From: Luteimicrobium xylanilyticum
Lineage (GTDB): Bacteria; Actinomycetota; Actinomycetes; Actinomycetales; Cellulomonadaceae
Direction: 5' to 3'
DNA length: 64,000 bases
Assembly: GCF_009429125.1 (NCBI RefSeq)
Contig: NZ_CP045529.1
Location: 620,001 to 684,000 of the forward strand
Part shown: one piece after another, positions 1-64,000 of the stretch
Layout of the letters: every line of letters begins with the position of its first letter
How positions within the stretch are numbered: position 1 is the first letter of the stretch
Program-made: the position numbers and the translations under genes
The notes under the pieces: model-generated
Database searches by the model: none
The model's input: the letters and a program-made list of their open reading frames with translations, nothing else
Told to the model about the DNA's origin: nothing

Positions 1-67
1 ACCGCGGGGCCGGTCGTCGTCCACGTTCCGGCGCCGGAAACTCACGAAGATCCTCACGAACGTGGCC

Positions 68-82
68 TACGGTGATCGGGTG
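68..82 (+). promoter_or_regulatory. Leaderless-type -10 box of the PAP2 gene
   Basis: TACGGT at 68–73 lies six bases before a GTG at 80. This matches the actinobacterial -10 consensus TANNNT at the distance that places the first transcribed base on the start codon. It decides the start used for the next gene. A leaderless mRNA is inferred. Confidence 0.5.
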
Positions 83-1147
83 ACGATGCAGGCTTCCGCC
101 GACCACCGGGCCACCTCCGAGGGCGTCCCGGCCACGGCCGTGCCCGCTTCCCGGCCCGGCGACGGCGCCGACGCGGGCCCCGGGTCCTGGGTCACCGCCG
201 GCAGCGCGCCGGACTGGCTGCGCCGCGCGACCGCGCTCGCGCTGGCGGTCGCGTCGTCGGTGGGCGTGTGGGTGCTGTGGGACCTGTTCGTGAACAGCGC
301 CCGCGGCCAGCGCGTCGACGAGCTCGCCCGCCGCGGCGCGACCTACGGGCAGGGCCACCTGTGGCGGCTCGCGGAGCCCGTCCTCGACGTCGTCTCCGTG
401 AGCTTCGTCGCGCTCGGCATCGTCGTCGCGATGGCTGTCGCGCTGCTGCGACGCCGCTGGTGGCTCGCGCTGCAGGTCGCCGTCCTCGTCGGCGGCGCGA
501 ACCTCACGACCCAGGTGCTCAAGGCCGACGTCTTCACCCGTCCGCACCTCGCCGAGGGCTGGACCGGCGCGAACACCCTGCCCAGCGGGCACACCACGGT
601 GGCCGCGTCGGTGTCGGTCGCGCTGCTGCTGGTCGTCCCGCGCGGCGCGCGCCCGCTCGTCGCCCTCCTGGGCGGCGCGTACACCGCGGCCACCGGCGTC
701 TCCACCCTGGTGGGCCAGTGGCACCGGCCCAGCGACGTCGTCGCCGGCCTGCTCGTCGTGTCGGCGTGGACCGGGCTGGTCTGCGCGTTCACGTCCCGGT
801 CCTCGCTCGACGTCCCGCGGCTCGACCGGTCGGGTGCGCCGCGCCGCAGCCCGGGCTCCTACGTGGCCGCGATCGTCCTGGTCGGCGCGGCCGGGCTCTC
901 GGGAGCGATCGCCCTGAGCGCCCTGCACGACGTCGACGCCGCGGTCCGCGCGATGGCCGGGGCCCTGTGGTCGGTCCGGCGGTCCACCGAGGTGACTGCG
1001 TATATTGGTGGCGCGTTCGGCGTGCTCGCGGCGACCTCGCTGGTCTTCGCGCTGATCCTCGCCGTGCGCCAGCTCACCGCGACCACGTCGCGCCCCGTGC
1101 CGGCGGCGGCCGCGGTACCCCACCCGGTCCGGCACGCTGCCGCGTGA
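80..1147 (+). CDS. PAP2-superfamily membrane phosphatase
   Basis: Predicted integral-membrane phosphatase of the PAP2 (type 2 phosphatidic acid phosphatase) family, which removes phosphate from lipid phosphates or pyrophosphates. The protein is about 355 residues with several hydrophobic helices. The three family motifs are visible in order: KADVFTRP (K-x6-RP type), LPSGHT (PSGH) and QWHRPSD (the H-x3-D part of the third motif). The last carries the catalytic histidine. The 5' end could lie at GTG 62, GTG 80 or ATG 86; GTG 80 is chosen because it sits six bases after a -10-like box. The C-terminal tail is Ala/Pro/Val-rich and probably unstructured. The substrate cannot be told from sequence. 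It lies 40 bp upstream of topA in the same direction. Confidence 0.85.
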   Translation: MTMQASADHRATSEGVPATAVPASRPGDGADAGPGSWVTAGSAPDWLRRATALALAVASSVGVWVLWDLFVNSARGQRVDELARRGATYGQGHLWRLAEPVLDVVSVSFVALGIVVAMAVALLRRRWWLALQVAVLVGGANLTTQVLKADVFTRPHLAEGWTGANTLPSGHTTVAASVSVALLLVVPRGARPLVALLGGAYTAATGVSTLVGQWHRPSDVVAGLLVVSAWTGLVCAFTSRSSLDVPRLDRSGAPRRSPGSYVAAIVLVGAAGLSGAIALSALHDVDAAVRAMAGALWSVRRSTEVTAYIGGAFGVLAATSLVFALILAVRQLTATTSRPVPAAAAVPHPVRHAAA

Positions 1148-1187
1148 TCCCACGCCCCGTCCGCCGGTCTCAACGGAAGCAGGAAGC

Positions 1188-3923
1188 ATGCCCGGATCCC
1201 GCAAGCTCGTGATCGTCGAGTCGCCGACGAAGGCCCGCAAGATCGCGGGCTACCTCGGCGACGGCTTCGACGTGGAGGCGAGCGTCGGGCACATCCGTGA
1301 CCTGCCGCAGCCGTCCGAGCTGCCCGCGGACATGAAGAAGGGCCCCTTCGGGAAGTTCGCCGTCGACGTCGAGCACGGGTTCGAGCCGTACTACGAGGTC
1401 TACCCGGACAAGAAGAAGAAGGTCTCCGAGCTCAGGAAGATGCTCAAGTCGGCCGACGAGCTCTATCTCGCGACCGACGAGGACCGCGAGGGGGAGGCCA
1501 TCGCCTGGCACCTCCTCGAGGAGCTCAAGCCCAAGGTGCCGGTCAAGCGCATGGTCTTCCACGAGATCACGCCCGAGGCGATCCGCCGCGCGCTCGACAC
1601 CACGCGCGACCTCGACGAGAACCTCGTCGACGCGCAGGAGACTCGCCGCATCCTCGACCGCCTCTACGGCTACGAGGTCTCGCCCGTGCTGTGGCGCAAG
1701 GTCCGCCAGGGGCTGTCCGCGGGCCGCGTCCAGTCCGTCGCGACGCGGCTCGTCGTCGAGCGTGAGCGTGAGCGCATGGCGTTCGTGCCCGCCGCGTACT
1801 GGGACCTCACGGGGGCCTTCGCGCCCGACGACGGCCCAGACGCGGGCCAGCGGTTCACCGCCCGGCTGGTCCAGCTCGGCGAGGCGCGCGTCGCCACCGG
1901 TCGGGACTTCGACGACCGCGGGCAGCTCACCGCCGCGGCGGCGCGCGACCGTGTCGTCACGCTCGACGAGCCGGCCGCCGACGCGCTCGTCGCCGGGCTC
2001 GACGACGTCCCGTTCGCGGTCCGGTCGCTCGAGACCAAGCCGTACACGCGCCGTCCGACCGCGCCGTTCACCACCTCGACGCTGCAGCAGGAGGCCGGGC
2101 GCAAGCTGCGCTGGTCGTCGCGGCAGACGATGCGCGTCGCACAGTCGCTGTACGAGAACGGCTACATCACGTACATGCGTACGGACTCCCCGGCGCTGTC
2201 CGCCGAGGCGACCGACGCCGCGCGTCGGCAGGCCGCCGAGCTGTACGGCCCCGAGTACGTGCCCGCGTCGCCGCGCTCGTACGCGTCGAAGTCGAAGGGC
2301 GCCCAGGAGGCGCACGAGGCCATCCGTCCCGCGGGTGACTCGTTTCGCACGCCCGCGCAGGTCGCATCCGAGCTGCGCGGGGATGAGTTCCGCCTCTACG
2401 AGCTGGTCTGGAAGCGCACCGTCGCCTCGCAGATGGCCGACGCGAAGGGCTCGACGGCGTCGCTGCGGATCGCCGGGACCGTCGGCGCGGCGGGTGCGGC
2501 GCACGCGGGCACGGACGCCGTGTTCGCGGCGTCGGGCACCGTCATCACGTTCCGCGGGTTCCTCGCCGCCTACGAGGAGGGCACGGACGAGTCCGAGGGG
2601 GGTGACGCACGCTCGGCCTCGACCGATGATGCCCGCCTGCCGCGCGTGGCCGAGGGCGACGCCCTCAGCGGCAGCGACCTCGAGGCCGCCGGCCACAGCA
2701 CCTCGGCGCCCGCGCGCTACACCGAGGCCAGCCTGGTGAAGAAGCTCGAGGAGCTCGGCATCGGCCGGCCGTCGACCTACGCGTCCACGATCTCCACCAT
2801 CCAGGACCGCGGGTACATCACGACGCGCGGCCAGGCGCTCGTCCCGAGCTGGATCGCGTTCGCCGTCGTCCGGCTCCTCGAGGAGCACTTCGGCGAGCTC
2901 ATCGACTACCGGTTCACCGCCACCATGGAGGAGGACCTCGACGAGATCGCCGCCGGCGAGCGGGACCGCGTCGCGTGGCTCACCGAGTTCTACTTCGGCG
3001 GTGACGCCGCCGCGGACCCGGGGCTCAAGGAGCTCGTCGACAACCTCGGCGAGATCGACGCGCGCGGCATCAACTCGATCGACATCGGTGAAGGCCTGCA
3101 GGTCCGCATCGGCCGCTACGGGCCGTACGTCGAGGACAACGGGGCGCCGGTCAAGGAGGGCGAGAACCCGCCCCGCGCCTCCATCCCCGATGACGTCGCC
3201 CCCGACGAGCTGACCGTCGACAAGGCCCGCGAGCTCCTCGCCGCAGGCGCCGACGACGGCCGTGAGCTCGGCATCGACCCCGCCAGCGGGCACACGATCA
3301 TCGCCAAGGCCGGGCGCTATGGGCCCTACGTCACCGAGGTCCTGCCGCAGCCGACGTTCGACCCCGGGCTGTCCGCCGCCGCGCTCAAGAAGGCCAAGGC
3401 CGCGCTGCCCAAGCCGCGCACGGGCTCGCTCCTGAAGTCCCAGGACCTCGGCACCATCACCCTCGACGAGGCCCTCGCGCTGCTGTCCCTGCCGCGCGTC
3501 GTCGGGACGGACCCCGAGAGCGGCACCGAGATCACCGCCCAGAACGGCCGGTACGGGCCCTACCTCAAGAAGGGCACCGACTCGCGGACCCTGCCCAGCG
3601 AGGAGGCGATCTTCACCGTCACCCTCGAGGAGGCCCTCGCGATCTACGCGCAGCCCAAGCGCGGCCGCGGCGCCACCGCCGCCCCGCCGCTGCGCGAGCT
3701 CGGCGACGACCCCGTGTCCGGCAAGCCGATCGTCGTCAAGGACGGGCGCTTCGGGCCCTACGTGACCGACGGGACGACGAACGCGACGCTCCGCAAGGAC
3801 GACGCCGTCGAGGCCATCACCCCCGAGCGGGCGCAGGAGCTGCTGGCGGAGAAGAGGGCGAAGGGGCCGGCCAAGAAGCCGGCGCGCCGCACGTCGTCGC
3901 GTTCGACCGCGAAGGCCAAGTAA
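1188..3923 (+). CDS. topA: DNA topoisomerase I (type IA)
   Basis: Relaxes negative supercoils through a transient 5'-phosphotyrosine link. The 911-residue length is normal for actinobacterial TopA. The N-terminal TOPRIM domain shows the acidic cluster TDEDREGE near residues 94–101. The catalytic tyrosine is in GYITYMRTDS at about residue 329. The C-terminal third has no Cys4 zinc ribbons. Instead it carries repeated GRYGPYV/GRFGPYV modules (four seen, about residues 640–865) and a Lys/Arg-rich tail, as in mycobacterial and streptomycete enzymes. ATG 1188 has a GGAAG-type ribosome site a few bases upstream. A very long open frame on the opposite strand is a composition artefact. Confidence 0.97.
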   Translation: MPGSRKLVIVESPTKARKIAGYLGDGFDVEASVGHIRDLPQPSELPADMKKGPFGKFAVDVEHGFEPYYEVYPDKKKKVSELRKMLKSADELYLATDEDREGEAIAWHLLEELKPKVPVKRMVFHEITPEAIRRALDTTRDLDENLVDAQETRRILDRLYGYEVSPVLWRKVRQGLSAGRVQSVATRLVVERERERMAFVPAAYWDLTGAFAPDDGPDAGQRFTARLVQLGEARVATGRDFDDRGQLTAAAARDRVVTLDEPAADALVAGLDDVPFAVRSLETKPYTRRPTAPFTTSTLQQEAGRKLRWSSRQTMRVAQSLYENGYITYMRTDSPALSAEATDAARRQAAELYGPEYVPASPRSYASKSKGAQEAHEAIRPAGDSFRTPAQVASELRGDEFRLYELVWKRTVASQMADAKGSTASLRIAGTVGAAGAAHAGTDAVFAASGTVITFRGFLAAYEEGTDESEGGDARSASTDDARLPRVAEGDALSGSDLEAAGHSTSAPARYTEASLVKKLEELGIGRPSTYASTISTIQDRGYITTRGQALVPSWIAFAVVRLLEEHFGELIDYRFTATMEEDLDEIAAGERDRVAWLTEFYFGGDAAADPGLKELVDNLGEIDARGINSIDIGEGLQVRIGRYGPYVEDNGAPVKEGENPPRASIPDDVAPDELTVDKARELLAAGADDGRELGIDPASGHTIIAKAGRYGPYVTEVLPQPTFDPGLSAAALKKAKAALPKPRTGSLLKSQDLGTITLDEALALLSLPRVVGTDPESGTEITAQNGRYGPYLKKGTDSRTLPSEEAIFTVTLEEALAIYAQPKRGRGATAAPPLRELGDDPVSGKPIVVKDGRFGPYVTDGTTNATLRKDDAVEAITPERAQELLAEKRAKGPAKKPARRTSSRSTAKAK

Positions 3924-4048
3924 GGGCGACCCCGACCTCGCTGCACCGGGTCACCGTTCCTCGGCGTGCGCACTGCCCGCGTCGAGGGTTCGCCGCTTCG
4001 GGTTCCGTTGGTGAGGAGCGCGGCAAGACCCGCGTGGTCGGTTCCCGC

Positions 4049-4112
4049 GAGGTATACCGGCGGCCGTACTACTTCGCGAGGTATACCGGCGGCCGTACTA
4101 CTTCGGGGTGGG
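4049..4112. repeat. Two tandem copies of a short intergenic repeat
   Basis: The unit CGAGGTATACCGG-CGGCCGTACTACTTCG occurs twice head to tail between topA and the oxidoreductase gene. A third, near-identical copy lies at 27343–27380. The unit is an imperfect palindrome: arms CGCGAGGTA and TACTTCGCG, with GGTATACC and CGGCCG inside. It looks like a REP-type dispersed intergenic element. The flanks also share ACCCGCGTGGTC-GGTTC with the 27.2-kb region. Function unknown. Confidence 0.7.
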
Positions 4113-4133
4113 GCCCGGGCGGGCACGCGCGGA

Positions 4134-4148
4134 TAACCTGAGGGCATG
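4134..4148 (+). promoter_or_regulatory. Leaderless-type -10 box of the Gfo/Idh gene
   Basis: TAACCT at 4134–4139 is followed by six bases and then the ATG at 4146. The spacing fits a transcript starting at the start codon. It lies just after the tandem repeats. Confidence 0.5.
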
Positions 4149-5195
4149 AGCACCGACGACGTCGTCCTGGCCGCGCAGGAAGCCGCGGCCGACGCGGGCC
4201 TCGCCCCCGACCCGAGGTCCGCGCCCCCGGTGCGCTGGGGCATCCTCGGCGCCGGCGGCATCTCCGGCTCGTTCGCGGAGGCCGTGCGCCGCTTCACCAG
4301 CGGGAGCGTCACCGCCGTCGGGTCGCGGGACCGGCGCAAGGCCGAGGCGTTCGCCGCCGCGCACGAGATCGGCCGCGCGCACGGCAGCTACGAGGACCTC
4401 GTCGAGGACGAGCACGTCGACGTCGTGTACGTCGGCACGCCGCACTCCCATCACCGCGAGCACGCGCTCCTCGCCCTCGCCGCCGGCAAGCCCGTGCTCG
4501 TCGAGAAGGCGTTCACCCGCTCGCACGCGGAGGCCTGCGACGTGCTCGACGCCGCCCGCTCGGCCGGCCTGTTCGTGATGGAGGCCATGTGGACGCGGTT
4601 CCTCCCGCACGTCGCCGGCATCCACCGCGCGATCGCGGCGGGCGAGATCGGCGAGGTCCGCACGGTCCTCGGCGACTACGGGCACGCGTTTCCGCACGAC
4701 CCTGAGCACCGCCTCTACAACCCGCACCTCGCGGGCGGCGCCCTCCTCGACGTCGGCGTGTACCCCGTGTCGTTCGCGCACGACGTCCTCGGGACCCCGG
4801 TCCGTGTGGACGCCGTCGGCGCGCTGACGGACACGGGCGTGGACGGGCAGAGCGTCGTCGGGCTCGACTTCGGCGACGGGCGGTTCGCGTCCGTGCAGTC
4901 GTCGCTGTGGGTGCACACGCCCCAGACGGTCCGCATCTGCGGCACCGACGGCTACATCGCCGCGGACCCGTGGACGTTCGGCGGCGGCGGGTTCACCGTC
5001 GTGCAGGACGGCGACGAGCGCCGCTACGACGGCTTCCGTGGTGAGGGCAAGCAGTACCAGGCCGCCGAGGTCGCGCGCTGCCTCGACGCGGGGCTGCTCG
5101 AGAGTGAGCGCATGCCGTGGCAGGCGACGCTCGACGTCATGCGGACGCTCGACGAGGTCCGCCGCCAGGTCGGCGTCGTCTACCCGGGCGAGTGA
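4146..5195 (+). CDS. Gfo/Idh/MocA-family NAD(P)-dependent oxidoreductase
   Basis: Predicted cytosolic dehydrogenase, 349 residues, of the Gfo/Idh/MocA family, which acts on sugars, inositols or related polyols. After an N-terminal extension of about 28 residues comes the Rossmann nucleotide loop GILGAGGISGSFAEAV. The family E-K-P motif appears as VEKAF near residue 120, with P replaced by A. The C-terminal half is the usual alpha/beta substrate domain, with GHAFPHDPEHR and GGALLDVGVYP. The profile is closest to the dihydrodiol-dehydrogenase-like branch; the substrate is unknown. Its stop codon overlaps a possible GTG of tmk, but tmk appears to have its own promoter. Confidence 0.85.
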   Translation: MSTDDVVLAAQEAAADAGLAPDPRSAPPVRWGILGAGGISGSFAEAVRRFTSGSVTAVGSRDRRKAEAFAAAHEIGRAHGSYEDLVEDEHVDVVYVGTPHSHHREHALLALAAGKPVLVEKAFTRSHAEACDVLDAARSAGLFVMEAMWTRFLPHVAGIHRAIAAGEIGEVRTVLGDYGHAFPHDPEHRLYNPHLAGGALLDVGVYPVSFAHDVLGTPVRVDAVGALTDTGVDGQSVVGLDFGDGRFASVQSSLWVHTPQTVRICGTDGYIAADPWTFGGGGFTVVQDGDERRYDGFRGEGKQYQAAEVARCLDAGLLESERMPWQATLDVMRTLDEVRRQVGVVYPGE

Positions 5196-5235
5196 CACCG
5201 GACGAACCGGGACGGCCCGTGGTGGTGCCCCCCGA

Positions 5236-5251
5236 TAGGGTGGCGCCCGTG
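5236..5251 (+). promoter_or_regulatory. Leaderless-type -10 box of tmk
   Basis: TAGGGT at 5236–5241 sits seven bases before GTG 5249. This supports starting tmk at 5249 rather than at upstream in-frame GTG codons at 5192 or 5240. Confidence 0.5.
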
Positions 5252-5923
5252 GACGGGCCGGGCATCTTCATCTCCTTCGAGGGCGGCGACGGCGTCGGCA
5301 AGTCGACGCAGGCGCGCCTCCTCGGCGCATGGCTGGGCGAGGTGACCGGCCGCGACGTCGTGCAGACCCGGGAGCCCGGGGGGACGCCGCTCGGCCAGGT
5401 GCTGCGCGACGCCGTCCTGCACGGCGACCACGTCGACCCGCGCGCCGAGGCCCTCATGTACGCCGCTGACCGCGCCCACCACGTCGCGACCCTCGTGCGG
5501 CCCGCGCTCGAGCGCGGAGCCGTCGTCGTCACGGACCGGTACCTCGACTCGTCGGTCGCCTACCAGGGCGCAGGGCGCGAGCTCGCCCCCGACGAGGTCG
5601 AGCGGATCTCCCTCTGGGCGACGCGCGGCCTGCTGCCCGACGTGACCGTCCTGCTCGACGCCGACCCCGTGCTCGCTGCCGAGCGCCGCGCCTCCGTCGA
5701 GGGAAAGGGCGCCCTCGACCGCCTCGAGTCGGTGGGCGCCGAGTTCGCGACCCGCGTCCGCGAGGCCTTCCTGGACCGGGCCACGGCCGAGCCCGACCGG
5801 TGGGTCGTCGTCGACGCGACGGGCACCGTCGACGACGTCCAGTCGCAGGTCCGCGTCGACGTCGCCGCCCGCCTCGGGCTGGGGGCGGACCAGGTGGCAC
5901 GGGGCCGGGGGAACGTGTCATGA
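5249..5923 (+). CDS. tmk: Thymidylate kinase
   Basis: Phosphorylates dTMP to dTDP with ATP, in the cytosol, for dTTP supply. Starting at GTG 5249 the protein is 224 residues. The P-loop FEGGDGVGKST is near residues 10–20, the DRY motif appears as TDRYLDSSVAYQG, and TREPGGTPLG is the TREP segment. These are all standard for TMPK. The frame stays open upstream, so GTG 5192, which overlaps the previous stop, is an alternative start. The 3' end overlaps holB as ATGA, indicating translational coupling. The tmk–holB pairing is common in Actinobacteria. Confidence 0.96.
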   Translation: MDGPGIFISFEGGDGVGKSTQARLLGAWLGEVTGRDVVQTREPGGTPLGQVLRDAVLHGDHVDPRAEALMYAADRAHHVATLVRPALERGAVVVTDRYLDSSVAYQGAGRELAPDEVERISLWATRGLLPDVTVLLDADPVLAAERRASVEGKGALDRLESVGAEFATRVREAFLDRATAEPDRWVVVDATGTVDDVQSQVRVDVAARLGLGADQVARGRGNVS

Positions 5924-7080
5924 GCGTGTGGGACGACCTCGTCGGCCAGGAGGCCGCGGTCGCCGTCCTCCGGGGCGCGGTCGCGGACCCGGGCGCCATG
6001 ACGCACGCCTGGCTGCTCACGGGGCCGCCCGGCTCGGGGCGCTCCAACGCAGCCCGTGCGTTCGCCGCCGCGCTGCTGTGCCCGCGCGGCGGGTGCGGCG
6101 AGTGCCACGAGTGCACGACGGCGCTCGCGGGCACCCACGCGGACGTCGAGGTCGTCGCGACGGAGGCGACGATCCTGCGCCGCCAGGACGTCGAGCCGCT
6201 CGTCCAGCTCGCGCAGCGGTCGCCGTCGGGTGGACGGTGGCGCGTCATCGTCATCGAGGACGCGGACCGCCTCAACGAGACGTCCGGCAACGTGCTGCTC
6301 AAGGCCATCGAGGAGCCGCCGCCCCGCACGGTCTGGGTGCTGTGCGCGCCGAGCCCCCAGGACGTCCTCGTGACGATCCGGTCGCGCTCGAGGTCCGTGG
6401 TCCTGCGGGTCCCGCCCGTGGACGCCGTGGCGCGGCTCCTCGTCGAGCGGGACGGCGTCGAGCCCGAGCTCGCGGACGCGGTCGCGCACGCGTCCCAGTC
6501 GCACATCGGGCTGGCCCGGCGCCTGGCCCGCGACCCCGAGGCCCGCGCCCGACGGCGCGAGGTCCTGGACCTCGCCCGGCGCATCCGCGGGGTGCCCGAC
6601 GCCGTCCTCGCGGCCGGGAACCTCGTCGAGGTCGCGCAGGCCGAGGCCAAGGCGTCGACGGAGGAGCGCGACGCCGACGAGAAGTCGCGGCTCTACCGGG
6701 CGCTCGGCGCCGAGGAGGGCAAGCCGTTGCCGCCTGCGCTCCGCTCGCAGCTCAAGAGCCTCGAGGAGGAGCAGAAGCGTCGCGCGACCCGGGCGCAGCG
6801 CGACGTCCTCGACCGCGCGATGACGGACCTGCTGTCGCTGTACCGGGACGTGCTCCTGGTGCAGCTCGGCGCGGCGGACGGGGCGTCCGGCGGTCCGGGG
6901 ATCGACCTGGTGAACGTCGAGCTCGCCGACGCCGTCCGCACGCTCGCGGCGGACTCCACGCCCGAGCAGACGCTCCGCCGGATGGACGCGATCGGGACGG
7001 CGCGGGAGCGGCTCGCGGCGAACGTCGCGCCGCTGCTCGCGGTCGAGGCGATGGCCGTGGCGCTGCGCCCGCAGGGCTGA
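5920..7080 (+). CDS. holB: DNA polymerase III delta' subunit
   Basis: Clamp-loader subunit that helps load the beta sliding clamp. It is 386 residues and starts inside the tmk stop codon. The AAA+ core shows GPPGSGRS, a P-loop with R replacing the usual K, as expected for delta', which does not hydrolyse ATP. A zinc-binding knot CPRGGCGECHEC (residues about 54–65) follows. IEDADRLN is the Walker-B-like strand and KAIEEPPPRTVW the canonical delta'/gamma segment. The C-terminal part holds a charged insertion (EERDADEKSR, LKSLEEEQKRR) typical of actinobacterial HolB. Confidence 0.95.
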   Translation: MSVWDDLVGQEAAVAVLRGAVADPGAMTHAWLLTGPPGSGRSNAARAFAAALLCPRGGCGECHECTTALAGTHADVEVVATEATILRRQDVEPLVQLAQRSPSGGRWRVIVIEDADRLNETSGNVLLKAIEEPPPRTVWVLCAPSPQDVLVTIRSRSRSVVLRVPPVDAVARLLVERDGVEPELADAVAHASQSHIGLARRLARDPEARARRREVLDLARRIRGVPDAVLAAGNLVEVAQAEAKASTEERDADEKSRLYRALGAEEGKPLPPALRSQLKSLEEEQKRRATRAQRDVLDRAMTDLLSLYRDVLLVQLGAADGASGGPGIDLVNVELADAVRTLAADSTPEQTLRRMDAIGTARERLAANVAPLLAVEAMAVALRPQG

Positions 7081-7127
7081 CGACGCGACGACACCGGCCA
7101 CCAGCGGGAACGGTCAGGAGCGGCCGG

Positions 7128-7142
7128 TACGGTGTCCCGGTG
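7128..7142 (+). promoter_or_regulatory. Leaderless-type -10 box of the lipoprotein peptidase gene
   Basis: TACGGT at 7128–7133 is six bases before GTG 7140. It fixes the start of a frame that is otherwise open far upstream through holB. Confidence 0.5.
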
Positions 7143-8750
7143 ACCCGTGCTCGCCGAGTCCTCGCTCGCCCTTCCCGCGCCCCGCGCCCCTCCTCAGCCC
7201 GCACCGCCGTCCTCGCGCGCCGTCGTCGGGCGCCCCTGGTCGTGGCGGCAGCCGTCGTGGCGCTCGTGACCGCGCTGAGCGGGTGCACGTCCGGCTCCGA
7301 CGACGACGGGAGCCCGACCGTCACGTCCGGCACCGCGGACACGGCGAGCGCCCCGAAGGGCTTCGAGTCGTACTACGGCCAGAAGGTCTCGTGGTCGAAG
7401 TGCGGCGACGGTTTCCGGTGCGCGACGCTCAAGGCGCCGGTCTCGTGGCAGGACGCGTCGTCGGGCGACATCGACCTGGCGATCAAGGTCCACACCGCGA
7501 CCGGCAAGCGGGTCGGCGCGCTCCTCACCAACCCGGGCGGGCCGGGCGCGTCGGGCCTCGACTTCATGGACTCCGTCCCCGGCCTGTTCGGCTCGGACGT
7601 CCTCAAGGCGTACGACGTCGTCGGGTTCGACCCGCGCGGTGTCGGGAAGTCCACGCCCGTCGTGTGCTTGGACGACAAGGAGAAGGACGCGCAGCTCTCC
7701 GCCTGGTACCCGGAGACCGCAGCGGGCCTCGCCGCGAGCGAGAAGGCGGCCACCGCCTGGGCGGACGCGTGCAAGGCCAACACCGGGCCGGTCCTCGCGC
7801 ACGTCGACACCCAGTCCGCCGCCCGTGACATGGACCTGATCCGCGCGGTGCTGGGGGAGAAGAAGCTCGACTACCTGGGCTTCTCGTACGGCACCCAGCT
7901 CGGTGCGACGTACGCGGGGATCTTCCCGGACAAGGTCGGTCGGATGGTGCTCGACGGCGCGATCGACACGACGCTGTCGTCCGACGAGATGGGGCTCGAG
8001 CAGGCCGTCGGTTTCGAGGACGCGCTGCGCTCCTACGTGAAGGACTGCGAGTCGGGCAAGGGCTGCCCCCTGACGGGTGGTGTCGACCACGGGATGGAGC
8101 AGATCCACGACCTGTTCCTGCAGACCGAGCACCAGCCCCTGCGGACCGACGACGCGGACCGGCCGCTCACCGCGACGCTCGCGTTCTACGGTGTCGCCGT
8201 CACGCTCTACAGCCAGGACTCGTGGCAGTACCTGACGTCCGCGCTGTCCGAGGCGATGACCAAGGGGGCGGGGACGCAGCTCCTCGCGCTCGCCGACTTC
8301 TACAACGACCGCAACGCCGACGGCACGTTCTCGACGAACTCCGCCGAGGCGTTCCGCGCCGTCGGATGCCTCGACGACCCGGGCTCGAGCGACCTCGCGA
8401 CGATGCGGAGCCTGGCGGCCAAGATCGAGGAGCAGGCGCCCACCGTGGGGTCGTTCTTCGCGTACGGCGGGCTGAGCTGCAAGCCGTGGCCGTACCCGCA
8501 GGTCGCCCAGGACTTCGACGTGCACGCCAAGGGTGCGGCGCCGATCGTCGTCGTCGGGACCACGGGTGACCCGGCCACCCCGTACCGCTGGGCGCAGGGC
8601 CTCGCGAAGACCCTCGACTCGGGCGTCCTGCTCACGTACGAGGGCGAGGGGCACACGGCGTACAGCGCGCAGCACACGTGCATCGCGAAGGCGGTCGGGA
8701 ACTACCTCGTGCACGGCGACGTCCCGGCCGACGGCACCACCTGCTCGTGA
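7140..8750 (+). CDS. Secreted lipoprotein alpha/beta hydrolase (tripeptidyl aminopeptidase-like)
   Basis: Predicted exported serine peptidase of the SlpD/SlpE/tripeptidyl-aminopeptidase family, 536 residues. An Arg-rich n-region and hydrophobic stretch end in the lipobox ALSGC (Cys49), so it should be membrane-anchored outside the cell. NPGGPGASG is the oxyanion-hole loop. GFSYG places the nucleophile at Ser249. GDPATP and GHTAYS near the C-terminus supply Asp and His in a TAP-like C-terminal domain. The start is GTG 7140, after a -10 box. The likely role is release of short peptides from the N-termini of extracellular proteins; exact specificity is unknown. Confidence 0.88.
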   Translation: MTRARRVLARPSRAPRPSSARTAVLARRRRAPLVVAAAVVALVTALSGCTSGSDDDGSPTVTSGTADTASAPKGFESYYGQKVSWSKCGDGFRCATLKAPVSWQDASSGDIDLAIKVHTATGKRVGALLTNPGGPGASGLDFMDSVPGLFGSDVLKAYDVVGFDPRGVGKSTPVVCLDDKEKDAQLSAWYPETAAGLAASEKAATAWADACKANTGPVLAHVDTQSAARDMDLIRAVLGEKKLDYLGFSYGTQLGATYAGIFPDKVGRMVLDGAIDTTLSSDEMGLEQAVGFEDALRSYVKDCESGKGCPLTGGVDHGMEQIHDLFLQTEHQPLRTDDADRPLTATLAFYGVAVTLYSQDSWQYLTSALSEAMTKGAGTQLLALADFYNDRNADGTFSTNSAEAFRAVGCLDDPGSSDLATMRSLAAKIEEQAPTVGSFFAYGGLSCKPWPYPQVAQDFDVHAKGAAPIVVVGTTGDPATPYRWAQGLAKTLDSGVLLTYEGEGHTAYSAQHTCIAKAVGNYLVHGDVPADGTTCS

Positions 8751-8764
8751 CGTCCGGCGTCGCT

Positions 8765-8794
8765 TTGGAGTCTCGGGCTCCGGCCCGCTAGAGT
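8765..8794 (+). promoter_or_regulatory. Promoter of tRNA-Thr
   Basis: TTGGAG (8765–8770) and TAGAGT (8789–8794) are spaced by 18 bases. This is a good housekeeping-sigma promoter about 50 bp before the tRNA. Confidence 0.6.
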
Positions 8795-8844
8795 AGGGCG
8801 CGCGCTCGACAGCGTGTCCTCCGGGGCGTCGTCGACGGGCGCAG

Positions 8845-8917
8845 GCCGCCTTAGCTCAGTCGGTAGAGCGATTCACTCGTAATGAATAGGTCATCAGTTC
8901 GATTCTGATAGGCGGCT
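8845..8917 (+). tRNA. tRNA-Thr (anticodon CGT)
   Basis: Acceptor arms GCCGCCT and AGGCGGC pair fully. The D-loop contains AGCTCAGTCGGTAGAGC. The anticodon stem ATTCA/TGAAT encloses the loop CTCGTAA, with anticodon CGT reading ACG threonine codons. The T-arm is ATCAG-TTCGATT-CTGAT. CCA is not encoded (TCCC follows). Confidence 0.95.
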
Positions 8918-8924
8918 CCCTCGC

Positions 8925-8955
8925 AAGGCCCGGAACCTCGACGGTTCCGGGCCTT
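8925..8955 (+). terminator. Hairpin terminator after tRNA-Thr
   Basis: A perfect 13-bp stem AAGGCCCGGAACC / GGTTCCGGGCCTT with a 5-base loop begins 8 bases after the tRNA. There is no long T tract, as usual in high-GC Actinobacteria. Confidence 0.8.
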
Positions 8956-9010
8956 CGTCATTCCCTGGAAAGTGCGCGACAAGAACCGTGCCGGGTCGGA
9001 TCATGGGCGA

Positions 9011-9412
9011 GTGAGGTCGCACAGGTCGTTCGCCGAGATCGTGGCCGAGGTCGTGTCCACGCCCGGTCCCGAGCGGGTCGTGCGTCCGGGCAGCTTCAAC
9101 CGGGAGGGCGAGCTCTTCGACCCGGACGGCGGGCTGCTGGTGCGCCGGGGCCTCCTGACGGTCGGCGGGGCGCGTCACGAGGTCCGCCGGGGTGCGCGGC
9201 TGGCGTGGGAGGGCTGCGGCTGCGGAGGTTGGGCGGGCTGTGCACCCGTGTGGGTCGACGGACCCGCCGCTCGCTCGCTCGCCGCCGACGGCTCCCCTCG
9301 CCTGCGGTCGAGGCGAAATGGCGCACCGACCTGGATCGATCTCTGGCAGGGAGAGGCCGGGCCCGTCGTCTTCGCTCACGGAGAAGTCGAGTGGGGTGAC
9401 GCGTTCGCCTGA
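9011..9412 (+). CDS. Hypothetical protein with a Cys-rich central motif
   Basis: Not recognised. About 133 residues from GTG 9011; GTG 8972 would add 13 residues. No signal peptide or membrane helix is visible. The middle carries WEGCGCGGWAGC, four closely spaced cysteines that could bind metal, followed by CAPVWV and WIDLWQGEAGPVVF. The N-terminal RSFAEIVAEVVSTPGPERVVRPGSF looks folded. The reading frame has the GC-rich third-position bias of a real gene. No function can be assigned. Confidence 0.55.
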   Translation: MRSHRSFAEIVAEVVSTPGPERVVRPGSFNREGELFDPDGGLLVRRGLLTVGGARHEVRRGARLAWEGCGCGGWAGCAPVWVDGPAARSLAADGSPRLRSRRNGAPTWIDLWQGEAGPVVFAHGEVEWGDAFA

Positions 9413-9441
9413 TCCTTCCCGCCGCGGGCGTGGTCCGAGGC

Positions 9442-9456
9442 TACGGTGAGGGCATG
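9442..9456 (+). promoter_or_regulatory. Leaderless-type -10 box of the small lipoprotein gene
   Basis: TACGGT at 9442–9447 is six bases before ATG 9454. Confidence 0.5.
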
Positions 9457-9993
9457 CGGGGCGGGTGGAGCAGGTCGGCGGCCGGGGCGATCGGCGCCGG
9501 TGTCCTCGCCGGTCTGCTCGGAGGCTGCTCCTCCTCGCCGACGCCGTCGACGCCACCGTCCACTCCGGTCCCGTCCTCGTCGCTCACGGTGCCGGGTGCG
9601 ACGCCGGAGCCGACCTCGACGCTCGCCGCCGGCGCGCACTGGCGCGGCCTTCCTCCGTCCTTCGACGACCCCGGCACGGTCCGTGCCGCGGGCGTGGCGT
9701 GGACGAGCGACGACACGTTGCTCTACGTCGTCCTCTGGGGCTCGAGCACGTGTCCGCCCGTCGCGTCGCCGGCGACCCGGTCGGGCGACGCCTCGATCGC
9801 CGTCGTCACGGACACGGCCCGGTACCGCGGGAAGATCTGCACCGCGGACCTGGGGCCCGCGACGACCGTGGTGGCGCTGCCGGCCGGGGTCACGCCCGGA
9901 GCGGCGCTGTCCGTGCTCGTCGACGGGCACGGTCCGGCCCGGCTCCCGGCAGCCGCGGAGGGTGGCGCGCCGGTCTGGGTCGACGCGGGGTAG
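9454..9993 (+). CDS. Small secreted lipoprotein of unknown function
   Basis: A 179-residue protein with a lipoprotein signal: an Arg-containing n-region, hydrophobic core and lipobox LLGGC followed by SSSP. A Ser/Thr/Pro linker of about 35 residues leads to a compact domain beginning HWRGLPPSFDDPGTVRAAGVAW. That domain contains two further cysteines (STCPPV and KICTAD) that could form a disulfide. It has no catalytic motif and no recognised family. ATG 9454 is preferred over an upstream GTG at 9430 because it follows a -10-like box at leaderless spacing and gives a clean signal peptide. Confidence 0.65.
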   Translation: MRGGWSRSAAGAIGAGVLAGLLGGCSSSPTPSTPPSTPVPSSSLTVPGATPEPTSTLAAGAHWRGLPPSFDDPGTVRAAGVAWTSDDTLLYVVLWGSSTCPPVASPATRSGDASIAVVTDTARYRGKICTADLGPATTVVALPAGVTPGAALSVLVDGHGPARLPAAAEGGAPVWVDAG

Positions 9994-10145
9994 TCGAGCT
10001 CGGCACGGTGAGCGGTTCGCGGTCGTCCACAGGCCGACGTCCGGCCTTGCCCGCACGCTGTGGAAGCCCGCTATGGTGATCGCGCACCACCGATCCGAAA
10101 AGACGTGACATGTAACGACCGAGCGAGAGCGCAGGGAGGCGCCCG

Positions 10146-10820
10146 ATGACGGGACGACGGACGATACGAATGATGGTGGCGGGACTGGCGGTCGCAGCGG
10201 CCGCGTTGGCGACGACCGGGGCGGCGAGCGGCGCCAGCCCGACGGCGCAGGCGGGCGACGTGTGCACCGTGTCCGCGGACACCGGTGAGCAGCAGTGCTT
10301 CGACACCTTCAGCGAGGCCCTCGAGTCGATCACGGGCGAGCAGGTCGCCGACCCCGGCGTCGACGCGGGGGACCGTACCGCGATCGCGCGCGTGGTCGAG
10401 GCGCACGACGCCCGCGCTCACGCGGCGTATCTCAACAGGGTCGCGGCGACCGCGCCGCGCCTCGCGGCGAGCGCGAGCCTGGCGACCGCGTCGACGCCCG
10501 CGAGCGCGTCGTTGTCGGCGTCCTCGAACCTGGTGCTCGGCGCGGTCTGGAAGAACAAGAACTGGACCGGCGGGTCGAAGGTGCTCTATGCCGCCAACGG
10601 GTCGGGCTGTTACGGCACCACGTACGGGTTCCCGCACACGAGCTCGTTCGGGATGAACGACACGATCAGCTCGGTCACGGCGTACTACAACTGCGCGACC
10701 ACCCTGTACAAGGACGCCAACTACAAGGGCACCAACAGGACCTACCAGGTGGACACCGCGTACGTCGGTGACACGATGAACGACGAGGCGTCGTCGATCG
10801 TGTACCGCCCCAAGAGCTGA
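10146..10820 (+). CDS. Secreted beta/gamma-crystallin-like (peptidase inhibitor I36-type) protein
   Basis: A 224-residue exported protein. A Sec signal peptide spans about residues 1–36 (basic start, Ala-rich core, ending near AQAGD). A helical, Ala/Ser-rich middle follows. From about residue 133 the C-terminal domain (LGAVWKNKNWTGGSKVLY … SSFGMNDTISSV … TLYKDANYKGTNRTYQVD) has the repeated aromatic-N-x-G-S strands of beta/gamma-crystallin or I36 inhibitor folds. Such proteins bind calcium or inhibit peptidases outside the cell; which applies here is unknown. The ribosome site AGGGAGG lies seven bases before the ATG. Confidence 0.75.
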   Translation: MTGRRTIRMMVAGLAVAAAALATTGAASGASPTAQAGDVCTVSADTGEQQCFDTFSEALESITGEQVADPGVDAGDRTAIARVVEAHDARAHAAYLNRVAATAPRLAASASLATASTPASASLSASSNLVLGAVWKNKNWTGGSKVLYAANGSGCYGTTYGFPHTSSFGMNDTISSVTAYYNCATTLYKDANYKGTNRTYQVDTAYVGDTMNDEASSIVYRPKS

Positions 10821-10889
10821 CCTGCTCGCCCCCGGGCCGCGCCGTGGCCCGGGGTGCGGTGCACGCGACGACCGTGAGAGGGAGGTCCC

Positions 10890-11330
10890 ATGCCCACACG
10901 TATCGCGCGCACCGCCTGGAACGGCGGGCTGCAGGACGGGTCCGGCCAGGTCGAGCTGAGCAGCTCGCACCTGGCGACGTTCGACGTGTCGTTCCCGGCA
11001 CGCTCCGCGGACGACGCCGGTGGCGTCACGAGCCCCGAGGAGCTGATCGCCGCCGCGCACTCGGCGTGCTACGCCATGCAGCTCTCGGCGCTCATCGCCG
11101 AGGCCGGGGGAACCCCGCAGTCGCTCGAGGTCACGGCCGAGGTGTCGCTCGGGCCGGACCCGGCCGGCGGGTTCCGGATCCCGGGGATCGCGTTGCGTGT
11201 CGTCGGGGAGGTCGACGGCCTGGACGAGGCGGGCTTCCGCGAGGCTGCCGACGCCGCGAAGGCGTCGTGCCCGGTGTCGAAGGCGCTCACCGGGACCACG
11301 ATCACCCTGGACGCGCGGCTCGAGAGCTGA
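10890..11330 (+). CDS. OsmC-family peroxiredoxin
   Basis: Thiol peroxidase reducing organic hydroperoxides, cytosolic, 146 residues as usual for OsmC. The two family cysteines are Cys60 in AAHSACYAM and Cys127 in KASCPVSKAL. The N-terminal TAWNGGLQDGSGQVEL is the conserved beta hairpin and TSPEELIAAAH the helix before the peroxidatic Cys. A strong GAGAGGGAGG ribosome site precedes ATG 10890. It stands alone, 69 bp after the crystallin-like gene. Confidence 0.93.
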   Translation: MPTRIARTAWNGGLQDGSGQVELSSSHLATFDVSFPARSADDAGGVTSPEELIAAAHSACYAMQLSALIAEAGGTPQSLEVTAEVSLGPDPAGGFRIPGIALRVVGEVDGLDEAGFREAADAAKASCPVSKALTGTTITLDARLES

Positions 11331-11369
11331 CGGGTCCGGGGCGCCTCGTGCCCCTGCCCGCCGCGGTCG

Positions 11370-12416
11370 TCAGAACTTGCGGCCGACGAGCGGCGGGCTC
11401 GGGAAGCCCCGGCCCCGGCCGACGGCGGCGGTCACCTCGCGCAGGGTGTCCGCCGTCGCGTGCCGGGGGGCCCAGCGCAGCACGGTCGCCGCGTGGCCGG
11501 CGTCGAGCACCGGGATGCCGAGGGCGAGGTCGAGCCAGTCGGGGGACAGCGGCGTCGCGTGCGCGCGCCACGCCACGGCGAGGGCGCCGCGCGCGACGCC
11601 CGGCGACACCTCCCGGAGCGACGACGCTCCCGTGGCGGCTGCGACGGCTTGCCCGTCGAGGACCTGTGGCGCCGCGACGTTGAACACGCCGGGATACCGG
11701 CCCTGCACGATCGACCGGTACGCGGTGGCGAGGTCGTCGGCGTGCACCGCCTGGAGCCGCATGCCGTGCACCCAGGGGAGGACCGGTGGGCGGTCGCGCC
11801 GGAGGAGCCGTGGCGGCAGGAGCCTGCCGAGGTAGCCGTGACCGAGCTCGGTCGCGGCGTCGGGGTGGAGGACGAGCGGTGTGCGGACCCGCGTCACCGT
11901 GATGCCCGCGTGGCTGCGCTCGAAGCGGTCGAGCTCGCGCTCGACGGCGAGCTTCTGGATGCTGTGCAGCGACCCGGGGATGCCGGTGCGCGCCCACTGC
12001 TCGTCGCGCGGGAGCGGGTCCGGCGCCGGCGCGTAGACCCCGGCGGACGATGCCACGACGACGTGCTGCGCGCCGCCCGCGGCCGCGGCGTCGAGCACGC
12101 GCCGGGTCCCGTCCACGTTGACCGCGTCGAGACGGTCGGCGTCGTGGCTCGGGGCGGTGGCCCACGCGAGGTGCACGACGACGTCCGCGTGGTTCAGCGC
12201 GGCGTGCAGCCGGTCCCGGCTCTCGGCGGAGTCGTCGCCGAGGTCGATGCGCACCCAGTCGGCTCGGTCGTGGGGGAACGCGACGGTGCTGGAGCCGTCG
12301 GTGCGCGGCACCCGGCTCGCGATCCCGACGAGCGACGTGACGACGGGCTCCTCGACGAGGGCGCGGAGCACCGCTGTCCCGACGTTTCCGCTGGCCCCGG
12401 TGATGGCGATGCGCAC
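11370..12416 (-). CDS. NAD-dependent epimerase/dehydratase (extended SDR)
   Basis: Predicted nucleotide-sugar or related oxidoreductase, 348 residues, starting at GTG. The N-terminal Rossmann motif is ITGASGNVGTAVL, with VVHLAWA and VVASSAGVYAP as expected for extended SDRs. The catalytic Y-x3-K is not intact: the equivalent region reads LHSIQKLAVE, with His four residues before Lys. It may therefore be an atypical member. The substrate is unknown. The next gene upstream (TetR) points the same way 52 bp away, so the two could be co-transcribed from the operator region at 13.1 kb. Confidence 0.82.
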   Translation of the reverse strand: MRIAITGASGNVGTAVLRALVEEPVVTSLVGIASRVPRTDGSSTVAFPHDRADWVRIDLGDDSAESRDRLHAALNHADVVVHLAWATAPSHDADRLDAVNVDGTRRVLDAAAAGGAQHVVVASSAGVYAPAPDPLPRDEQWARTGIPGSLHSIQKLAVERELDRFERSHAGITVTRVRTPLVLHPDAATELGHGYLGRLLPPRLLRRDRPPVLPWVHGMRLQAVHADDLATAYRSIVQGRYPGVFNVAAPQVLDGQAVAAATGASSLREVSPGVARGALAVAWRAHATPLSPDWLDLALGIPVLDAGHAATVLRWAPRHATADTLREVTAAVGRGRGFPSPPLVGRKF

Positions 12417-12468
12417 CCCTCAGTGGTACCCCGTCCGGCGCGAGGTGTCGACCTGACGCGCACGTGGG

Positions 12469-13077
12469 TCAGGGGAGGAGGCCGGCCAGGCTGTCGACGA
12501 CGACCGCCTCGACGGTCTCGCGGTCGTGCCGGCCCGTCGCGAGCCAGCGGGCGAGCACTGCCTCGACGAACCCGACCCAGCCGGCGGCGAGGAGGTCCAG
12601 CCGGCCGCGGGCGCCGTCGTCGGGCGCGGGCAGGCTGCTCCCGGCGACACGCGTGAAGCGGGCGAACAGGTGGGCGCGGACCTCGTCGAGGCGGGCGGCC
12701 GTCGCGTCGTCGTCGCGGAGGGCCCCGGACCAGATGTCGGTCCAGAGCTGGCGTTCGGCGAGCACGGCGTCGAGGAGCGTGTGCACGACTGCGGCCCGCT
12801 GCGCGCCGAGCTGGGCCGAGCCGGTGGGGGGCACGTCGTCGAGGGCGGTGTCGAGGGCGTCGATCGCGATCGCGGCGACGGCCCGTCGCAGCTCGACGGT
12901 CGAGCCGAAGTAGTGGAAGACGAGCGCCTTGGACGCGTGGGCGGCGGCACCGACGTCGGCGGGGGTGACGGAGTCGAGGCCGCCGTCACGGGCCATGCGG
13001 TGCGCGGTGCGCAGGAGCTCGTCGCGACGGTCGTCGGCGGCGCGGCGCCGGGGTCTCGCTCGGCGGTCGGTCGTCAC
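12469..13077 (-). CDS. TetR-family transcriptional regulator
   Basis: A 202-residue repressor. The N-terminal helix-turn-helix is DELLRTAHRMARDGGLDSVTPADVGAAAHASKALVFHYFGS (residues about 19–58), ending in the typical YF. The C-terminal ligand domain is all-helical with no obvious ligand. It is divergent from the ABC-like/YhgE operon. Two perfect 17-bp palindromes in the gap (13094–13145) are its probable operators, suggesting control of both directions. Confidence 0.93.
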   Translation of the reverse strand: MTTDRRARPRRRAADDRRDELLRTAHRMARDGGLDSVTPADVGAAAHASKALVFHYFGSTVELRRAVAAIAIDALDTALDDVPPTGSAQLGAQRAAVVHTLLDAVLAERQLWTDIWSGALRDDDATAARLDEVRAHLFARFTRVAGSSLPAPDDGARGRLDLLAAGWVGFVEAVLARWLATGRHDRETVEAVVVDSLAGLLP

Positions 13078-13093
13078 CTGGCTCCTCCTCGTC

Positions 13094-13145
13094 GTTGACC
13101 CTCGGTCAACAAGGGTAGTACCGTTGCTGTTGACCGATGGTCAAC
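13094..13145. promoter_or_regulatory. Two tandem TetR-type operators in a divergent promoter
   Basis: GTTGACC-CTC-GGTCAAC (13094–13110) and GTTGACC-GAT-GGTCAAC (13129–13145) are perfect inverted repeats 35 bp apart centre to centre. Each contains a TTGACC that can serve as a -35 box, one for each direction; TACCGT at 13119 is a candidate rightward -10. Binding of the adjacent TetR protein would block both promoters. Autoregulation is inferred. Confidence 0.85.
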
Positions 13146-13216
13146 ACTCATCCCGGGTGGCCCGTCCCGCGTACCGCTGGTGAAGTGGCACCCAGCTCTC
13201 GCACCGAGGTGGACGC

Positions 13217-14083
13217 ATGCAGATCGTTCTCGACGGGGTCGCCGTGCAGGGTCGGCGCGACCCGATGCTCGCGCCGTTCTCCCTCACTTGGCGCACCGGC
13301 GAGGCCGTGCTCGTCGCCGCGGAGCCCGGGCACGGGCACACCGCGCTCGCCCTTGCTGCGACCGGCCGGCTCGTGCCGTCGTCGGGCACGGTCACGCTCG
13401 AGGACGCGCCGCCGGCCGACCCCCCGCTCACGCTCGCCGACGTCACCGCGGTCGTCGACGTGCCGGGCGTGTCCGAGCCCGTCGAGTCCATCCCGGTTCG
13501 CACGCACGTCGCCGAGGACCTCGCGCTCGCCCGACGACGCACCCTGCCCCGCGACGTCGCCGCCTGGATCGCGACGCACGGCCTGGACGACGTCGCCGGG
13601 CTGCGCGTCGACCAGCTCGACGCCCTGACCCGCACGAGGATGCTCGTGGCGCTCGCCGCCGAGCGGGCCGACGTCCACTTCCTCGTCCTCACGCTGCCCG
13701 ACCGGCACGGCGGAGCGCCCGCCGGCTGGTGGGCCGTCGCCTGCGACGCCGCGGCCGCCGGGTACGGCGTGCTCGTCCAGTGCTCGCGCGCCTCGGCGCG
13801 GCTGCTGGGCGCCGAGATCCCGCCCGACGTGACCGTCGACCCGCGGACCGAGCCGCCGCTCGTCGCGCTGCGCCGGGCGTTCGCGGTCGCGGAGCCCGTG
13901 GCCCCCGAGGAGTCGCTCTCCGACGAGCCCGACGCCGACACCACCACCACCGACGACGACACCGAGGTCCTCCCGCCGCCCGCCGACCCGCAGAACCTGC
14001 CCGACGTCGTCGGGCCCGAGCCCCGACCTGAGCCGGGACCCGAACCCCGCACCGACGCCCCCGCCGAAGGAGCCGACCGATGA
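13217..14083 (+). CDS. Degenerate ABC-type ATPase partner of YhgE/Pip
   Basis: A 288-residue protein with the layout of an ABC nucleotide-binding domain but broken catalytic motifs. The N-terminus (IVLDGVAVQGRRDPMLAPFSLTWRTGEAVLVAAEPGHGHTALALAATG) matches an ABC beta-sheet and P-loop. GxxGxGK(S/T) reads AEPGHGHT, with the catalytic Lys replaced by His41. The signature region reads QLDALTRTRMLVALA in place of LSGGQ. Walker B reads HFLVLTLPDRH, where the usual D-E is T-L. A Pro/Asp/Glu/Thr-rich tail occupies residues about 235–288. ATP hydrolysis is unlikely. It overlaps the YhgE gene by ATGA, so it is probably a structural or regulatory subunit. Confidence 0.7.
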   Translation: MQIVLDGVAVQGRRDPMLAPFSLTWRTGEAVLVAAEPGHGHTALALAATGRLVPSSGTVTLEDAPPADPPLTLADVTAVVDVPGVSEPVESIPVRTHVAEDLALARRRTLPRDVAAWIATHGLDDVAGLRVDQLDALTRTRMLVALAAERADVHFLVLTLPDRHGGAPAGWWAVACDAAAAGYGVLVQCSRASARLLGAEIPPDVTVDPRTEPPLVALRRAFAVAEPVAPEESLSDEPDADTTTTDDDTEVLPPPADPQNLPDVVGPEPRPEPGPEPRTDAPAEGADR

Positions 14084-16398
14084 CCGTGTTCCGACTCGGG
14101 TGGTCCGAGGTCCGCCGGAACCTGTCCGGCACGCTGCCGAAGCTTGCGATGATCGCGCTCGCCGTGATCCCGTCCCTGTACGCGGGGCTCTACCTGTTCG
14201 CGAACTTCGACCCCTACGGCCACCTGGACAAGGTCCCGGCGGCCGTCGTCGTGCAGGACGAGGGGACGGACGTCGATGTGAGCGCGGCCGGGACCGACGC
14301 CGCGGATCGGGAGACCGAGCACCACAACTACGGCGACGAGGTCGCGGACGAGCTCACGGACGACGGCGGCTTCGACTGGGTCCGCACGACCCAGGAAGAC
14401 GCGGAGCGCGGGGTGCGGTCGGGCCGGTTCGACGCGGCGCTGATACTCGGCCCGACGTTCTCCGCGGACCTCGCCTCGCCGTCGACGCAGGACCCGCGCC
14501 AGGCGAGCCTGACCCTCGTCACGAACGACGCCAACAACTACCTGGCGCGCACCATCGCGGACACGATCGTCGGCCAGGTCCGCGACACGCTCGCGCAGAA
14601 GGTCGGGACGCAGGCCGCGGACACGTTCCTGCAGGGCTTCGCGTCGATCCACACCAACCTCGCGGACGCCGTCACCGGGGCCGACAAGCTCGTCGACGGC
14701 GCGAAGAAGCTCGACACGGGCGCCGCGTCGCTCGACTCGGGTGCCGCCACCCTCGCGACGGGCGCGAGCGACGCCGCCGACGGCGCGCGGCAAGTCTCCG
14801 ACGGGGCCGCGTCCACGCACGCGGGGGCGACGCAGCTCGCCTCGGGCGCGCAGGCCCTGTCCGACGGCGCGTCGCAGCTCGCGTCGCAGACGCCGGCCCT
14901 CGCGTCCGGGGCGACGAAGGTCGCGTCCGGCGCCTCCGACCTCGCGGACGGTGCCGGGACGCTCGCGGGCGGCCTCGACACGCTGCGGTCCAAGACCGCC
15001 GACCTGCCGACGCAGGCGTCGAAGCTCGCCGACGGCGCGCAGCAGGTCGCGGACGGCAACGCCCGGCTCTCCGACGTCGCCGACCAGGTGAAGGACGCCG
15101 CCGACTCGGCCGTGGACGGGCTCGACGACGCCCGCGCGACGATCTCCGACCAGCTCGACGACCTCGTCGACCAGGGCGTCCTCACGCGCGCCCAGGCCGA
15201 CGACGTCCTCGCCCGGCTCGACGACGCGGGACAGTCCGTGCGCGACGGCGTCGGCGACCTCGACACGCAGGTCGGCAAGGTCGACCAGCTCGCGAAGGGC
15301 GCTCAGCAGGTCGCCGACGGTGCGTCCACGCTCGCGTCGAGCACGCCCGCGCTCACGCAGGGCATCGCGAAGGCGGCGTCGGGCGCGGACGACCTGGCGG
15401 ACGGCGCGACGACGCTGCACACCGGGGCCTCGTCGCTCGCTTCCGGCGCCCAGAAGGCGTCGGACGGAGCTGGACGGCTCGCGTCAGGCGCGAAGGAGCT
15501 GGACACGGGGGCCGCGTCGCTCGCGTCAGGCACGTCGACCCTCGCGTCCGGCGCGTCGTCGCTCGCCACGGGGACCGCGAAGGTCGCCGACGGCGCAGGC
15601 GACCTCGCCGACGGCGCCCACACCCTCCACACGGGCGCGGGCTCGCTCGTCGACGGCACCCAGCAGCTCGCCGACGGCCTGCGACAGGGCCTCGGCCAGG
15701 TCCCGAACCTCAGCGACGACCAGCGCGAGGCCACCGCCTCGACGATCGCCAACCCGGTGCAGGTCGTGTCGCAGCAGCTCTCCAAGGCGGGCAGCTACGG
15801 CGCCGGTCTCGCGCCGTTCTTCCTGTCCCTCGCGGCGTGGATCGGCGCGTACGTCACGTTCCTCATCGTCAAGCCCCTGTCCAAGCGGGCGCTCGCGGTG
15901 GGGCGGAGCGCCCTGCGCACCACGCTCGGCGGGCTCTTCACGCCCGCGCTCCTCGCGATCGTCCAGGTCGTCGTCATGCTGTCCGTCACGGCGCTCGCCG
16001 TCGGCGTGCACGTCGAGCACGTGCTCCTCACCGGGCTGTTCCTCGCGCTCGTCGCGATCACGTTCGCCGCGATCCTGCAGACCCTCAACGTCTACCTCGG
16101 CACCGCCGGCCAGTTCCTCGGGCTCGTGCTCATGCTGACCCAGCTCGTCACGGCCGGCGGCACGTTCCCGTGGCAGACGATCCCCGAACCGCTCCGCACG
16201 TTCCACCGCTTCCTGCCCATGAGCTACTCCGTCGAGGGGCTCCGACAGCTCCTGTTCGGCGGGAACATGGGCACCGTCTGGCGGGACGTCGCCGTGATCG
16301 TCGGCTTCCTCGTCGTCGCCGTCGGGCTCACGACGTGGGCGGCGCGCCGCCAACGCGTCTGGCGGGCGCTCCAGCTCGAGCCCGAGCTCGTCTTGTGA
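14080..16398 (+). CDS. YhgE/Pip-family membrane protein (ABC-2-type exporter-like)
   Basis: A 772-residue membrane protein. One membrane segment is near the N-terminus (LPKLAMIALAVIPSLYAGLYLFANF). A very long extracytoplasmic region follows, then about five membrane segments at the C-terminus (residues about 570–755). Residues about 200–545 consist of dozens of imperfect 7- and 11-residue repeats of the type (A)DGAxxLxxGA, forming a long helical rod. This is the YhgE/Pip (phage infection protein) architecture, related to EsaA of type VII secretion and to MmpL/ABC-2 exporters. Substrate unknown. Coupled to the degenerate ABC protein; probably repressed by the divergent TetR. Confidence 0.88.
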   Translation: MTVFRLGWSEVRRNLSGTLPKLAMIALAVIPSLYAGLYLFANFDPYGHLDKVPAAVVVQDEGTDVDVSAAGTDAADRETEHHNYGDEVADELTDDGGFDWVRTTQEDAERGVRSGRFDAALILGPTFSADLASPSTQDPRQASLTLVTNDANNYLARTIADTIVGQVRDTLAQKVGTQAADTFLQGFASIHTNLADAVTGADKLVDGAKKLDTGAASLDSGAATLATGASDAADGARQVSDGAASTHAGATQLASGAQALSDGASQLASQTPALASGATKVASGASDLADGAGTLAGGLDTLRSKTADLPTQASKLADGAQQVADGNARLSDVADQVKDAADSAVDGLDDARATISDQLDDLVDQGVLTRAQADDVLARLDDAGQSVRDGVGDLDTQVGKVDQLAKGAQQVADGASTLASSTPALTQGIAKAASGADDLADGATTLHTGASSLASGAQKASDGAGRLASGAKELDTGAASLASGTSTLASGASSLATGTAKVADGAGDLADGAHTLHTGAGSLVDGTQQLADGLRQGLGQVPNLSDDQREATASTIANPVQVVSQQLSKAGSYGAGLAPFFLSLAAWIGAYVTFLIVKPLSKRALAVGRSALRTTLGGLFTPALLAIVQVVVMLSVTALAVGVHVEHVLLTGLFLALVAITFAAILQTLNVYLGTAGQFLGLVLMLTQLVTAGGTFPWQTIPEPLRTFHRFLPMSYSVEGLRQLLFGGNMGTVWRDVAVIVGFLVVAVGLTTWAARRQRVWRALQLEPELVL

Positions 16399-16599
16399 GG
16401 GCGATGTTTCGGCCCGCCGGGCAAGATCGAGGGTCCTGGCGCCAACGGCAAGTCATGGTGAGCCACTTGTGTCCTGAATTGCTTGCCTTTGAGTCCGCCA
16501 TGTGCGAATCTAGACGCCGAGTTGCGACTGCCTGTCTCGGAAATGCGAGACTGGTGGTTTGTGTGCGGGTATTAGTCCAAGGTGGGAAGAGGGTTTCAC

Positions 16600-17163
16600 G
16601 TGGCGCGAATTGGCCTTCGTTCTGCAGCAGTCTCGCTGGCGCTGGCGCTGGCAATGGTGTCGATGTCGGTAGCCAGTTCGTCCGCAGAACCGGATGGCGA
16701 ACAGTTCCCTGGCACGCTCGCTAGTGAGATTCCGTCCGATCTTCCTCCGGGCCAGTTCGTTCCGTATGACGGACTTTCTGTCGTACCGATGCTCACGTCC
16801 GCACCGATCACTGCGGGAAGTTGCAAGTACAATCAGAGCGTCGACAACGTTCACGTCTCCGTCCAGGCGTCGGTCCACGGTTGGTGGGGCAAGGTCGGTG
16901 GCACTTGCCCCACGAAGGCAAAAGTGACGGTCTATAGTCAGGCGTACTATTGTGGTCTCGCTTGCGGATGGGTGACAGTTTCCGTAAATAGTCGGACGGT
17001 CAAGGAGGGGACTTCTAAGAGGGCAAACGCCCGCGTTGTCTGCGCAGGCAAGAAGCTCGTCGGATGGCAGGGGTTTGTTGACGTCGACCTGGTTGGCGTC
17101 AATGATCCCAAGGGTTACACCTACGGCACAAAGACGAATATTTTCTGCGAGCCCGCATGGTAA
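16600..17163 (+). CDS. Secreted cysteine-containing protein of unknown function
   Basis: Not recognised. 187 residues from GTG 16600, which has GAAGAGGG six bases upstream; an in-frame start at 16582 is less likely. A Sec signal peptide (SLALALAMVSMSVASSSAE) ends near residue 29. The mature part contains six cysteines (GSCKY, GTCPT, YYCGLACGW, VVCAG, FCEPAW), consistent with three disulfides in a beta-rich extracellular domain (VHVSVQASVHGWWGKVG). Codon use is clearly more A/T-rich at third positions than in flanking genes, suggesting recent transfer. Its TAA overlaps the ATG of a 21-codon ORF. Confidence 0.65.
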   Translation: MARIGLRSAAVSLALALAMVSMSVASSSAEPDGEQFPGTLASEIPSDLPPGQFVPYDGLSVVPMLTSAPITAGSCKYNQSVDNVHVSVQASVHGWWGKVGGTCPTKAKVTVYSQAYYCGLACGWVTVSVNSRTVKEGTSKRANARVVCAGKKLVGWQGFVDVDLVGVNDPKGYTYGTKTNIFCEPAW

Positions 17164-17228
17164 TGTGGATGTCCGTCATGGCCGCAATCAAAGCTGCTGT
17201 GATTATGAGTGCAATCCCGGTGGCGTAG
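17163..17228 (+). CDS. Candidate 21-residue hydrophobic peptide
   Basis: A tiny ORF that starts inside the stop codon of the preceding gene (TAATG) and stops two bases before the ATG of the next. It reads MWMSVMAAIKAAVI then MSAIPVA: hydrophobic, with one Lys, long enough to span or lie on a membrane. The double coupling suggests it is translated, if only to pass ribosomes to the downstream ORF. It is too short for standard gene callers. No homologue is recognised, and it may be a coupling device rather than a functional peptide. Confidence 0.35.
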   Translation: MWMSVMAAIKAAVIMSAIPVA

Positions 17229-17230
17229 CC

Positions 17231-17617
17231 ATGTCTCGAGTAGTCGCAGTGGGCGGGATTTGTGATCTCAACACTCGCAGTGGAAATCTGCTGTCGTTCC
17301 TCGTGGACGAGTTTGTGGAGTTGGATACCGGGGAAACGGTTCTGCTGTATCGAGGGGATCGCGGATTTTCAACCGAGATATTCGGGTCTGATTCGGGCAT
17401 AGAGGTCTCACTGGAAGAAATCGTCCTGCGGGATGCCCTCATGGCCGTCCTGCCGGACGAGATGGACCTCGATGCAGGTGAGGCGCATGCATGGCGCGCG
17501 CTGTCAGCGCGTGCGCAGGCGCGCGGTGCGATGGTCGCGCCGGAAGATCTGAGACAGCTGCCGTACGTGATGAAACTCACGGAACGTGCGCGGGCGGCTG
17601 TGATGGGCGCGGGCTGA
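17231..17617 (+). CDS. Hypothetical acidic cytosolic protein
   Basis: Not recognised. 128 residues from ATG 17231. The frame is open further upstream, but that part overlaps the secreted-protein gene. MSRVVAVGGICDLNTRSGNLLSFLVDEFVELDTG suggests a small alpha/beta fold, followed by helical DAGEAHAWRALSARAQARGAMVAPEDL. It has no signal peptide. Together with the upstream secreted protein and the 21-residue ORF it forms a compact A/T-richer cassette. A secreted effector plus cytosolic partner is possible but unproven. Confidence 0.6.
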   Translation: MSRVVAVGGICDLNTRSGNLLSFLVDEFVELDTGETVLLYRGDRGFSTEIFGSDSGIEVSLEEIVLRDALMAVLPDEMDLDAGEAHAWRALSARAQARGAMVAPEDLRQLPYVMKLTERARAAVMGAG

Positions 17618-17647
17618 TGGTGCGGCCGAACGTGTGCGCACCTGCCT

Positions 17648-18028
17648 CTATTCAATTGACAATGTCAGGACGTGGCTAGCCGAGACGATGAGCGCCAGCA
17701 CCGACAGCGCCAGCATGCCCAGGCAGTTGACCCAGAACGCGGACGTGAGGAACCGTGCGCGCACGTGCGAGGCGGCCGCGACGAGGAAGTAGAGGACCGC
17801 TCCGGCGCTCGCGGCGACGGCCAGCCCGGGCGTGCTCAGCCCGACGAGCAGGCCGGCGACGGCGGCGAGCTTGATGACGATCAAGACCCACCACCAGTCG
17901 CGCGGGAACCCGACGCCGGTGAGGCAGTCGCGGATGAACGCGGGCGGCCGGAGCGACATCAGCGCGTCGGAGAGGAGCGCCGCCGCGAGCAGGACGGCGG
18001 GCCACCACACGTCGGGGGCGTGGTTCAT
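17648..18028 (-). CDS. DoxX-like membrane protein
   Basis: A 126-residue, four-helix membrane protein of the DoxX-like family: WWPAVLLAAALLSDALMSL, WWWVLIVIKLAAVAGLLVG, LAVAASAGAVLYFLVAAASHV and FWVNCLGMLALSVLALIVS. Family members are linked to redox or quinone functions, but no role can be assigned here. Its ATG overlaps the stop of the upstream TetR gene (ATGA), so it is the second gene of a two-gene operon and probably the main target of that repressor. Confidence 0.82.
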   Translation of the reverse strand: MNHAPDVWWPAVLLAAALLSDALMSLRPPAFIRDCLTGVGFPRDWWWVLIVIKLAAVAGLLVGLSTPGLAVAASAGAVLYFLVAAASHVRARFLTSAFWVNCLGMLALSVLALIVSASHVLTLSIE

Positions 18029-18639
18029 GCGTGTGCTCCGGGGGTCGGGTGGCTGTGGGCCACGAAGGTGACGACGTCGCGCAGCGCCTCGCGGGCGGCG
18101 TCGGCGTTCGGGGTCCCCCCGCCGGCCCAGGCGAAGAGCGAGCCGAGGTACGCGAGGTAGATCGTCCGGGCAGCGGCGGCCGGGTCCGACGGGTGGTCGG
18201 GCGAGTGCTCCAGCGCGGCCTGGATCCGGGCGAGGAACCCCGGCACGAGATCGCCGAACACCCCGCCCGGGTGCCGCCCGGACATGAGGATCGCGCCGTA
18301 CTCGCGCGCGAGGTCGAGGTGGGTCGCGAAGAGGCTGAGGAACGGGTCGACGACGGCGAGCACGGCGTCGGTGACGTCGTCCGGCCGGGCGTCGCGCGAG
18401 CCCGCGTCGGGCGCGGGTCGTGGGGCGTCCTGGAGCTCGCCGATGAGGGCGTCGAAGGTGGCGACGAGCAGCGCGTCCTTGTCGCCGACGGTCATGACCG
18501 TCCCGACGCTGACCCCGGCGGCGGCGGCGACGTCGCGGACGGTCGTCGCCCGGTAGCCCCGTTCGAGGAACAGCCGTGAGGCCGCGGCGACGACGCGTGC
18601 ATGAGTCTCGGCGCGCATCTCCTGGCGGGTGGGCACCAT
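18025..18639 (-). CDS. TetR-family transcriptional regulator
   Basis: A 204-residue repressor. The helix-turn-helix is ETHARVVAAASRLFLERGYRATTVRDVAAAAGVSVGTVMTVGDKDALL (residues about 11–58). The recognition-helix end has VMTVGDK instead of the usual YYHFxxK. The C-terminal domain is helical. Translationally coupled to doxX. Two TGAAC-AN-GTTCA elements just upstream (18655–18679) are probable autoregulatory operators. The ligand is unknown. Confidence 0.92.
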   Translation of the reverse strand: MVPTRQEMRAETHARVVAAASRLFLERGYRATTVRDVAAAAGVSVGTVMTVGDKDALLVATFDALIGELQDAPRPAPDAGSRDARPDDVTDAVLAVVDPFLSLFATHLDLAREYGAILMSGRHPGGVFGDLVPGFLARIQAALEHSPDHPSDPAAAARTIYLAYLGSLFAWAGGGTPNADAAREALRDVVTFVAHSHPTPGAHA

Positions 18640-18654
18640 GCGGGCTCCATTCGA

Positions 18655-18679
18655 TGAACATGTTCAATGAACACGTTCA
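18655..18679. promoter_or_regulatory. Tandem operator upstream of tetR–doxX
   Basis: TGAACATGTTCA (18655–18666, perfect palindrome) and TGAACACGTTCA (18668–18679, arms perfect) lie side by side, 13 bp apart centre to centre. They begin 16 bases before the TetR start codon. This fits cooperative binding of two TetR dimers. Inferred. Confidence 0.75.
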
Positions 18680-18770
18680 CCATAGGTCCGAGCTCATGAA
18701 GAGGCAAGATCTCGCTCGGACACCGGTGGAGCGTCACCCCCGGCGAGCGGAGCGTCACCCTCGGCGTCCG

Positions 18771-18785
18771 TAGGCTGTCCCCGTG
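18771..18785 (+). promoter_or_regulatory. Leaderless-type -10 box of the GNAT gene
   Basis: TAGGCT at 18771–18776 is followed by six bases and GTG 18783. A near-exact tandem GGAGCGTCACCC-type repeat just upstream (18728–18762) could be part of the promoter. Confidence 0.45.
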
Positions 18786-19409
18786 CCCGACGACGCCCCC
18801 TCCGACACCCCGCGGCGCGACCTCGTGGCGGCCGCCACCGGGCCCGCGGCGACCCCTGCGGGAGGCGCGCCGCGCTTCGCGACCGCACCGCCGTCGTCGG
18901 TCCTGCTGCCCGGAGACCCGCCCGGGCGCCTGCGCGCGCTCGTCCCCGAGGACTGGCGGCTCGAGCAGGCGCTCTCCCGCACGCCGGACGTGCCGCGGTG
19001 GACCTACTACCCACCCGACCTGTCCGACGACGACGCCCGCCGCCGCGTCGACCGCTCGCTCGAGCGGGCACAGGACGGGGTCGCGTACCGGTACGCGGTC
19101 GTCGGCCCGGACGGCCAGGTCGTGGGGTCTGCCGGCACGACCGTCCCCGAGGGCGTGCCCGAGATCTTCTACGCGCTGCTCCCTGCAGGGCGCGGGCGGG
19201 GGCTCGCGACGCGCACGGTCGTGGCGCTCGCCGACTGGGCGCTGGCAACGGGGCACGACGAGGTCCGGCTCTACACGCTCGAGGGCAACGCGGCGAGCGA
19301 GGCGGTGGCGCGGCGTGCCGGGTTCGTGGCGGGTGAGACACGGACGACGACGGCTCGCGGCGGCGTCGTCGAGACCACGACCCGCTGGGTGCGCGCGGCC
19401 GGATCCTGA
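18783..19409 (+). CDS. GNAT-family N-acetyltransferase
   Basis: A 208-residue acetyltransferase using acetyl-CoA. The first 45 residues are Pro/Ala-rich and disordered. The GNAT domain follows, with LRALVPEDWRLEQALSRTPDVPRW, acetyl-CoA loop GRGRGLATRTV (motif A, about residues 138–148) and the C-terminal NAASEAVARRAGFVAGE. It resembles the RimJ/RimL-type branch that modifies protein N-termini or small amines; the substrate is unknown. Starts at GTG 18783, directly after a leaderless-type -10 box. Confidence 0.85.
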   Translation: MPDDAPSDTPRRDLVAAATGPAATPAGGAPRFATAPPSSVLLPGDPPGRLRALVPEDWRLEQALSRTPDVPRWTYYPPDLSDDDARRRVDRSLERAQDGVAYRYAVVGPDGQVVGSAGTTVPEGVPEIFYALLPAGRGRGLATRTVVALADWALATGHDEVRLYTLEGNAASEAVARRAGFVAGETRTTTARGGVVETTTRWVRAAGS

Positions 19410-19439
19410 GCGCGCGAGAAGCGCACGCGGGCTCGGTGT

Positions 19440-19454
19440 CAGAATCGACGCGTG
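19440..19454 (+). promoter_or_regulatory. Leaderless-type -10 box of the YdiJ-like gene
   Basis: CAGAAT at 19440–19445, a one-base variant of TANNNT, lies six bases before GTG 19452. Confidence 0.4.
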
Positions 19455-22400
19455 ACCGTCGACCTCCCTCAGCGCCCGTCCCCGACCGATCCCAGCTCGA
19501 GCGCCACGCGGTCCCTGTCCTCCGAACGTGCCCGTGACGAGCTGGCGACGGCGCTGCGACGCGCGCTCGGCGTCCCGCACGAGGCCAAGCGGCAGAAGGG
19601 CCCCGGGGGGCTCGTCGTCGACACGTCGTCGCTGCGCCGGGCGGAGTACTCGACGGACGCCTCGAACTACCGGGTCGTGCCCGACGTCGTGGTGCTGCCG
19701 CGGTCCGTCGACGAGGCCCAGGCGGTCCTCGAGGTCGCGCGCGAGCACGCCGTCCCCGTGACGTCGCGCGGCGCGGGGACGAGCTGCGCGGGCAACTCGG
19801 TCGGTCCCGGGATCGTGATCGACTTCAGCCGGCACGTGAACGCGGTCCTCGACGTCGACCCCGAGACGCGGACCGCGCGGATCGAGCCGGGCGTCGTGAT
19901 GTCGACGCTGCAGAAGGCCGCGGCGCCGCACGGCCTGCGCTTCGGGCCCGACCCGTCGACCCAGAATCGCGCGACCCTCGGCGGCATGATCGGGAACAAC
20001 GCGTGCGGCCCGCACGCGGTCGCGTACGGGCGGACGGCGGACAACGTCGTCGAGCTCGACGTCGTCGACGGCCGCGGGCACCGCTTCACCGCGGGCGCGG
20101 GCGACCCGACGTTCGGCGCGATCCCCGGCCTCGCCGACCTCGTCCGGTCCAACCTCGCGCTGGTCCGCACCGAGCTCGGCCGGTTCGGGCGCCAGGTCTC
20201 GGGCTACTCGCTCGAGCACCTGCTGCCCGAGCGCGGTTCGGACCTCGCCAAGATGCTCGTCGGGACCGAGGGGACGCTCGTCACGGTCCTCGGCGCGACC
20301 GTGAACCTCGTGCCCGTCGCGGGCGCGCCGACGCTCGTCGTGCTCGGCTACCCCGACATGGCCGAGGCCGCCGACGCCGTCCCCGCGCTCCTCGAGCACC
20401 ACCCGCTCGCGATCGAGGGCCTCGACGCGCGGCTCGTCGACGTCGTCCGGCGAGCCAAGGGTGCCGACACCGTCCCGGCGCTGCCCCCGGGCGGCGGCTG
20501 GCTCATGGTCGAGGTCGGCGGTGCGACGGCGGACGCGGCGATGGCCCGGGCGCTCGAGATCGTCGCCGCGTCGGGCACGAGCGCGACCCGCATCATCCCC
20601 GCCGGCCCCGAGGCGAGCGCGATGTGGCAGATCCGCGCCGACGGCGCCGGGCTCGCGGGGCGCACCCCCGCGGGCGAGCAGGCGTGGCCCGGCTGGGAGG
20701 ACTCGGCCGTCCCGCCCGCCCAGCTCGGCGCGTACCTGCGCGACCTGGAGGCGCTGATGGCCCAGTACGGCGTCGACGGCTTGCCCTACGGCCACTTCGG
20801 CGACGGCTGCGTGCACCTGCGCCTCGACATCCCGCTCGAGACCTCGGGCTCGGTGCTGCGGACCTTCATGACCGACGCCGCGATGCTCGTCGCGAAGTAC
20901 GGCGGCTCGCTGTCGGGCGAGCACGGCGACGGCCGCGCGCGCTCGGAGCTGCTCCCCGTCATGTACTCACCGAGCGCGATCACCGCGTTCGAGGGCGTCA
21001 AGGCGCTCTTCGACCCGCGCGACCTGCTGAACCCTGGTGTGCTGGTCCGGCCCAACCCGCTCGACGTCGACCTCCGCCGCCCGCAGGCCGCGCCGGTGCT
21101 CGCCAAGCCCAAGGCGTACCGCGAGCCCATCGGGTTCGCGTTCCCGCACGACCACGGTGACTTCACGCAGGCCGTGCACCGCTGCGTCGGCGTCGGCAAG
21201 TGCCGGGCCGACACGTCGGCGTCGGGCGGGTTCATGTGCCCGTCGTACCTCGCGACGAAGGACGAGAAGGACGTCACCCGCGGCCGCGCGCGCGTCCTGC
21301 AGGAGATGATCAACGGCTCGCTCGTCACCGGCGGCTGGCGCGCGCCCGAGGTGCACGACGCCCTCGACCTGTGCCTGTCGTGCAAGGCGTGCTCGTCGGA
21401 CTGCCCGGCCGGCGTCGACATGGCGCAGTACAAGTCCGAGGTGCTGCACCGCGCGTACAAGAACCGGGTCCGCCCGGTCACGCACTACGTGCTCGGCTGG
21501 CTGCCGCGGTGGCTCCGGGTGGTCAACGTGGCACCCCGCCTCGTCAACAGGGTGCTGGGGAACCGCGCGATCGCGAAGGCCGTGCTGTGGTCCGGCGGGA
21601 TGGACCCGCGCCGCCAGATGCTGCCGTTCGCGGAGATCCCGTTCCGCACCTGGTACCGCCGCGGGGGGCGACGAACGGCGTCCCCGTCGAGGTCGCGTCC
21701 GAGCGCCGCGTGCCCGACGCGCGGTCCGGCGGCGCGCGCACCGACGCGCCCGAGCGTCCGCGCGTCGTGCTGTGGGCCGACTCGTTCAGCGACGGCCTCT
21801 CGCCCGAGGTGCCGCAGGCGGCGCTGAAGGTCCTCGACGCAGCCGGGTACGACGTCGTGGTACCGGGGCAGGACGCGTGCTGCGGCCTCACCTGGATCAC
21901 CACGGGCCAGCTCGACGGCGCCCGCAAGCGACTGGAGAACCTGCTCCAGGTGCTCGGGCCGTTCGCGGTCAACGGGCTGCCGATCGTCGGGCTCGAGCCG
22001 TCGTGCACGGCCGTGCTGCGCTCCGACCTGCTCGACCTGTTCCCCGACGACCCGCGTGCCCAGGCCGTCGCCGCCGCGACGCGCACGCTCGCGGAGCTGC
22101 TCACCGACCCCGTGACCGCGCCCGACGCCGAGTCCGGCTGGAAGGTCCCCGACCTGTCCGACGTGACGGCCGTCGTCCAGCCGCACTGCCACCAGCACTC
22201 GGTGATGGGGTTCCAGGCGGACGAGCGCCTGCTGCGCGAGGGCGGCGCGGACATCCAGGTGCTCGCCGGGTGCTGCGGGCTCGCCGGCAACTGGGGCATG
22301 GAGAAGGGCCACTACGAGACGTCGGTCGCGGTGGCAGAGCGGGCCCTGCTGCCAGCGCTGCGCGACCTGCCGTCCCGCGGGTCCGACGACGGCGAGCGCG

Positions 22401-22498
22401 TCTACCTGGCCGACGGGTTCTCGTGCCGCACGCAGGCGTCCGACCTCGCGGACGTGCAGGGCAAGGCGCTCGCGCAGCTCCTCGCCGACCGGCTCTAG
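19452..22498 (+). pseudogene. YdiJ-like FAD/Fe-S D-2-hydroxyacid dehydrogenase, split by a one-base frameshift
   Basis: Encodes a fused flavin and Fe-S dehydrogenase of about 1015 residues, the length of E. coli YdiJ, but the frame breaks at the G-run 21663–21668. Adding one G restores RRGGATNGVPVE and the downstream frame. The first part holds the FAD-binding PCMH domain (SRGAGTSCAGNSVG, GGMIGNNACGPHA), the FAD-oxidase C-terminal domain (YGHFGDGCVHLR, GGSLSGEHGDGRARS) and Fe-S cysteines (CLSCKACSSDCPAG). The second part has two CCG motifs (DACCGLTW, AGCCGLAGNWGMEKGH). Such enzymes oxidise D-lactate or D-2-hydroxyglutarate and pass electrons onward. All motifs are intact on both sides, so the break is either very recent or a base-call error. 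The start GTG 19452 follows a -10-like box. Confidence 0.85.
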
Positions 22499-22552
22499 GC
22501 CCCGGCACGCGCACGACGTCGCCCGAGCGGCGCCGGCCGGTCGGGGGCGTGG

Positions 22553-22567
22553 CACGATGGCCGCATG
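22553..22567 (+). promoter_or_regulatory. Leaderless-type -10 box of the MTH1187-family gene
   Basis: CACGAT at 22553–22558 is six bases before ATG 22565. It deviates from TANNNT at the first base. Confidence 0.35.
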
Positions 22568-22873
22568 ATCGTCGCGTTCTCCGTCTCCCCGACCGGCACG
22601 GCGGGCGAGGACGGCTCCGTGTCCGACGCGGTCGCCGCCGCCGTCCGCGTGGTGCGCGAGTCCGGGCTGCCGAACCGCACCACCTCGATGTTCACCGAGA
22701 TCGAGGGGGAGTGGGACGAGGTCATGGACATCGTCCGGCGCGCCACCGAGGCCGCGGGAGCCGGTGCGCCGCGCGTGTCGCTCGTGCTCAAGGCCGACAT
22801 CCGGCCCGGCCACGTGGGCGAGCTCGACGGCAAGGTCCGGCGTGTCGAGCGGCTCCTCGCCGACGAGGACTGA
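22565..22873 (+). CDS. MTH1187/YqgV-family thiamine-binding protein
   Basis: A 102-residue cytosolic protein of the MTH1187/YkoF-like family, ferredoxin-like folds that bind thiamine or related compounds. Family features are IVAFSVSPTGTAGEDGSVSDAVAAAVRVV at the N-terminus, TTSMFTEIEGEWDEVMDIVRRA in the middle and VSLVLKADIRPGH near the end. Length is typical. It is an isolated gene with its own putative promoter. No TPP riboswitch is visible upstream. Confidence 0.88.
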   Translation: MIVAFSVSPTGTAGEDGSVSDAVAAAVRVVRESGLPNRTTSMFTEIEGEWDEVMDIVRRATEAAGAGAPRVSLVLKADIRPGHVGELDGKVRRVERLLADED

Positions 22874-22903
22874 CTCGCCCCTCGACCGGCGGGCGCGAGC
22901 GGC

Positions 22904-22909
22904 TACGCT
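22904..22909 (+). promoter_or_regulatory. -10 box upstream of the RAMA-domain gene
   Basis: TACGCT at 22904–22909 predicts a transcript with a leader of about 40 bases, carrying GGGAG before ATG 22956. Unlike its neighbours this gene is not leaderless. Confidence 0.35.
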
Positions 22910-22955
22910 ATCGGACATCATCCGAGGCCGGTCCGCCGCACGTGGGAGCTGAGTC

Positions 22956-24647
22956 ATGCCGTTGTTCGAGGTCGACGCGCGCCGCTCCGCCCTCGTGCAA
23001 CCCCTCGCCCCCGGCGACACGGCGTTCATCCGGACGGCCGAGCCCGTCGTCGACGACCACGTCTCGCGGCTGCTCGGCGAGCAGATCTTCCCCGTCGTCG
23101 GACGCACCCCGGCCCAACGCCCGGAGGACGCCCCGCACCTGCTCGCGCTCGACGCTGCCGGGCACCCCGTCGTCATCGAGATGGTGGCTCGCCTCGACGC
23201 CTCGTCCCTCGCGCTCGCGCTCGCGCACGCGGGGCGTGCCGGCCGGCTGACGCTCGCCGAGGTCGCGGAACGCTTCCCCGAAGGGCTGCCCGCGTTCGAG
23301 CGCGCGTACGACGAGTTCCGTCGCAAGTCGCCCATCGCGCGCACCCGGGGGCAGCGCGAGGGCTCACGGCTCCTGCTGCTCTGCGCCCAGGTCGACCCGG
23401 CGGTCACCGACGCCCTCGACTTCCTCCGCGTCACCAACCGGGCCGTCACCGCGCTCCGGCTGGGTGTCGTCACCGGGCCCGACGGGCGTCGGCTGGTCGA
23501 GGTCGAACCGCTGCACGGCGCGCGCCGTCCAGAAGGCGCGGACGCATCGTCCCGCTCCGTCGCCGCGGCCCGCACGGACGCCGTGCCCGACGACGACCTC
23601 GCCGACGCGACCACGATCCGTCCCGCCCTGCGCCGCCCGGTGGTCGCGCCCACCGCCGTCAACGGGACGACGGCGACCACGGCGGGCACCGCAGCCGTCC
23701 CGGCCGACGAAGCCCCCGCGAGCGCGCCCGAGCGCGTCTCGGCGCTGCCCGAGCGTTCCGCCCTCTCCGACCGGTACGGACTGCCGAACCGGCGTTCGTT
23801 CTCGACGACCGAGCAGGTCGCCCCGGCCGCGGGCGCCGTGGCTGCCGCGAACGAGCCCGCGCCCGCCCAGGGCTCGGCGCAGCCGACCACGACGGGCTCC
23901 GGGCCGACGCGCGTCTCGACCCGTGCCGCAGCGCGGGCCGCCGCCGCTTCCGCGCCGGTGCCCCCGCCGCCCATGCTGTCCCGCCCGCCCGTCGAGGACG
24001 ACCTGCCGCGGAGCCGGTCGGCCGTCCGAGCCGCCGCACAGCCGGCGCCGGCCGAGCCGTCGTCGAACGCCTCGTTCACGCCAGGCGAGGAGGATTCGGC
24101 GGCCTCGCTACCGCCCCGGCGCTCGCGGGCCGAGCGTCGTCGGGCCGCGGAGCACGGCTCCGACCCGCTCCTCGGATCGGCCCCGCCGCCCCCCACCGCC
24201 GCGCCGGGCGCCGGGGTCGTGCCCCTGTCCGACGCGCACCCGGCGCACCCGACCGACCACGCGACGGCGCCGCTCGACGCATCCGTCCACCGCGTGTCGT
24301 CGTCGCTCTCGCTCTCCGGTCCCGTGTCGTCGCCGCTCCCGGTGCCGTCGCCGCAGCTCCCGCTGCACGGCGACCCCGCCGACGACGACCCCGACCTGTT
24401 CATGCTCGCGCAGCACCTCGGCGCCCCGACGCACCTCGTGTGGTCGCGGCCCCGCCGCGGCGAGCGGTTCGAGGCGGTGCTGCACCCCGAGGGGCAGATC
24501 GAGCTCCCGGGGACGGGCCGTTACCGCAACCCCGACGCCGCCGCGACGGCCGCCGTCGGGTCCCGGCGCGAGGACGGCTGGGACGTGTGGCGGCTCGGTG
24601 ACTCCGGGCCTTCGCTGACCGACCTGTTCCGCGAACAGTTCGCCTGA
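22956..24647 (+). CDS. RAMA-domain protein with a degenerate nuclease-like N-terminus
   Basis: A 563-residue protein in three parts. Residues 1–180 (PHLLALDAAGHPVVIEMVARLDASSLALALAHAGRA) resemble the core of DUF91/NucS-type PD-(D/E)xK nucleases, with D and E in place but no Lys in the E-x-K position, so cleavage is doubtful. Residues about 185–475 are a low-complexity Ala/Pro/Ser/Arg linker. The C-terminal 90 residues (FEAVLHPEGQIELPG, YRNPDAAATAAVGSRREDGWDVWRL) match the RAMA domain, found in DNA-modification and defence proteins. The combination suggests DNA binding. SD-type start at ATG 22956. Confidence 0.65.
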   Translation: MPLFEVDARRSALVQPLAPGDTAFIRTAEPVVDDHVSRLLGEQIFPVVGRTPAQRPEDAPHLLALDAAGHPVVIEMVARLDASSLALALAHAGRAGRLTLAEVAERFPEGLPAFERAYDEFRRKSPIARTRGQREGSRLLLLCAQVDPAVTDALDFLRVTNRAVTALRLGVVTGPDGRRLVEVEPLHGARRPEGADASSRSVAAARTDAVPDDDLADATTIRPALRRPVVAPTAVNGTTATTAGTAAVPADEAPASAPERVSALPERSALSDRYGLPNRRSFSTTEQVAPAAGAVAAANEPAPAQGSAQPTTTGSGPTRVSTRAAARAAAASAPVPPPPMLSRPPVEDDLPRSRSAVRAAAQPAPAEPSSNASFTPGEEDSAASLPPRRSRAERRRAAEHGSDPLLGSAPPPPTAAPGAGVVPLSDAHPAHPTDHATAPLDASVHRVSSSLSLSGPVSSPLPVPSPQLPLHGDPADDDPDLFMLAQHLGAPTHLVWSRPRRGERFEAVLHPEGQIELPGTGRYRNPDAAATAAVGSRREDGWDVWRLGDSGPSLTDLFREQFA

Positions 24648-24697
24648 CCCGCGGAGCACCGATCCCGACCGCCCCGACGACCGTCCCGGACCGACGC

Positions 24698-27166
24698 GTG
24701 CCCGCGCCGGTGGTCGAGGGCACGCTCCTGCGCCCGCGCCGGTTCCGCACGCACGACCAGACCCGGATCGTCGCGGCCTGCTTCTGGCTCGCGGCCGCGA
24801 TCGCGGTCCGCATCCTGGGGCGGACCACGTGGGAGCTGTCCGTCGCCGACCTGTCCGAGCTCCTCGGTCGGATGCCGGTGCCCCTGCTCGACGCCGTCCG
24901 TGCGACCTTCGCCGGCATCGCCGGGATCGCGGTGCTCGTCCTGCTCGTCGGGGTCCTCGTCCGACGGCGGTGGGTCGGGGCGTGGAGCGCGGCGGTCGCG
25001 GCGGTCCTCGCGGCGGGCGTGGCGGCGGTCGGCGTGGTCGCGGGGCTCGTGGTCGTCGACGAGACGGCGGCCCGCACCGCCGTCGGGATCGCGCTCGACC
25101 CGCGCCTCGTCGCGGCGGCGGCCGGTGCGCTGACCGTCGCCCGGCCGTGGCTCCCGCGCCGGTGGCGGTGGGCGTGCCCGACCCTGCTCGTGCTCTACGT
25201 CCCTGTGCTGCTCATCGCCGGCGGCACCGAGCTCGCGTCCCTGCTCGTCACGCTCGCGCTCGGCAACCTCGTCGGTGCGGTGGTGCTGCTGGCCGTGCGT
25301 TCGCCGTCGTGCCTGCTGCCGCTCGACGCCGTCCTCGCGGAGCTCACGAGCCGCGGGCTCGAGGTCGAGGCGGTCCGCCTCGACCCGCCGGCCCGCGGGC
25401 CGTTCGTCGCGCACGTCGAGCTCGCGAAGGACGAGTGGAGCGGCACCGGGACCGCGCACCGGCTCCGGCTCGAGGTGCTCAGCGACGACGACCGCACCGC
25501 CGACGCGCTGGCCCGGCTCCGTCGCCTCCTCACGCTCCGGCGGCCCGGCGACACCGTGCCCTTCTCGTCGCTGCGCCGCGCCGTCGAGCACGAGGCCCTC
25601 GTCGCGCTCGCCGCGGAGCGCGCGGGTGTCGTCACGCCGGGACGGATGCTCGTCGGTCAGCCGGAGCAGAGCTGGATGATGCTCGGCACCACCGAGCCCG
25701 TCGGCACACCGCTCACCACGCTCTTCCCGGACACGACGGCACGACGCAGGCGGCGCAAGGCTGCGCTCGCGGCCGAGGCACCGACCCCCGACGGGGTCGA
25801 CGCGACCGCCCCGGCCGCCCGTGCGGAAGACCTGCTCGACCAGCTCTGGGACGACCTCGCGACGCTGCGCCGTGCCCGCGTGGCCCACCGCGCGGTCCGG
25901 CCCGCCGCGCTCGCCGTCCGCGACGACGGCCGGCTCGTCCTCAGCGACTTCCGCTCGGGCCAGATCGCCGCCCCCGACGTCCAGCTCGACCTCGACCTCG
26001 CCCAGGGCCTGTACACGGCGGCGCTCGTCGCGGGCGCCGAGGCCGCGGTGCGTACCGCCGTCGCGCGGCTCGGCCCCGAGCTCGTGGTGCGAGGTGCGCG
26101 CGGGCTCGGTCCCGTCGTCGTGCCCCGCGAGGCGCGCGGCCCGAAGCACGCGCGCGACGCCCTCATCGAGGACGTCCGCGTCGAGGTCGAGCGGCAGTGC
26201 GACGTCCAGGCCGTGCAGACGTACCAGCTCTCGCGCTTCAGTCGCCGCCAGCTCGTCCAGCTCGTGCTGCTCGTCGGGCTCACGTACGTGGCGCTGCCGT
26301 TGATCGGCCAGCTCCCGCGGACGGTCGACGCCGTCCGCACGGCGAACCCGCTGTGGGCGGTCGTCGCGCTCGTCATCGCCGCGCTCGGTCCGGTCGCGGC
26401 CGCGCTGTCCCTGCGCTCCTGCACGACGGCGCAGCTCCCGCCCGGCCGGACGGTCGCCGTCCAGGTCGCCACGTCGTTCGTCGGGACGTCGACGCCCGCG
26501 AGCGTGGGCTCGCTCGCCCTCAACGCGCGGTACCTCACGCAGACAGGCGGCCTCCCCATCGCCGCGGCGTCCGGTGTCATCGCGCTGCAGAGCGTGGTGC
26601 AGGTCGTCACGCACGTCGGGCTGCTCGCGATCCTCGCCGTCGTCGCGGGGCAGACGCTCGACCTCTCGCACCTGGTCCCCGGCAAGTCCGTGGTCCTCCT
26701 GGTCATCGCGCTGCTGCTCGCGGTCGTCGGGGTGGTGCTCGCGGTGCCGCGCCTGCGCCGCACCGTCCTCACGCAGGCGCGGATCCGTCTGCGGGAGGTC
26801 GTCGCCGAGCTCGGGTCGCTCGCCCGACGCCCAGGACGACTTGCCCTCGCCGTCGTCGGGTCGTGCGGCGTGACCCTCGCGTCAGCCGCGGCACTCTGGG
26901 CGTGCCTCCTGGCGTTCGGGGGCGGCAACAAGTTCGTGGCCGCGGCGTTCGTGACGATGGTCGGCGCGACGCTCGCGACCGCCGCCCCGACGCCCGGCGG
27001 CGTCGGGGCCGTCGAGGCCGCGCTCATCGGTGGGCTCGCCGCGTTCGGCGTCCCGTCCGAGGTCGCCGTGCCCACGGCGTTCTTCTACCGGTTCCTCACG
27101 TGCTGGTTGCCGGTGCTCGCGGGTTGGTTCGTACTGCGGTGGTTGCAACGGCGTCGGTACGTCTGA
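24698..27166 (+). CDS. Pseudokinase fused to a lysyl-PG-synthase-type transmembrane domain
   Basis: An 822-residue membrane protein starting at GTG 24698. The first about 210 residues hold six or so membrane helices. Residues about 220–490 resemble a kinase fold: VEHEALVALAAERAGV as the helix-C region, HRAVRPAALAVRDDG as the catalytic loop (no Asp in the H-x-D position) and LVLSDFRSG as a DFG-like strand. It is probably an inactive kinase. Residues about 515–815 form the flippase-like domain (LPG_synthase_TM/UPF0104), including TSTPASVGSLALNARYL and the hallmark PTPGGVGAVEAALIGGL. A role in lipid or cell-wall precursor handling is plausible. It starts 50 bp after the RAMA gene and may be co-transcribed. 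Confidence 0.78.
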   Translation: MPAPVVEGTLLRPRRFRTHDQTRIVAACFWLAAAIAVRILGRTTWELSVADLSELLGRMPVPLLDAVRATFAGIAGIAVLVLLVGVLVRRRWVGAWSAAVAAVLAAGVAAVGVVAGLVVVDETAARTAVGIALDPRLVAAAAGALTVARPWLPRRWRWACPTLLVLYVPVLLIAGGTELASLLVTLALGNLVGAVVLLAVRSPSCLLPLDAVLAELTSRGLEVEAVRLDPPARGPFVAHVELAKDEWSGTGTAHRLRLEVLSDDDRTADALARLRRLLTLRRPGDTVPFSSLRRAVEHEALVALAAERAGVVTPGRMLVGQPEQSWMMLGTTEPVGTPLTTLFPDTTARRRRRKAALAAEAPTPDGVDATAPAARAEDLLDQLWDDLATLRRARVAHRAVRPAALAVRDDGRLVLSDFRSGQIAAPDVQLDLDLAQGLYTAALVAGAEAAVRTAVARLGPELVVRGARGLGPVVVPREARGPKHARDALIEDVRVEVERQCDVQAVQTYQLSRFSRRQLVQLVLLVGLTYVALPLIGQLPRTVDAVRTANPLWAVVALVIAALGPVAAALSLRSCTTAQLPPGRTVAVQVATSFVGTSTPASVGSLALNARYLTQTGGLPIAAASGVIALQSVVQVVTHVGLLAILAVVAGQTLDLSHLVPGKSVVLLVIALLLAVVGVVLAVPRLRRTVLTQARIRLREVVAELGSLARRPGRLALAVVGSCGVTLASAAALWACLLAFGGGNKFVAAAFVTMVGATLATAAPTPGGVGAVEAALIGGLAAFGVPSEVAVPTAFFYRFLTCWLPVLAGWFVLRWLQRRRYV

Positions 27167-27342
27167 CCGCTCGCCGAGTGCGACGCTGCGTTCGCCGAGT
27201 GCGACACCCGCGTGGTCCGGTTCGCGGGTGGGTACGGCGAGGTGGTTCGGGCTGTCGTGCTTCGGCCCTGGGGGCCGTGCGCACTCCTCGACGCCCTTCA
27301 CCACCTCCCCGCTCCCACCCGCTCCGCCCGTCGCCCCACCTT

Positions 27343-27380
27343 CTCCGCGAGGTATGCCGGCGGCCGTACTACTTCGCGAG
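27343..27380. repeat. Third copy of the intergenic palindromic repeat
   Basis: CGCGAGGTATGCCGG-CGGCCGTACTACTTCGCGAGG differs from the copies at 4049–4112 by one base (TGCC for TACC). It is 23 kb away in another intergenic region. A degraded piece (TACTTCGCGAG) follows at 27404–27416. Confidence 0.7.
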
Positions 27381-27595
27381 GCTCGGCAGTCCGAATACTT
27401 CGCGAGCACGGGATCTGCGCCCCGCGAGGACGGGGTGCGCGCCCGTCCGCGCGAGCTGACGGGCGCGGAGCCCGTGTTCGGCACGGCGGTCGGGATGTCG
27501 CCCGCGGTGACGCCGGCGCTGATCGTTTGGGGCGTCGCCGTCGGCGGACTTGGGCTGGCTTGCCGGCCGCTGACCGTGGGCTCCGGGATCTGGGC

Positions 27596-27636
27596 ATCTT
27601 GTGAGCACGATTCGGTCACGTTCGTGCTCACAAGAT
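27596..27636. promoter_or_regulatory. Perfect 15-bp inverted repeat upstream of the DeoR-type gene
   Basis: ATCTTGTGAGCACGA and TCGTGCTCACAAGAT pair perfectly around an 11-base loop. It lies 22 bases before the -10-like TACGGT of the regulator gene. It could be an operator or a terminator for upstream read-through. There is no T tract. Confidence 0.6.
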
Positions 27637-27714
27637 CGTTAATCGATCAGGATCGCGTACGGTGGTCGCGACGAGGCGATGGAGCGTCGCCGCCGAGGGA
27701 ACGGAGAGCTGGTC

Positions 27715-28491
27715 GTGCACGCATTCGAACGTCGGCAGGCGATCGTCGAGCAGGTGCGGAGCCGTGGGCTCGCCTCCCTGCGTGAGCTCGCGTCGGCCGT
27801 CGACGCGTCCGAGGTGACGATCCGACGGGACGTGCGGATCCTCGAGCAGGAGGGCGTGATCGACCGTCGGCGGGGTGGCGCTGCCTGGCCCGGCGGCCTC
27901 ACGCACGAGCAGACGTACCAGCAGAAGAGCCAGGTCGCGGCGGCCGAGAAGGCGGCGATCGCCGCGGTGGCGGCCGAGCTGGTGTCCGAGGGCGACGCCG
28001 TCGTGCTGGGCGCCGGGACCACGACGCGCGAGCTCGCGCGCCTGCTGGTGAAGTTCCAGGACCTCACGGTCGTGACGAACTCGGTGCTCGTGGCCGAGGA
28101 GCTCGCGCGCTCGTCCGTCGAGGTCGTGATGACGGGCGGCACCCTGCGCGGCTCGACGTTCGCGCTGGTGGGGAGCGCCGCCGAGGCGTCCCTGCAGGGC
28201 ATCCGTGTGCGTCGGGCGTTCCTGTCGGGCAACGGGTTCACGGTCTCGCGCGGGCTCTCGACACCGAACGCCCAGTCCGCGAGCATCGACCGCGCGATCG
28301 TCGGCGCCGCGCAGGAGGTCGTCGTGCTCGCCGACCACACCAAGCTCGGCCTCGACACGATGATGCAGACGGTCCCGGTCGAGGCGATCACGCACCTCGT
28401 GACCGACGAGCACGCCGACTCCGACCTGCTGGCCCAGCTCCGCCCGCTGGGCGTCTCGGTGCACGTCGCGCCCGTCGACGCCTCCGCATAG
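27715..28491 (+). CDS. DeoR/GlpR-family transcriptional regulator
   Basis: A sugar-phosphate-responsive repressor type, 258 residues from GTG 27715, which has GGAGAG six bases upstream. ATG 27679 would add 12 residues. The N-terminal DeoR helix-turn-helix is FERRQAIVEQVRSRGLASLRELASAVDASEVTIRRDVRILEQEGVIDRRRGGA. The C-terminal DeoRC effector domain has VVLGAGTTTRELARLL, TVVTNSVLVAEEL, VVMTGGTLR and VVVLADHTKLG. It sits directly before the sugar ABC operon. The element ATCGATCA appears once upstream of this gene and as an inverted pair in the transporter promoter, making both likely targets. Confidence 0.92.
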   Translation: MHAFERRQAIVEQVRSRGLASLRELASAVDASEVTIRRDVRILEQEGVIDRRRGGAAWPGGLTHEQTYQQKSQVAAAEKAAIAAVAAELVSEGDAVVLGAGTTTRELARLLVKFQDLTVVTNSVLVAEELARSSVEVVMTGGTLRGSTFALVGSAAEASLQGIRVRRAFLSGNGFTVSRGLSTPNAQSASIDRAIVGAAQEVVVLADHTKLGLDTMMQTVPVEAITHLVTDEHADSDLLAQLRPLGVSVHVAPVDASA

Positions 28492-28513
28492 CCGTCACAG
28501 CGATCACGGTTTG

Positions 28514-28563
28514 GTCACGAAGGTGACGCGTTGACGATCGATCATTGCCACCTTCTGATCGAT
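28514..28563. promoter_or_regulatory. Operator region of the sugar ABC operon
   Basis: GTCAC-GAAG-GTGAC (28514–28527) is followed by a -35-like TTGACG (28531–28536). Then comes the inverted pair ATCGATCA (28537–28544) and TGATCGAT (28556–28563), separated by 11 bases. The same 8-mer occurs at 27642 before the DeoR-type gene. Binding of that regulator here is inferred from the shared motif. Confidence 0.7.
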
Positions 28564-28637
28564 AGGTGTTCAATGTGGAGGTCGCATCACCCACCTTGCG
28601 CGAAGTCGCGCGAACCATCGAGATCAAAGGAGACATG

Positions 28638-29744
28638 ATGGCTCTCACCTCCAAGCGACGGACCGCGTCCGTCGTCGTGGTCGCCGGCACGGCGCTCGCC
28701 CTCGCGCTCACCGGTTGCTCCAAGAGCGCGGACGACAACGGCGGGAGCTCGCCCACCAGCGGCGCCGCGGCCGGCAACAGCGCCGCCGCCCAGCAGGTCC
28801 AGTCGACCGGCTCGTCCGGCACGTCGTGCACCTACTCCACCTACGGCGCGGAGAAGGTCGACCTCAAGAACGTCACGGTCGGCTTCTCGCAGTCGGAGTC
28901 CACGAGCAACCCGTTCCGCGCCACCGAGACCCAGTCGATCACCGACGAGGCCAAGCGTCTCGGCATCAAGCTGATCCAGCGCAACGCGAACGCGAACGTG
29001 CAGCAGCAGAACACCGACATCCAGGACATGATCGCCCAGGGCGCCAAGGTGCTCATCGTCGCCCCGGAGAACTCGGACGGCCTCGCACCGGCGTTCGCCC
29101 AGGCCAAGGCGAAGAAGATCCCGATCCTCACCATCGACCGCACCGTCAACGGCACGGCCTGCAGCGACTTCATCGGCTTCATCGGCTCCGACTTCGCCGG
29201 CCAGGCGAAGATCGCGGCGCAGGACATGGCCAAGGCCCTGCCCGACGGCGGCAACATCGCGATCCTCCAGGGCACCTCGGGCAACAACGTGGCCCAGGCC
29301 CGCACGGACGGCTTCACCAAGGAGATCGCGGCGTCGTCGCCGAACCTCAAGGTCGTCGCGTCGCAGACCGCGAACTTCGACCAGGCGACCGGCCAGAAGG
29401 TCATGGAGCAGATCCTCCAGTCCAACCCGGACATCAAGGGTGTCTACGCCGAGAACGACACCATGGCCCTCGGCGCCATCCAGGCGATCAAGGCCGCGGG
29501 CAAGACCCCCGGCAAGGACATCCAGGTGATCGGCATCGACGGCACCGAGGACGCCGTCAAGGACGTCGCCGCCGGCGTCATGTTCTCCGACGTCGAGACG
29601 AACCCGCGCTTCGGCCCCCTGGCCTTCCAGGCGCTGACCGACTTCTACTCGGACAAGGGCACGCCGACGAACGTCATCATCGCCGACCACCACTTCACGA
29701 AGGACAACGCCCAGCAGGCGCTCGACAACGGCGACGTCTACTGA
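28638..29744 (+). CDS. Sugar ABC transporter substrate-binding lipoprotein (YtfQ-like)
   Basis: Extracellular solute receptor of the ribose/galactofuranose class, 368 residues. Signal peptide with lipobox LALTGC; a Ser/Gly/Asn linker follows. The Peripla_BP_4 fold is visible from VTVGFSQSESTSNPFRATETQSITDEAKRLGIKL through DMIAQGAKVLIVAPEN to GVYAENDTMALGAIQAI and VIGIDGTEDAV. These read most like YtfQ, the galactofuranose receptor; arabinofuranose or another pentose/hexose is equally possible. Of two adjacent ATGs, 28638 has the better distance from AAAGGAG. First gene of the transporter operon; its promoter carries the ATCGATCA operator. Confidence 0.9.
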   Translation: MALTSKRRTASVVVVAGTALALALTGCSKSADDNGGSSPTSGAAAGNSAAAQQVQSTGSSGTSCTYSTYGAEKVDLKNVTVGFSQSESTSNPFRATETQSITDEAKRLGIKLIQRNANANVQQQNTDIQDMIAQGAKVLIVAPENSDGLAPAFAQAKAKKIPILTIDRTVNGTACSDFIGFIGSDFAGQAKIAAQDMAKALPDGGNIAILQGTSGNNVAQARTDGFTKEIAASSPNLKVVASQTANFDQATGQKVMEQILQSNPDIKGVYAENDTMALGAIQAIKAAGKTPGKDIQVIGIDGTEDAVKDVAAGVMFSDVETNPRFGPLAFQALTDFYSDKGTPTNVIIADHHFTKDNAQQALDNGDVY

Positions 29745-29769
29745 CGGACGCCGTCGAGGGGGTGCGGAC

Positions 29770-29808
29770 GGCCGCACGGGTTCCCGGGACCACGGGACCC
29801 GTGCGGCC
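29770..29808 (+). other. Intercistronic stem-loop between receptor and ATPase genes
   Basis: A perfect 12-bp stem GGCCGCACGGGT / ACCCGTGCGGCC with a 15-base loop sits 26 bases after the receptor stop. Such structures often protect the receptor mRNA or partially terminate transcription, giving more receptor than transporter. That role is inferred. Confidence 0.6.
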
Positions 29809-29881
29809 TGCCCGCAGGAAGACGGACGCACCATCCTCCGTGTACGACGACGTACCCGCGATGCTGAGAAAGGCCTCACCG

Positions 29882-31530
29882 ATGGTCCAACCACAGGGCG
29901 CACAGCCGGTGGCCGCCGAGCCGACCGCCGCGCCACCGGGCGGCAGCCCCGCCCCAGCCCCCGTGCTCGAGGTCACGGGGCTGCACAAGTCGTTCACGGG
30001 TGTGCACGCCCTGCGCGACGTCGACTTCGCCGTCCGCCCGGGGGAGGTGCACGCGCTCATCGGCGAGAACGGAGCCGGGAAGTCGACCCTGATCAAGGTC
30101 ATGACGGGGGTCTACGAGCCCGACGAGGGCGAGGTCCGGCTCCGCGGCGAGGAGGCCGCGTTCGCGAGCCCGCTCGCCGCCCAGGAGGCGGGGATCTCCA
30201 CGATCTACCAGGAGGTCAACCTCGTCCCGATGATGAGCGTCGCGCGGAACCTGTTCCTCGGGCGCGAGCCGCGCCGGTACGGGCTGATCGACTCGACGCG
30301 CATGAAGCGCGAGGCACGCGACATCCTGCGCGACTACGGCGTGCACGTGAACCCGGCGCGCCCGCTGCGCTCGCTCGGGCTGGGCGCGCAGCAGATGGTC
30401 GCGATCGCGCGGGCCGTCCAGATCGACGCCCGCGTCGTGATCATGGACGAGCCGACGTCGTCGCTCGAGGCGCGCGAGGTCGAGACCCTGTTCGGCGTCA
30501 TCCGTCGCCTGCGCGCCCAGGGCATCGCGATCGTCTACGTGAGCCACCGGCTCGACGAGCTGTACCAGGTCTGCGACCGCGTGACGGTGATGCGGGACGG
30601 CGCCGTCGTCCGTGTCGACGACATGTCCGCGGTGGACCGCATCACCCTCGTCTCGCTCATGCTCGGCCGCGAGATCGGCGACGTGCGCAAGCACGGCGCG
30701 ACCGGTTTCGCGGACGCCGAGCACCAGGTCAAGGGTGCGCCCGTCGTGGCCGCGCACGACCTGCAGCGGCGCCACCAGCTCGACGGGGTGTCCGTCGACA
30801 TCCGCCCGGGGGAGGTCGTGGGCCTCGGGGGTCTGCTCGGCTCGGGCCGCAGCGAGACCGCGAAGGCCATCATGGGTGCCCTCCCGCTCGACGGTGGCAC
30901 GGTCGAGATCGGTGGAGCCACGACGCGGCGGACGGTCGCCGCGTCGATCCGGGCCGGCGTCGTCATGCTCCCGGAGGACCGCAAGCTCGAGGGCATCGTC
31001 CCGAGCCTGTCCGTGCGGGAGAACATCGTCCTCGCGGCGCTCCCGCGGATCACGCGCGCCGGCCTGGTCGACCGGGCCAAGCAGGACGAGATCGTCGACT
31101 ACTTCATGAAGCGGCTGCGCATCAAGGCGTCGGGCCCGGACCAGCGCGTCTCGGAGCTGTCGGGCGGGAACCAGCAGAAGGTCCTGCTCGCCCGGTGCCT
31201 GTGCCTCGACCCGAAGGCGCTCCTGCTCGACGAGCCGACGCGCGGCATCGACGTCGGCGCCAAGGCCGAGGTCCAGGGGTCATCAACGAGCTGGCCGAGC
31301 AGGGGCTCGGCGTGCTGCTCATCTCGTCGGAGCTGGACGAGCTCATCGAGGGCTCCGACCGCGTCGTCGTGCTCAAGGACGGCCGCGTGGTCGGCGAGCT
31401 CACGGGCGACGACGTCACGCAGGACACGCTCATGACCACGCTGGCCGACGCGCCGCCCGAGCCCGACCTGTCCCGGCCTGCGGACGAGCCGGTCATCGAG
31501 AGCGCAGCACAGGAGGAGACCCATGACTGA
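29882..31530 (+). pseudogene. Sugar ABC transporter ATP-binding protein, split by a one-base frameshift
   Basis: A duplicated-domain sugar ATPase (RbsA/YtfR type) of 549 residues if repaired. Domain 1 has Walker A GENGAGKST and Walker B VVIMDEPTSS; domain 2 has the degenerate GLLGSGRSE loop, signature ELSGGNQQKV and Walker B LLLDEPTRGIDVGAKAEVQ. Immediately after that, at the GGGG run 31275–31278, the frame is lost. Adding one G gives QGVINELAEQGLGVLLISSELDEL and continues to the stop at 31530. ATG 29882 is preceded by GAGAAAGG. The 3' end overlaps the first permease gene by 8 bases. Intact motifs on both sides point to a recent mutation or a base-call error. Confidence 0.87.
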
Positions 31531-32494
31531 CGTCGCCGTCCGGCCGACGCCGGCCGTGCTCGACCGCAACCGGGTGATCACCTGGTTGCAGGACTACGGC
31601 GTGTACGCCGCGATCGTCGTGCTGATCGCGATCAACACCGCGATCAAGCCGTCGTTCTTCTCGATGGACAACTTCCGGGTCCAGGCCTTCCAGGTCGTCC
31701 CGGTGCTGATCGTGGCGCTCGGCATGGCGCTCGTCATCACGACCGAGGGCATCGACCTGTCGGTGGGTGCGGTGATCGCGCTGTCGTCGGCCGTCATCCC
31801 GCTGTACCTGGGGTACGGGCCGTGGCTCTCGATCGTCGTCGCGCTCGTCGCCGGGTGCGTCTCGGGCCTGCTCGCCGGGCTCATGGTCGCGGTCGCGAAC
31901 GTCCAGCCGATCATCGCGACCCTCGCCCTCATGATCGGGCTGCGCGGGTTCGCGGTCATCCTCAACGGCGCGAGCGCGAAGTCGGTGACCGACGAGACGA
32001 TCGGTGCCCTCGGCCTCGACAGCTGGTTCGGGATCCCGCAGGAGGTGTGGATCGCCGTCGTCCTCGTGCTGGTCGTGGCCTTCGTGGTGCGCCGCACCGC
32101 GTTCGGGCGACGGCTGACCGCGATCGGCGACAACCGCGCGGCGAGCGCGCTCGCGGGGCTCCCCGTCAAGCGGGTCCTCGTGGCGGTCTACGTCATCTCG
32201 GGCCTGTTCGCGGCGATCGCGGGCGTGTTCCTCGTGGGGCACGGCGGCTACGCCGACCCCTCGAACTACGGGCTCAACTACGAGCTCAGCGCCATCACGG
32301 CCGTCGTCGTGGGCGGCACCCCGCTCACGGGCGGCCGGATCAAGGTGCTCGGCACCGTCGCGGGCGCCGTCTTCATGCAGCTCGTCGCCGCGACCCTGAT
32401 CCAGAACAACGTGAAGAACTCCTACAGCCAGATGGTCGAGGCCGTCATCATCATCGGTGCCGTGTACGCGGCGCGGGGACGGAGCGGACGATGA
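31523..32494 (+). CDS. Sugar ABC transporter permease 1 (YtfT-like)
   Basis: Inner-membrane permease of the BPD_transp_2 class, 323 residues, with about nine hydrophobic helices. Family signatures are ALGMALVITTEGIDLSVGAVIALS and the cytoplasmic loop RRTAFGRRLTAIGDNRAASALAGLPVKRV, which contacts the ATPase. Near the end are YELSAITAVVVGGTPLTGG and VKNSYSQMVEAVIII. Overlaps the ATPase gene by 8 bases and the second permease by ATGA. Two different permeases following one ATPase is the YtfQRT–YjfF arrangement. Confidence 0.92.
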   Translation: MTDVAVRPTPAVLDRNRVITWLQDYGVYAAIVVLIAINTAIKPSFFSMDNFRVQAFQVVPVLIVALGMALVITTEGIDLSVGAVIALSSAVIPLYLGYGPWLSIVVALVAGCVSGLLAGLMVAVANVQPIIATLALMIGLRGFAVILNGASAKSVTDETIGALGLDSWFGIPQEVWIAVVLVLVVAFVVRRTAFGRRLTAIGDNRAASALAGLPVKRVLVAVYVISGLFAAIAGVFLVGHGGYADPSNYGLNYELSAITAVVVGGTPLTGGRIKVLGTVAGAVFMQLVAATLIQNNVKNSYSQMVEAVIIIGAVYAARGRSGR

Positions 32495-33522
32495 GCACTC
32501 TCAACCCCACGAGCGGCCCCGGCGGGCCCACCGTGCCCGACGCCGGGGTGAACGTCGACGTCACCGGCGAGACCCGGCTCGAGCGGATCACCGGGGTCGC
32601 GCAGCAGCAGGGCGGTCTCGTCTCCCTGGTGATCGTCTTCGTGGCGGCGTGCGCGTTCTCCGACGGGTTCGCCGACTGGGGGAACTTCCAGTCGATCCTC
32701 GTCGGCAACGCGTACACCTCGCTGCTGGCGCTGGGCATGACCTTCGTGATCCTCACGGGCGGGATCGACCTGTCGGTGGGCTCGATGTTCGCGCTCGGCG
32801 GCGTGCTCGCGGCCTGGGGCTCGGGGCACGGCGGCATCCTGGTCGCGGTCCTGCTCCCGCTCGTGGTGGCAGCGCTGTTCGGGCTGCTGCAGGGCACGCT
32901 CATCGCGAAGGCCCGGCTCGCACCGTTCATCGTGACGCTCGCGGGCATGCTGTTCGCGCGCGGCCTCCTGCAGGCCATCTCGGCCGAGGGCACCGACACC
33001 TACCTCGTGCCCAAGGGCTCGCCGTTCCTGTGGCTCGGCGACGGCACGTGGCGTCCGATCCTCACGGCGGTGGTCCTGTTCGTCCTGGGCGGGATCCTGC
33101 TCATGCGGACCCGGTTCGGCCAGGCGCTGTTCGCGATCGGCGGCAGCGAGAACGCGGCGCTCCTCATGGGCCTGCCCGTGGCGCGCACGAAGGTGCTCGT
33201 CTACGTGCTGTCCGCGACGGTCGCGGGCGCCGCCGGGATGCTCAACGCGTCGCGCCTGCAGTCCGGCGTCACGAACATCGGCGTCGGGTACGAGCTGACG
33301 GCGATCGCCGCCGTGATCATCGGCGGCACGCTGCTCACCGGTGGCGCGGGCTCGATCCTCGGTACCGCCGCGGGTGTGCTGCTCCTGGCCGTGATCCAGA
33401 ACCTGATCGGCGTGCACCTGTCCCAGTACGGCTCGTCCGCGTCGGACCTGGCCAACGGCCTGTTCCTCGCGGTCGTCGTGCTGATCCAGACGACCCTCAC
33501 CCGGGTGAGGCGTCTGCCCTGA
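32491..33522 (+). CDS. Sugar ABC transporter permease 2 (YjfF-like)
   Basis: The second inner-membrane permease, 343 residues, presumably forming a heterodimer with the first. An N-terminal cytoplasmic stretch of about 40 residues precedes the membrane helices. Signatures are ALGMTFVILTGGIDLSVGSMFALGG, RTRFGQALFAIGGSENAALLMGLPV and YELTAIAAVIIGGTLLTGGAGS. Starts in the stop codon of the first permease. It is the last gene of the transporter operon; a new regulatory site follows before the glycosidase gene. Confidence 0.92.
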   Translation: MSTLNPTSGPGGPTVPDAGVNVDVTGETRLERITGVAQQQGGLVSLVIVFVAACAFSDGFADWGNFQSILVGNAYTSLLALGMTFVILTGGIDLSVGSMFALGGVLAAWGSGHGGILVAVLLPLVVAALFGLLQGTLIAKARLAPFIVTLAGMLFARGLLQAISAEGTDTYLVPKGSPFLWLGDGTWRPILTAVVLFVLGGILLMRTRFGQALFAIGGSENAALLMGLPVARTKVLVYVLSATVAGAAGMLNASRLQSGVTNIGVGYELTAIAAVIIGGTLLTGGAGSILGTAAGVLLLAVIQNLIGVHLSQYGSSASDLANGLFLAVVVLIQTTLTRVRRLP

Positions 33523-33595
33523 CCGCTGCTCGGCCGGCCGGTGCGTCGTCACCGGCCGGCCGGACACGCGGTGTCCTTGCTCGTCTCTCATCAAT

Positions 33596-33610
33596 CTGAC
33601 AACGCTGTCG
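33596..33610 (+). promoter_or_regulatory. LacI-like operator before the first glycosidase gene
   Basis: CTGACAACGCTGTCG, with GACA/TGTC arms, lies 13 bases before the start codon. A near-identical CTGACAATGCTGACC is found, on the minus strand, at 36880–36894 before the second glycosidase gene. The shared element suggests common control by a LacI-type repressor not encoded in this window. Confidence 0.55.
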
Positions 33611-33622
33611 TGGAGGATGACG

Positions 33623-36600
33623 ATGACCCTGCACCACTCCCGTGGACCGCTGGCCGGCGCCCGTTGGCGTCAGGCCGTCGCAGCCGCCGGCGCGCTCGCT
33701 CTCGCCGCCGGCCTCGCGCTCGTCGGGGCGGCGGGCGCGAGCGCCCAGGCCGGCCCGGGCACCCCGCACGACGGCGGAGCACACGGCGGCTCGTCCGCGC
33801 CGGCCCCGGCCTACCCGTCCGTCGGGGCGGGCACGCACGTGCTCGACGACGCGACCTACCTCCAGGGCTTCGACGAGCCCGCGTGGTACGAGGCGAACAT
33901 CCCGTTCGTCGACCTGCCCGACACGACGATCCAGGACGTCTACTACTACCGGTGGCAGGTCGCCAAGGAGCACCTGCGGTACACCGACCCGGAGAACGGC
34001 TGGATCTCGACGGAGTTCCTGGACTGCTGCAGCTACGCGGCCCCCTACCAGGCCATCAACGCGGCGGCCGGGCACCAGCTCACCGAGAACCGGTGGCTGC
34101 GCGACACGAGCTACGCGGACGACTACCTCCGGTTCTGGCTCACCGGCGCCGGGGCGGGCGCCAAGCCCGCCACCGACGACGTCAACAAGGACACGACGGA
34201 CTGGGCGCACGAGTACAGCGTCTGGCTCGCGACCGCGGCCTACGAGCAGGCGCAGGTCACCGGCGACGTCGCCGGGCTGCGCGACCTCCTGCCCGCCCTG
34301 GTGAAGCAGTACCGCGGCTGGGACGGCCAGTACGACAAGGCCCTCGGCCTCTACTGGTCGGTGCCCGTGTGGGACGCCATGGAGTACTCGGCGTCGTCCT
34401 ACGAGTCCTCCGACCCCTATCACGGCGGCGCCGGCTACCGACCGACGCTCAACTCGTACCAGTACGGCGACGCGCGGGCCATCAGCGCGATCGCAAGCCT
34501 GCTCGGTGACCGGTCGCTCGCGCGGGAGTACGCCCAGCGCGCGTCGTCGATCCGGACGGCGATGCAGAAGTGGCTCTGGGACCCCGACCGCGGCTTCTAC
34601 TACGCCATGCCGCGCGACGACAACCCCGACCACCACCTGTCGAGCACGCGCGAGGAGATCGGCTACCTGCCCTGGATGTTCGGCGCCGCGGAGCCGAAGG
34701 ACGCCACCGCGTGGTCCCAGCTGCTCGACCCGCAGGGCTTCGCGAGCGCGTTCGGCCCGACGACGGCAGAGCGCCGGAGCCCGCTGTTCATGAAGGACGC
34801 CGGGAGCTGCTGTCGCTGGGACGGCCCGAGCTGGCCGTTCGCGACGTCGCAGACGCTCACGGGGCTCGCCAACCTGCTCGACGACGACCCGGCGCAGTCC
34901 ACGATCACGAAGGACGACTACGCGGCGGCCCTGCTCACCTACGCGAAGACGCAGACGAAGGACGGGAAGCCGTACGTCGCCGAGGCGCACGACCCGGACC
35001 AGGACCGCTGGATCTACGACGGTACGAACCACAGCGAGGACTACAACCACTCGACGTTCGACGACCTCGTGCTCTCCGGGCTGCTCGGCCTGCGACCACA
35101 GACCGGGGACACGCTGAAGATCCAGCCGCTCGCGCCGTCGTCGTGGGACCACTTCGCAGCCGAGAACGTCCCGTACCACGGGCACAACGTGACGCTCCTG
35201 TGGGACCGCGACGGCTCGCACTACCACCGCGGGGCGGGCATGCGCGTGTACGTCGACGGGCGCCTCGTCCAGTCGTCGCGGACGCTGCGCGACCTCACGG
35301 TGCACGTCGGGCGGACCGTCTCGGCGTCGTCGGACGAGCACCTCGTGAACGACGCCGCGAACCCGCTGCGGACCGGGTACCCGAAGCCCGTCACGTCCTA
35401 CACGTGGCGGAACGACAACGCCTGGAACGCCCTCGACGGCAAGGTCTTCTACGCGAACGTCCCCGAGGACACCCGCTGGACGAACTACGCGTCGCCGAAC
35501 GCGCAGGACTGGTACGGCGTCGACTTCGGTGCGCCGACCGTCGTGAGCGACGTGCGCTGGTACGGGTACGACGACGGCGGGGGAGTCAGGCCCGCGGCCG
35601 ACTACCGGCTGCAGTACTGGGCCGGGTCGGGGGCCGACGCGGCCTGGCAGGACGTGCCCCGGCAGACGCGGGCCGAGAAGGCTCCGGTCGGCAACGGCCT
35701 CAACCGGATCACGTTCCCGCCGCTCACGACGTCGAGGATCCGTCTCCTCTTCACCAACCCGAGCGGGGCCTTCGTCGGGGTGAGCGAGCTGCAGTCGTGG
35801 TCGGCGTCGAGCACGGACGCGACCGTGAGCGTCGGGGGTGCGGGCGCGAGCGGCGTCGTGGTGGTGCGCGACGCGACACCCGTCTCCGTGACCGTGCGCG
35901 CCACGGGGGAGCGGAACCTCACGTCGCCGCGCGTCGCCCTCGCGCTGCCCGACGGGTGGAGCGCGAAGACCGTGGGCAGCGTGCCGCGCGTCGTGCACGC
36001 GGGCCGTGACGCGACCTGGCGGTTCACGCTGACCGCACCGTCGGACGCCGCGGCAGGTTCGCCGGCGACGCTCACGGCCACCGCGACGTACCGGGCCGGG
36101 CGCACCGTCGAGTCGACCCACCGGCGCCAGGCGCTCCGGGTCGCGTTCCCGCCCGGGCAGCAGGAACCGGTCGGGGCGTGGTCGCTCGACGAGGGTTCCG
36201 GGACCGTCGCCCACGACTCCGCCGGCGGTCACGACGCCACGCTGACCGGCGGTGCGACCTGGACCACCGGCCGGGACGCCGCCGCGGGCACGGCGCTCGC
36301 GCTCTCCGGGAGCGGGCAGTCCGCCCAGACGTCGGGGCCCGTCCTCGACACGGCAGGCAGCTTCACGGCGAGCGCCTGGGTCCGGCTCGACCGCCTCGGC
36401 TCGTGGGCGACCGCCGTGAGCCAGGACGGCGACGTCTCGAGCGGCTTCTACCTGCAGTACTCGCAGGCGGACGACCGGTTCGCGTTCTCGACGAGCGAGG
36501 GCCGGGCGCTCGCGGACGCCGTGCCCCAGGCGGGTCGCTGGTACCACCTGGTGGGCGTCCACGACGCCGACGCGGGCACGTACACGCTCTACGTCGACGG

Positions 36601-36784
36601 CGTGAAGCAGGCGAAGACCTGGGCGCAGCCGACGGGTGACGCGGCGCCGGGGCGGTTCGCGATCGGGCGCGGCTTCTCGGGTGGTGGTCCGAGCGACTTC
36701 TGGCCCGGCGCCGTCGACCAGGTGACCGTCTGGGACCGCGCGCTCTCGAGCAGCGAGGTGGAGGCGCTCGACGGCGGCGCCTGA
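33623..36784 (+). CDS. Secreted (alpha/alpha)6-barrel glycoside hydrolase with discoidin, NEW3 and LamG domains
   Basis: A 1053-residue exported enzyme. Sec signal peptide to about residue 43 (ASAQAG). Residues about 60–580 look like an MGH1/GH63-type (alpha/alpha)6 catalytic barrel: YYYRWQVAKEHLRY, DDYLRFWLTG, YYAMPRDDNPDHH, WDGPSWPFATSQ and NHSEDYNHSTFDDLVLSGLLGL. The exact GH family is not certain. Then come an F5/8-type C (discoidin) module (SYTWRNDNAWNALDGK … GVSELQSW), an alpha-galactosidase NEW3-like module and a C-terminal LamG/concanavalin module (VGAWSLDEGSGTVAHDS … FTASAWVRLDRLG). ATG 33623 sits six bases after GGAGG; ATG 33617 is an alternative. It probably feeds the upstream sugar importer. 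Confidence 0.82.
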   Translation: MTLHHSRGPLAGARWRQAVAAAGALALAAGLALVGAAGASAQAGPGTPHDGGAHGGSSAPAPAYPSVGAGTHVLDDATYLQGFDEPAWYEANIPFVDLPDTTIQDVYYYRWQVAKEHLRYTDPENGWISTEFLDCCSYAAPYQAINAAAGHQLTENRWLRDTSYADDYLRFWLTGAGAGAKPATDDVNKDTTDWAHEYSVWLATAAYEQAQVTGDVAGLRDLLPALVKQYRGWDGQYDKALGLYWSVPVWDAMEYSASSYESSDPYHGGAGYRPTLNSYQYGDARAISAIASLLGDRSLAREYAQRASSIRTAMQKWLWDPDRGFYYAMPRDDNPDHHLSSTREEIGYLPWMFGAAEPKDATAWSQLLDPQGFASAFGPTTAERRSPLFMKDAGSCCRWDGPSWPFATSQTLTGLANLLDDDPAQSTITKDDYAAALLTYAKTQTKDGKPYVAEAHDPDQDRWIYDGTNHSEDYNHSTFDDLVLSGLLGLRPQTGDTLKIQPLAPSSWDHFAAENVPYHGHNVTLLWDRDGSHYHRGAGMRVYVDGRLVQSSRTLRDLTVHVGRTVSASSDEHLVNDAANPLRTGYPKPVTSYTWRNDNAWNALDGKVFYANVPEDTRWTNYASPNAQDWYGVDFGAPTVVSDVRWYGYDDGGGVRPAADYRLQYWAGSGADAAWQDVPRQTRAEKAPVGNGLNRITFPPLTTSRIRLLFTNPSGAFVGVSELQSWSASSTDATVSVGGAGASGVVVVRDATPVSVTVRATGERNLTSPRVALALPDGWSAKTVGSVPRVVHAGRDATWRFTLTAPSDAAAGSPATLTATATYRAGRTVESTHRRQALRVAFPPGQQEPVGAWSLDEGSGTVAHDSAGGHDATLTGGATWTTGRDAAAGTALALSGSGQSAQTSGPVLDTAGSFTASAWVRLDRLGSWATAVSQDGDVSSGFYLQYSQADDRFAFSTSEGRALADAVPQAGRWYHLVGVHDADAGTYTLYVDGVKQAKTWAQPTGDAAPGRFAIGRGFSGGGPSDFWPGAVDQVTVWDRALSSSEVEALDGGA

Positions 36785-36879
36785 GCGCTCTTCGCTCGAC
36801 CTGGAGAACGGTTCGCTCAGAAGGCGACAGGTTCGGTGTTGAAAACTGTCGTTGAGTGCTCGTAACTGTTGCCTTTCCC

Positions 36880-36894
36880 GGTCAGCATTGTCAG
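36880..36894 (-). promoter_or_regulatory. LacI-like operator before the GH2 gene
   Basis: On the minus strand this reads CTGACAATGCTGACC, differing from the 33596–33610 element at three of 15 positions. It lies about 100 bases before the GH2 start, in a promoter region that is visibly A/T-richer than its surroundings. Confidence 0.5.
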
Positions 36895-36993
36895 ACTGTG
36901 TCTCGTTGGTGAGCGAAACCTGATCGAACGGGTGCCCACCGGCTCAGACACACCTCGCCGAGTTCCGGCTCAACGATGAGAAGAGGTAGGCAG

Positions 36994-39900
36994 ATGTTCG
37001 ACCCACCCCCCACCCGGGCCACGGGCCACGGGACCCGGCTGCTGCGCTCCGCAGCCGTCGGCGTCCTCGCGCTCGCGACCGCGGTCACGGTCGTCCCGAC
37101 GGCGACCGCCGGGACCCACACGGGCGTCGCCGACGCCCTGGCGTCCGCCGCGGCGCCGACGGTGGACCAGACCGGCCGCAGCGGGCTCCGCGCCGACTAC
37201 TACACGATCACCGACACGAACACGTTCGCGCTCGACCCGGCGAACCTCAAGGCGTCGGTCCTCGACCCGGACGTCGACGTCAACGACATGATCCCCGTCT
37301 ACAAGGCGATGACCGGGCAGACCGAGAACGTCGGCGTGCGCTGGTCGGGCTTCGTCACCGCGCCCAAGACGGGCGACTACACGTTCTCCGCGATCGGCGA
37401 CAACGGCTTCCGGCTGTGGGTCGGCGGCAGCGACGCGTCCGACCTGCTCATCGACTTCTGGGTCAACCAGTGGGACGTCGAGAAGACCGCCACGCACACG
37501 GTGCACCTCGAGGCCGGGCAGCCCGTGCCGTTCACGTTCGAGCAGTTCCAGGCGACCGGTGGCGCCAACGTCCACCTGAGCTGGCAGTCCGACGACGCCG
37601 GCGTCGCCAAGGAGGCCGTCCCGGCCTCCGCGTTCACGCCGCCGTCGGACTTCACGCCGTACGACGTCGACGCGACGATCCCCTCGAAGGGCAACAGCGT
37701 CGTCCTGACGTTCCCCGGCGCCGTGGCCGACACCGACGACCTGGCGCAGCACCTCCGCGTCCCGGTCGACGGGACCGACTACCCGATCAGCTCCGTCACG
37801 GCGAGCGGCAATCGCGTCACCGTCAAGCTCGGCGCCTCGGTGCTCGGCAACGCGTACGGCCGCGTCGTGTACGACGGCAAGGGCTCGCTCACTGCGGGCG
37901 GCGACAAGGTCCCCGGCTTCAACGCCGCGATCGACAACGCCTCGACCTACCAGCTCACCACCAAGTGGGCCAAGGACGTCGACCCGAACAACCCGCTGCC
38001 CGAGTACCCGCGCCCGCAGCTCACGCGTGACTCGTGGCAGAACCTCAACGGCAAGTGGGACTTCGAGCCCCTCACCGCAGCCGACACCGCACCGCCCACG
38101 AGCTGGGCCGACGCCAAGACGGCGGTCGTCCCGTACCCCATCGAGTCGCAGCTCTCGGGCATCCAGAAGCACTACGACCACTTCGCCTACCACCGCACGT
38201 TCACGGTGCCGTCGTCGTGGAAGATCGGCGACAAGCCGAACCAGCAGCGCCTCGAGCTCAACTTCGGCGCGGTCGACTACCGGGCCACCGTGTACGTCAA
38301 CGGCAAGGTCGTCGCCGAGCACACCGGCGGCTACGACGCCTTCACGGCCGACATCACCGACGCCGTCAAGAAGGGCCAGAACAACGTCGTCGTCCGTGTC
38401 ACGGACACCACCGGCGACCAGCCGAAGGGCAAGCAGTCGGCGAACCCGTCCGGGATCTTCTACACGCCGTCGTCGGGCATCTGGCAGACGGTCTGGATGG
38501 AGCCGGTGAAGCAGGTCCACGTGGACTCGCTCAAGCTCACCCCGCAGCTCTCCGAGGACTCGGCGGGCGACCCTCGTGACACGGTGCAGGTCACCGCGAA
38601 CGCGGCGGGCGCCTCGAAGAACGCCTCCGTCATCGTCACGGCGTTCGACGAGAAGGGCAGGAAGGTTGGCGCGACCTCGGGCGGCGCGAACGAGCAGCTC
38701 GACCTGCGGATCGCGAACTCGCACCGCTGGACGCCCGACGACCCGTACCTGTACACGCTCAAGGTCCAGCTCCACGACGGGGCCTCGAAGGACACGGTCG
38801 GCAGCTACGTCGGCGTCCGGTCCATCGGGATCAAGAGCATCGACGGGGTGAACCGGATCGTCCTCAACGGCAAGCAGACCTTCCTGCTGTCGACCCTCGA
38901 CCAGGGCTTCTGGCCCGACGGCGTGTACACCGCGCCGACGGACGAGGCGCTCAAGTGGGACATCCAGACCACGAAGGACCTGGGCTTCAACACGATCCGC
39001 AAGCACATCAAGGTCGAGCCGCAGCGCTGGTACTACGACGCCGACAAGATCGGCATGATGGTCTGGCAGGACATGCCGTCCGGGTCGAACAACACCACCG
39101 CCCAGCAGGACGAGTGGAAGTCCGAGCTCAAGCGCATGATCGACCAGCACATCTCGACGACGTCGATCATCGGCTGGATCCCGTTCAACGAGGGCTGGGG
39201 CCAGTGGGGCATCCCGGAGGCCGCGGACGTCGCGAAGTCGATCAAGGCGCAGGACCCCTCGCGCCTCGTGAACACCCGCAGCGGCCAGAACTGCTGCAAC
39301 ATGCCCGGTGACACCCACTCGGGCGACATCATCGACTACCACGACTACACAGGCCCGGGGGACCCCGAGCCCGACGCCACGCGCGCCGCGATCGACGGCG
39401 AGCACGGCGGCTTCTCGCTCGCGACCCTCGGCCACATGTGGGCCGGCGGCTCGATCAACCCCTACGGCGAGGTGACCGACTCCAAGAGCCTCACCGACGC
39501 CTACGTGGAGAACACGGCGAAGCTCGTCGGGTTCGCGCGCGACCACCTGTCCGGCTCCGTGTACACCCAGCTCACGGATGTCGAGGGTGAGCTCAACGGG
39601 TTCTTCACCTACGACCGTCGCATCTCCAAGATGGACCGGTCGCGCGTGAAGGCCATCAACAAGGAGGTCCTCGCGGCCGGTGCAGGCGAGCCTGCGAAGA
39701 AGGGACGCGGCGGCGTCGTCGGCGTCGGGGCGTGGAGCTTCGACGCGGCCAACGGCGTGACCGTGCCCGACCAGAGCGGGCGGGCCGGGGCGGCGACGCT
39801 CGTCGGTGGCGCGACGCTGGTCGACGGGAAGCACGGCAAGGCTGTCGGGCTGGACGGCAAGACCGCCCAGGCGACGGCGTCCGTGCCGAAGCTCGACACG

Positions 39901-40350
39901 ACGCAGAGCTACTCGGTCTCGGCATGGGTCCGCATGGACGCGCTCCCGACCGCGTACTCGACCGCCGTGGCAGCGAACAGCGTCCAGTCGGGCGGATCGA
40001 GCCCCTTCTTCCTGCAGTACAGCGGGTCGGACAACCCGCAGCAGGGGTTCGCGTTCAGCTTCCCGAACGGCCCGCGCGCCATCGCGTCGGACGTCAAGGT
40101 CCAGGTGGGGCAGTGGTACCACGTGGTCGGTGTGCGTGACGCCGACGCGGGGACCATCGCCCTCTACGTGAACGGCGCCCTGCAGAGCACCCAGAAGACG
40201 ACCGAGACGCACGCCACGAGCGGCACCGTGTCGATCGGCCGGGCGCAGTGGCAGGGCGACGACGTCGACTTCCTCAAGGGAGCCGTCGACGACGTCCACG
40301 TGTTCGACCGGGCCCTGACCGCGCAGGACGTGGCCAAGCTCGCGAAGTAG
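36994..40350 (+). CDS. Secreted GH2-family glycosidase with PA14 and LamG domains
   Basis: A 1118-residue exported retaining exo-glycosidase. Signal peptide to about residue 31. A PA14 module follows (LRADYYTITDTNTF … NVHLSWQSDD, about residues 48–195). GH2 domains come next: sugar-binding jelly roll (LTRDSWQNLNGKWDFEP … GIWQTVWMEPV), immunoglobulin-like domain and TIM barrel. The acid/base is Glu733 in PFNEGWGQW and the nucleophile is most likely Glu803 in DGEHGGF, about 70 residues apart as usual for GH2. The C-terminal LamG module matches that of the preceding gene. ATG 36994 follows AGAAGAGG. Substrate could be a beta-galactoside, arabinopyranoside or glucuronide. Confidence 0.88.
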   Translation: MFDPPPTRATGHGTRLLRSAAVGVLALATAVTVVPTATAGTHTGVADALASAAAPTVDQTGRSGLRADYYTITDTNTFALDPANLKASVLDPDVDVNDMIPVYKAMTGQTENVGVRWSGFVTAPKTGDYTFSAIGDNGFRLWVGGSDASDLLIDFWVNQWDVEKTATHTVHLEAGQPVPFTFEQFQATGGANVHLSWQSDDAGVAKEAVPASAFTPPSDFTPYDVDATIPSKGNSVVLTFPGAVADTDDLAQHLRVPVDGTDYPISSVTASGNRVTVKLGASVLGNAYGRVVYDGKGSLTAGGDKVPGFNAAIDNASTYQLTTKWAKDVDPNNPLPEYPRPQLTRDSWQNLNGKWDFEPLTAADTAPPTSWADAKTAVVPYPIESQLSGIQKHYDHFAYHRTFTVPSSWKIGDKPNQQRLELNFGAVDYRATVYVNGKVVAEHTGGYDAFTADITDAVKKGQNNVVVRVTDTTGDQPKGKQSANPSGIFYTPSSGIWQTVWMEPVKQVHVDSLKLTPQLSEDSAGDPRDTVQVTANAAGASKNASVIVTAFDEKGRKVGATSGGANEQLDLRIANSHRWTPDDPYLYTLKVQLHDGASKDTVGSYVGVRSIGIKSIDGVNRIVLNGKQTFLLSTLDQGFWPDGVYTAPTDEALKWDIQTTKDLGFNTIRKHIKVEPQRWYYDADKIGMMVWQDMPSGSNNTTAQQDEWKSELKRMIDQHISTTSIIGWIPFNEGWGQWGIPEAADVAKSIKAQDPSRLVNTRSGQNCCNMPGDTHSGDIIDYHDYTGPGDPEPDATRAAIDGEHGGFSLATLGHMWAGGSINPYGEVTDSKSLTDAYVENTAKLVGFARDHLSGSVYTQLTDVEGELNGFFTYDRRISKMDRSRVKAINKEVLAAGAGEPAKKGRGGVVGVGAWSFDAANGVTVPDQSGRAGAATLVGGATLVDGKHGKAVGLDGKTAQATASVPKLDTTQSYSVSAWVRMDALPTAYSTAVAANSVQSGGSSPFFLQYSGSDNPQQGFAFSFPNGPRAIASDVKVQVGQWYHVVGVRDADAGTIALYVNGALQSTQKTTETHATSGTVSIGRAQWQGDDVDFLKGAVDDVHVFDRALTAQDVAKLAK

Positions 40351-40359
40351 CACGACACG

Positions 40360-40391
40360 CCGGGGCGGGCCGTCCGAGCGGTCCGCCCCGG
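40360..40391. terminator. Hairpin terminator between GH2 and fic genes
   Basis: CCGGGGCGGGCC and GGTCCGCCCCGG pair with one mismatch around an 8-base loop, starting 10 bases after the GH2 stop and ending 6 bases before the convergent fic stop. It can serve both strands. Confidence 0.8.
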
Positions 40392-40396
40392 GGTGT

Positions 40397-41662
40397 CTAC
40401 GGCGCCGGACGGGCTCGCGGCAGCGCGGTCGGCTGGATGCCGGGCACGAGACGGTCCATCATCCGCAGGAGCGAGGGCGCTTGGAACACCTCCGAGCGCT
40501 TGAACCGTCCACCGGCGGGCTCGAGCACGCCGACCTCGACGAGATGGCCGAGAGCCGAGTGCGCGGTCGGCGGCGAGACGCCGAGCGACGCGGCCAGGAA
40601 GCGCGCCGTGACGACGGGCTGCTCGGACAGCACGTCGAGGGTTCGGCGCGCCGCCGAGCCTGCCCGGAGACCGGCGGTCCTCTCCTCCCAGTCGGCGGCG
40701 ACGTCCTCCGACTCGTCGATCACGCGGGCGGTCTCGTCGCACGCGTCGGCGAGGACGTCGGCGAAGTAGCCCACGAACTGGCTGACCGCCTCCGGGCGTT
40801 CGCCCGGTTCCGCGTGGCGGAACGCCGTGAGCCGTCGCACGTACTCGTCCGTGTCCCGGCGCAGCACGATCGAGAGCGGGAGGACACCGTGGTCGAGGAC
40901 CTTCGCGCGCGCGAGGTAGCCGTGGACGAGCACGCGTCCCGTGCGGCCGTTGCCGTCCTCGTACGGGTGGATCGTCTCGAGCTGGGCGTGGAGGATCGCA
41001 GCCTTGACGAGGGGGTTGTCGGGGCTGTGGTTCGCGTACCCGAGAAGGTTCGCCATGAGCCCGGGAACCAGCTCCGCGGGCGGGGCGACGTAGGACGCCG
41101 TCAGCTTCGAGCCGCCGCCGATCTGCACGTCGACCTCGCGATAGCCGCCCCTGTGGGTCGCGGGCGCGATGGTCCGGTGGATCGCGTGGATCGAGCGGTC
41201 GGTCCACGGCTCCCGCAGGGACTCGACGCCCGCCCGCACGGATGCGAGGTTCCCGAGGATGGCGTCCGCGGTGTCGAGGTGGTCGAACTGGTAGCCGGAG
41301 AGGCCCGGGTCCCGGCTCCTCAGCTGGGCGACCACGACGTTGCGCGGCGTCTCTCGGAGCCCCTCGATCCAGGACGACGAGATCGACTCGCTCCGGAGGA
41401 GCGTCGAGTAGAGCATCGGCACCGGACGGTCACGGAGGCGCTGCGCGACCGCGCCGACCGTCGCCGACGCGTCGGCGATCGCCTCGGCCGCGTCGCTGTC
41501 GACCAGCGGGCTCATCCGCTCGTCGAGCGGTGCCGGGAAGTACCGGCGGCGGTAGGTGCCGCCGCGACGGTCCCGGCTGCGCGGGGCCGTCAGGTCGGGG
41601 CGCTGGCGCTCGGTCACCCAGAGCTGTCCGACATCCACGGGCGCCGCCTTCCTCTCGACCAC
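40397..41662 (-). CDS. Fic-family protein (class II) with C-terminal winged helix
   Basis: Probable AMP-transferase that attaches AMP from ATP to a protein hydroxyl. 421 residues, GTG start. The Fic core motif is HPYEDGNGRTGR at residues 232–243, intact. An N-terminal inhibitory helix carries SSWIEG (S-x3-E-G, Glu100), which in class II Fic proteins blocks ATP binding until relieved. The flap YREVDVQIGGG precedes the core. The C-terminal 90 residues (ARRTLDVLSEQPVVTARFLAASLGVSPPTAHSALGHLVEVGVLEP) form a winged helix, so it may bind DNA and regulate its own promoter, which contains a perfect palindrome. Target unknown; no antitoxin gene lies beside it. Confidence 0.9.
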   Translation of the reverse strand: MVERKAAPVDVGQLWVTERQRPDLTAPRSRDRRGGTYRRRYFPAPLDERMSPLVDSDAAEAIADASATVGAVAQRLRDRPVPMLYSTLLRSESISSSWIEGLRETPRNVVVAQLRSRDPGLSGYQFDHLDTADAILGNLASVRAGVESLREPWTDRSIHAIHRTIAPATHRGGYREVDVQIGGGSKLTASYVAPPAELVPGLMANLLGYANHSPDNPLVKAAILHAQLETIHPYEDGNGRTGRVLVHGYLARAKVLDHGVLPLSIVLRRDTDEYVRRLTAFRHAEPGERPEAVSQFVGYFADVLADACDETARVIDESEDVAADWEERTAGLRAGSAARRTLDVLSEQPVVTARFLAASLGVSPPTAHSALGHLVEVGVLEPAGGRFKRSEVFQAPSLLRMMDRLVPGIQPTALPRARPAP

Positions 41663-41667
41663 CTGCG

Positions 41668-41693
41668 GTTAAGGTTGTCTCACTAACCTTAAC
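41668..41693. promoter_or_regulatory. Palindrome directly upstream of fic
   Basis: GTTAAGGTT and AACCTTAAC are perfect inverted repeats separated by eight bases, starting six bases before the fic start codon. It is an A/T-rich island in a GC-rich context. A candidate operator, possibly for the winged-helix domain of Fic itself. Confidence 0.7.
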
Positions 41694-41749
41694 TCTAGAT
41701 GCCCGAAAGGAAGGGGGACGTCGTCCTGTCGGAGTTGAACCGACGCCGC

Positions 41750-42727
41750 TCAGACCGTGACGACGACCTTGCCCACGTGCTCGCCGGACACCAGGCGCGC
41801 GAACCCGTCGGCCGCGCGCGCGAGCGGGTAGGTCGAGTCGATCGTCGGCCGGACGCCGGTCCGCGTGACGAGGGCCAGGAGCGACTCCAGGTCCGCACGC
41901 GTCCCCATCGTCACGCCCTGCACGCGCAGCTCGGTGAAGAAGATCCGGCTCAGCTCGACGGCGTCCGGGTCGCCCGTGGTCGCGCCCGCCGTGACGAGCG
42001 TCCCGCCCGGACGCAGCGACCGGACCGAGTGCGACCACGTCGCCTTCCCGACCGTCTCGACGACCGCGTCGACCTTCCCCGGCAGCCGCTCGCCCGACTC
42101 GAAGGAGGCCGCAGCGCCGAGCCGCAGCGCCTCCGCGCGCTTGGCCTCCGACCGGGACGTCGCCCACACCTCGAGCCCTGCCGCCGCACCCAGCGTGATC
42201 GCCGCCGTCGCGACGCCGCCGCCCGCCCCCTGGACGAGCACCCGGTCGCCCGGCCGCACCCGCGCCGCCCGGAACAGCATCGAGTAGGCGGTGAGCCACG
42301 CCGTCGGGAGGCACGCCGCCTCCTCGGGTGACAGCCCGTCGGGGAGCGGCACGAGGTTCGCGGTCGGCACGGTCACGCGCTCGGCGAGGGTTCCCGCGAA
42401 CCGCTCCGACAGGAGGGTGCGCCGGTCGCCGGCCTCGGGTCCGGTCGCCTGGCCGTCGCCCCACACCACCCCGTGCACGACGACGTCCCGTCCGTCCGGC
42501 GTCCGGCCCACCGCGTCCGTGCCGAGCACCATCGGGAGCTGGTCCGCGCGGAGCCCGACGCCACGCAACGACCACAGGTCGTGCTGGTTGAGGCTCGCGG
42601 CGCGCACGTCGAGGGTCGTCCAGAACGGGGCGGCGTCGGCAGGCGGCTCCGGGTCGGGGCGTTCGCCGACCTTGAGCGCGGTCAGCGGGTCGTCGGGCGA
42701 GAAGCGGGCGGCGTAGGCGGCGAGCAT
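41750..42727 (-). CDS. Zinc-type alcohol dehydrogenase/quinone-oxidoreductase-like protein (MDR)
   Basis: A 325-residue NADPH-dependent medium-chain oxidoreductase. The N-terminal GroES-like domain has RAASLNQHDLWSLRG and VLGTDAVGRTPDG, without the Cys ligands of zinc enzymes, so it fits the zinc-free quinone-oxidoreductase group. The cofactor loop is VLVQGAGGGVATAAITLG, with NADP-type SRSEAKRAEA after the second strand. The substrate is probably a quinone or enone. ATG 42727 follows TAGCGT at six bases, a leaderless signature. Confidence 0.88.
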   Translation of the reverse strand: MLAAYAARFSPDDPLTALKVGERPDPEPPADAAPFWTTLDVRAASLNQHDLWSLRGVGLRADQLPMVLGTDAVGRTPDGRDVVVHGVVWGDGQATGPEAGDRRTLLSERFAGTLAERVTVPTANLVPLPDGLSPEEAACLPTAWLTAYSMLFRAARVRPGDRVLVQGAGGGVATAAITLGAAAGLEVWATSRSEAKRAEALRLGAAASFESGERLPGKVDAVVETVGKATWSHSVRSLRPGGTLVTAGATTGDPDAVELSRIFFTELRVQGVTMGTRADLESLLALVTRTGVRPTIDSTYPLARAADGFARLVSGEHVGKVVVTV

Positions 42728-42733
42728 CCCCTC

Positions 42734-42739
42734 ACGCTA
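42734..42739 (-). promoter_or_regulatory. Leaderless-type -10 box of the MDR gene
   Basis: TAGCGT on the minus strand is six bases from the ATG at 42727. Confidence 0.5.
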
Positions 42740-42898
42740 CGTGCGCCGTCGGCGGGTTCACGGCAACCGCGACGCCCGGTCCGTCGACCGGTGATACCGC
42801 GAGTCGCACCGGCCGGCGGGCCCCGGCCCCGGCTGTCCTCCTGATGGCGGTGGTCGTGCCGGGTCGTGCCGGGTCTGCCAGTCTGGTGGTCCGGACGG

Positions 42899-43408
42899 AT
42901 GGAGACTCTCGTGGACGACTACCTGTGGCTGCTGAAGAAGGACGAGCTCGACCTCGTGCGCGAGCTCGAGCCCGAGCGGATCGAGGCGCTCGACGAGGAC
43001 GACCTGATCGAGCTGCACCGGCGGGTGCGGCGCGCGCGCAACAAGCACGTGAAGAACTACCGCCGCAAGGCCGCCCGCGCTGTCGAGGAGGCCGGCAGCC
43101 GTGGCCAGGCCCGGCCGAAGGGCGACAAGGCCCGGTGGCGTGCGGAGGCGTTCGAGGAGGCTCTCGCGATCGTGAGCGAGCGGCTCGCCGTCGTGGCTCA
43201 CGCGCAGGCGGAGGCACTCAAGGAGGAGAGGCTGGCGCGGGCGAAGAGCGGGCGGTCCTCGGGTCCGGAGAGCGGCGGTCCGTCGGGCCCCGACGGTGTC
43301 GGGCCGGGCCGGGCGCGTACGCACGAGAAGTCGACGGGCGGGCTCAAGCGGGACGCGTCGAGCCGGGCGCAGGGCGCACGGCGGCAGGCGAAGAAGGACG
43401 GTCGGTAG
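42899..43408 (+). CDS. Hypothetical charged helical protein
   Basis: Not recognised as a named family. 169 residues from ATG 42899; GTG 42911 would be a slightly shorter alternative. METLVDDYLWLLKKDELDLVRELEPERIEALDEDDLIELHRRVRRARNKHVKNYRRKAARAVEE predicts alternating acidic and basic helices. The middle continues as long amphipathic helices. The last 60 residues are Gly/Ser/Lys/Arg-rich and disordered, with repeated RAxG and basic clusters that could contact nucleic acid. No membrane segment. Divergent from the MDR gene. Confidence 0.65.
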   Translation: METLVDDYLWLLKKDELDLVRELEPERIEALDEDDLIELHRRVRRARNKHVKNYRRKAARAVEEAGSRGQARPKGDKARWRAEAFEEALAIVSERLAVVAHAQAEALKEERLARAKSGRSSGPESGGPSGPDGVGPGRARTHEKSTGGLKRDASSRAQGARRQAKKDGR

Positions 43409-43543
43409 GGAACCCGTCCTGCTCGTGCCCGCGGGCTCGTCGATGCGGTGGACGGCGCCGCGGGTCACCAGGCGACCGGGGCGTCGTGCAGGCCATCGCC
43501 GTGTGCAGCATCTGTCGAACGTGCCGCACGGGAACGCGCAGGG

Positions 43544-44773
43544 TCAGGAGACGCGGTCAGGTGTCCCGAGGAACTCGGCGACGATCGGCCCGAGCTGGTC
43601 GAAGTCGATGAGGAAGCCGTCGTGCCCGTGGGCCGAGCGGATGACGTGCAGCGGCTCGGCGTCGGGGATGCCCCGCTGGATGCGGGCCGACTCGGCGGGC
43701 AGGAACAGCCGGTCGGAGTCGACCGCGACGACGAGCGCGCGCGCGGTGATCTGCCCGAGCGCCGTCTCGACGCCGCCCCGGTCGCGCCCGAGGTCGTGCG
43801 TGAGCATCGACTCGGTCAGGCGGACGTACGTGCCGGCGTCGAACCGGCGCGCGAGCTTGTCGCCGTGGTGGTCGAGGTAGGACTGCACGGCGTACCGACC
43901 TCCGTGCAGCGGGTCCTCGCCTCCCTGCGGCACGCGCCCGAACCGCTCGTTCAGCTCGGGGGCGCTGCGGTACGTCGTGTGCGCGATGGACCGGGCGATC
44001 GACAGGCCGACGTGCGGGCCGTCGCCGTCCTCGGCGTCGTAGTAGTCCCCGCCGCGGAACTTCGGGTCGGCGCGGATCGCGAGGAGCTGGCTGTGGGCCC
44101 AGGCGATCTGGTCGGCGGACGTCTGTGCCGTCGACGCGATCACCGTGACGGCGTCCACGTCGACCCCGGCCTCGGGGCCCATGAGTGCCCACTCGAGGAC
44201 GCGGAGACCGCCCATCGACGCACCCACGACGAGCGCCCACGAGCCGATCCCGAGCTCGCGCGCCAGGTCGATCTCGGCGGCGACCTGGTCACGCACGGTC
44301 ACGACGGGGAACCGCGATCCCCACGGCGCGCCGTCGGGGGCGTTGGACGCCGGGCCCGTCGAGCCCTGGCAGCCGCCGAGGACGTTGGGCGCGACCACGA
44401 ACCAGCGGTCCGTGTCGATCGGCCGGCCTGGACCGACCATCTCCGACCACCAGCCGGCGGTCGGGTGCCCGTCGCCGGCCTCACCGGTCACGTGGGAGTC
44501 GGCCGTGAGCGCGTGCAGCACGAGGACCGCGTTGTCACGGGCCTCGTTGAGCTCGCCCCACGTCTCGTACGCGAGCGTGACGGGCAGACGCCCGCCCCCC
44601 TCCAGGTCCAGCGTCGCCAGGTCGGCGAACTGCCGTCGGCCGACCGGGTCGCCCACGCGCCAGGCGCTCGTCACGGGAGTCGCGCCGCGCGTGAGGCGCC
44701 GGGTCGCGGCCGAGCGTCCGCGCGCCACGGGCGGGCGTGCGGGGACGAGCGGGGAGAGGTCGGGGGAGGTCAC
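43544..44773 (-). CDS. metX: Homoserine O-acetyltransferase
   Basis: Transfers acetyl from acetyl-CoA to homoserine, the first committed step of direct-sulfhydrylation methionine synthesis. 409 residues from GTG 44773. It is an alpha/beta hydrolase fold with nucleophile Ser186 in GASMGGLRVLEW, Asp in AVDSDRLFLP and His in HGHDGFLID. NVLGGCQGSTGP and the SRFPVVTVRDQV segment are conserved in MetX. A possible -10 TAGGCT lies eight bases before the start on the minus strand. It follows metY by 64 bases in the same direction, so the two enzymes for O-acetylhomoserine synthesis and use are adjacent. Confidence 0.95.
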   Translation of the reverse strand: MTSPDLSPLVPARPPVARGRSAATRRLTRGATPVTSAWRVGDPVGRRQFADLATLDLEGGGRLPVTLAYETWGELNEARDNAVLVLHALTADSHVTGEAGDGHPTAGWWSEMVGPGRPIDTDRWFVVAPNVLGGCQGSTGPASNAPDGAPWGSRFPVVTVRDQVAAEIDLARELGIGSWALVVGASMGGLRVLEWALMGPEAGVDVDAVTVIASTAQTSADQIAWAHSQLLAIRADPKFRGGDYYDAEDGDGPHVGLSIARSIAHTTYRSAPELNERFGRVPQGGEDPLHGGRYAVQSYLDHHGDKLARRFDAGTYVRLTESMLTHDLGRDRGGVETALGQITARALVVAVDSDRLFLPAESARIQRGIPDAEPLHVIRSAHGHDGFLIDFDQLGPIVAEFLGTPDRVS

Positions 44774-44837
44774 TGGTGTCCAGCCTACGGTCGGACAGTC
44801 GGAGGGGGTGCGGGCGTCCACGGATCGAACCCCTGCC

Positions 44838-46217
44838 TCAGGCCTGCGCGTCCGCATTCGCGGCGTTCGCCCCGAGCGCGGCCTTGGCCGCCGTGAACCC
44901 GAGCTCGAGGTCGGCGAGGATGTCCTCGACGTTCTCGATGCCGACGGCGAGGCGCACCAGCCCGGGCGTCACGCCCGAGAGCGCCTGCTCCTCGGGGGTG
45001 AGCTGGCTGTGCGTCGTCGACGCCGGGTGGATGACGAGCGAGCGCACGTCGCCGATGTTGGCGACGTTCGAGTGGAGCTGGAGCGCCGAGACGAACGCCT
45101 TCCCGGCGTCCGCGCCGCCGTCGAGCTCGAACGCGAGGACCGCGCCCGGGCCGCGCGGCGCGTACTTCTGCGCGTTCGCGTGCCAGGGCGAGGACTCCAG
45201 GCCGGCGTAGTGGACGCGCACGACGTCGTCGCGGCGCTCGAGCCATGACGCGACCTTCTGGGCGTTGTCGACGTGCCGCTCGATCCGCAGCGAGAGGGTC
45301 TCGATGCCCTGCTCGATGAGGAACGCGTTGAACGGGGCGATCGCGGTGCCGAGGTCGCGCAGGAGCTGCACGCGCGCCTTGAGGATGAACGCGAGGTTCA
45401 CGCCGAAGATCCCGCCGACGCCGAGGTCGCGCGCGTAGACGAGCCCGTTGTACGACGGGTCGGGCGTGTTGTAGTTCGGGAAGCGCTCGGGGTGCTGCGC
45501 GTAGTCGAACGTGCCGCCGTCGACGATCACGCCGCCCACGGCCGTGCCGTGCCCGCCCAGGTACTTCGTGGCGGAGTGCACGACGACGTCCGCGCCCCAC
45601 TCGAGCGGCCGGATCAGGTACGGGGTGGCGACGGTGTTGTCGACGATCAGCGGGACGCCGACCTCGTGCGCGACGCCCGCGACCCCTTCGATGTCCAGGA
45701 CGTCGGTCTTGGGGTTGGGGATGGTCTCGCCGAAGAACAGCTTGGTGTCGGGGCGGACCGCGTCGCGCCACTGCTGCAGGTCGTGCGGGTCCTCGACGAA
45801 CGTCGTCTCGATCCCGAGCTTCGCGAGCGTGTAGTGCAGGAGGTTGTACGTGCCGCCGTAGAGGCTGGAGCTGGCGACGACGTGGTCGCCTGCCTCGGCG
45901 ACGTTGAGGATCGCGAGGGTCTCGGCGGCCTGACCCGAGGAGACGAGCAGCGCACCGACGCCGCCCTCGAGGTCTGCGATGCGGTTCTCGACGACCTCCT
46001 GGGTCGGGTTGTTGATGCGCGTGTAGATGGGGCCGAGCTCCTGCAGCGCGAAGCGCGCGGCGGCGGTCTCGGCGGACGGGAAGACGTACGACGTCGTCTG
46101 GAAGATAGGGAGCGCGCGCGCCCCGGTTGCCGGGTCGGGCTGCTGGCCGGCGTGGATCTGGCGGGTCTCGAAGGACCACTGGGGCAGGGGTGCGGGGGTC
46201 TCGGGCGTGGAGGTCAT
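44838..46217 (-). CDS. metY: O-acetylhomoserine aminocarboxypropyltransferase (sulfhydrylase)
   Basis: PLP enzyme making homocysteine from O-acetylhomoserine and sulfide. 459 residues. ATG 46217 is preceded by AGGAG. The N-terminus has FETRQIHAGQQPDPATGARALPIFQTTSY, PLP phosphate contacts SSGQAAET, and the Schiff-base lysine Lys218 in HSATKYLGGHGTAVGG. YIRNPTQ-type TRINNPTQEVVE is present. Length and motifs fit MetY rather than cystathionine gamma-synthase. It is upstream of metX. A 190-base leader with a short Met/Cys-containing uORF precedes it. Confidence 0.95.
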   Translation of the reverse strand: MTSTPETPAPLPQWSFETRQIHAGQQPDPATGARALPIFQTTSYVFPSAETAAARFALQELGPIYTRINNPTQEVVENRIADLEGGVGALLVSSGQAAETLAILNVAEAGDHVVASSSLYGGTYNLLHYTLAKLGIETTFVEDPHDLQQWRDAVRPDTKLFFGETIPNPKTDVLDIEGVAGVAHEVGVPLIVDNTVATPYLIRPLEWGADVVVHSATKYLGGHGTAVGGVIVDGGTFDYAQHPERFPNYNTPDPSYNGLVYARDLGVGGIFGVNLAFILKARVQLLRDLGTAIAPFNAFLIEQGIETLSLRIERHVDNAQKVASWLERRDDVVRVHYAGLESSPWHANAQKYAPRGPGAVLAFELDGGADAGKAFVSALQLHSNVANIGDVRSLVIHPASTTHSQLTPEEQALSGVTPGLVRLAVGIENVEDILADLELGFTAAKAALGANAANADAQA

Positions 46218-46406
46218 GGCTGCTCCTGGCGGGACGAGGATGGACGGTGCGGCGGGGGAGGGTGCGGCGATCCGTCGGGGCGAGGCCCGTGCGTCCGGGG
46301 CGTCCGAGGGGCCGGGACCTTCATGGTCCGGGTCGGCCCGGGGCGACGAACGGCTGCTGGAACGGATCACCGGCGCGGCCGGCGGGCGGCCTGCGCGGGT
46401 GCGTTC

Positions 46407-46430
46407 TCAGCGACACATTCGACGGGACAT
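46407..46430 (-). CDS. Candidate 7-codon leader peptide of metY
   Basis: On the minus strand ATG-TCC-CGT-CGA-ATG-TGT-CGC-TGA encodes MSRRMCR. TAGCGT sits seven bases before the ATG, so the transcript would begin at this start codon. The peptide has one Met and one Cys codon. It ends 190 bases before metY, with a strong hairpin between them. This layout resembles the leaderless Cys-containing uORFs that attenuate sulfur genes in mycobacteria. Function is inferred; the ORF could be chance. Confidence 0.4.
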   Translation of the reverse strand: MSRRMCR

Positions 46431-46476
46431 GGTGGCGACGCTACGGGCGCGTCTCACGTCCGTCCACCCCATCTCG

Positions 46477-46491
46477 CATGGTGAGACCATG
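46477..46491. promoter_or_regulatory. Palindrome CATGGT-GAG-ACCATG
   Basis: A perfect 6-bp inverted repeat embedded in a cluster of GTCTCA/TGAGAC hexamers (46451, 46482, 46494). It lies upstream of the metY leader promoter and is a candidate operator for sulfur-amino-acid control. The regulator is unknown. Confidence 0.45.
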
Positions 46492-46582
46492 ATGTGAGAC
46501 AGGCCCGGGCGTCCGTGGACGGTGACACGCCCGGAGTCCTGCGGCGACGCCGTGGTGCCCGAGGAAGGTCCGTGACGTCTCG

Positions 46583-46597
46583 TACCCTCGTCGGGTG
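46583..46597 (+). promoter_or_regulatory. Leaderless-type -10 box of the FN3/EEP gene
   Basis: TACCCT at 46583–46588 lies six bases before GTG 46595. Confidence 0.5.
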
Positions 46598-48880
46598 GTC
46601 GTCGTCACTCCTGCCCCCGTGCCGGAGGCGGAGTCTCGACCACGCACCGTCGAGCGTGCGGCACGGCCCCCGCGCCGGCCGGTCGTGCCGCGGCGTCTGT
46701 GGGTGCCGCGCGACCGCACGGCACCCGCCCCGCATCCTCCCGGGTTCGCCCAGAGCCTCCCGATCCCCGACGGCGCCGTCACGCTCCCGGCCGTGATGCG
46801 CCGCATCGCCGGCCTCCCCGCGATCACCACTACGACGCTCACCGAGGAGACGGTGATCGTGGAGCGGGTCGAGGCGGTGGTCGAGGAGACCGTCGTCCCC
46901 GCGCTGCTGCTCGCACCGCCGCGCGCCCCCGTGGCGCCGCCCCCCGTGCCGCCGGCACCCCCTGCCCCGCCGGTTCCACCGGCGCACGAACGGTGGAGCC
47001 CCCCGCCCGCGCCGCCGTCGTCGGCGCCGGCCCGGACGCCGGGCGCACGCCCGTGGCGCCGCCGCCGCCCGCGGCTCCGCCTCGCCCTGCTCCTGCTGCT
47101 CGCGACGCTCGTCGCGGCGGGCGTGCTGCTCGTCTCGCGCGGCGACGGGATCACCCCGGCCCCCGCGCCGACGGCGCTGACGGCCGCGAACGTCACCTTC
47201 GACGGCGCCGACGTGCACTGGCAGCCCACCGGCGACCGGGCGACGGCCTACCTCGTCCGGGTCGCGACCGACCCCGCGCTGCGGCACGTCGTGTGGACAC
47301 GGACCGTCGACGCCGCCGACCCGCGCGTGCACGTGGGGGGGCGCGGCATCACCGAGGACGAGCAGCTCTACGTCACGGTCACCTCGACGTGGCACGGCGT
47401 CGCCGGCTCGACGACGCAGCCGCTCGCCGTGCACACCCCGCTCCGCCCGCCGTCGCCCGTCACCGACGTCACGACGAAGCCCGACACGTCAGGTGTCACG
47501 CTCACCTGGGGCGCGGCCGCCCGCGCGACCGGCTACCAGGTGGTCGTCGCGAGCGACGCCGCCATGACGAAGGTCCTGCACACGTCCGCCGTCGTGCACG
47601 GCACGAAGTACCGCGTGAGCCTGCGCGACGGCGCCCGCTACCACGTGCTCCTGCGGACCGTCCGCGGTCCCGCGCACGCGAGCGAGGACGGCGACGAGCA
47701 GGTCGTACGCGGACCGGACAGCCGGGTCCGGGCCTTCTCGACGCCGCTCAAGAGGCTCGGCGTGCCGACGACCCCGACCGTCCACCCGCTCAGCGCGTCC
47801 ACGGTCAAGGTGTCCTGGAAGCCCGTGACGAACGCGACCCGCTACACCGTGACGTTCGCCGCGACGGCGAAGTCGAAGCAGCGGACCGTCCTCACGACCA
47901 CGCACACCAGCGTCACGCTCGACGGCGTGCGACCCAAGGCCATGCACCTGCGCCCCATCTTCTACGTGCGGGTCGTCGCGGACCGCTGGGGCCTCGTCGA
48001 GCACACCTCGAAGCCGCGCACCGCGACGGTGCTCGCCGGCAACGCGCGCACCCCCGTCGCCTTCACCACGACGGTCGCCACCTACAACCTGCTGCGCACC
48101 CAGTTCGACGACGACGCCGGCCGGTCCTGGGCCAAGCGCTTCACGCTCTCCGGCAAGCAGCTGCGCGGCGTCGGGATCGCGGGACTGCAGGAGACCGGCT
48201 GGGGCAAGGTCGACGGCAAGCGACCCGTGAGCGTCGTGGCGAAGGCCGCGCACCTCAAGGTCGCGAAGCACCCCCACAGCTCCACGCCGTGCACCACGCA
48301 GAACCAGCCGGTGCTGTACGCCTCCGGGAAGTTCTCGCTCCTGCACTGCGGTTACGCGAAGGTCTCCGCGAAGAGCACGAAGGGCATCGATGCGCGGTAC
48401 GCCACGTGGGTCGAGCTCAAGAACAAGAAGAGCCGTCAGACGGTGCTCGTCGTCAACGCGCACCTCACGGCGTACACGAGCAAGCACTCGTCGACGTCGG
48501 CCGTGGCCCAGCGGGCCCGCGCCGCGGAGGCGAAGCGCCTCGTCAAGCTCATCGCCAAGCACCGGCGCGGTGGACAGCCCGTCGTGCTCACGGGCGACTA
48601 CAACTCCTACCCCGGCCGCTGGGCCACGACCCCCCTCGACGTCCTCGCCGCCGCCGGGTACACGAGCGCCGACCTCACCGCCCGCAGCTCGACCGACGGC
48701 GACTACGCGTCCTTCCACGACTTCGACGGCGCCCGCGCGAACGACAAGCCCATCGACCACGTGATCATGAACGGCAAGGTCGTCGCGACGTCGTACCGCG
48801 TGCACGTGACCGACAGCAAGAAGGCGCCGTCGGACCACTACGAGGTGAGCGCCGTCGTGCAGGTGCACCGCTCGCACTGA
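46595..48880 (+). CDS. Membrane-tethered FN3-repeat protein with endonuclease/exonuclease/phosphatase domain
   Basis: A 761-residue protein. Residues 1–155 are cytoplasmic, rich in Pro/Ala/Val (many P-A-P-P units) and unusual. One membrane helix follows at about 160–180 (LRLALLLLLATLVAAGVLLVS). Outside are two or three fibronectin type III-like modules (PTALTAANVTFDGADVHWQPT; PSPVTDVTTKPDTSGVTLTW; PTTPTVHPLSASTVKVSWKPV), then an EEP domain from about residue 490. EEP motifs present: GLQETGWG, NAHLTAY, TGDYNSYP and a C-terminal SDHYEV, giving the metal and catalytic residues. Probably an extracellular nuclease or phosphodiesterase held at the cell surface. The last 43 bases overlap the convergent MutS-like gene. 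Confidence 0.82.
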   Translation: MVVVTPAPVPEAESRPRTVERAARPPRRPVVPRRLWVPRDRTAPAPHPPGFAQSLPIPDGAVTLPAVMRRIAGLPAITTTTLTEETVIVERVEAVVEETVVPALLLAPPRAPVAPPPVPPAPPAPPVPPAHERWSPPPAPPSSAPARTPGARPWRRRRPRLRLALLLLLATLVAAGVLLVSRGDGITPAPAPTALTAANVTFDGADVHWQPTGDRATAYLVRVATDPALRHVVWTRTVDAADPRVHVGGRGITEDEQLYVTVTSTWHGVAGSTTQPLAVHTPLRPPSPVTDVTTKPDTSGVTLTWGAAARATGYQVVVASDAAMTKVLHTSAVVHGTKYRVSLRDGARYHVLLRTVRGPAHASEDGDEQVVRGPDSRVRAFSTPLKRLGVPTTPTVHPLSASTVKVSWKPVTNATRYTVTFAATAKSKQRTVLTTTHTSVTLDGVRPKAMHLRPIFYVRVVADRWGLVEHTSKPRTATVLAGNARTPVAFTTTVATYNLLRTQFDDDAGRSWAKRFTLSGKQLRGVGIAGLQETGWGKVDGKRPVSVVAKAAHLKVAKHPHSSTPCTTQNQPVLYASGKFSLLHCGYAKVSAKSTKGIDARYATWVELKNKKSRQTVLVVNAHLTAYTSKHSSTSAVAQRARAAEAKRLVKLIAKHRRGGQPVVLTGDYNSYPGRWATTPLDVLAAAGYTSADLTARSSTDGDYASFHDFDGARANDKPIDHVIMNGKVVATSYRVHVTDSKKAPSDHYEVSAVVQVHRSH

Positions 48881-50376
48881 GCGCCGAACTCCTTCTCGTA
48901 GAGGTCGCGCGCGAAGCTCGTCGGCAGCGGGTCGCCGCGCTCGAGCCGGTAGGAGCGGCTGCCGTCCTCTCGGCGCGGCGCCCGCAGGTAGACGCCGCGG
49001 GGGTCCTCGGACGTGCGCAGCTCGTTCGCGAGGTCGTACAGGTGCGTGACGGCGACCACGCGCACCCCGGCGCCGGTGAGCGCGCGGATCACCTGGAGGC
49101 CGATCTCGGAGCCCTCGGCCTCGTTGGTCGAGGAGAACGACTCGTTGGACAGCAGCAGGTCGCCGGGCTCGATCCGGTCGGCGATGCCGCTCATCCGGGC
49201 GAGCTCCTCGTCGAGCTTCCCGTGCTCGAGAGCCGTGTCCTCCTCGCGGGCCCAGTGCGTGAAGAGCTGTCCGGCGAGCGACACGCGGAGCTCGCGCGCG
49301 GGGACGTGCGCGCCGGCCGACGCGAGGAGCTGAGCCACGCCCACGGACCGCAGGAACGTGGACTTCCCGCCGTGGTTCGCGCCCGTCACGACGACGAGGC
49401 GCACGCCCTCCGCGTGCACGTCCGTCGCGACGGCCTGCTCCCCGGTGCGCAGCACGAGGCACGGGTCGTACAGACCGGTGGCGTCGAGCGTGTCCGTGCC
49501 GGGCTCGAGGACCTCGGGCAGCCGCACGGGCATGCCGAGCTCCTCGAGCCGTGCGGCGAGCGCGAGGCAGCCGAGGTAGAACGCGACCTCGCCGCGCAGC
49601 GTCACGAAGAACGACAGGACGTGGTCCACCGCCGACGACGCGGCACCGGCCACCCCGACGAGAGCGCGGTCGCGCAGCGCGCCGAGGGCCTCGAAGCCGG
49701 CCTCGTCACGGTCGGGGATCGTGAACGAGTAGGTGGGCTTGCGCAGCGCGACGTGGCTGAACAGGGACCGTCCGGCGACCCGTGGCAGCCGCGGCACCTG
49801 CTCGGTCGTGGCGCCCCCGGTCGCGAGCCCGGCCGACATGACCAGCCCGTCCTTGCGGGCGAGGTGGTCGAGGGTCTCGCGCAGCTCGGCGAGGTAGGCG
49901 TCGTCGAGGTCGGTGCGCACCGTCCGGACGAAGCCCTGGAGGCCTCGTGAGCGGAACGCGTCGCCCTCGGCCGCCACCAGGGACCGGAGCTCCTCGACGA
50001 CGTCGACGAGCAGGGCGAGGACGCGCAGCGACCGGTCGAGCACGAGCTCGGGGCGCCGGCTGAACACCGACGAGAACACGCTCTTGTCCGCCGCGATCGC
50101 CTTGCCGGCGATGTCGTACAGGGCGCGGACGGCGTCCGGGTGGTCGCGTGCGTCCTCGAGGACCTCGTGGCGGTAGCGGACCGCGGCCCGCGAGGTCAGC
50201 GGGGTGAGCAGCGCCGTGCGCACGGCCGACCAGACGAGCGGGTCGCCGGCCGCCGCGGCGTCGAGCACGAAGCCGAGCTCGAGGTCCTGCTCGGCGTCGC
50301 CGGCCCATGAGGGCGGCCGACGGTCGCCCGCGGAGGGCACGAAGTCGGCGTCGGCGTGCATGAGGTGGACCTTCAT
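48838..50376 (-). CDS. MutS-like ATPase, second of a tandem pair
   Basis: A 512-residue protein with a MutS-type domain III/V core but no mismatch-recognition domain I. The clamp/lever helices fill the N-terminal half. Walker A is VVTGANHGGKSTFLRSVG at about residue 318. The Walker-B segment reads DLLLSNESFSSTNEAEG, with Asn where MutS has Asp. AVTHLYDLAN is the conserved His loop. The end LYEKEFGAQCERC contains clustered Cys. It starts in the stop codon of the upstream paralogue (ATGA), so the two are translated together and may form a heterodimer. DNA target unknown. Confidence 0.82.
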   Translation of the reverse strand: MKVHLMHADADFVPSAGDRRPPSWAGDAEQDLELGFVLDAAAAGDPLVWSAVRTALLTPLTSRAAVRYRHEVLEDARDHPDAVRALYDIAGKAIAADKSVFSSVFSRRPELVLDRSLRVLALLVDVVEELRSLVAAEGDAFRSRGLQGFVRTVRTDLDDAYLAELRETLDHLARKDGLVMSAGLATGGATTEQVPRLPRVAGRSLFSHVALRKPTYSFTIPDRDEAGFEALGALRDRALVGVAGAASSAVDHVLSFFVTLRGEVAFYLGCLALAARLEELGMPVRLPEVLEPGTDTLDATGLYDPCLVLRTGEQAVATDVHAEGVRLVVVTGANHGGKSTFLRSVGVAQLLASAGAHVPARELRVSLAGQLFTHWAREEDTALEHGKLDEELARMSGIADRIEPGDLLLSNESFSSTNEAEGSEIGLQVIRALTGAGVRVVAVTHLYDLANELRTSEDPRGVYLRAPRREDGSRSYRLERGDPLPTSFARDLYEKEFGAQCERCTCTTALTS

Positions 50377-51992
50377 GACGCCACCTCCGTCCCGGGGTTC
50401 TCGGTGTCGGACGCACCGCCGCCGCCGAGCCGTCGGCCGAGGTGCTCCTGCGTGAGCCCGTACTTGGCGGCGAGCGCGAGCGCGTACGCGCGGCCGTCGG
50501 CCTCGCGCCGCTCGAGCCGCAGCGTGCGCCGGGTGGGGTCGTCCGGGTCGACCTGGGCGACGACCGAGACGGTCTGCGGTCCGAGCCGCGACATGGCGTC
50601 GATGAACGTCACGCACACGGCCAGCACGTCGAGCTCGATGAGCCGTTCGAGCACGGTCCGGGTCAGGAACCGTGCGTCCTCGAGCGTGGTCGACGAGAAC
50701 ACCTCGTTGAGCACGACGACGCTGCGGGGCGTGGCGGCGTCCAGGAGACGGTGCATGCGGGCGAGGTCCGTGCCGAGCCGTCCCTCGAGCGAGTCGAGGG
50801 ACTCCTCGCGCTCGAACTGGGTGAGCACCCGGTCGGCCAGGAACACCTGCGCGTCGCGCCCCGGCACCGGGCAGCCGAGAGCCGCGAGGTGGTGGAGCTG
50901 GCCGAACGTGCGCGCGGCCGTCGTCTTGCCACCCTGGTTCGGCCCCGAGATCACGACGATGCGCTCCTCGCCGTGCAGCTCGAGGTCGTTGGTGACGACG
51001 GGCTTGTGCTCCGACGCGCGCACCCGGGCCAGCGCCAGGTCGTAGGTGTCGCGCACGTGGAGCGCCTTGGTCGTGGAGACGTCCGGCAGGCACGTCGCGA
51101 GCCCGGCAGCCTCGAGCGGTCGCAGCAGCTCGAGGTAGGTCGTGTAGAAGAGGAGCTCGCCCGCCGCGCGTCGCAGCACGGGTTCGACGACGTCGGGCAC
51201 CTCCTGGGCGAAGGACGCGAGGTCGTCGAACAGCTCGGGGTAGAGGCGGGCGACCTCGCCGAGGATCGCCGCCTGCACGTGGTCCAGCCCCAGGTCGGAC
51301 CCCAGGGGCCGGGGGTGACTCGCCTGTGCGTCCTGCCGGAACCGTGCGAACGTCTCGAGGACCTCCTGCTCGAGGTCGGTCTCGCCGTCGTACCGCGCGA
51401 CGGTCACCTTGGCCCCGCGGACCAGGATGTCGACGCGGACGTCTGCCACGCCCTCGACGAGCCGGGCGGTCCGGTCCCGGAGCGCGGCGAAGTCCGACGA
51501 CGCGACGTGCGTCTGCACGTGCCGCGCGAGCCCGGCGAGCGCGTCCGACGACGCGCCCGCTTCCTCGAGCGCGGCGGGCAGCGACGTGGCGAGAGCCGTC
51601 ACGGCGTGCACGTAGGCGTCGGCGGCGTGCAGGTGCCACAGGTCGCGCTCCTGCGCGTAGTGGGCCTGCGACGCGGCGTTCTCGTGCATCAGGACGGTCT
51701 TGACGAGGTCCTCGAAGCCGTCGACCGCCCGGACGACGGGCTCGAGCCGCAGGTCGGCGAACACGGCCTGGCGGTACCGGACGTCGTCGGGGTCGTCGAG
51801 GGGGGACGCGAACAGCGCCTCCATGTCGATGCTGCCGACGGTGCGGGTCGCGGCGACCATGCGATCACGGACCTGGTCGAGCGCGAGGTCGTGGAGGGTG
51901 TCGTCGGACGCCTGCCGCGACGGGGGTGCGGACGCACCGGGGTGGAGGACGCTCGCGAACGTCCCGGGCGCGCGTGTGGTGACAGAGCTCAC
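50373..51992 (-). CDS. MutS-like ATPase, first of a tandem pair
   Basis: A 539-residue paralogue of the next gene downstream. GTG 51992 is chosen because GGAAGGAG lies six bases before it; a TTG two codons earlier is unlikely. The N-terminal half is helical (lever/connector-like). Walker A is ISGPNQGGKTTAARTFG at about residue 350. The Walker-B-like strand is SVVVLNEVFSSTTLEDARFL, again N-E instead of D-E, followed by VCVTFIDAMSRLG. As in its partner, the N-terminal mismatch-binding domain of MutS is absent. A role in recombination control or DNA-structure recognition is possible; nothing in the neighbourhood names it. Confidence 0.82.
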   Translation of the reverse strand: MSSVTTRAPGTFASVLHPGASAPPSRQASDDTLHDLALDQVRDRMVAATRTVGSIDMEALFASPLDDPDDVRYRQAVFADLRLEPVVRAVDGFEDLVKTVLMHENAASQAHYAQERDLWHLHAADAYVHAVTALATSLPAALEEAGASSDALAGLARHVQTHVASSDFAALRDRTARLVEGVADVRVDILVRGAKVTVARYDGETDLEQEVLETFARFRQDAQASHPRPLGSDLGLDHVQAAILGEVARLYPELFDDLASFAQEVPDVVEPVLRRAAGELLFYTTYLELLRPLEAAGLATCLPDVSTTKALHVRDTYDLALARVRASEHKPVVTNDLELHGEERIVVISGPNQGGKTTAARTFGQLHHLAALGCPVPGRDAQVFLADRVLTQFEREESLDSLEGRLGTDLARMHRLLDAATPRSVVVLNEVFSSTTLEDARFLTRTVLERLIELDVLAVCVTFIDAMSRLGPQTVSVVAQVDPDDPTRRTLRLERREADGRAYALALAAKYGLTQEHLGRRLGGGGASDTENPGTEVAS

Positions 51993-52241
51993 CTGCAACT
52001 CCTTCCGTCGCAGGTGCCATCAGCCGGGTAGACCGACGGTTCGGGCGCCGAGCCGCTCGAAGGTGCGAGCGACCCTACGGCGTCCTGGCGGACTCCATCA
52101 CCACGGCAACAGTCTCACGCCGGAGGGGCGCCCACAAGCGATCGCCGCCGCGCGTCGCGTCTGCCCGACGACGGCGTGCAGCGAGCCCCGGAGCGGTCGC
52201 GGAGGTCATGGTGACCCCGTGGCGCCGCCCGCCCCGTTCGG

Positions 52242-52257
52242 TGTGACGAGAGTCACA
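52242..52257. promoter_or_regulatory. CRP/FNR-superfamily-type binding site
   Basis: TGTGA-CGAGAG-TCACA matches the CRP/GlxR half-sites TGTGA-N6-TCACA perfectly. Its centre is about 54 bases before the predicted start of the enolase transcript. Activation or repression by a cAMP-responsive regulator is inferred. Confidence 0.6.
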
Positions 52258-52291
52258 ACGACGTCCGGGCGTGCGCGTCGCGCCTTGGTCC

Positions 52292-52297
52292 TAGGGT
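52292..52297 (+). promoter_or_regulatory. -10 box of the enolase gene
   Basis: TAGGGT, with a weak -35, predicts a transcript start near 52304 and a leader of about 115 bases, in contrast to the leaderless genes elsewhere. Confidence 0.5.
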
Positions 52298-52418
52298 GGG
52301 CCGTGGCGATGGATCCCGCCGAGGCCCGGCGTTCGTCAGACCGGGCCTGAACCGCCATCGGAAGCGATTCCGTGGCTGATGGCTTCCTGTCCGAACGAAC
52401 GACTCGGATAGGAGAGCT

Positions 52419-53708
52419 GTGCCTCTTGCCGGCCAGAAGGCCCTTCAGGTCGCCCGCGCCCAGGCGCTGCAGATACTCGACTCACGCGGCCGGCCCACGG
52501 TCCAGGTCGCCCTCACGCTCGACGACGGCTACGTCGCCCGGGGTGCTGCGCCGTCGGGCGCGTCCACGGGGGAGAACGAGGCCGTCGAAGTCCGCGACGG
52601 CGGGCGGGCCTACGGCGGCGCCGGGGTGACCGGCGTCGTCCGGACGATCACCGACCGGATCGGCCCGGCCCTCGAGGCGCGGACCTTCGGCACGGTCGGC
52701 GACGTCGACGAGCTCCTGCACGAGCTCGACGGCACCGACAGCTTCGCCGGGATCGGGTCCAACGCGTCCGTGTCGGTGTCGATCGCCGCGGCCCGCGCGT
52801 TCGCCCACCTCGGCGGGAGCGAGACCTGGCGGTGGGTCGCCGACACGCTCGGCACGTCCCCCCGCCTACCGGTCCCGCACTTCAACGTCATCAACGGCGG
52901 CGCGCACGCCCCGAATCCGCTCGCCTTCCAGGAGTTCATGGTCGCGCCCGTCGGAGCGTCGACGTTCGCGGACGCCGTCCGGGCCGGCGCCGAGGTCTAC
53001 GCGTCGCTACGGGGGCGCCTGCGCGCCCAGGGCAAGCTCGCGGGCGTCGGCGACGAGGGCGGGTTCGCCCCGGACATCGACGCCCCCGACGAGGCGCTGG
53101 ACCTGCTCGTCGGCGCGATCGAGGACGCCGGGTACACGCCGCGCACCGACGTGGCGATCGCGATGGACCCCGCCGCGAACGGCTTCGGCACCCCGACCGG
53201 GATCTACGTCTTCTCGGGTCGCGAGCACGAGCGCGACGAGATGCTCGACCTCTACGCACGGCTCGTCCGCGACTACCCGGTGTGGAGCCTCGAGGACCCC
53301 TTCCACGAGGAGGACCTGGAGTCGTGGCGTGCGATCACGGCGCACCTGGGCGACGAGGTGCAGATCGTCGGCGACGACCTGTGCGTGACCTCGGCCGAAC
53401 GGATCGACCGGGGCGCCGCCGACGGCGAGAGCAACGCCGTCCTGATCAAGCCCAACCAGACCGGCACCGTGACCGGCACCTTCGACGCCCTGCGCGCGGC
53501 GAGCAGCCACGGCATGGGGGCGATGGTCTCGCACCGCTCGGGCGAGACCCTCGACGCGTTCATCGCCGACCTCGTCGTCGGCGCGGGCACAGGCCAGCTC
53601 AAGTCCGGGGCGCCCGCCCGCGGCGAGCGCGTCGCCAAGTACAACCGCCTCCTCGAGATCGAGGCGGCCGACTCCTCACTTCCCTACGGGCTCGCGCCGC
53701 GGGCCTGA
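52419..53708 (+). CDS. eno: Enolase, divergent paralogue type
   Basis: Converts 2-phosphoglycerate to phosphoenolpyruvate. 429 residues, GTG start with AGGAGAG upstream. Active-site motifs are kept: ILDSRGRPTVQV, APSGASTGENE, INGGAHA, QEFMVAPVGA, GDEGGFAPD, WSLEDPF, VGDDLCVTS, the catalytic-Lys segment LIKPNQTGT and SHRSGETLD. Several positions that are near-invariant in housekeeping enolases differ (RGAAPSGAS for RAAVPSGAS; HFNVINGGAHAPNPLAF for MMNIxNGGAHADNxxDI). It also lies beside DUF2180 and UspA genes rather than ftsB-type neighbours. It is probably a second, condition-specific enolase. Confidence 0.9.
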   Translation: MPLAGQKALQVARAQALQILDSRGRPTVQVALTLDDGYVARGAAPSGASTGENEAVEVRDGGRAYGGAGVTGVVRTITDRIGPALEARTFGTVGDVDELLHELDGTDSFAGIGSNASVSVSIAAARAFAHLGGSETWRWVADTLGTSPRLPVPHFNVINGGAHAPNPLAFQEFMVAPVGASTFADAVRAGAEVYASLRGRLRAQGKLAGVGDEGGFAPDIDAPDEALDLLVGAIEDAGYTPRTDVAIAMDPAANGFGTPTGIYVFSGREHERDEMLDLYARLVRDYPVWSLEDPFHEEDLESWRAITAHLGDEVQIVGDDLCVTSAERIDRGAADGESNAVLIKPNQTGTVTGTFDALRAASSHGMGAMVSHRSGETLDAFIADLVVGAGTGQLKSGAPARGERVAKYNRLLEIEAADSSLPYGLAPRA

Positions 53709-53733
53709 CCCTGCTCTTCCCAGGAGGTCTCCC

Positions 53734-54003
53734 ATGAACTGCTTCGACTGCATGACCACGGACTCCCGTTCCGTCGCTTCCGCCTACGGCGCCGTCGGCG
53801 CGGTAGCCGTGTGCTCGCTGTGCGGCGTCGGCCTGTGCGAGCAGCACGTCCGCGTCGGCCACGTGCGCGTGGAGACCCACTCGATCGGCAACCCGTCGGT
53901 CGCCGAGCTCCCCGGGCGGCGAGTGTTCTGCGACGTCTGCGCGCCGGCCGACGCCACTGCGGTGCTGGCCACCCCGGCTGCCGCGGTCGGTGCCGCCGGC
54001 TGA
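53734..54003 (+). CDS. DUF2180-family zinc-finger-like protein
   Basis: An 89-residue protein matching the DUF2180 pattern: MNCFDCMT at the start, VCSLCGVGLCEQHVRVGH in the middle and VFCDVCAPAD later, giving Cys/His pairs suited to two zinc sites, as in UBP/B-box-like knuckles. The biochemical role is unknown. In other Actinobacteria this family is found near stress and dormancy genes. ATG 53734 has a perfect AGGAGG six bases upstream and lies 25 bases after the enolase stop, so it is co-transcribed with it. Confidence 0.85.
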   Translation: MNCFDCMTTDSRSVASAYGAVGAVAVCSLCGVGLCEQHVRVGHVRVETHSIGNPSVAELPGRRVFCDVCAPADATAVLATPAAAVGAAG

Positions 54004-54123
54004 CGCCCCTCGACGTGCGGCCCGGGCTACCGATCGCCCGGGCCGTCCGGGGCGGTGCACGGTCAGCGATCGGCCGTGCCCCCGCCGCCCCGACCACGGC
54101 GCGCGCCGGACCCGCGCGTCGGC

Positions 54124-54171
54124 GGGCGACGCACGGAGCCGTTCTCTCCGTTCCGGCTCCGTGCGTCGCCC
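54124..54171. terminator. Bidirectional hairpin terminator
   Basis: A perfect 17-bp stem (GGGCGACGCACGGAGCC and its complement) with a 14-base loop sits between the convergent DUF2180 and uspA-type genes, ending 13 bases from the latter's stop. Confidence 0.85.
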
Positions 54172-54184
54172 GACTCCCTCAGCG

Positions 54185-54727
54185 CTACCAGGGCGCGCGG
54201 AGCTCCTTCCAGTCCACGACGGCCAGCGGCACCGTGACCACGGCGCGATGCTGGTGGTGGGCCAGGTGGGCAGCCACGGAGCCCTCGAGGAGCTCGCGCA
54301 TGTGGCGGCCCCCGCCCGGTGCCCGCGTGCCCACGACGATCGCGCTGGCGTCCACGGCCCGTGCCAGGTGCGTGAGCGCACGGTCCGGCCGACCGGCGAG
54401 GTAACGGAACTCCCAGTCCAGCGGTTCCTCGCGGAGCGCCTCGGCGAGATGGCGACGCAGGTCGGCGTCGACCTGCTCCCAGCTGTCGTCGACCGAGTCC
54501 GGGTCGAGAGCCGTGTGGTCCACGGTGCCGTCGTCGTGCTCCGCCACGGTGAACCGCGACGTGTCGACGAAGGCGAAGTAGACGCGGACGCCCAGGGCGC
54601 TCGCCAGGGAGACGGCCGTGCGGACGACCAGGGGATCCTGGTCCTCGACCACGCCCACGACGAGCGGGTGCCCGGGGAAGGGCACCATACGGTCGACACC
54701 GGGCTGCGGAACGCTCGAGCTGCTCAC
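54185..54727 (-). CDS. Universal stress protein (UspA family)
   Basis: A single-domain Usp of 180 residues from GTG 54727, with GAGAGGTGG upstream. HPLVVGVVEDQDPLVVRTAVSLASALGVRVYFAFVD is the first alpha/beta unit. The nucleotide-binding motif G-x2-G-x9-G(S) appears as GTRAPGGGRHMRELLEGSVA, followed by AVVTVPL. It should bind ATP. The N-terminal 15 residues are extra. It is convergent with the enolase/DUF2180 operon, and the gene company suggests a stress or low-energy role. Confidence 0.88.
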   Translation of the reverse strand: MSSSSVPQPGVDRMVPFPGHPLVVGVVEDQDPLVVRTAVSLASALGVRVYFAFVDTSRFTVAEHDDGTVDHTALDPDSVDDSWEQVDADLRRHLAEALREEPLDWEFRYLAGRPDRALTHLARAVDASAIVVGTRAPGGGRHMRELLEGSVAAHLAHHQHRAVVTVPLAVVDWKELRAPW

Positions 54728-54877
54728 AGGTCCACCTCTCGCGGGCAGCCTCCTGCCCGCCGTCGCACGACGCACAGGAACCATCGGCCGGTCGGCGGTT
54801 CGGGCACCAGCGCCCAGGCGGGATCCATCGCCAGACCGCCATGCTAGAGGCCCGCGGGAGGAAGCACCTCCCGAGGG

Positions 54878-54920
54878 AGCACGAAGGCCGCCGACCCGAG
54901 GGGTCGGCGGCCTTCGTGCT
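54878..54920. terminator. Hairpin terminator after ppa
   Basis: A perfect 20-bp stem (5' arm begins AGCACGAAGGCC) with a 3-base loop, ending 13 bases from the ppa stop on the minus strand. Confidence 0.85.
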
Positions 54921-54933
54921 GTGCGGGGGACCG

Positions 54934-55461
54934 TCAGTGGCCGGGGAGGCCCTGGGTCTGCGCGTTGTGGTCGTAGTAGCCGGTGTCCTTGGCGCGCTGG
55001 AACGAGCGCTCGACCTCGGCCTCGGCGTCCGCCCGACCGACCCAGTGCGCGCCCTCGACGGACTTGCCGGGCTCGAGGTCCTTGTAGACCTCGAAGAAGT
55101 GCTGGATCTCGAGGCGGTGGTAGTCGGACACGTCGTCGATGTCCTGGCGCCACGCAGCGCGCTGGTCGCCCGTGGGGACGCACAGGACCTTGTCGTCGGG
55201 CCCGTTCTCGTCGCTCATGCGGAACATGCCGAGCGCGCGGCAGCGGATCAGGCAGCCCGGGAACGTCGGCTCCTCGAGCAGCACGAGCGCGTCGAGCGGG
55301 TCGCCGTCCTCGCCGAGGGTGCCCTCGATGAAGCCGTAGTCGTCCGGGTAGCGCGTGGACGTGAAGAGCATGCGGTCCAGCTTGATGCGGCCGGTCGCGT
55401 GGTCCACCTCGTACTTGTTGCGCTGACCCTTGGGGATCTCGATCGTGACGTCGAACTCCAC
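54934..55461 (-). CDS. ppa: Inorganic pyrophosphatase (family I)
   Basis: Hydrolyses pyrophosphate, pulling biosynthetic reactions forward. 175 residues, GTG start with GGAGGAG upstream. The family I signature and metal ligands are intact: [51 protein letters not shown] and the acidic [13 protein letters not shown]. Divergent from dacB, as in many Actinobacteria. Confidence 0.96.
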
Positions 55462-55617
55462 TGTTCTCCTCCGTGCCGTGCGTCGGGCTCTAGTGTGTCA
55501 TGCGCACGTCCACCCATCCCGCCTGGGACGCTTCTCGCACCGGGCCAAATGGGGTGCGGACGTGTGCGACATGTCACAGGCGGGCCTGCCCGCCACGAGA
55601 AGCTCTGGGGGAGCCGC

Positions 55618-57024
55618 ATGGGCAGGACGCTCCGCGTCACGTCGATCGTCGTCGCGGCGGCGGTCGTGCTCGCGGGCGGGTACGCCGTCGCCGACGCGCA
55701 CGACGTCGTCCCCGGCGTCCTCACGACGGCCCCCGAGCCGACGCCGCCCCCGCCCTTCCCGACGGCGCCCGCCGCCGCCGCGCTGGCCAAGCCGTCGCCC
55801 GCGCCGGGGCTCTCCGAGGACGCACCCGCGCCGTCGTCGGCGAGCGTGGCCGCGGCGGCGTCGAAGCTCGTGCACGGGGACGCGATGGGCTCGCACGTCG
55901 GTGTGCAGGTCGTGGACCGGCTCACCGGAGACGTCCTGGCGGCCTCCGGTGCGAACGACACGTACGTGCCCGCATCGACGCAGAAGCTCCTCACCGGCGT
56001 CGCAGCGCTCACCGAGCTCGACCCGTCGTCGACGCTCACGACCAAGGTCGTCCAGGGTTCGGGGAGCACGATCGCGCTCGTCGGCGGCGGGGACCAGCTC
56101 CTCGCGGCGGGCAAGGGCTCCGCGTCGAAGGTCGACGGGCGCGCCGGGCTCGCGGACCTCGCCACCCAGGTCGCGGACGCCCTCGAGCTCCAGGGCCGCA
56201 CGAGCGTCCGGCTCCTGCTCGACGACGGCCTCTTCACCGGCCCGTCGGCGAGCCCCACGTGGGACCCCGGTTTCGTCAGCGAGGGCTTCGTCGCGCACAT
56301 CAGCGCGCTCGCCGTCGACGAGGGGCGGATGACGGACGACGAGTACGCGCAGCGCTACGCCGACCCGGCGATGAACGCCGCCGACGTGTTCGCGGCGGCG
56401 CTCGCGAAGCGGGGGATCAAGGTCCAGGGTGTCGCGCGCGGCTCCGCGCCGGCCGGCGGGACCGAGCTCGGCCACGTCGAGTCCGCGCCCGTCCGCGACG
56501 TCGTCGCGTACGCGCTCGAGCTCTCCGACAACACGATCACCGAGGGACTGGGCCGCCTCGTCGCCGACGCCGCGGGGCTCCCCGCGAGCTTCGACGGCGC
56601 CACGAAGGCGGTCCTCGCCTCGGTGGCGAGGCTCGGCGTCGACCTCGACGGCGCCCGCCTCGCCGACTGCTCCGGGCTCGGCAAGGGCTCGCGGCTCAGC
56701 CCCCGCCAGCTCAGCGACGTCCTCGCGCTCATCACGTCCGACGACCACCCCGAGCTCACCGGCATCGTCTCGATGCTGCCCATCTCGGGGCTGCGCGGCA
56801 CCCTCGACGACCGGTTCCTCGACGGCGACGCGCGCGGCATGGTGCGCGCCAAGACGGGGAGCCTCAACGGTGTCACCTCCCTCGCGGGCACGCTCGTGAC
56901 GAAGGACGGGCGAGAGCTCCTGTTCGTCGTGATGGCCGACAAGACCGGCGCCGTCGGGCAGTGGGGGCCGCGCGCCGCGCTCGACGCGTTCGTGTCGAAG
57001 CTCGCGTCCTGCGGCTGCTCGTAG
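55618..57024 (+). CDS. dacB: D-alanyl-D-alanine carboxypeptidase/endopeptidase (PBP4 type)
   Basis: Exported low-molecular-weight penicillin-binding protein that trims peptidoglycan peptides. 468 residues from ATG 55618, with GGGGGAG upstream. An N-terminal membrane anchor or signal (VTSIVVAAAVVLAGGYAVA) is followed by a Pro/Ala linker. The active-site triads are PASTQKL (S-x2-K, about residue 121), ELSDN (S-x-N) and RAKTGSL (K-T-G). A large insertion between the first two motifs is typical of class C PBP4. Its C-terminal CGC is unusual but small. Leads into the zincin–tilS–hpt–ftsH–fol cluster. Confidence 0.92.
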   Translation: MGRTLRVTSIVVAAAVVLAGGYAVADAHDVVPGVLTTAPEPTPPPPFPTAPAAAALAKPSPAPGLSEDAPAPSSASVAAAASKLVHGDAMGSHVGVQVVDRLTGDVLAASGANDTYVPASTQKLLTGVAALTELDPSSTLTTKVVQGSGSTIALVGGGDQLLAAGKGSASKVDGRAGLADLATQVADALELQGRTSVRLLLDDGLFTGPSASPTWDPGFVSEGFVAHISALAVDEGRMTDDEYAQRYADPAMNAADVFAAALAKRGIKVQGVARGSAPAGGTELGHVESAPVRDVVAYALELSDNTITEGLGRLVADAAGLPASFDGATKAVLASVARLGVDLDGARLADCSGLGKGSRLSPRQLSDVLALITSDDHPELTGIVSMLPISGLRGTLDDRFLDGDARGMVRAKTGSLNGVTSLAGTLVTKDGRELLFVVMADKTGAVGQWGPRAALDAFVSKLASCGCS

Positions 57025-57049
57025 GACGTCACGTCCGGGCGCCCGTCGC

Positions 57050-57064
57050 TAGGGTGGGGCGATG
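57050..57064 (+). promoter_or_regulatory. Leaderless-type -10 box of the zincin gene
   Basis: TAGGGT at 57050–57055 is six bases before ATG 57062. Confidence 0.5.
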
Positions 57065-58138
57065 AGCCCCGACGCCCGCACCGGAGCCGTGAGCCTGGTC
57101 GACTGGTCCGCGGCGGCGTCCGTCGCCGGGCGGCTCGCCCGCCCCGGACCGACCGCCCCCCGCGCGGACCTCGACCTGCTCGTCTCGGGCCTGCGGGAGG
57201 CCGCGAGCCGCGCCGTCAGGCCTGTCGAGGAGGTCACCGGCCTCGTCCCCGCCGACCCCGCCGCGCCGGTCAGCGACGTGTACGTCGTGGACCGCCCGCG
57301 CTGGGCGCGCGCCAACACCGAGGTCATGGACCACATGACCCGCGGCGCGCTCGACGACCTGCTCGACGACGCCCAGCCCGTCACGGCGCTGGTCGGGGGC
57401 GCGCAGGTCGGCGCGACGCTCGCCCTCCTGTCGAGCCGGGTGCTCGGCCAGTTCGACCCCTACAGCCGCCCGGACGGGCCGGGCCGCCTCCTGCTCGTCG
57501 CGCCCAACGTCCTCGGCGTCGAGCGCCAGCTCGGGGTGGACCCGGCCGACTTCCGGCTGTGGGTCTGCCTGCACGAGCAGACGCACGCGCTCCAGTTCGC
57601 GTCGACGCCCTGGCTCGCCGACCACCTCGCGGGCCGGGCCCGCGACCTCATCGGCGACGTCGCCCGGTCGTCCAAGGACTTCTCCGAGGCGCGCGTGCGC
57701 GACAAGCTCGTCACGATCGGCCGCGCCGTCCTCGCAGCCGTCCGGGGCGAGGGGCAGGCGCTGCTCACCGGCATCGTCGACGACGAGCAGAAGCAGCGCC
57801 TCGCCGACCTCACCGCCGTCATGGCGCTCCTCGAGGGGCACGCGGACGTCGCGATGGACGCCGTCGGGCCGGCTCTCGTCCCGACGGTCGCGCACATCCG
57901 CGCCCGCTTCGAGGCACGTCGGGACAGCGGTGGCACACGCGCCGACCAGGTCCTGCGCCGGCTGCTCGGCATGGACGCCAAGATCGCCCAGTACCGCGAC
58001 GGCGCCGCGTTCGTCCGCGAGGTCACGCAGCGCGTCGGGCAGGACGGGCTCAACGCCGTCTGGACCTCGCCGGACACCCTGCCCACGGCCCGCGAGGTCG
58101 CCGACCCGCGCGCCTGGGTGCGGCGCGTGCACGGCTGA
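57062..58138 (+). CDS. Zinc-dependent metalloprotease-like protein (DUF2342 family)
   Basis: A 358-residue protein of the actinobacterial DUF2342/zincin-like family, sometimes named after coenzyme F420 biosynthesis because of gene neighbourhood. The zinc motif HEQTHALQF (H-E-x2-H) is at about residue 171, and [10 protein letters not shown] supplies a distant Glu/His. No signal peptide, so it should be cytosolic. The gene lies between dacB and tilS, its conserved position in Actinobacteria. The substrate is not known. Confidence 0.9.
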
Positions 58139-58152
58139 CCGGCGGACGACGC

Positions 58153-59316
58153 ATGGCCGGTCCCACGTCGTCCGAGGCGGCCGCGCGCGTGGCCCTGCGC
58201 GCGGCGCTCGCGGACCTGCCGCCCGGTGCGCTCGTGCTCGTCGCGTGCTCGGGCGGCGCCGACTCGCTCGCGCTCGCCGCGACGGCCGCGTTCGTCGCGC
58301 CGCGCGCCGGGCTGCGCGCGGGGGCGGTCGTCGTCGACCACGGCCTCCAGCCCGGGTCCGACGACGTCGCCACCACTGCCGCGGAGGCGTGCCGCGGTCT
58401 CGGGCTGGCTCCGGTGGAAGTGCGCGCCGTCATCGTGGGGGACGCCGGGGGACCGGAGGCAGCGGCGCGCACGGCCCGCTACGCCGCGCTCGAGGAGGCC
58501 GCGCGGGAGCACGGGGCGGCCGCCGTCCTGCTCGCGCACACCCTCGACGACCAGGCCGAGACCGTGCTGCTCGGGCTCGCCCGCGGGTCCGGGGCGCGGT
58601 CGCTCGCGGGCATGCCCCCCGTGCGGGGCGTGCTGCGCCGACCGTTCCTCGGCCTGCGGCGGGCCGACACGGAGGCCGTGTGCCGCGCCGTCGGGCTGAC
58701 CTGGTGGCACGACCCGACCAACGGCCCGGCGAGCTCGCCCCACCGGCCGTCGAACCGACGCGGATCGTCGGCGTCGGCGTCGTCCGACGACGATTCGCGT
58801 CGGTTCGGCGCCGCGGACCTGCCGCTGCGGTCGCGCGTGCGTACCGAGCTGCTGCCCGAGCTCGAACGCGTCCTGGGGCCGGGGGTCCCGGCGGCGCTCG
58901 CGCGGACGGCCGCGCAGCTCCGCGACGACGCCGGCGTCCTCGACGCCCTGGCCGCCGACCTCCTGACCCACGCGGCCCTCGAGGACGCACCACCCGCCGA
59001 CGGTGACGTCCCACGGCCGACGGCGCAGCGCGGCACGGCGACCGTGCTCGACGTCGCGGCGCTCGCGGACGCACCGCGGGCGCTGCGGACCAGGGCTCTC
59101 CGCCTCGCGGCGACCCGGGCCGGTTCGGTGCCCGGGGCGCTCTCGGCCGCGCACGTCGAGGCCCTCGACGCCCTCCTGACCCGCTGGCACGGGCAGGGGC
59201 CGGTGCACCTGCCGGGCCCGGTCGTCGGGTCGCGCGAGTGTGGCAGGCTTGTGCTGCGCGCCGCGAGCGTCGCCCGGACCCCGGTCCCCGGCTCCGACCC
59301 GGCGCCCCGCCCCTGA
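58153..59316 (+). CDS. tilS: tRNA(Ile)-lysidine synthetase
   Basis: Attaches lysine to C34 of tRNA-Ile(CAU), so that it reads AUA. 387 residues from ATG 58153, 14 bases after the zincin stop. The N-type ATP pyrophosphatase loop is [12 protein letters not shown] (about residues 30–41), followed by [30 protein letters not shown], and PFLGLRR. The segment that normally reads DxSN is displaced by a Ser/Arg-rich insertion ([24 protein letters not shown]), longer than usual. The C-terminal part is shorter than in E. coli, as in other Actinobacteria. Confidence 0.93.
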
Positions 59317-59355
59317 CGCGCACCCCCCACCCCCCCGAGACCCTGAGGAGCTGTC

Positions 59356-59910
59356 GTGGACCGATCCGACGTCGCGGCCGACCTGTCGAGCGTGCTGCTG
59401 TCCGAGGAGCAGCTCCAGACCCGGCTCGACGAGCTGGCGGCCCAGATCGACGAGGACTACCGCGGTCAGGACCTCCTGCTCGTGGGCGTGCTCAAGGGAG
59501 CCGTCATGGTCATGGCGGACCTCGCGCGCCGCCTGCACCACAGCGTCGAGATGGACTGGATGGCGGTGTCGTCGTACGGCTCGGGAACCAAGTCCTCGGG
59601 CGTCGTGCGGATCCTCAAGGACCTCGACTCGGACCTCACGGGCCGCAACGTCCTCATCGTCGAGGACATCATCGACTCCGGTCTGACGCTGTCGTGGCTC
59701 AAGTCGAACCTCCGCAGCCGCGGGCCGAAGTCCGTGGAGATCGCGACCATGCTGCGCAAGCCGGAGGCCGCGAAGGTCGACGTCGACGTGCGCTACGTGG
59801 GCTTCGACATCGCGACCGAGTTCGTCGTCGGGTACGGCCTGGACTATGCCGAGAAGTACCGCAACCTGCCGTTCGTCGCCACGCTCGCCCCGCACGTGTA
59901 CGGAGGGTGA
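59356..59910 (+). CDS. hpt: Hypoxanthine phosphoribosyltransferase
   Basis: Purine salvage enzyme making IMP or GMP from PRPP. 184 residues, GTG start after GAGGAG. The PRPP-binding motif is [14 protein letters not shown] (about residues 101–114). [19 protein letters not shown] and [17 protein letters not shown] (flexible loop) are standard, and [15 protein letters not shown] lies near the C-terminus. Placed between tilS and ftsH as in most Actinobacteria and Firmicutes. Confidence 0.96.
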
Positions 59911-60025
59911 GCGGACGGTGCGCGTCCCGGGCCCGTCGCGTGACGCCGTCGGGCAGGTAAGGACGTGCGCCGTGGTGGCGCTGTGCCCTGGGCGAACACC
60001 CCGGGGTCCTCTCAGCGCGAACGTG

Positions 60026-60031
60026 TAGTTT
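60026..60031 (+). promoter_or_regulatory. -10 box of ftsH
   Basis: TAGTTT in a short A/T-richer stretch, about 50 bases before the ftsH start; the -35 is weak. Confidence 0.4.
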
Positions 60032-60080
60032 CGCTGCAGACGAGTGCGAGCGGAGGGACGGGGGCACAGCCCCGGCACCT

Positions 60081-62174
60081 ATGAACATGAAGCGAATCCT
60101 CAGCGGCCCGATCATCTGGGTGGTCGTGGCCCTGATCGTGCTCTGGGCGGCGTTCAGCGTCCTGGCCCGGCCGAAGGTCGAGCGGATCGACACGTACCAG
60201 GGCATCGAGCTGTTGAACCAGGACAAGGTCGAGTCGGCGCTGATCGTCGACGGCGACCAGCGCGTCCAGCTCGACCTGAAGTCCGACTTCGAGGCCGACG
60301 GCAAGAACTACGGCAAGACCGTGCAGTTCTACTACGTGGAGCCGCAGGGCACCCAGGTCGTGGACGCCGTCGTGAAGGCGGACCCGCCGAAGGGCTACGA
60401 CTCGCAGATCGCGCAGGCCTCGTTCTGGTCGTCGCTGCTCTCGCTCGTGATCCCCTTCCTGATCATCGGCCTGATCTTCTGGTTCCTGCTGTCCCGCATG
60501 CAGGGTGGCGGGAACCGCGTGATGGGCTTCGGCAAGTCCCGCGCGAAGCTCATCACCAAGGACATGCCGCAGGTCACGTTCGCTGACGTGGCGGGCGAGG
60601 ACGAGGCGGTCGAGGAGCTCCAGGAGATCAAGGAGTTCCTCTCGGACCCGGCCAAGTTCCAGGCCGTGGGCGCGAAGATCCCCAAGGGCGTCCTGCTCTA
60701 CGGGCCCCCCGGGACCGGCAAGACCCTGCTCGCGCGCGCCGTCGCCGGCGAGGCGGGCGTGCCGTTCTACTCGATCTCCGGCTCGGACTTCGTCGAGATG
60801 TTCGTGGGTGTCGGCGCGAGCCGCGTGCGCGACCTGTTCGACCAGGCCAAGCAGAACGCGCCCGCGATCATCTTCGTCGACGAGATCGACGCCGTCGGGC
60901 GGCACCGCGGCGCCGGCATGGGCGGGGGCCACGACGAGCGCGAGCAGACGCTCAACCAGCTCCTCGTCGAGATGGACGGCTTCGACGTCAAGACGAACGT
61001 CATCCTCATCGCCGCGACCAACCGGCCCGACATCCTCGACCCCGCGCTGCTGCGCCCGGGCCGCTTCGACCGGCAGGTCGCCGTCGAGGCTCCGGACCTC
61101 AAGGGCCGCGAGGCGATCCTGCGCGTGCACGCCCAGGGCAAGCCGATGGTCCCGGAGATCGACCTCGCCGTGGTCGCGCGGCGCACCCCCGGTTTCACGG
61201 GCGCCGACCTCGCGAACGTCCTCAACGAGGCGGCGCTGCTCACCGCCCGCAGCGGCGCCCAGCTCATCGACGACCGCGCGCTCGACGAGGCCATCGACCG
61301 TGTGGTCGCCGGCCCGCAGAAGCGCACGCGCGTGATGAACGTCAAGGAGCAGAAGATCACCGCGTACCACGAGGGCGGCCACGCCCTGGTGGCGGCGGCG
61401 ATGCGCTACACCGACCCGGTCACGAAGGTCACGATCCTCCCGCGCGGCCGTGCCCTCGGCTACACGATGGTCATGCCGCTCGAGGACAAGTACTCGACGA
61501 CGCGCAACGAGCTGCTCGACCAGCTCGCCTACGCGATGGGCGGGCGCGTCGCCGAGGAGATCGTCTTCCACGACCCGACGACGGGCGCCAGCAACGACAT
61601 CGAGAAGGCCACCGCGATCGCCCGCAAGATGGTGACCGAGTACGGGATGAGCGAGCGCGTCGGCGCGATCAAGCTCGGCCAGGCGCAGGGCGAGCCCTTC
61701 CTCGGCCGTGACATGGGCCACCAGCGCGACTACTCGGAAGAGGTCGCGGGGGTCATCGACGAGGAGGTGCGCAAGCTCGTCGAGCAGGCGCACGACGAGG
61801 CGTGGCAGGTGCTCGTCCAGTACCGGGCCGTCCTCGACGACCTCGTGCTGCGGCTCCTGGACAAGGAGACCCTCAACCAGAACGAGCTGGCCGACGTGTT
61901 CTCGCCGGTGGTCAAGCGTTCCCCGCGCGAGGTGTGGCTCTCGAGCGAGCAGCGCGCCGTCTCCCCGGACGGCCCGGTGCTCACCGAGGCGGAGAAGAAG
62001 GCGCTCGGCAACGGCACGGTGATCCCCGAGGACGAGGCCGCGGCAGCGACGTCCGAGCACCCGGCCGAGCCCGTCGGCGAGGTCCCCGAGGGGCAGCGCG
62101 TGGGCGACACGGCGGGCTTCGTGCCTCCGGCCCCGCCCGCCGCCGGCGAGCCGTCGCACCCCGCGGAGGGCTGA
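60081..62174 (+). CDS. ftsH: ATP-dependent zinc metalloprotease FtsH
   Basis: Membrane-bound AAA+ protease that degrades misfolded membrane and regulatory proteins. 697 residues. Two membrane helices (about residues 7–28 and 112–137) enclose an extracytoplasmic loop. Walker A GPPGTGKT is at about 208–215, then the pore loop FVEMFVG, Walker B IIFVDEID, the second region of homology [20 protein letters not shown], zinc site HEGGH at about 431–435 and downstream Asp in [20 protein letters not shown] Pro/Ala/Glu-rich tail of about 50 residues follows. folE starts two bases after its stop. Confidence 0.97.
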
Positions 62175-62176
62175 GC

Positions 62177-62752
62177 GTGACGCACGACGGCGCGTTCGAC
62201 GTCGCGCGCGCGGAGGCGGCCGTGCGCGAGCTGCTGCTCGCGGTCGGCGAGGACCCGGAGCGGGACGGGCTCCAGGACACCCCCGCACGCGTGGCCCGGG
62301 CGTACCGCGAGATCTTCGCGGGCCTGCGCCAGGAGCCGGCCGACGTGCTCTCGACGACGTTCGACATCGGGCACGAGGAGATGGTCCTCGTGAAGGACAT
62401 CGAGGTGTACTCGACCTGCGAGCACCACCTCGTGCCGTTCCACGGCGTGGCCCACGTGGGCTACATCCCGCGGGACGGCAAGGTCACGGGCCTCAGCAAG
62501 CTCGCGCGCCTCGTCGACGTCTACGCGAAGCGGCCCCAGGTGCAGGAGCGGCTCACGTCGCAGGTCGCCGACGCGCTCGTCCAGCACCTCGAGCCGCTCG
62601 GCGCGATCGTCGTGGTCGAGTGCGAGCACCTGTGCATGTCGATGCGCGGGGTGCGCAAGCCGGGCGCCCGGACGGTCACGTCAGCGGTGCGCGGCCAGAT
62701 GCGCGACGGCGCGACCCGCGCCGAGGCGATGAGCCTCATCCTGGGGCGCTAG
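62177..62752 (+). CDS. folE: GTP cyclohydrolase I
   Basis: Converts GTP to 7,8-dihydroneopterin triphosphate, the first step of tetrahydrofolate synthesis. 191 residues from GTG 62177. Zinc ligands and catalytic residues are in [13 protein letters not shown] and [39 protein letters not shown] is the conserved core. Stop and next start overlap as TAGTG. Confidence 0.97.
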
Positions 62753-63702
62753 TGCTCCACCCGACCTCCTCCCGTCTCCCGCTGCCGTCCTCGCTGACGG
62801 CGCTGGAGCGCACGCTCGTGCTGGGGGTCGTCAACGTGACGCCGGACTCGTTCTCCGACGGGGGCGAGTGGTTCGAGCCGGACGCCGCGATCGCCCACGG
62901 GTACGAGCTGCTCGCGGACGGCGCGGACCTGCTCGACGTGGGCGGCGAGTCCACCCGTCCGGGCGCCGTCCGGGTCGACGAGACCGAGGAGCTGCGCCGC
63001 GTCCTGCCGGTGATCGAGGCGCTCGCGGCCACGGGCGCGACGGTGAGCGTCGACACCACGCGGGCGCGCGTCGCCGAGCGTGCCCTCGAGGCCGGAGCCC
63101 GGGTCGTGAACGACGTGTCGGGCGGCCTCGCCGACCCGGCGATGGCGCAGGTCGTCGCCGACTCGGGTGCCGTGTTCGTCGCCATGCACTGGCGCGGGCA
63201 CGCGGACGTCATGGACGCGAACGCCCGCTACGACGACGTCGTCCTGGACGTCCGCGACGAGCTCGCCGCGCGTGTCGATGCCCTCGTCGGAGCGGGGGTC
63301 GACGTGCGTCAGCTCGTGCTCGACCCCGGTCTCGGCTTCGCGAAGCCCGGGGTGGACAACTGGCCGCTCCTCGCGAACCTCGACGTGCTCCAGTCGCTCG
63401 GCCTGCCGGTCCTCGTGGGGGCGAGCCGCAAGCGTTTCCTCGGCCACCTGCTCGCCCGGCCCGGCGTCGACCCGGTGCCGCCCACCGAGCGCGACGCCGC
63501 GACCGCGGCCCTCACCACGCTGTGCGCGGCCCAGGGCGCGTGGGCGGTGCGCGTGCACGACGTGCGCCCGTCCGCGGACGCGGTGCGGGTGGTCGCACGG
63601 TGGCAGGACGTGAGAGCATCCCGTGCGGCGTTCTCCGCACCAACGGGGGGAGCGTTGCCAGGGGCGCTGCCAGGGGCACAGCAGGAAGGACGACCATCGT
63701 GA
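62752..63702 (+). CDS. folP: Dihydropteroate synthase
   Basis: Joins p-aminobenzoate to dihydropterin pyrophosphate; the sulfonamide target. 316 residues from GTG 62752. Signatures: LGVVNVTPDSFSDGG (pterin/loop 1), DLLDVGGESTRPGA (loop 2), SVDTTRARVA, NDVSGG, LDPGLGFAKP and VGASRKRFLG. The last about 25 residues (GGALPGALPGAQQEG) are a low-complexity tail. Overlaps folB by GTGA. Confidence 0.96.
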   Translation: MLHPTSSRLPLPSSLTALERTLVLGVVNVTPDSFSDGGEWFEPDAAIAHGYELLADGADLLDVGGESTRPGAVRVDETEELRRVLPVIEALAATGATVSVDTTRARVAERALEAGARVVNDVSGGLADPAMAQVVADSGAVFVAMHWRGHADVMDANARYDDVVLDVRDELAARVDALVGAGVDVRQLVLDPGLGFAKPGVDNWPLLANLDVLQSLGLPVLVGASRKRFLGHLLARPGVDPVPPTERDAATAALTTLCAAQGAWAVRVHDVRPSADAVRVVARWQDVRASRAAFSAPTGGALPGALPGAQQEGRPS

Positions 63703-64000
63703 CGCTGCCAGGGACCGGACCCGTCCACGACGACGACGGCGAGGTGCTGGACCAGATCCGGCTCGTCGGACTGCGCGCCACCGGCCACCACGGGGTGTTC
63801 GAGCACGAGCGCGTGAACGGCCAGGAGTTCGTCGCCGACGTGGTCGTCCACCTCGACACGCGGCCCGCCGCCGCGGGGGACGCGCTCGCGCGCACCGTCC
63901 ACTACGGGGAGCTCGCGGAGCGCGTGACCGCGGTCCTGAGCTCGTCGCCCGCCGACCTCATCGAGACCGTCGCGGAGCGCATCGCGGCCGTCGCCCTGGC
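63699..64000 (+). CDS. folB: Dihydroneopterin aldolase, 3' end beyond the window
   Basis: First about 100 codons of FolB, which cleaves dihydroneopterin to hydroxymethyl-dihydropterin. GTG 63699 overlaps the folP stop. After an acidic leader (VHDDDGEVLDQ) come IRLVGLRATGHHGVFEHERVNGQEF, the conserved first strand and loop, TVHYGELAERV and LIETVAERIAAVAL with the catalytic-region Glu. The frame is open at the window edge; folK would be expected next. Confidence 0.92.
   Translation, partial: MTLPGTGPVHDDDGEVLDQIRLVGLRATGHHGVFEHERVNGQEFVADVVVHLDTRPAAAGDALARTVHYGELAERVTAVLSSSPADLIETVAERIAAVAL

Follow-up and report, generated by a model that had tools for sequence, protein, structure and literature searches.

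A conserved ABC-ATPase-like protein that lacks the residues for ATP hydrolysis is coupled to YhgE in Luteimicrobium xylanilyticum and may serve as its adapter

Proteins of the YhgE/Pip family (TIGR03061/TIGR03062), among them Pip of Lactococcus and PIP_EF of Enterococcus, are common on the Gram-positive surface and are mainly known as phage entry factors; as far as we know, neither a role in transport nor a source of energy is firmly established for them. In the excerpts available of PMC8754111, yhgE was mutated in both ginkgolic-acid-resistant clones of E. faecalis, and because an effect on susceptibility is given there for Fur only, this result fixes no substrate for YhgE. The searched text of a survey of B. 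subtilis ABC proteins (PMC11466899) describes degenerate sites in RbsA and NupO and leaves YhgE unmentioned. Among the literature matches listed from open-access PMC, as far as their available text goes, we found no report of a degenerate NBD (pseudo-NBD) beside YhgE.

Such a pair is encoded in the stretch of DNA analysed here, a window of 64,000 nt from L. xylanilyticum (NZ_CP045529.1, positions 620,001-684,000 of the forward strand), and all coordinates are positions in this window. The features of the locus, each with its basis, are as follows.

12469-13077, reverse strand: divergent TetR-family repressor gene, 202 aa (Pfam TetR_N 3.5e-8, TetR_C_46 4.3e-8)
13094-13110, no strand: operator 1, perfect palindrome GTTGACC-CTC-GGTCAAC (sequence; conserved upstream of homologues)
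13129-13145, no strand: operator 2, perfect palindrome GTTGACC-GAT-GGTCAAC, 35 bp from operator 1 (sequence; conserved)
13217-14083, forward strand: pseudo-NBD gene, ABC-ATPase-like, 288 aa (profile matches, motif table, dN/dS)
13322-13369, forward strand: relic P-loop and following helix, residues 36-51 (EPGHGHTALALAATGR), with Lys replaced by His41, plus Arg51 (column conservation)
13604-13657, forward strand: site of the ABC signature, residues 130-147 (RVDQLDALTRTRMLVALA), without LSGGQ (PDB NBD alignment, motif table)
13679-13732, forward strand: site of the Walker B/D-loop, residues 155-172 (PDB NBD alignment, motif table)
14080-14083, forward strand: ATGA overlap of the pseudo-NBD stop and the YhgE start, translational coupling (ORF coordinates)
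14080-16398, forward strand: YhgE/Pip membrane protein gene, 772 aa (TIGR03061, TIGR03062, TIGR03057, PF12698)

The membrane protein belongs to the YhgE/Pip family, since it matches both the N-terminal domain (TIGR03061; 1.3e-41, 141.9 bits, cut-off 96.15) and the C-terminal domain (TIGR03062; 5.1e-62, 209.2 bits, cut-off 102.2) well above cut-off. Between them lies an LxxG rod (residues ~191-550), which we regard as real because TIGR03057 matches it in 13 stretches in a protein that also has the YhgE domains. The C-terminal membrane domain is ABC-2-like (ABC2_membrane_3, PF12698; 4.7e-22), and the locus shares with ABC-2 exporters (PF12698 plus PF00005) the two-gene layout of NBD and permease. 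It differs from them in that its pseudo-NBD lacks the Walker A Lys, the signature and the Walker B Asp-Glu pair, and from other members of the YhgE/Pip family in having the coupled pseudo-NBD gene: 13 of 80 inspected YhgE loci, five tandem YhgE pairs among the 13, have no upstream ABC-like gene, although these loci were hand-picked from match lists and their proportions are therefore no prevalences. At one related locus (L072) the overlap of the two genes is the same as in the window, and its 27-base offset is also found in 29 of the 40 loci L072-L111. A search for related loci returned one locus, from Luteimicrobium album. The preliminary description of this DNA had proposed a partner gene coupled to a 772-residue YhgE with a long repeat rod, and both the coupling and the rod are borne out.

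The 288-aa protein consists of a core of approximately residues 1-205 followed by a variable, acidic and proline-rich tail. Its single sequence scores below the cut-off of Pfam ABC_tran (E 0.063), and an AlphaFold2 model from an alignment of only two rows (the window protein and that of locus L031) gave no usable fold (pLDDT 38.4). A profile built from 40 partners, however, aligns over positions 20-192 with ABC NBDs of the PDB, best of all ABCA3 (1.7e-17), followed by HmuV, MlaF, LolD and CcmA; on these profile matches, homologous over the domain, the protein probably has the ABC fold. Within that layout every catalytic motif is altered, as had been claimed from the first reading of the sequence. 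The Walker A pattern GxxxxGK[ST] is replaced by E36-P-G-H-G-H41-T, with His in place of Lys; LSGGQ is absent; the canonical Walker B/D-loop LVLDEPTSGLD reads LVLTLPDRHGG, with Thr159-Leu160 in place of the Asp and the catalytic Glu; and the H-loop His position is occupied by Cys189 in the PDB NBD profile alignment. By comparison, the Walker A pattern was found in 30 of 30 ABC domains of the same genome and a signature-like pattern, loosely defined and sought in the whole ORF, likewise in 30 of 30, a lenient control because these domains were chosen by top score. Arg51 is present in 68 of 68 aligned partners vs none of these 30 canonical NBDs; in L140, a partner that is not among the 68, this residue is His. 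The relic P-loop is in fact the best conserved stretch of the protein, with 13 of 16 columns invariant among 23 family sequences vs 22 of 125 elsewhere in the core.

The gene pair is divergent from the TetR gene, and the two perfect 17-bp operators that the preliminary description had placed between them are indeed there. With one mismatch allowed, the 15-base core of the operator occurs twice in the window vs 0.03 occurrences expected. The palindromes are conserved together with the TetR gene: tandem copies 31-35 bp apart were found, at two mismatches or fewer, at 15 of 15 loci with a divergent TetR and at none of 7 without. Using the window TetR as a query, we found a divergent homologue at 14 of 20 family loci inspected. 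The best reading of this arrangement is that TetR would repress the pseudo-NBD/yhgE pair. The TTGACC of operator 1 may double as a -35 box, an overlap read by eye; a scan for the sigma-70 consensus found no promoter.

The altered protein is not a single-copy oddity, a possibility that surveys at the family, order and phylum level ruled out. A homologue at E <= 1e-20 is present in 51 of 200 genomes of the GTDB family, counting L. xylanilyticum itself and leaving out 51 other genomes with weaker matches (E 1e-6 to 1e-3), and yhgE adjoins the homologue on the same strand in all 40 cases inspected. Among 53 stand-alone YhgE partners, the Walker A Lys is kept in 6, the Walker B Asp in 16, and the catalytic Glu and LSGGQ in none; a pattern search of 41 ABC-like ORFs, a set that overlaps the 53, found neither a signature nor a DEP Walker B in any. 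All six partners with the Lys also have the Walker B Asp, and may have retained nucleotide binding. The core is under purifying selection, with a dN/dS of 0.116 (0.086-0.194 over seven pairs) vs 0.447 for the tail; the value for the YhgE C-domain is 0.02. The 41 YhgEs whose stand-alone partners are the most degraded group into a single clade (support 99/98) that spans nine GTDB families, so the degenerate state is old and inherited. Degeneracy is thus the usual state of conserved ABC-like YhgE partners among those sampled, and the preliminary description's view of this module as unusual does not hold in the singular; its concern that intact homologues might expose a simply decaying copy can be set aside, given the absence of the catalytic Glu and LSGGQ from all 53 partners.

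In 15 further loci with yhgE adjoining, an MMPL (RND) transporter, of the group that includes MmpL3/4/5, carries a shortened pseudo-NBD as its C-terminal tail. Pfam MMPL matched 9 of 9 fusion proteins tested, and ABC_tran matched the tail of one of the nine, below cut-off (0.011). In an hhalign comparison with the stand-alone partners, from which one tail (L170) was left out as a near-copy of another (L169), the tails aligned with a probability of 99.1 (E 1.5e-18), skipping the helical/signature stretch. Without this stretch the usual ATP sandwich of NBDs cannot form. The window locus differs: no MMPL gene lies anywhere in the window or at any of 65 non-fused loci, so the RND link is shown at the fused loci and is at most conjectural for the window type. 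The one MMPL protein of the same genome whose end was read (L211) has no such tail.

We favour, with a probability of roughly 0.55, the reading of the 288-aa protein as a conserved, non-catalytic pseudo-NBD and cytoplasmic adapter of YhgE, in a TetR-repressed pair. It is probably a connector rather than a motor, because the pairing has been kept in other actinobacteria and the domain is fused to a different kind of transporter in some of them. An ABC ATPase domain that lost its ATP-hydrolysis residues would have been retained at the usual NBD docking site of the ABC-2-like domain of YhgE, whose long repeat rod would face outward. There it might stabilise or orient a YhgE dimer and tie it to other envelope machinery rather than act as an ATP-driven pump. 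The tie is covalent in one branch, as the MMPL tail without the signature subdomain; we propose that transport there would therefore be proton-driven, with YhgE as an accessory. TetR, bound to its two operators, would repress the coupled pair until a ligand, perhaps hydrophobic, induces it. We count in favour of the adapter the ABC ancestry, the lack of the catalytic Glu and LSGGQ, the linkage to yhgE, the purifying selection, the single clade, the MMPL fusion and the scarcity of canonical ABC neighbours. Counted against it are a relic P-loop that is conserved more strongly than one would expect of a mere scaffold, the six partners with Lys and Walker B Asp, the lack of MMPL at non-fused loci and the weakness of ABC_tran in the MMPL tails. 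The energy-independent or scaffold-type export complex suggested in the preliminary description would fit these data. More speculatively, and rather improbably, the pseudo-NBD could be a common plug connecting YhgE with its driver, fused to MMPL in one lineage and, in that of the window, a free protein recruiting a driver of this kind in trans; this would make YhgE an ABC-2-type membrane domain with an RND motor in a mixed ABC/RND export complex.

The conservation of the P-loop relic could also mean that a metal (held by His39, His41, Asp162 and His164), an altered nucleotide or a lipid head group now occupies the former nucleotide pocket, and that the protein senses this ligand and gates YhgE. 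His164 is invariant and the other three residues are at least 90% conserved among the 23 family sequences, but sister clades have EQRPT or QDQRT at the P-loop positions and thus do not share this His set, and the spatial closeness of the four residues is assumed; we consider a repurposed ligand site unlikely. Less likely still, ATP would be a static structural ligand of the partly degenerate partners, and the clade of the window would be the end of an erosion that spared only the fold. The motif table agrees with this in that the Walker B Asp is found in 15 of 17 partners with a P-loop Lys or Arg vs 1 of 36 without, but erosion alone leaves the near-fixed new motifs and the low dN/dS of the core unexplained. 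It is very doubtful that ATP still matters through an active NBD encoded elsewhere. One degenerate site beside an active one is well known in exporters such as TAP, TM287/288 and MsRv1273c/72c (excerpts of PMC7756269 and PMC12038006), which, like the window protein, have an NBD that lost catalytic residues, and the genome has 127 ABC_tran matches. In those exporters, as the excerpts describe them, the second site is active, whereas no active NBD is regularly linked to the pseudo-NBD: canonical ABC genes, by a strict pattern, were found in just 4 of 40 neighbourhoods. In ABC exporters with a degenerate site, moreover, both NBDs are usually encoded together. That the gene is merely decaying and heading for loss, as its altered catalytic motifs and variable tail might suggest, is ruled out for practical purposes by homologue conservation and dN/dS, the core being free of stops in 31 and 40 loci (overlapping sets) from many genera, their motifs altered identically or in a similar manner, and the lone TGA flagged in some family matches lying beyond the core in aligned loci.

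An ABC-derived partner without ATP-hydrolysis residues, which some species carry as part of an RND transporter, offers a testable hint as to how YhgE is assembled and powered. The pseudo-NBD family would add a widespread bacterial example of a pseudo-ATPase partner that stands alone, and it advises caution, as genes annotated as the ATPase in such systems may not be motors.

The module consists of three genes:

13217-14083, plus strand: the 288-residue ABC-ATPase-like protein (pseudo-NBD), from reading of the ORF
14080-16398, plus strand: YhgE/Pip protein, matched by both curated YhgE/Pip models
12469-13077, divergent to the other two: TetR gene

The preliminary description had proposed that the first two genes are translationally coupled and that the YhgE protein carries a long repeat rod. 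Indeed, an ATGA overlap joins the two ORFs, and the YhgE protein, in addition to matching both models, contains 13 LxxG repeat stretches; its C-terminal membrane domain matches ABC2_membrane_3 (4.7e-22). Near the module lies a second TetR-family gene (18025-18639, minus strand). Further along is an FAD/Fe-S oxidase-like ORF (19452-21827, translation read by eye) with an Arg/Ser/Pro-rich end that appears to be out of frame, perhaps from a frameshift or sequencing error, and one 958-residue frame with two ABC_tran domains is found at 30011-31240.

As a single sequence, the pseudo-NBD gives a sub-threshold match to ABC_tran (E 0.063), and it is not among the 127 ABC_tran matches in its genome. 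A profile of 23 close homologues matched ABC ATPases in the PDB via the P-loop region (best 4.2e-5), and a profile of 40 broader homologues matched them over positions 20-192, with ABCA3 (1.7e-17), HmuV, MlaF, CcmA and LolD among the hits. Because AlphaFold2, run on a two-row alignment, returned a pLDDT of 38, the support for the ABC fold comes from these profiles. The alignments place His41 at the P-loop Lys, Thr159-Leu160 at the Walker B pair and Cys189 at the H-loop His, and the signature is absent, as had been described for all but the H-loop. At the level of sequence, these comparisons show that the pseudo-NBD is of ABC ancestry and has lost its catalytic motifs.

Is this copy simply decaying, or is degeneracy a property of YhgE partners? 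In a survey ranked by YhgE score, 41 of 57 loci had an ABC-like ORF; by pattern search, eight of these 41 contained GK[ST], and none a signature or a DEP Walker B. An overlapping set of 80 hand-chosen loci had an ABC-like ORF upstream of YhgE in 67 cases and lacked one in 13. Among the latter are five tandem YhgE pairs (loci L177, L178, L179, L180 and L194); because the two members of each pair sit in separate tree clades, they suggest a YhgE heterodimer. The Lys position of 53 stand-alone partners, including that of the window, is occupied by His (24), Arg (11), Pro (8), Lys (6), Leu (2) or Gln (2). The catalytic Glu is found in none of the 53, and 16 retain the Walker B Asp: 15 of the 17 with Lys or Arg at the Lys position, versus 1 of the 36 without. 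Loss of one half of the nucleotide site thus tends to go with loss of the other. By pattern, all three motifs were present in 30 of 30 control ABC domains, the top-scoring ones of the window's genome. Degeneracy is therefore general among the partners sampled.

The pseudo-NBD belongs to a family and is not an accidental copy. Within Cellulomonadaceae, 51 of 200 genomes (the window's included) have matches at E <= 1e-20, and 51 further genomes have weak ones (1e-6 to 1e-3). A profile search of the order Actinomycetales found matches in 54 of 297 genomes at 1e-20 and five more at 1e-12, while among 296 genomes of the phylum 14 matched at 1e-9, and all seven strong matches (below 1e-30) fall within the order. 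YhgE adjoins the homologue on the same strand in all 40 neighbourhoods inspected (20 picked within the family and 20 within the order). Core dN/dS (residues ~1-205) is 0.116 between the window and locus L072 and 0.086-0.194 in six other pairs; the tail gives 0.447, a looser constraint, and the YhgE membrane domain 0.02, a tighter one. The core of the pseudo-NBD is thus under purifying selection. In a YhgE tree of 85 rows, the 41 YhgEs whose stand-alone partners are most degraded group in a single clade (99/98, one change) covering nine GTDB families, so the degraded state of the window's clade was probably attained once and then kept. The fused, less degraded and partnerless sets require two, three and four changes, respectively; some placements are unsure owing to long branches (L190, L192, L193, L197, L191 and L201).

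At 15 of the 80 loci (L169, L170, L175, L181, L183, L184, L186, L187, L189, L190, L192 and L195-L198), the ABC-like domain, in shortened form, makes up the end of a much longer ORF that encodes an MMPL (RND) transporter, and yhgE adjoins each. The tail pattern of these MMPL proteins occurs in 14 of the 15, the exception being L187; Pfam MMPL matched all nine ORFs tested, L187 among them, and ABC_tran one of the nine, below cut-off. A profile of fourteen fused tails matched that of the stand-alone partners (probability 99.1, E 1.5e-18) in an alignment that skips the stretch with the helical and signature subdomain. Against the PDB it matched ABC proteins (YtrE, 1.3e-8); the top row was a designed barrel, none of whose stretches passes alone. 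The Lys position of the fused set holds Arg (9), Ala (3) or Val (3) and never Lys; the catalytic position is Glu in two of the 15. These results show that in relatives the domain is fused to MMPL transporters. No MMPL gene was found at the other 65 loci or in the window; MMPL genes are present elsewhere in its genome, and the one read to its end lacks a pseudo-NBD-like tail.

The two proposed operators, palindromes of TTGACC-N3-GGTCAA, proved to be the only matches in the window at <=1 mismatch (0.03 expected). Allowing <=2 mismatches, all 15 loci that have the divergent TetR (window counted) carry two copies 31-35 bp apart in their upstream region, whereas none of the seven loci without it does, nor does any of 4400 mononucleotide-shuffled upstream regions carry two, showing that the operators are conserved. 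A search of 20 family loci with the window's TetR detected a divergent one in 14. At L103 and L107, weak TetR matches follow yhgE on the same strand, which suggests another regulatory layout in that family. A consensus scan found no promoter; read by eye, the TTGACC halves are possible -35 boxes and TACCGT (13119-13124) a possible -10.

YhgE/Pip, ABC-2 exporters, degenerate NBDs and MMPL are already known. Within the open-access literature, to which our search was confined, we found no report of the pseudo-NBD partner family or of its fusion to MMPL. The pseudo-NBD would dock onto the cytoplasmic face of YhgE and serve there as an adapter, with TetR repressing the module until it binds a ligand. 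From what is generally known of MMPL and TetR systems, the substrate may be hydrophobic or envelope-related. Across 23 family sequences, 13 of 16 columns of the relic P-loop are invariant, versus 22 of 125 in the remaining core. Ten residues past the Lys position, Arg51 is present in all 68 aligned partners, of which 53 are stand-alone and 15 fused, and L140, a partner outside this set, has His; in the 30 canonical NBDs of the window's genome the position is Leu (24), Val (3), Glu (1), Ile (1) or Met (1). Because the dead pocket is so strongly conserved, there is room for it to have a ligand-sensing role.
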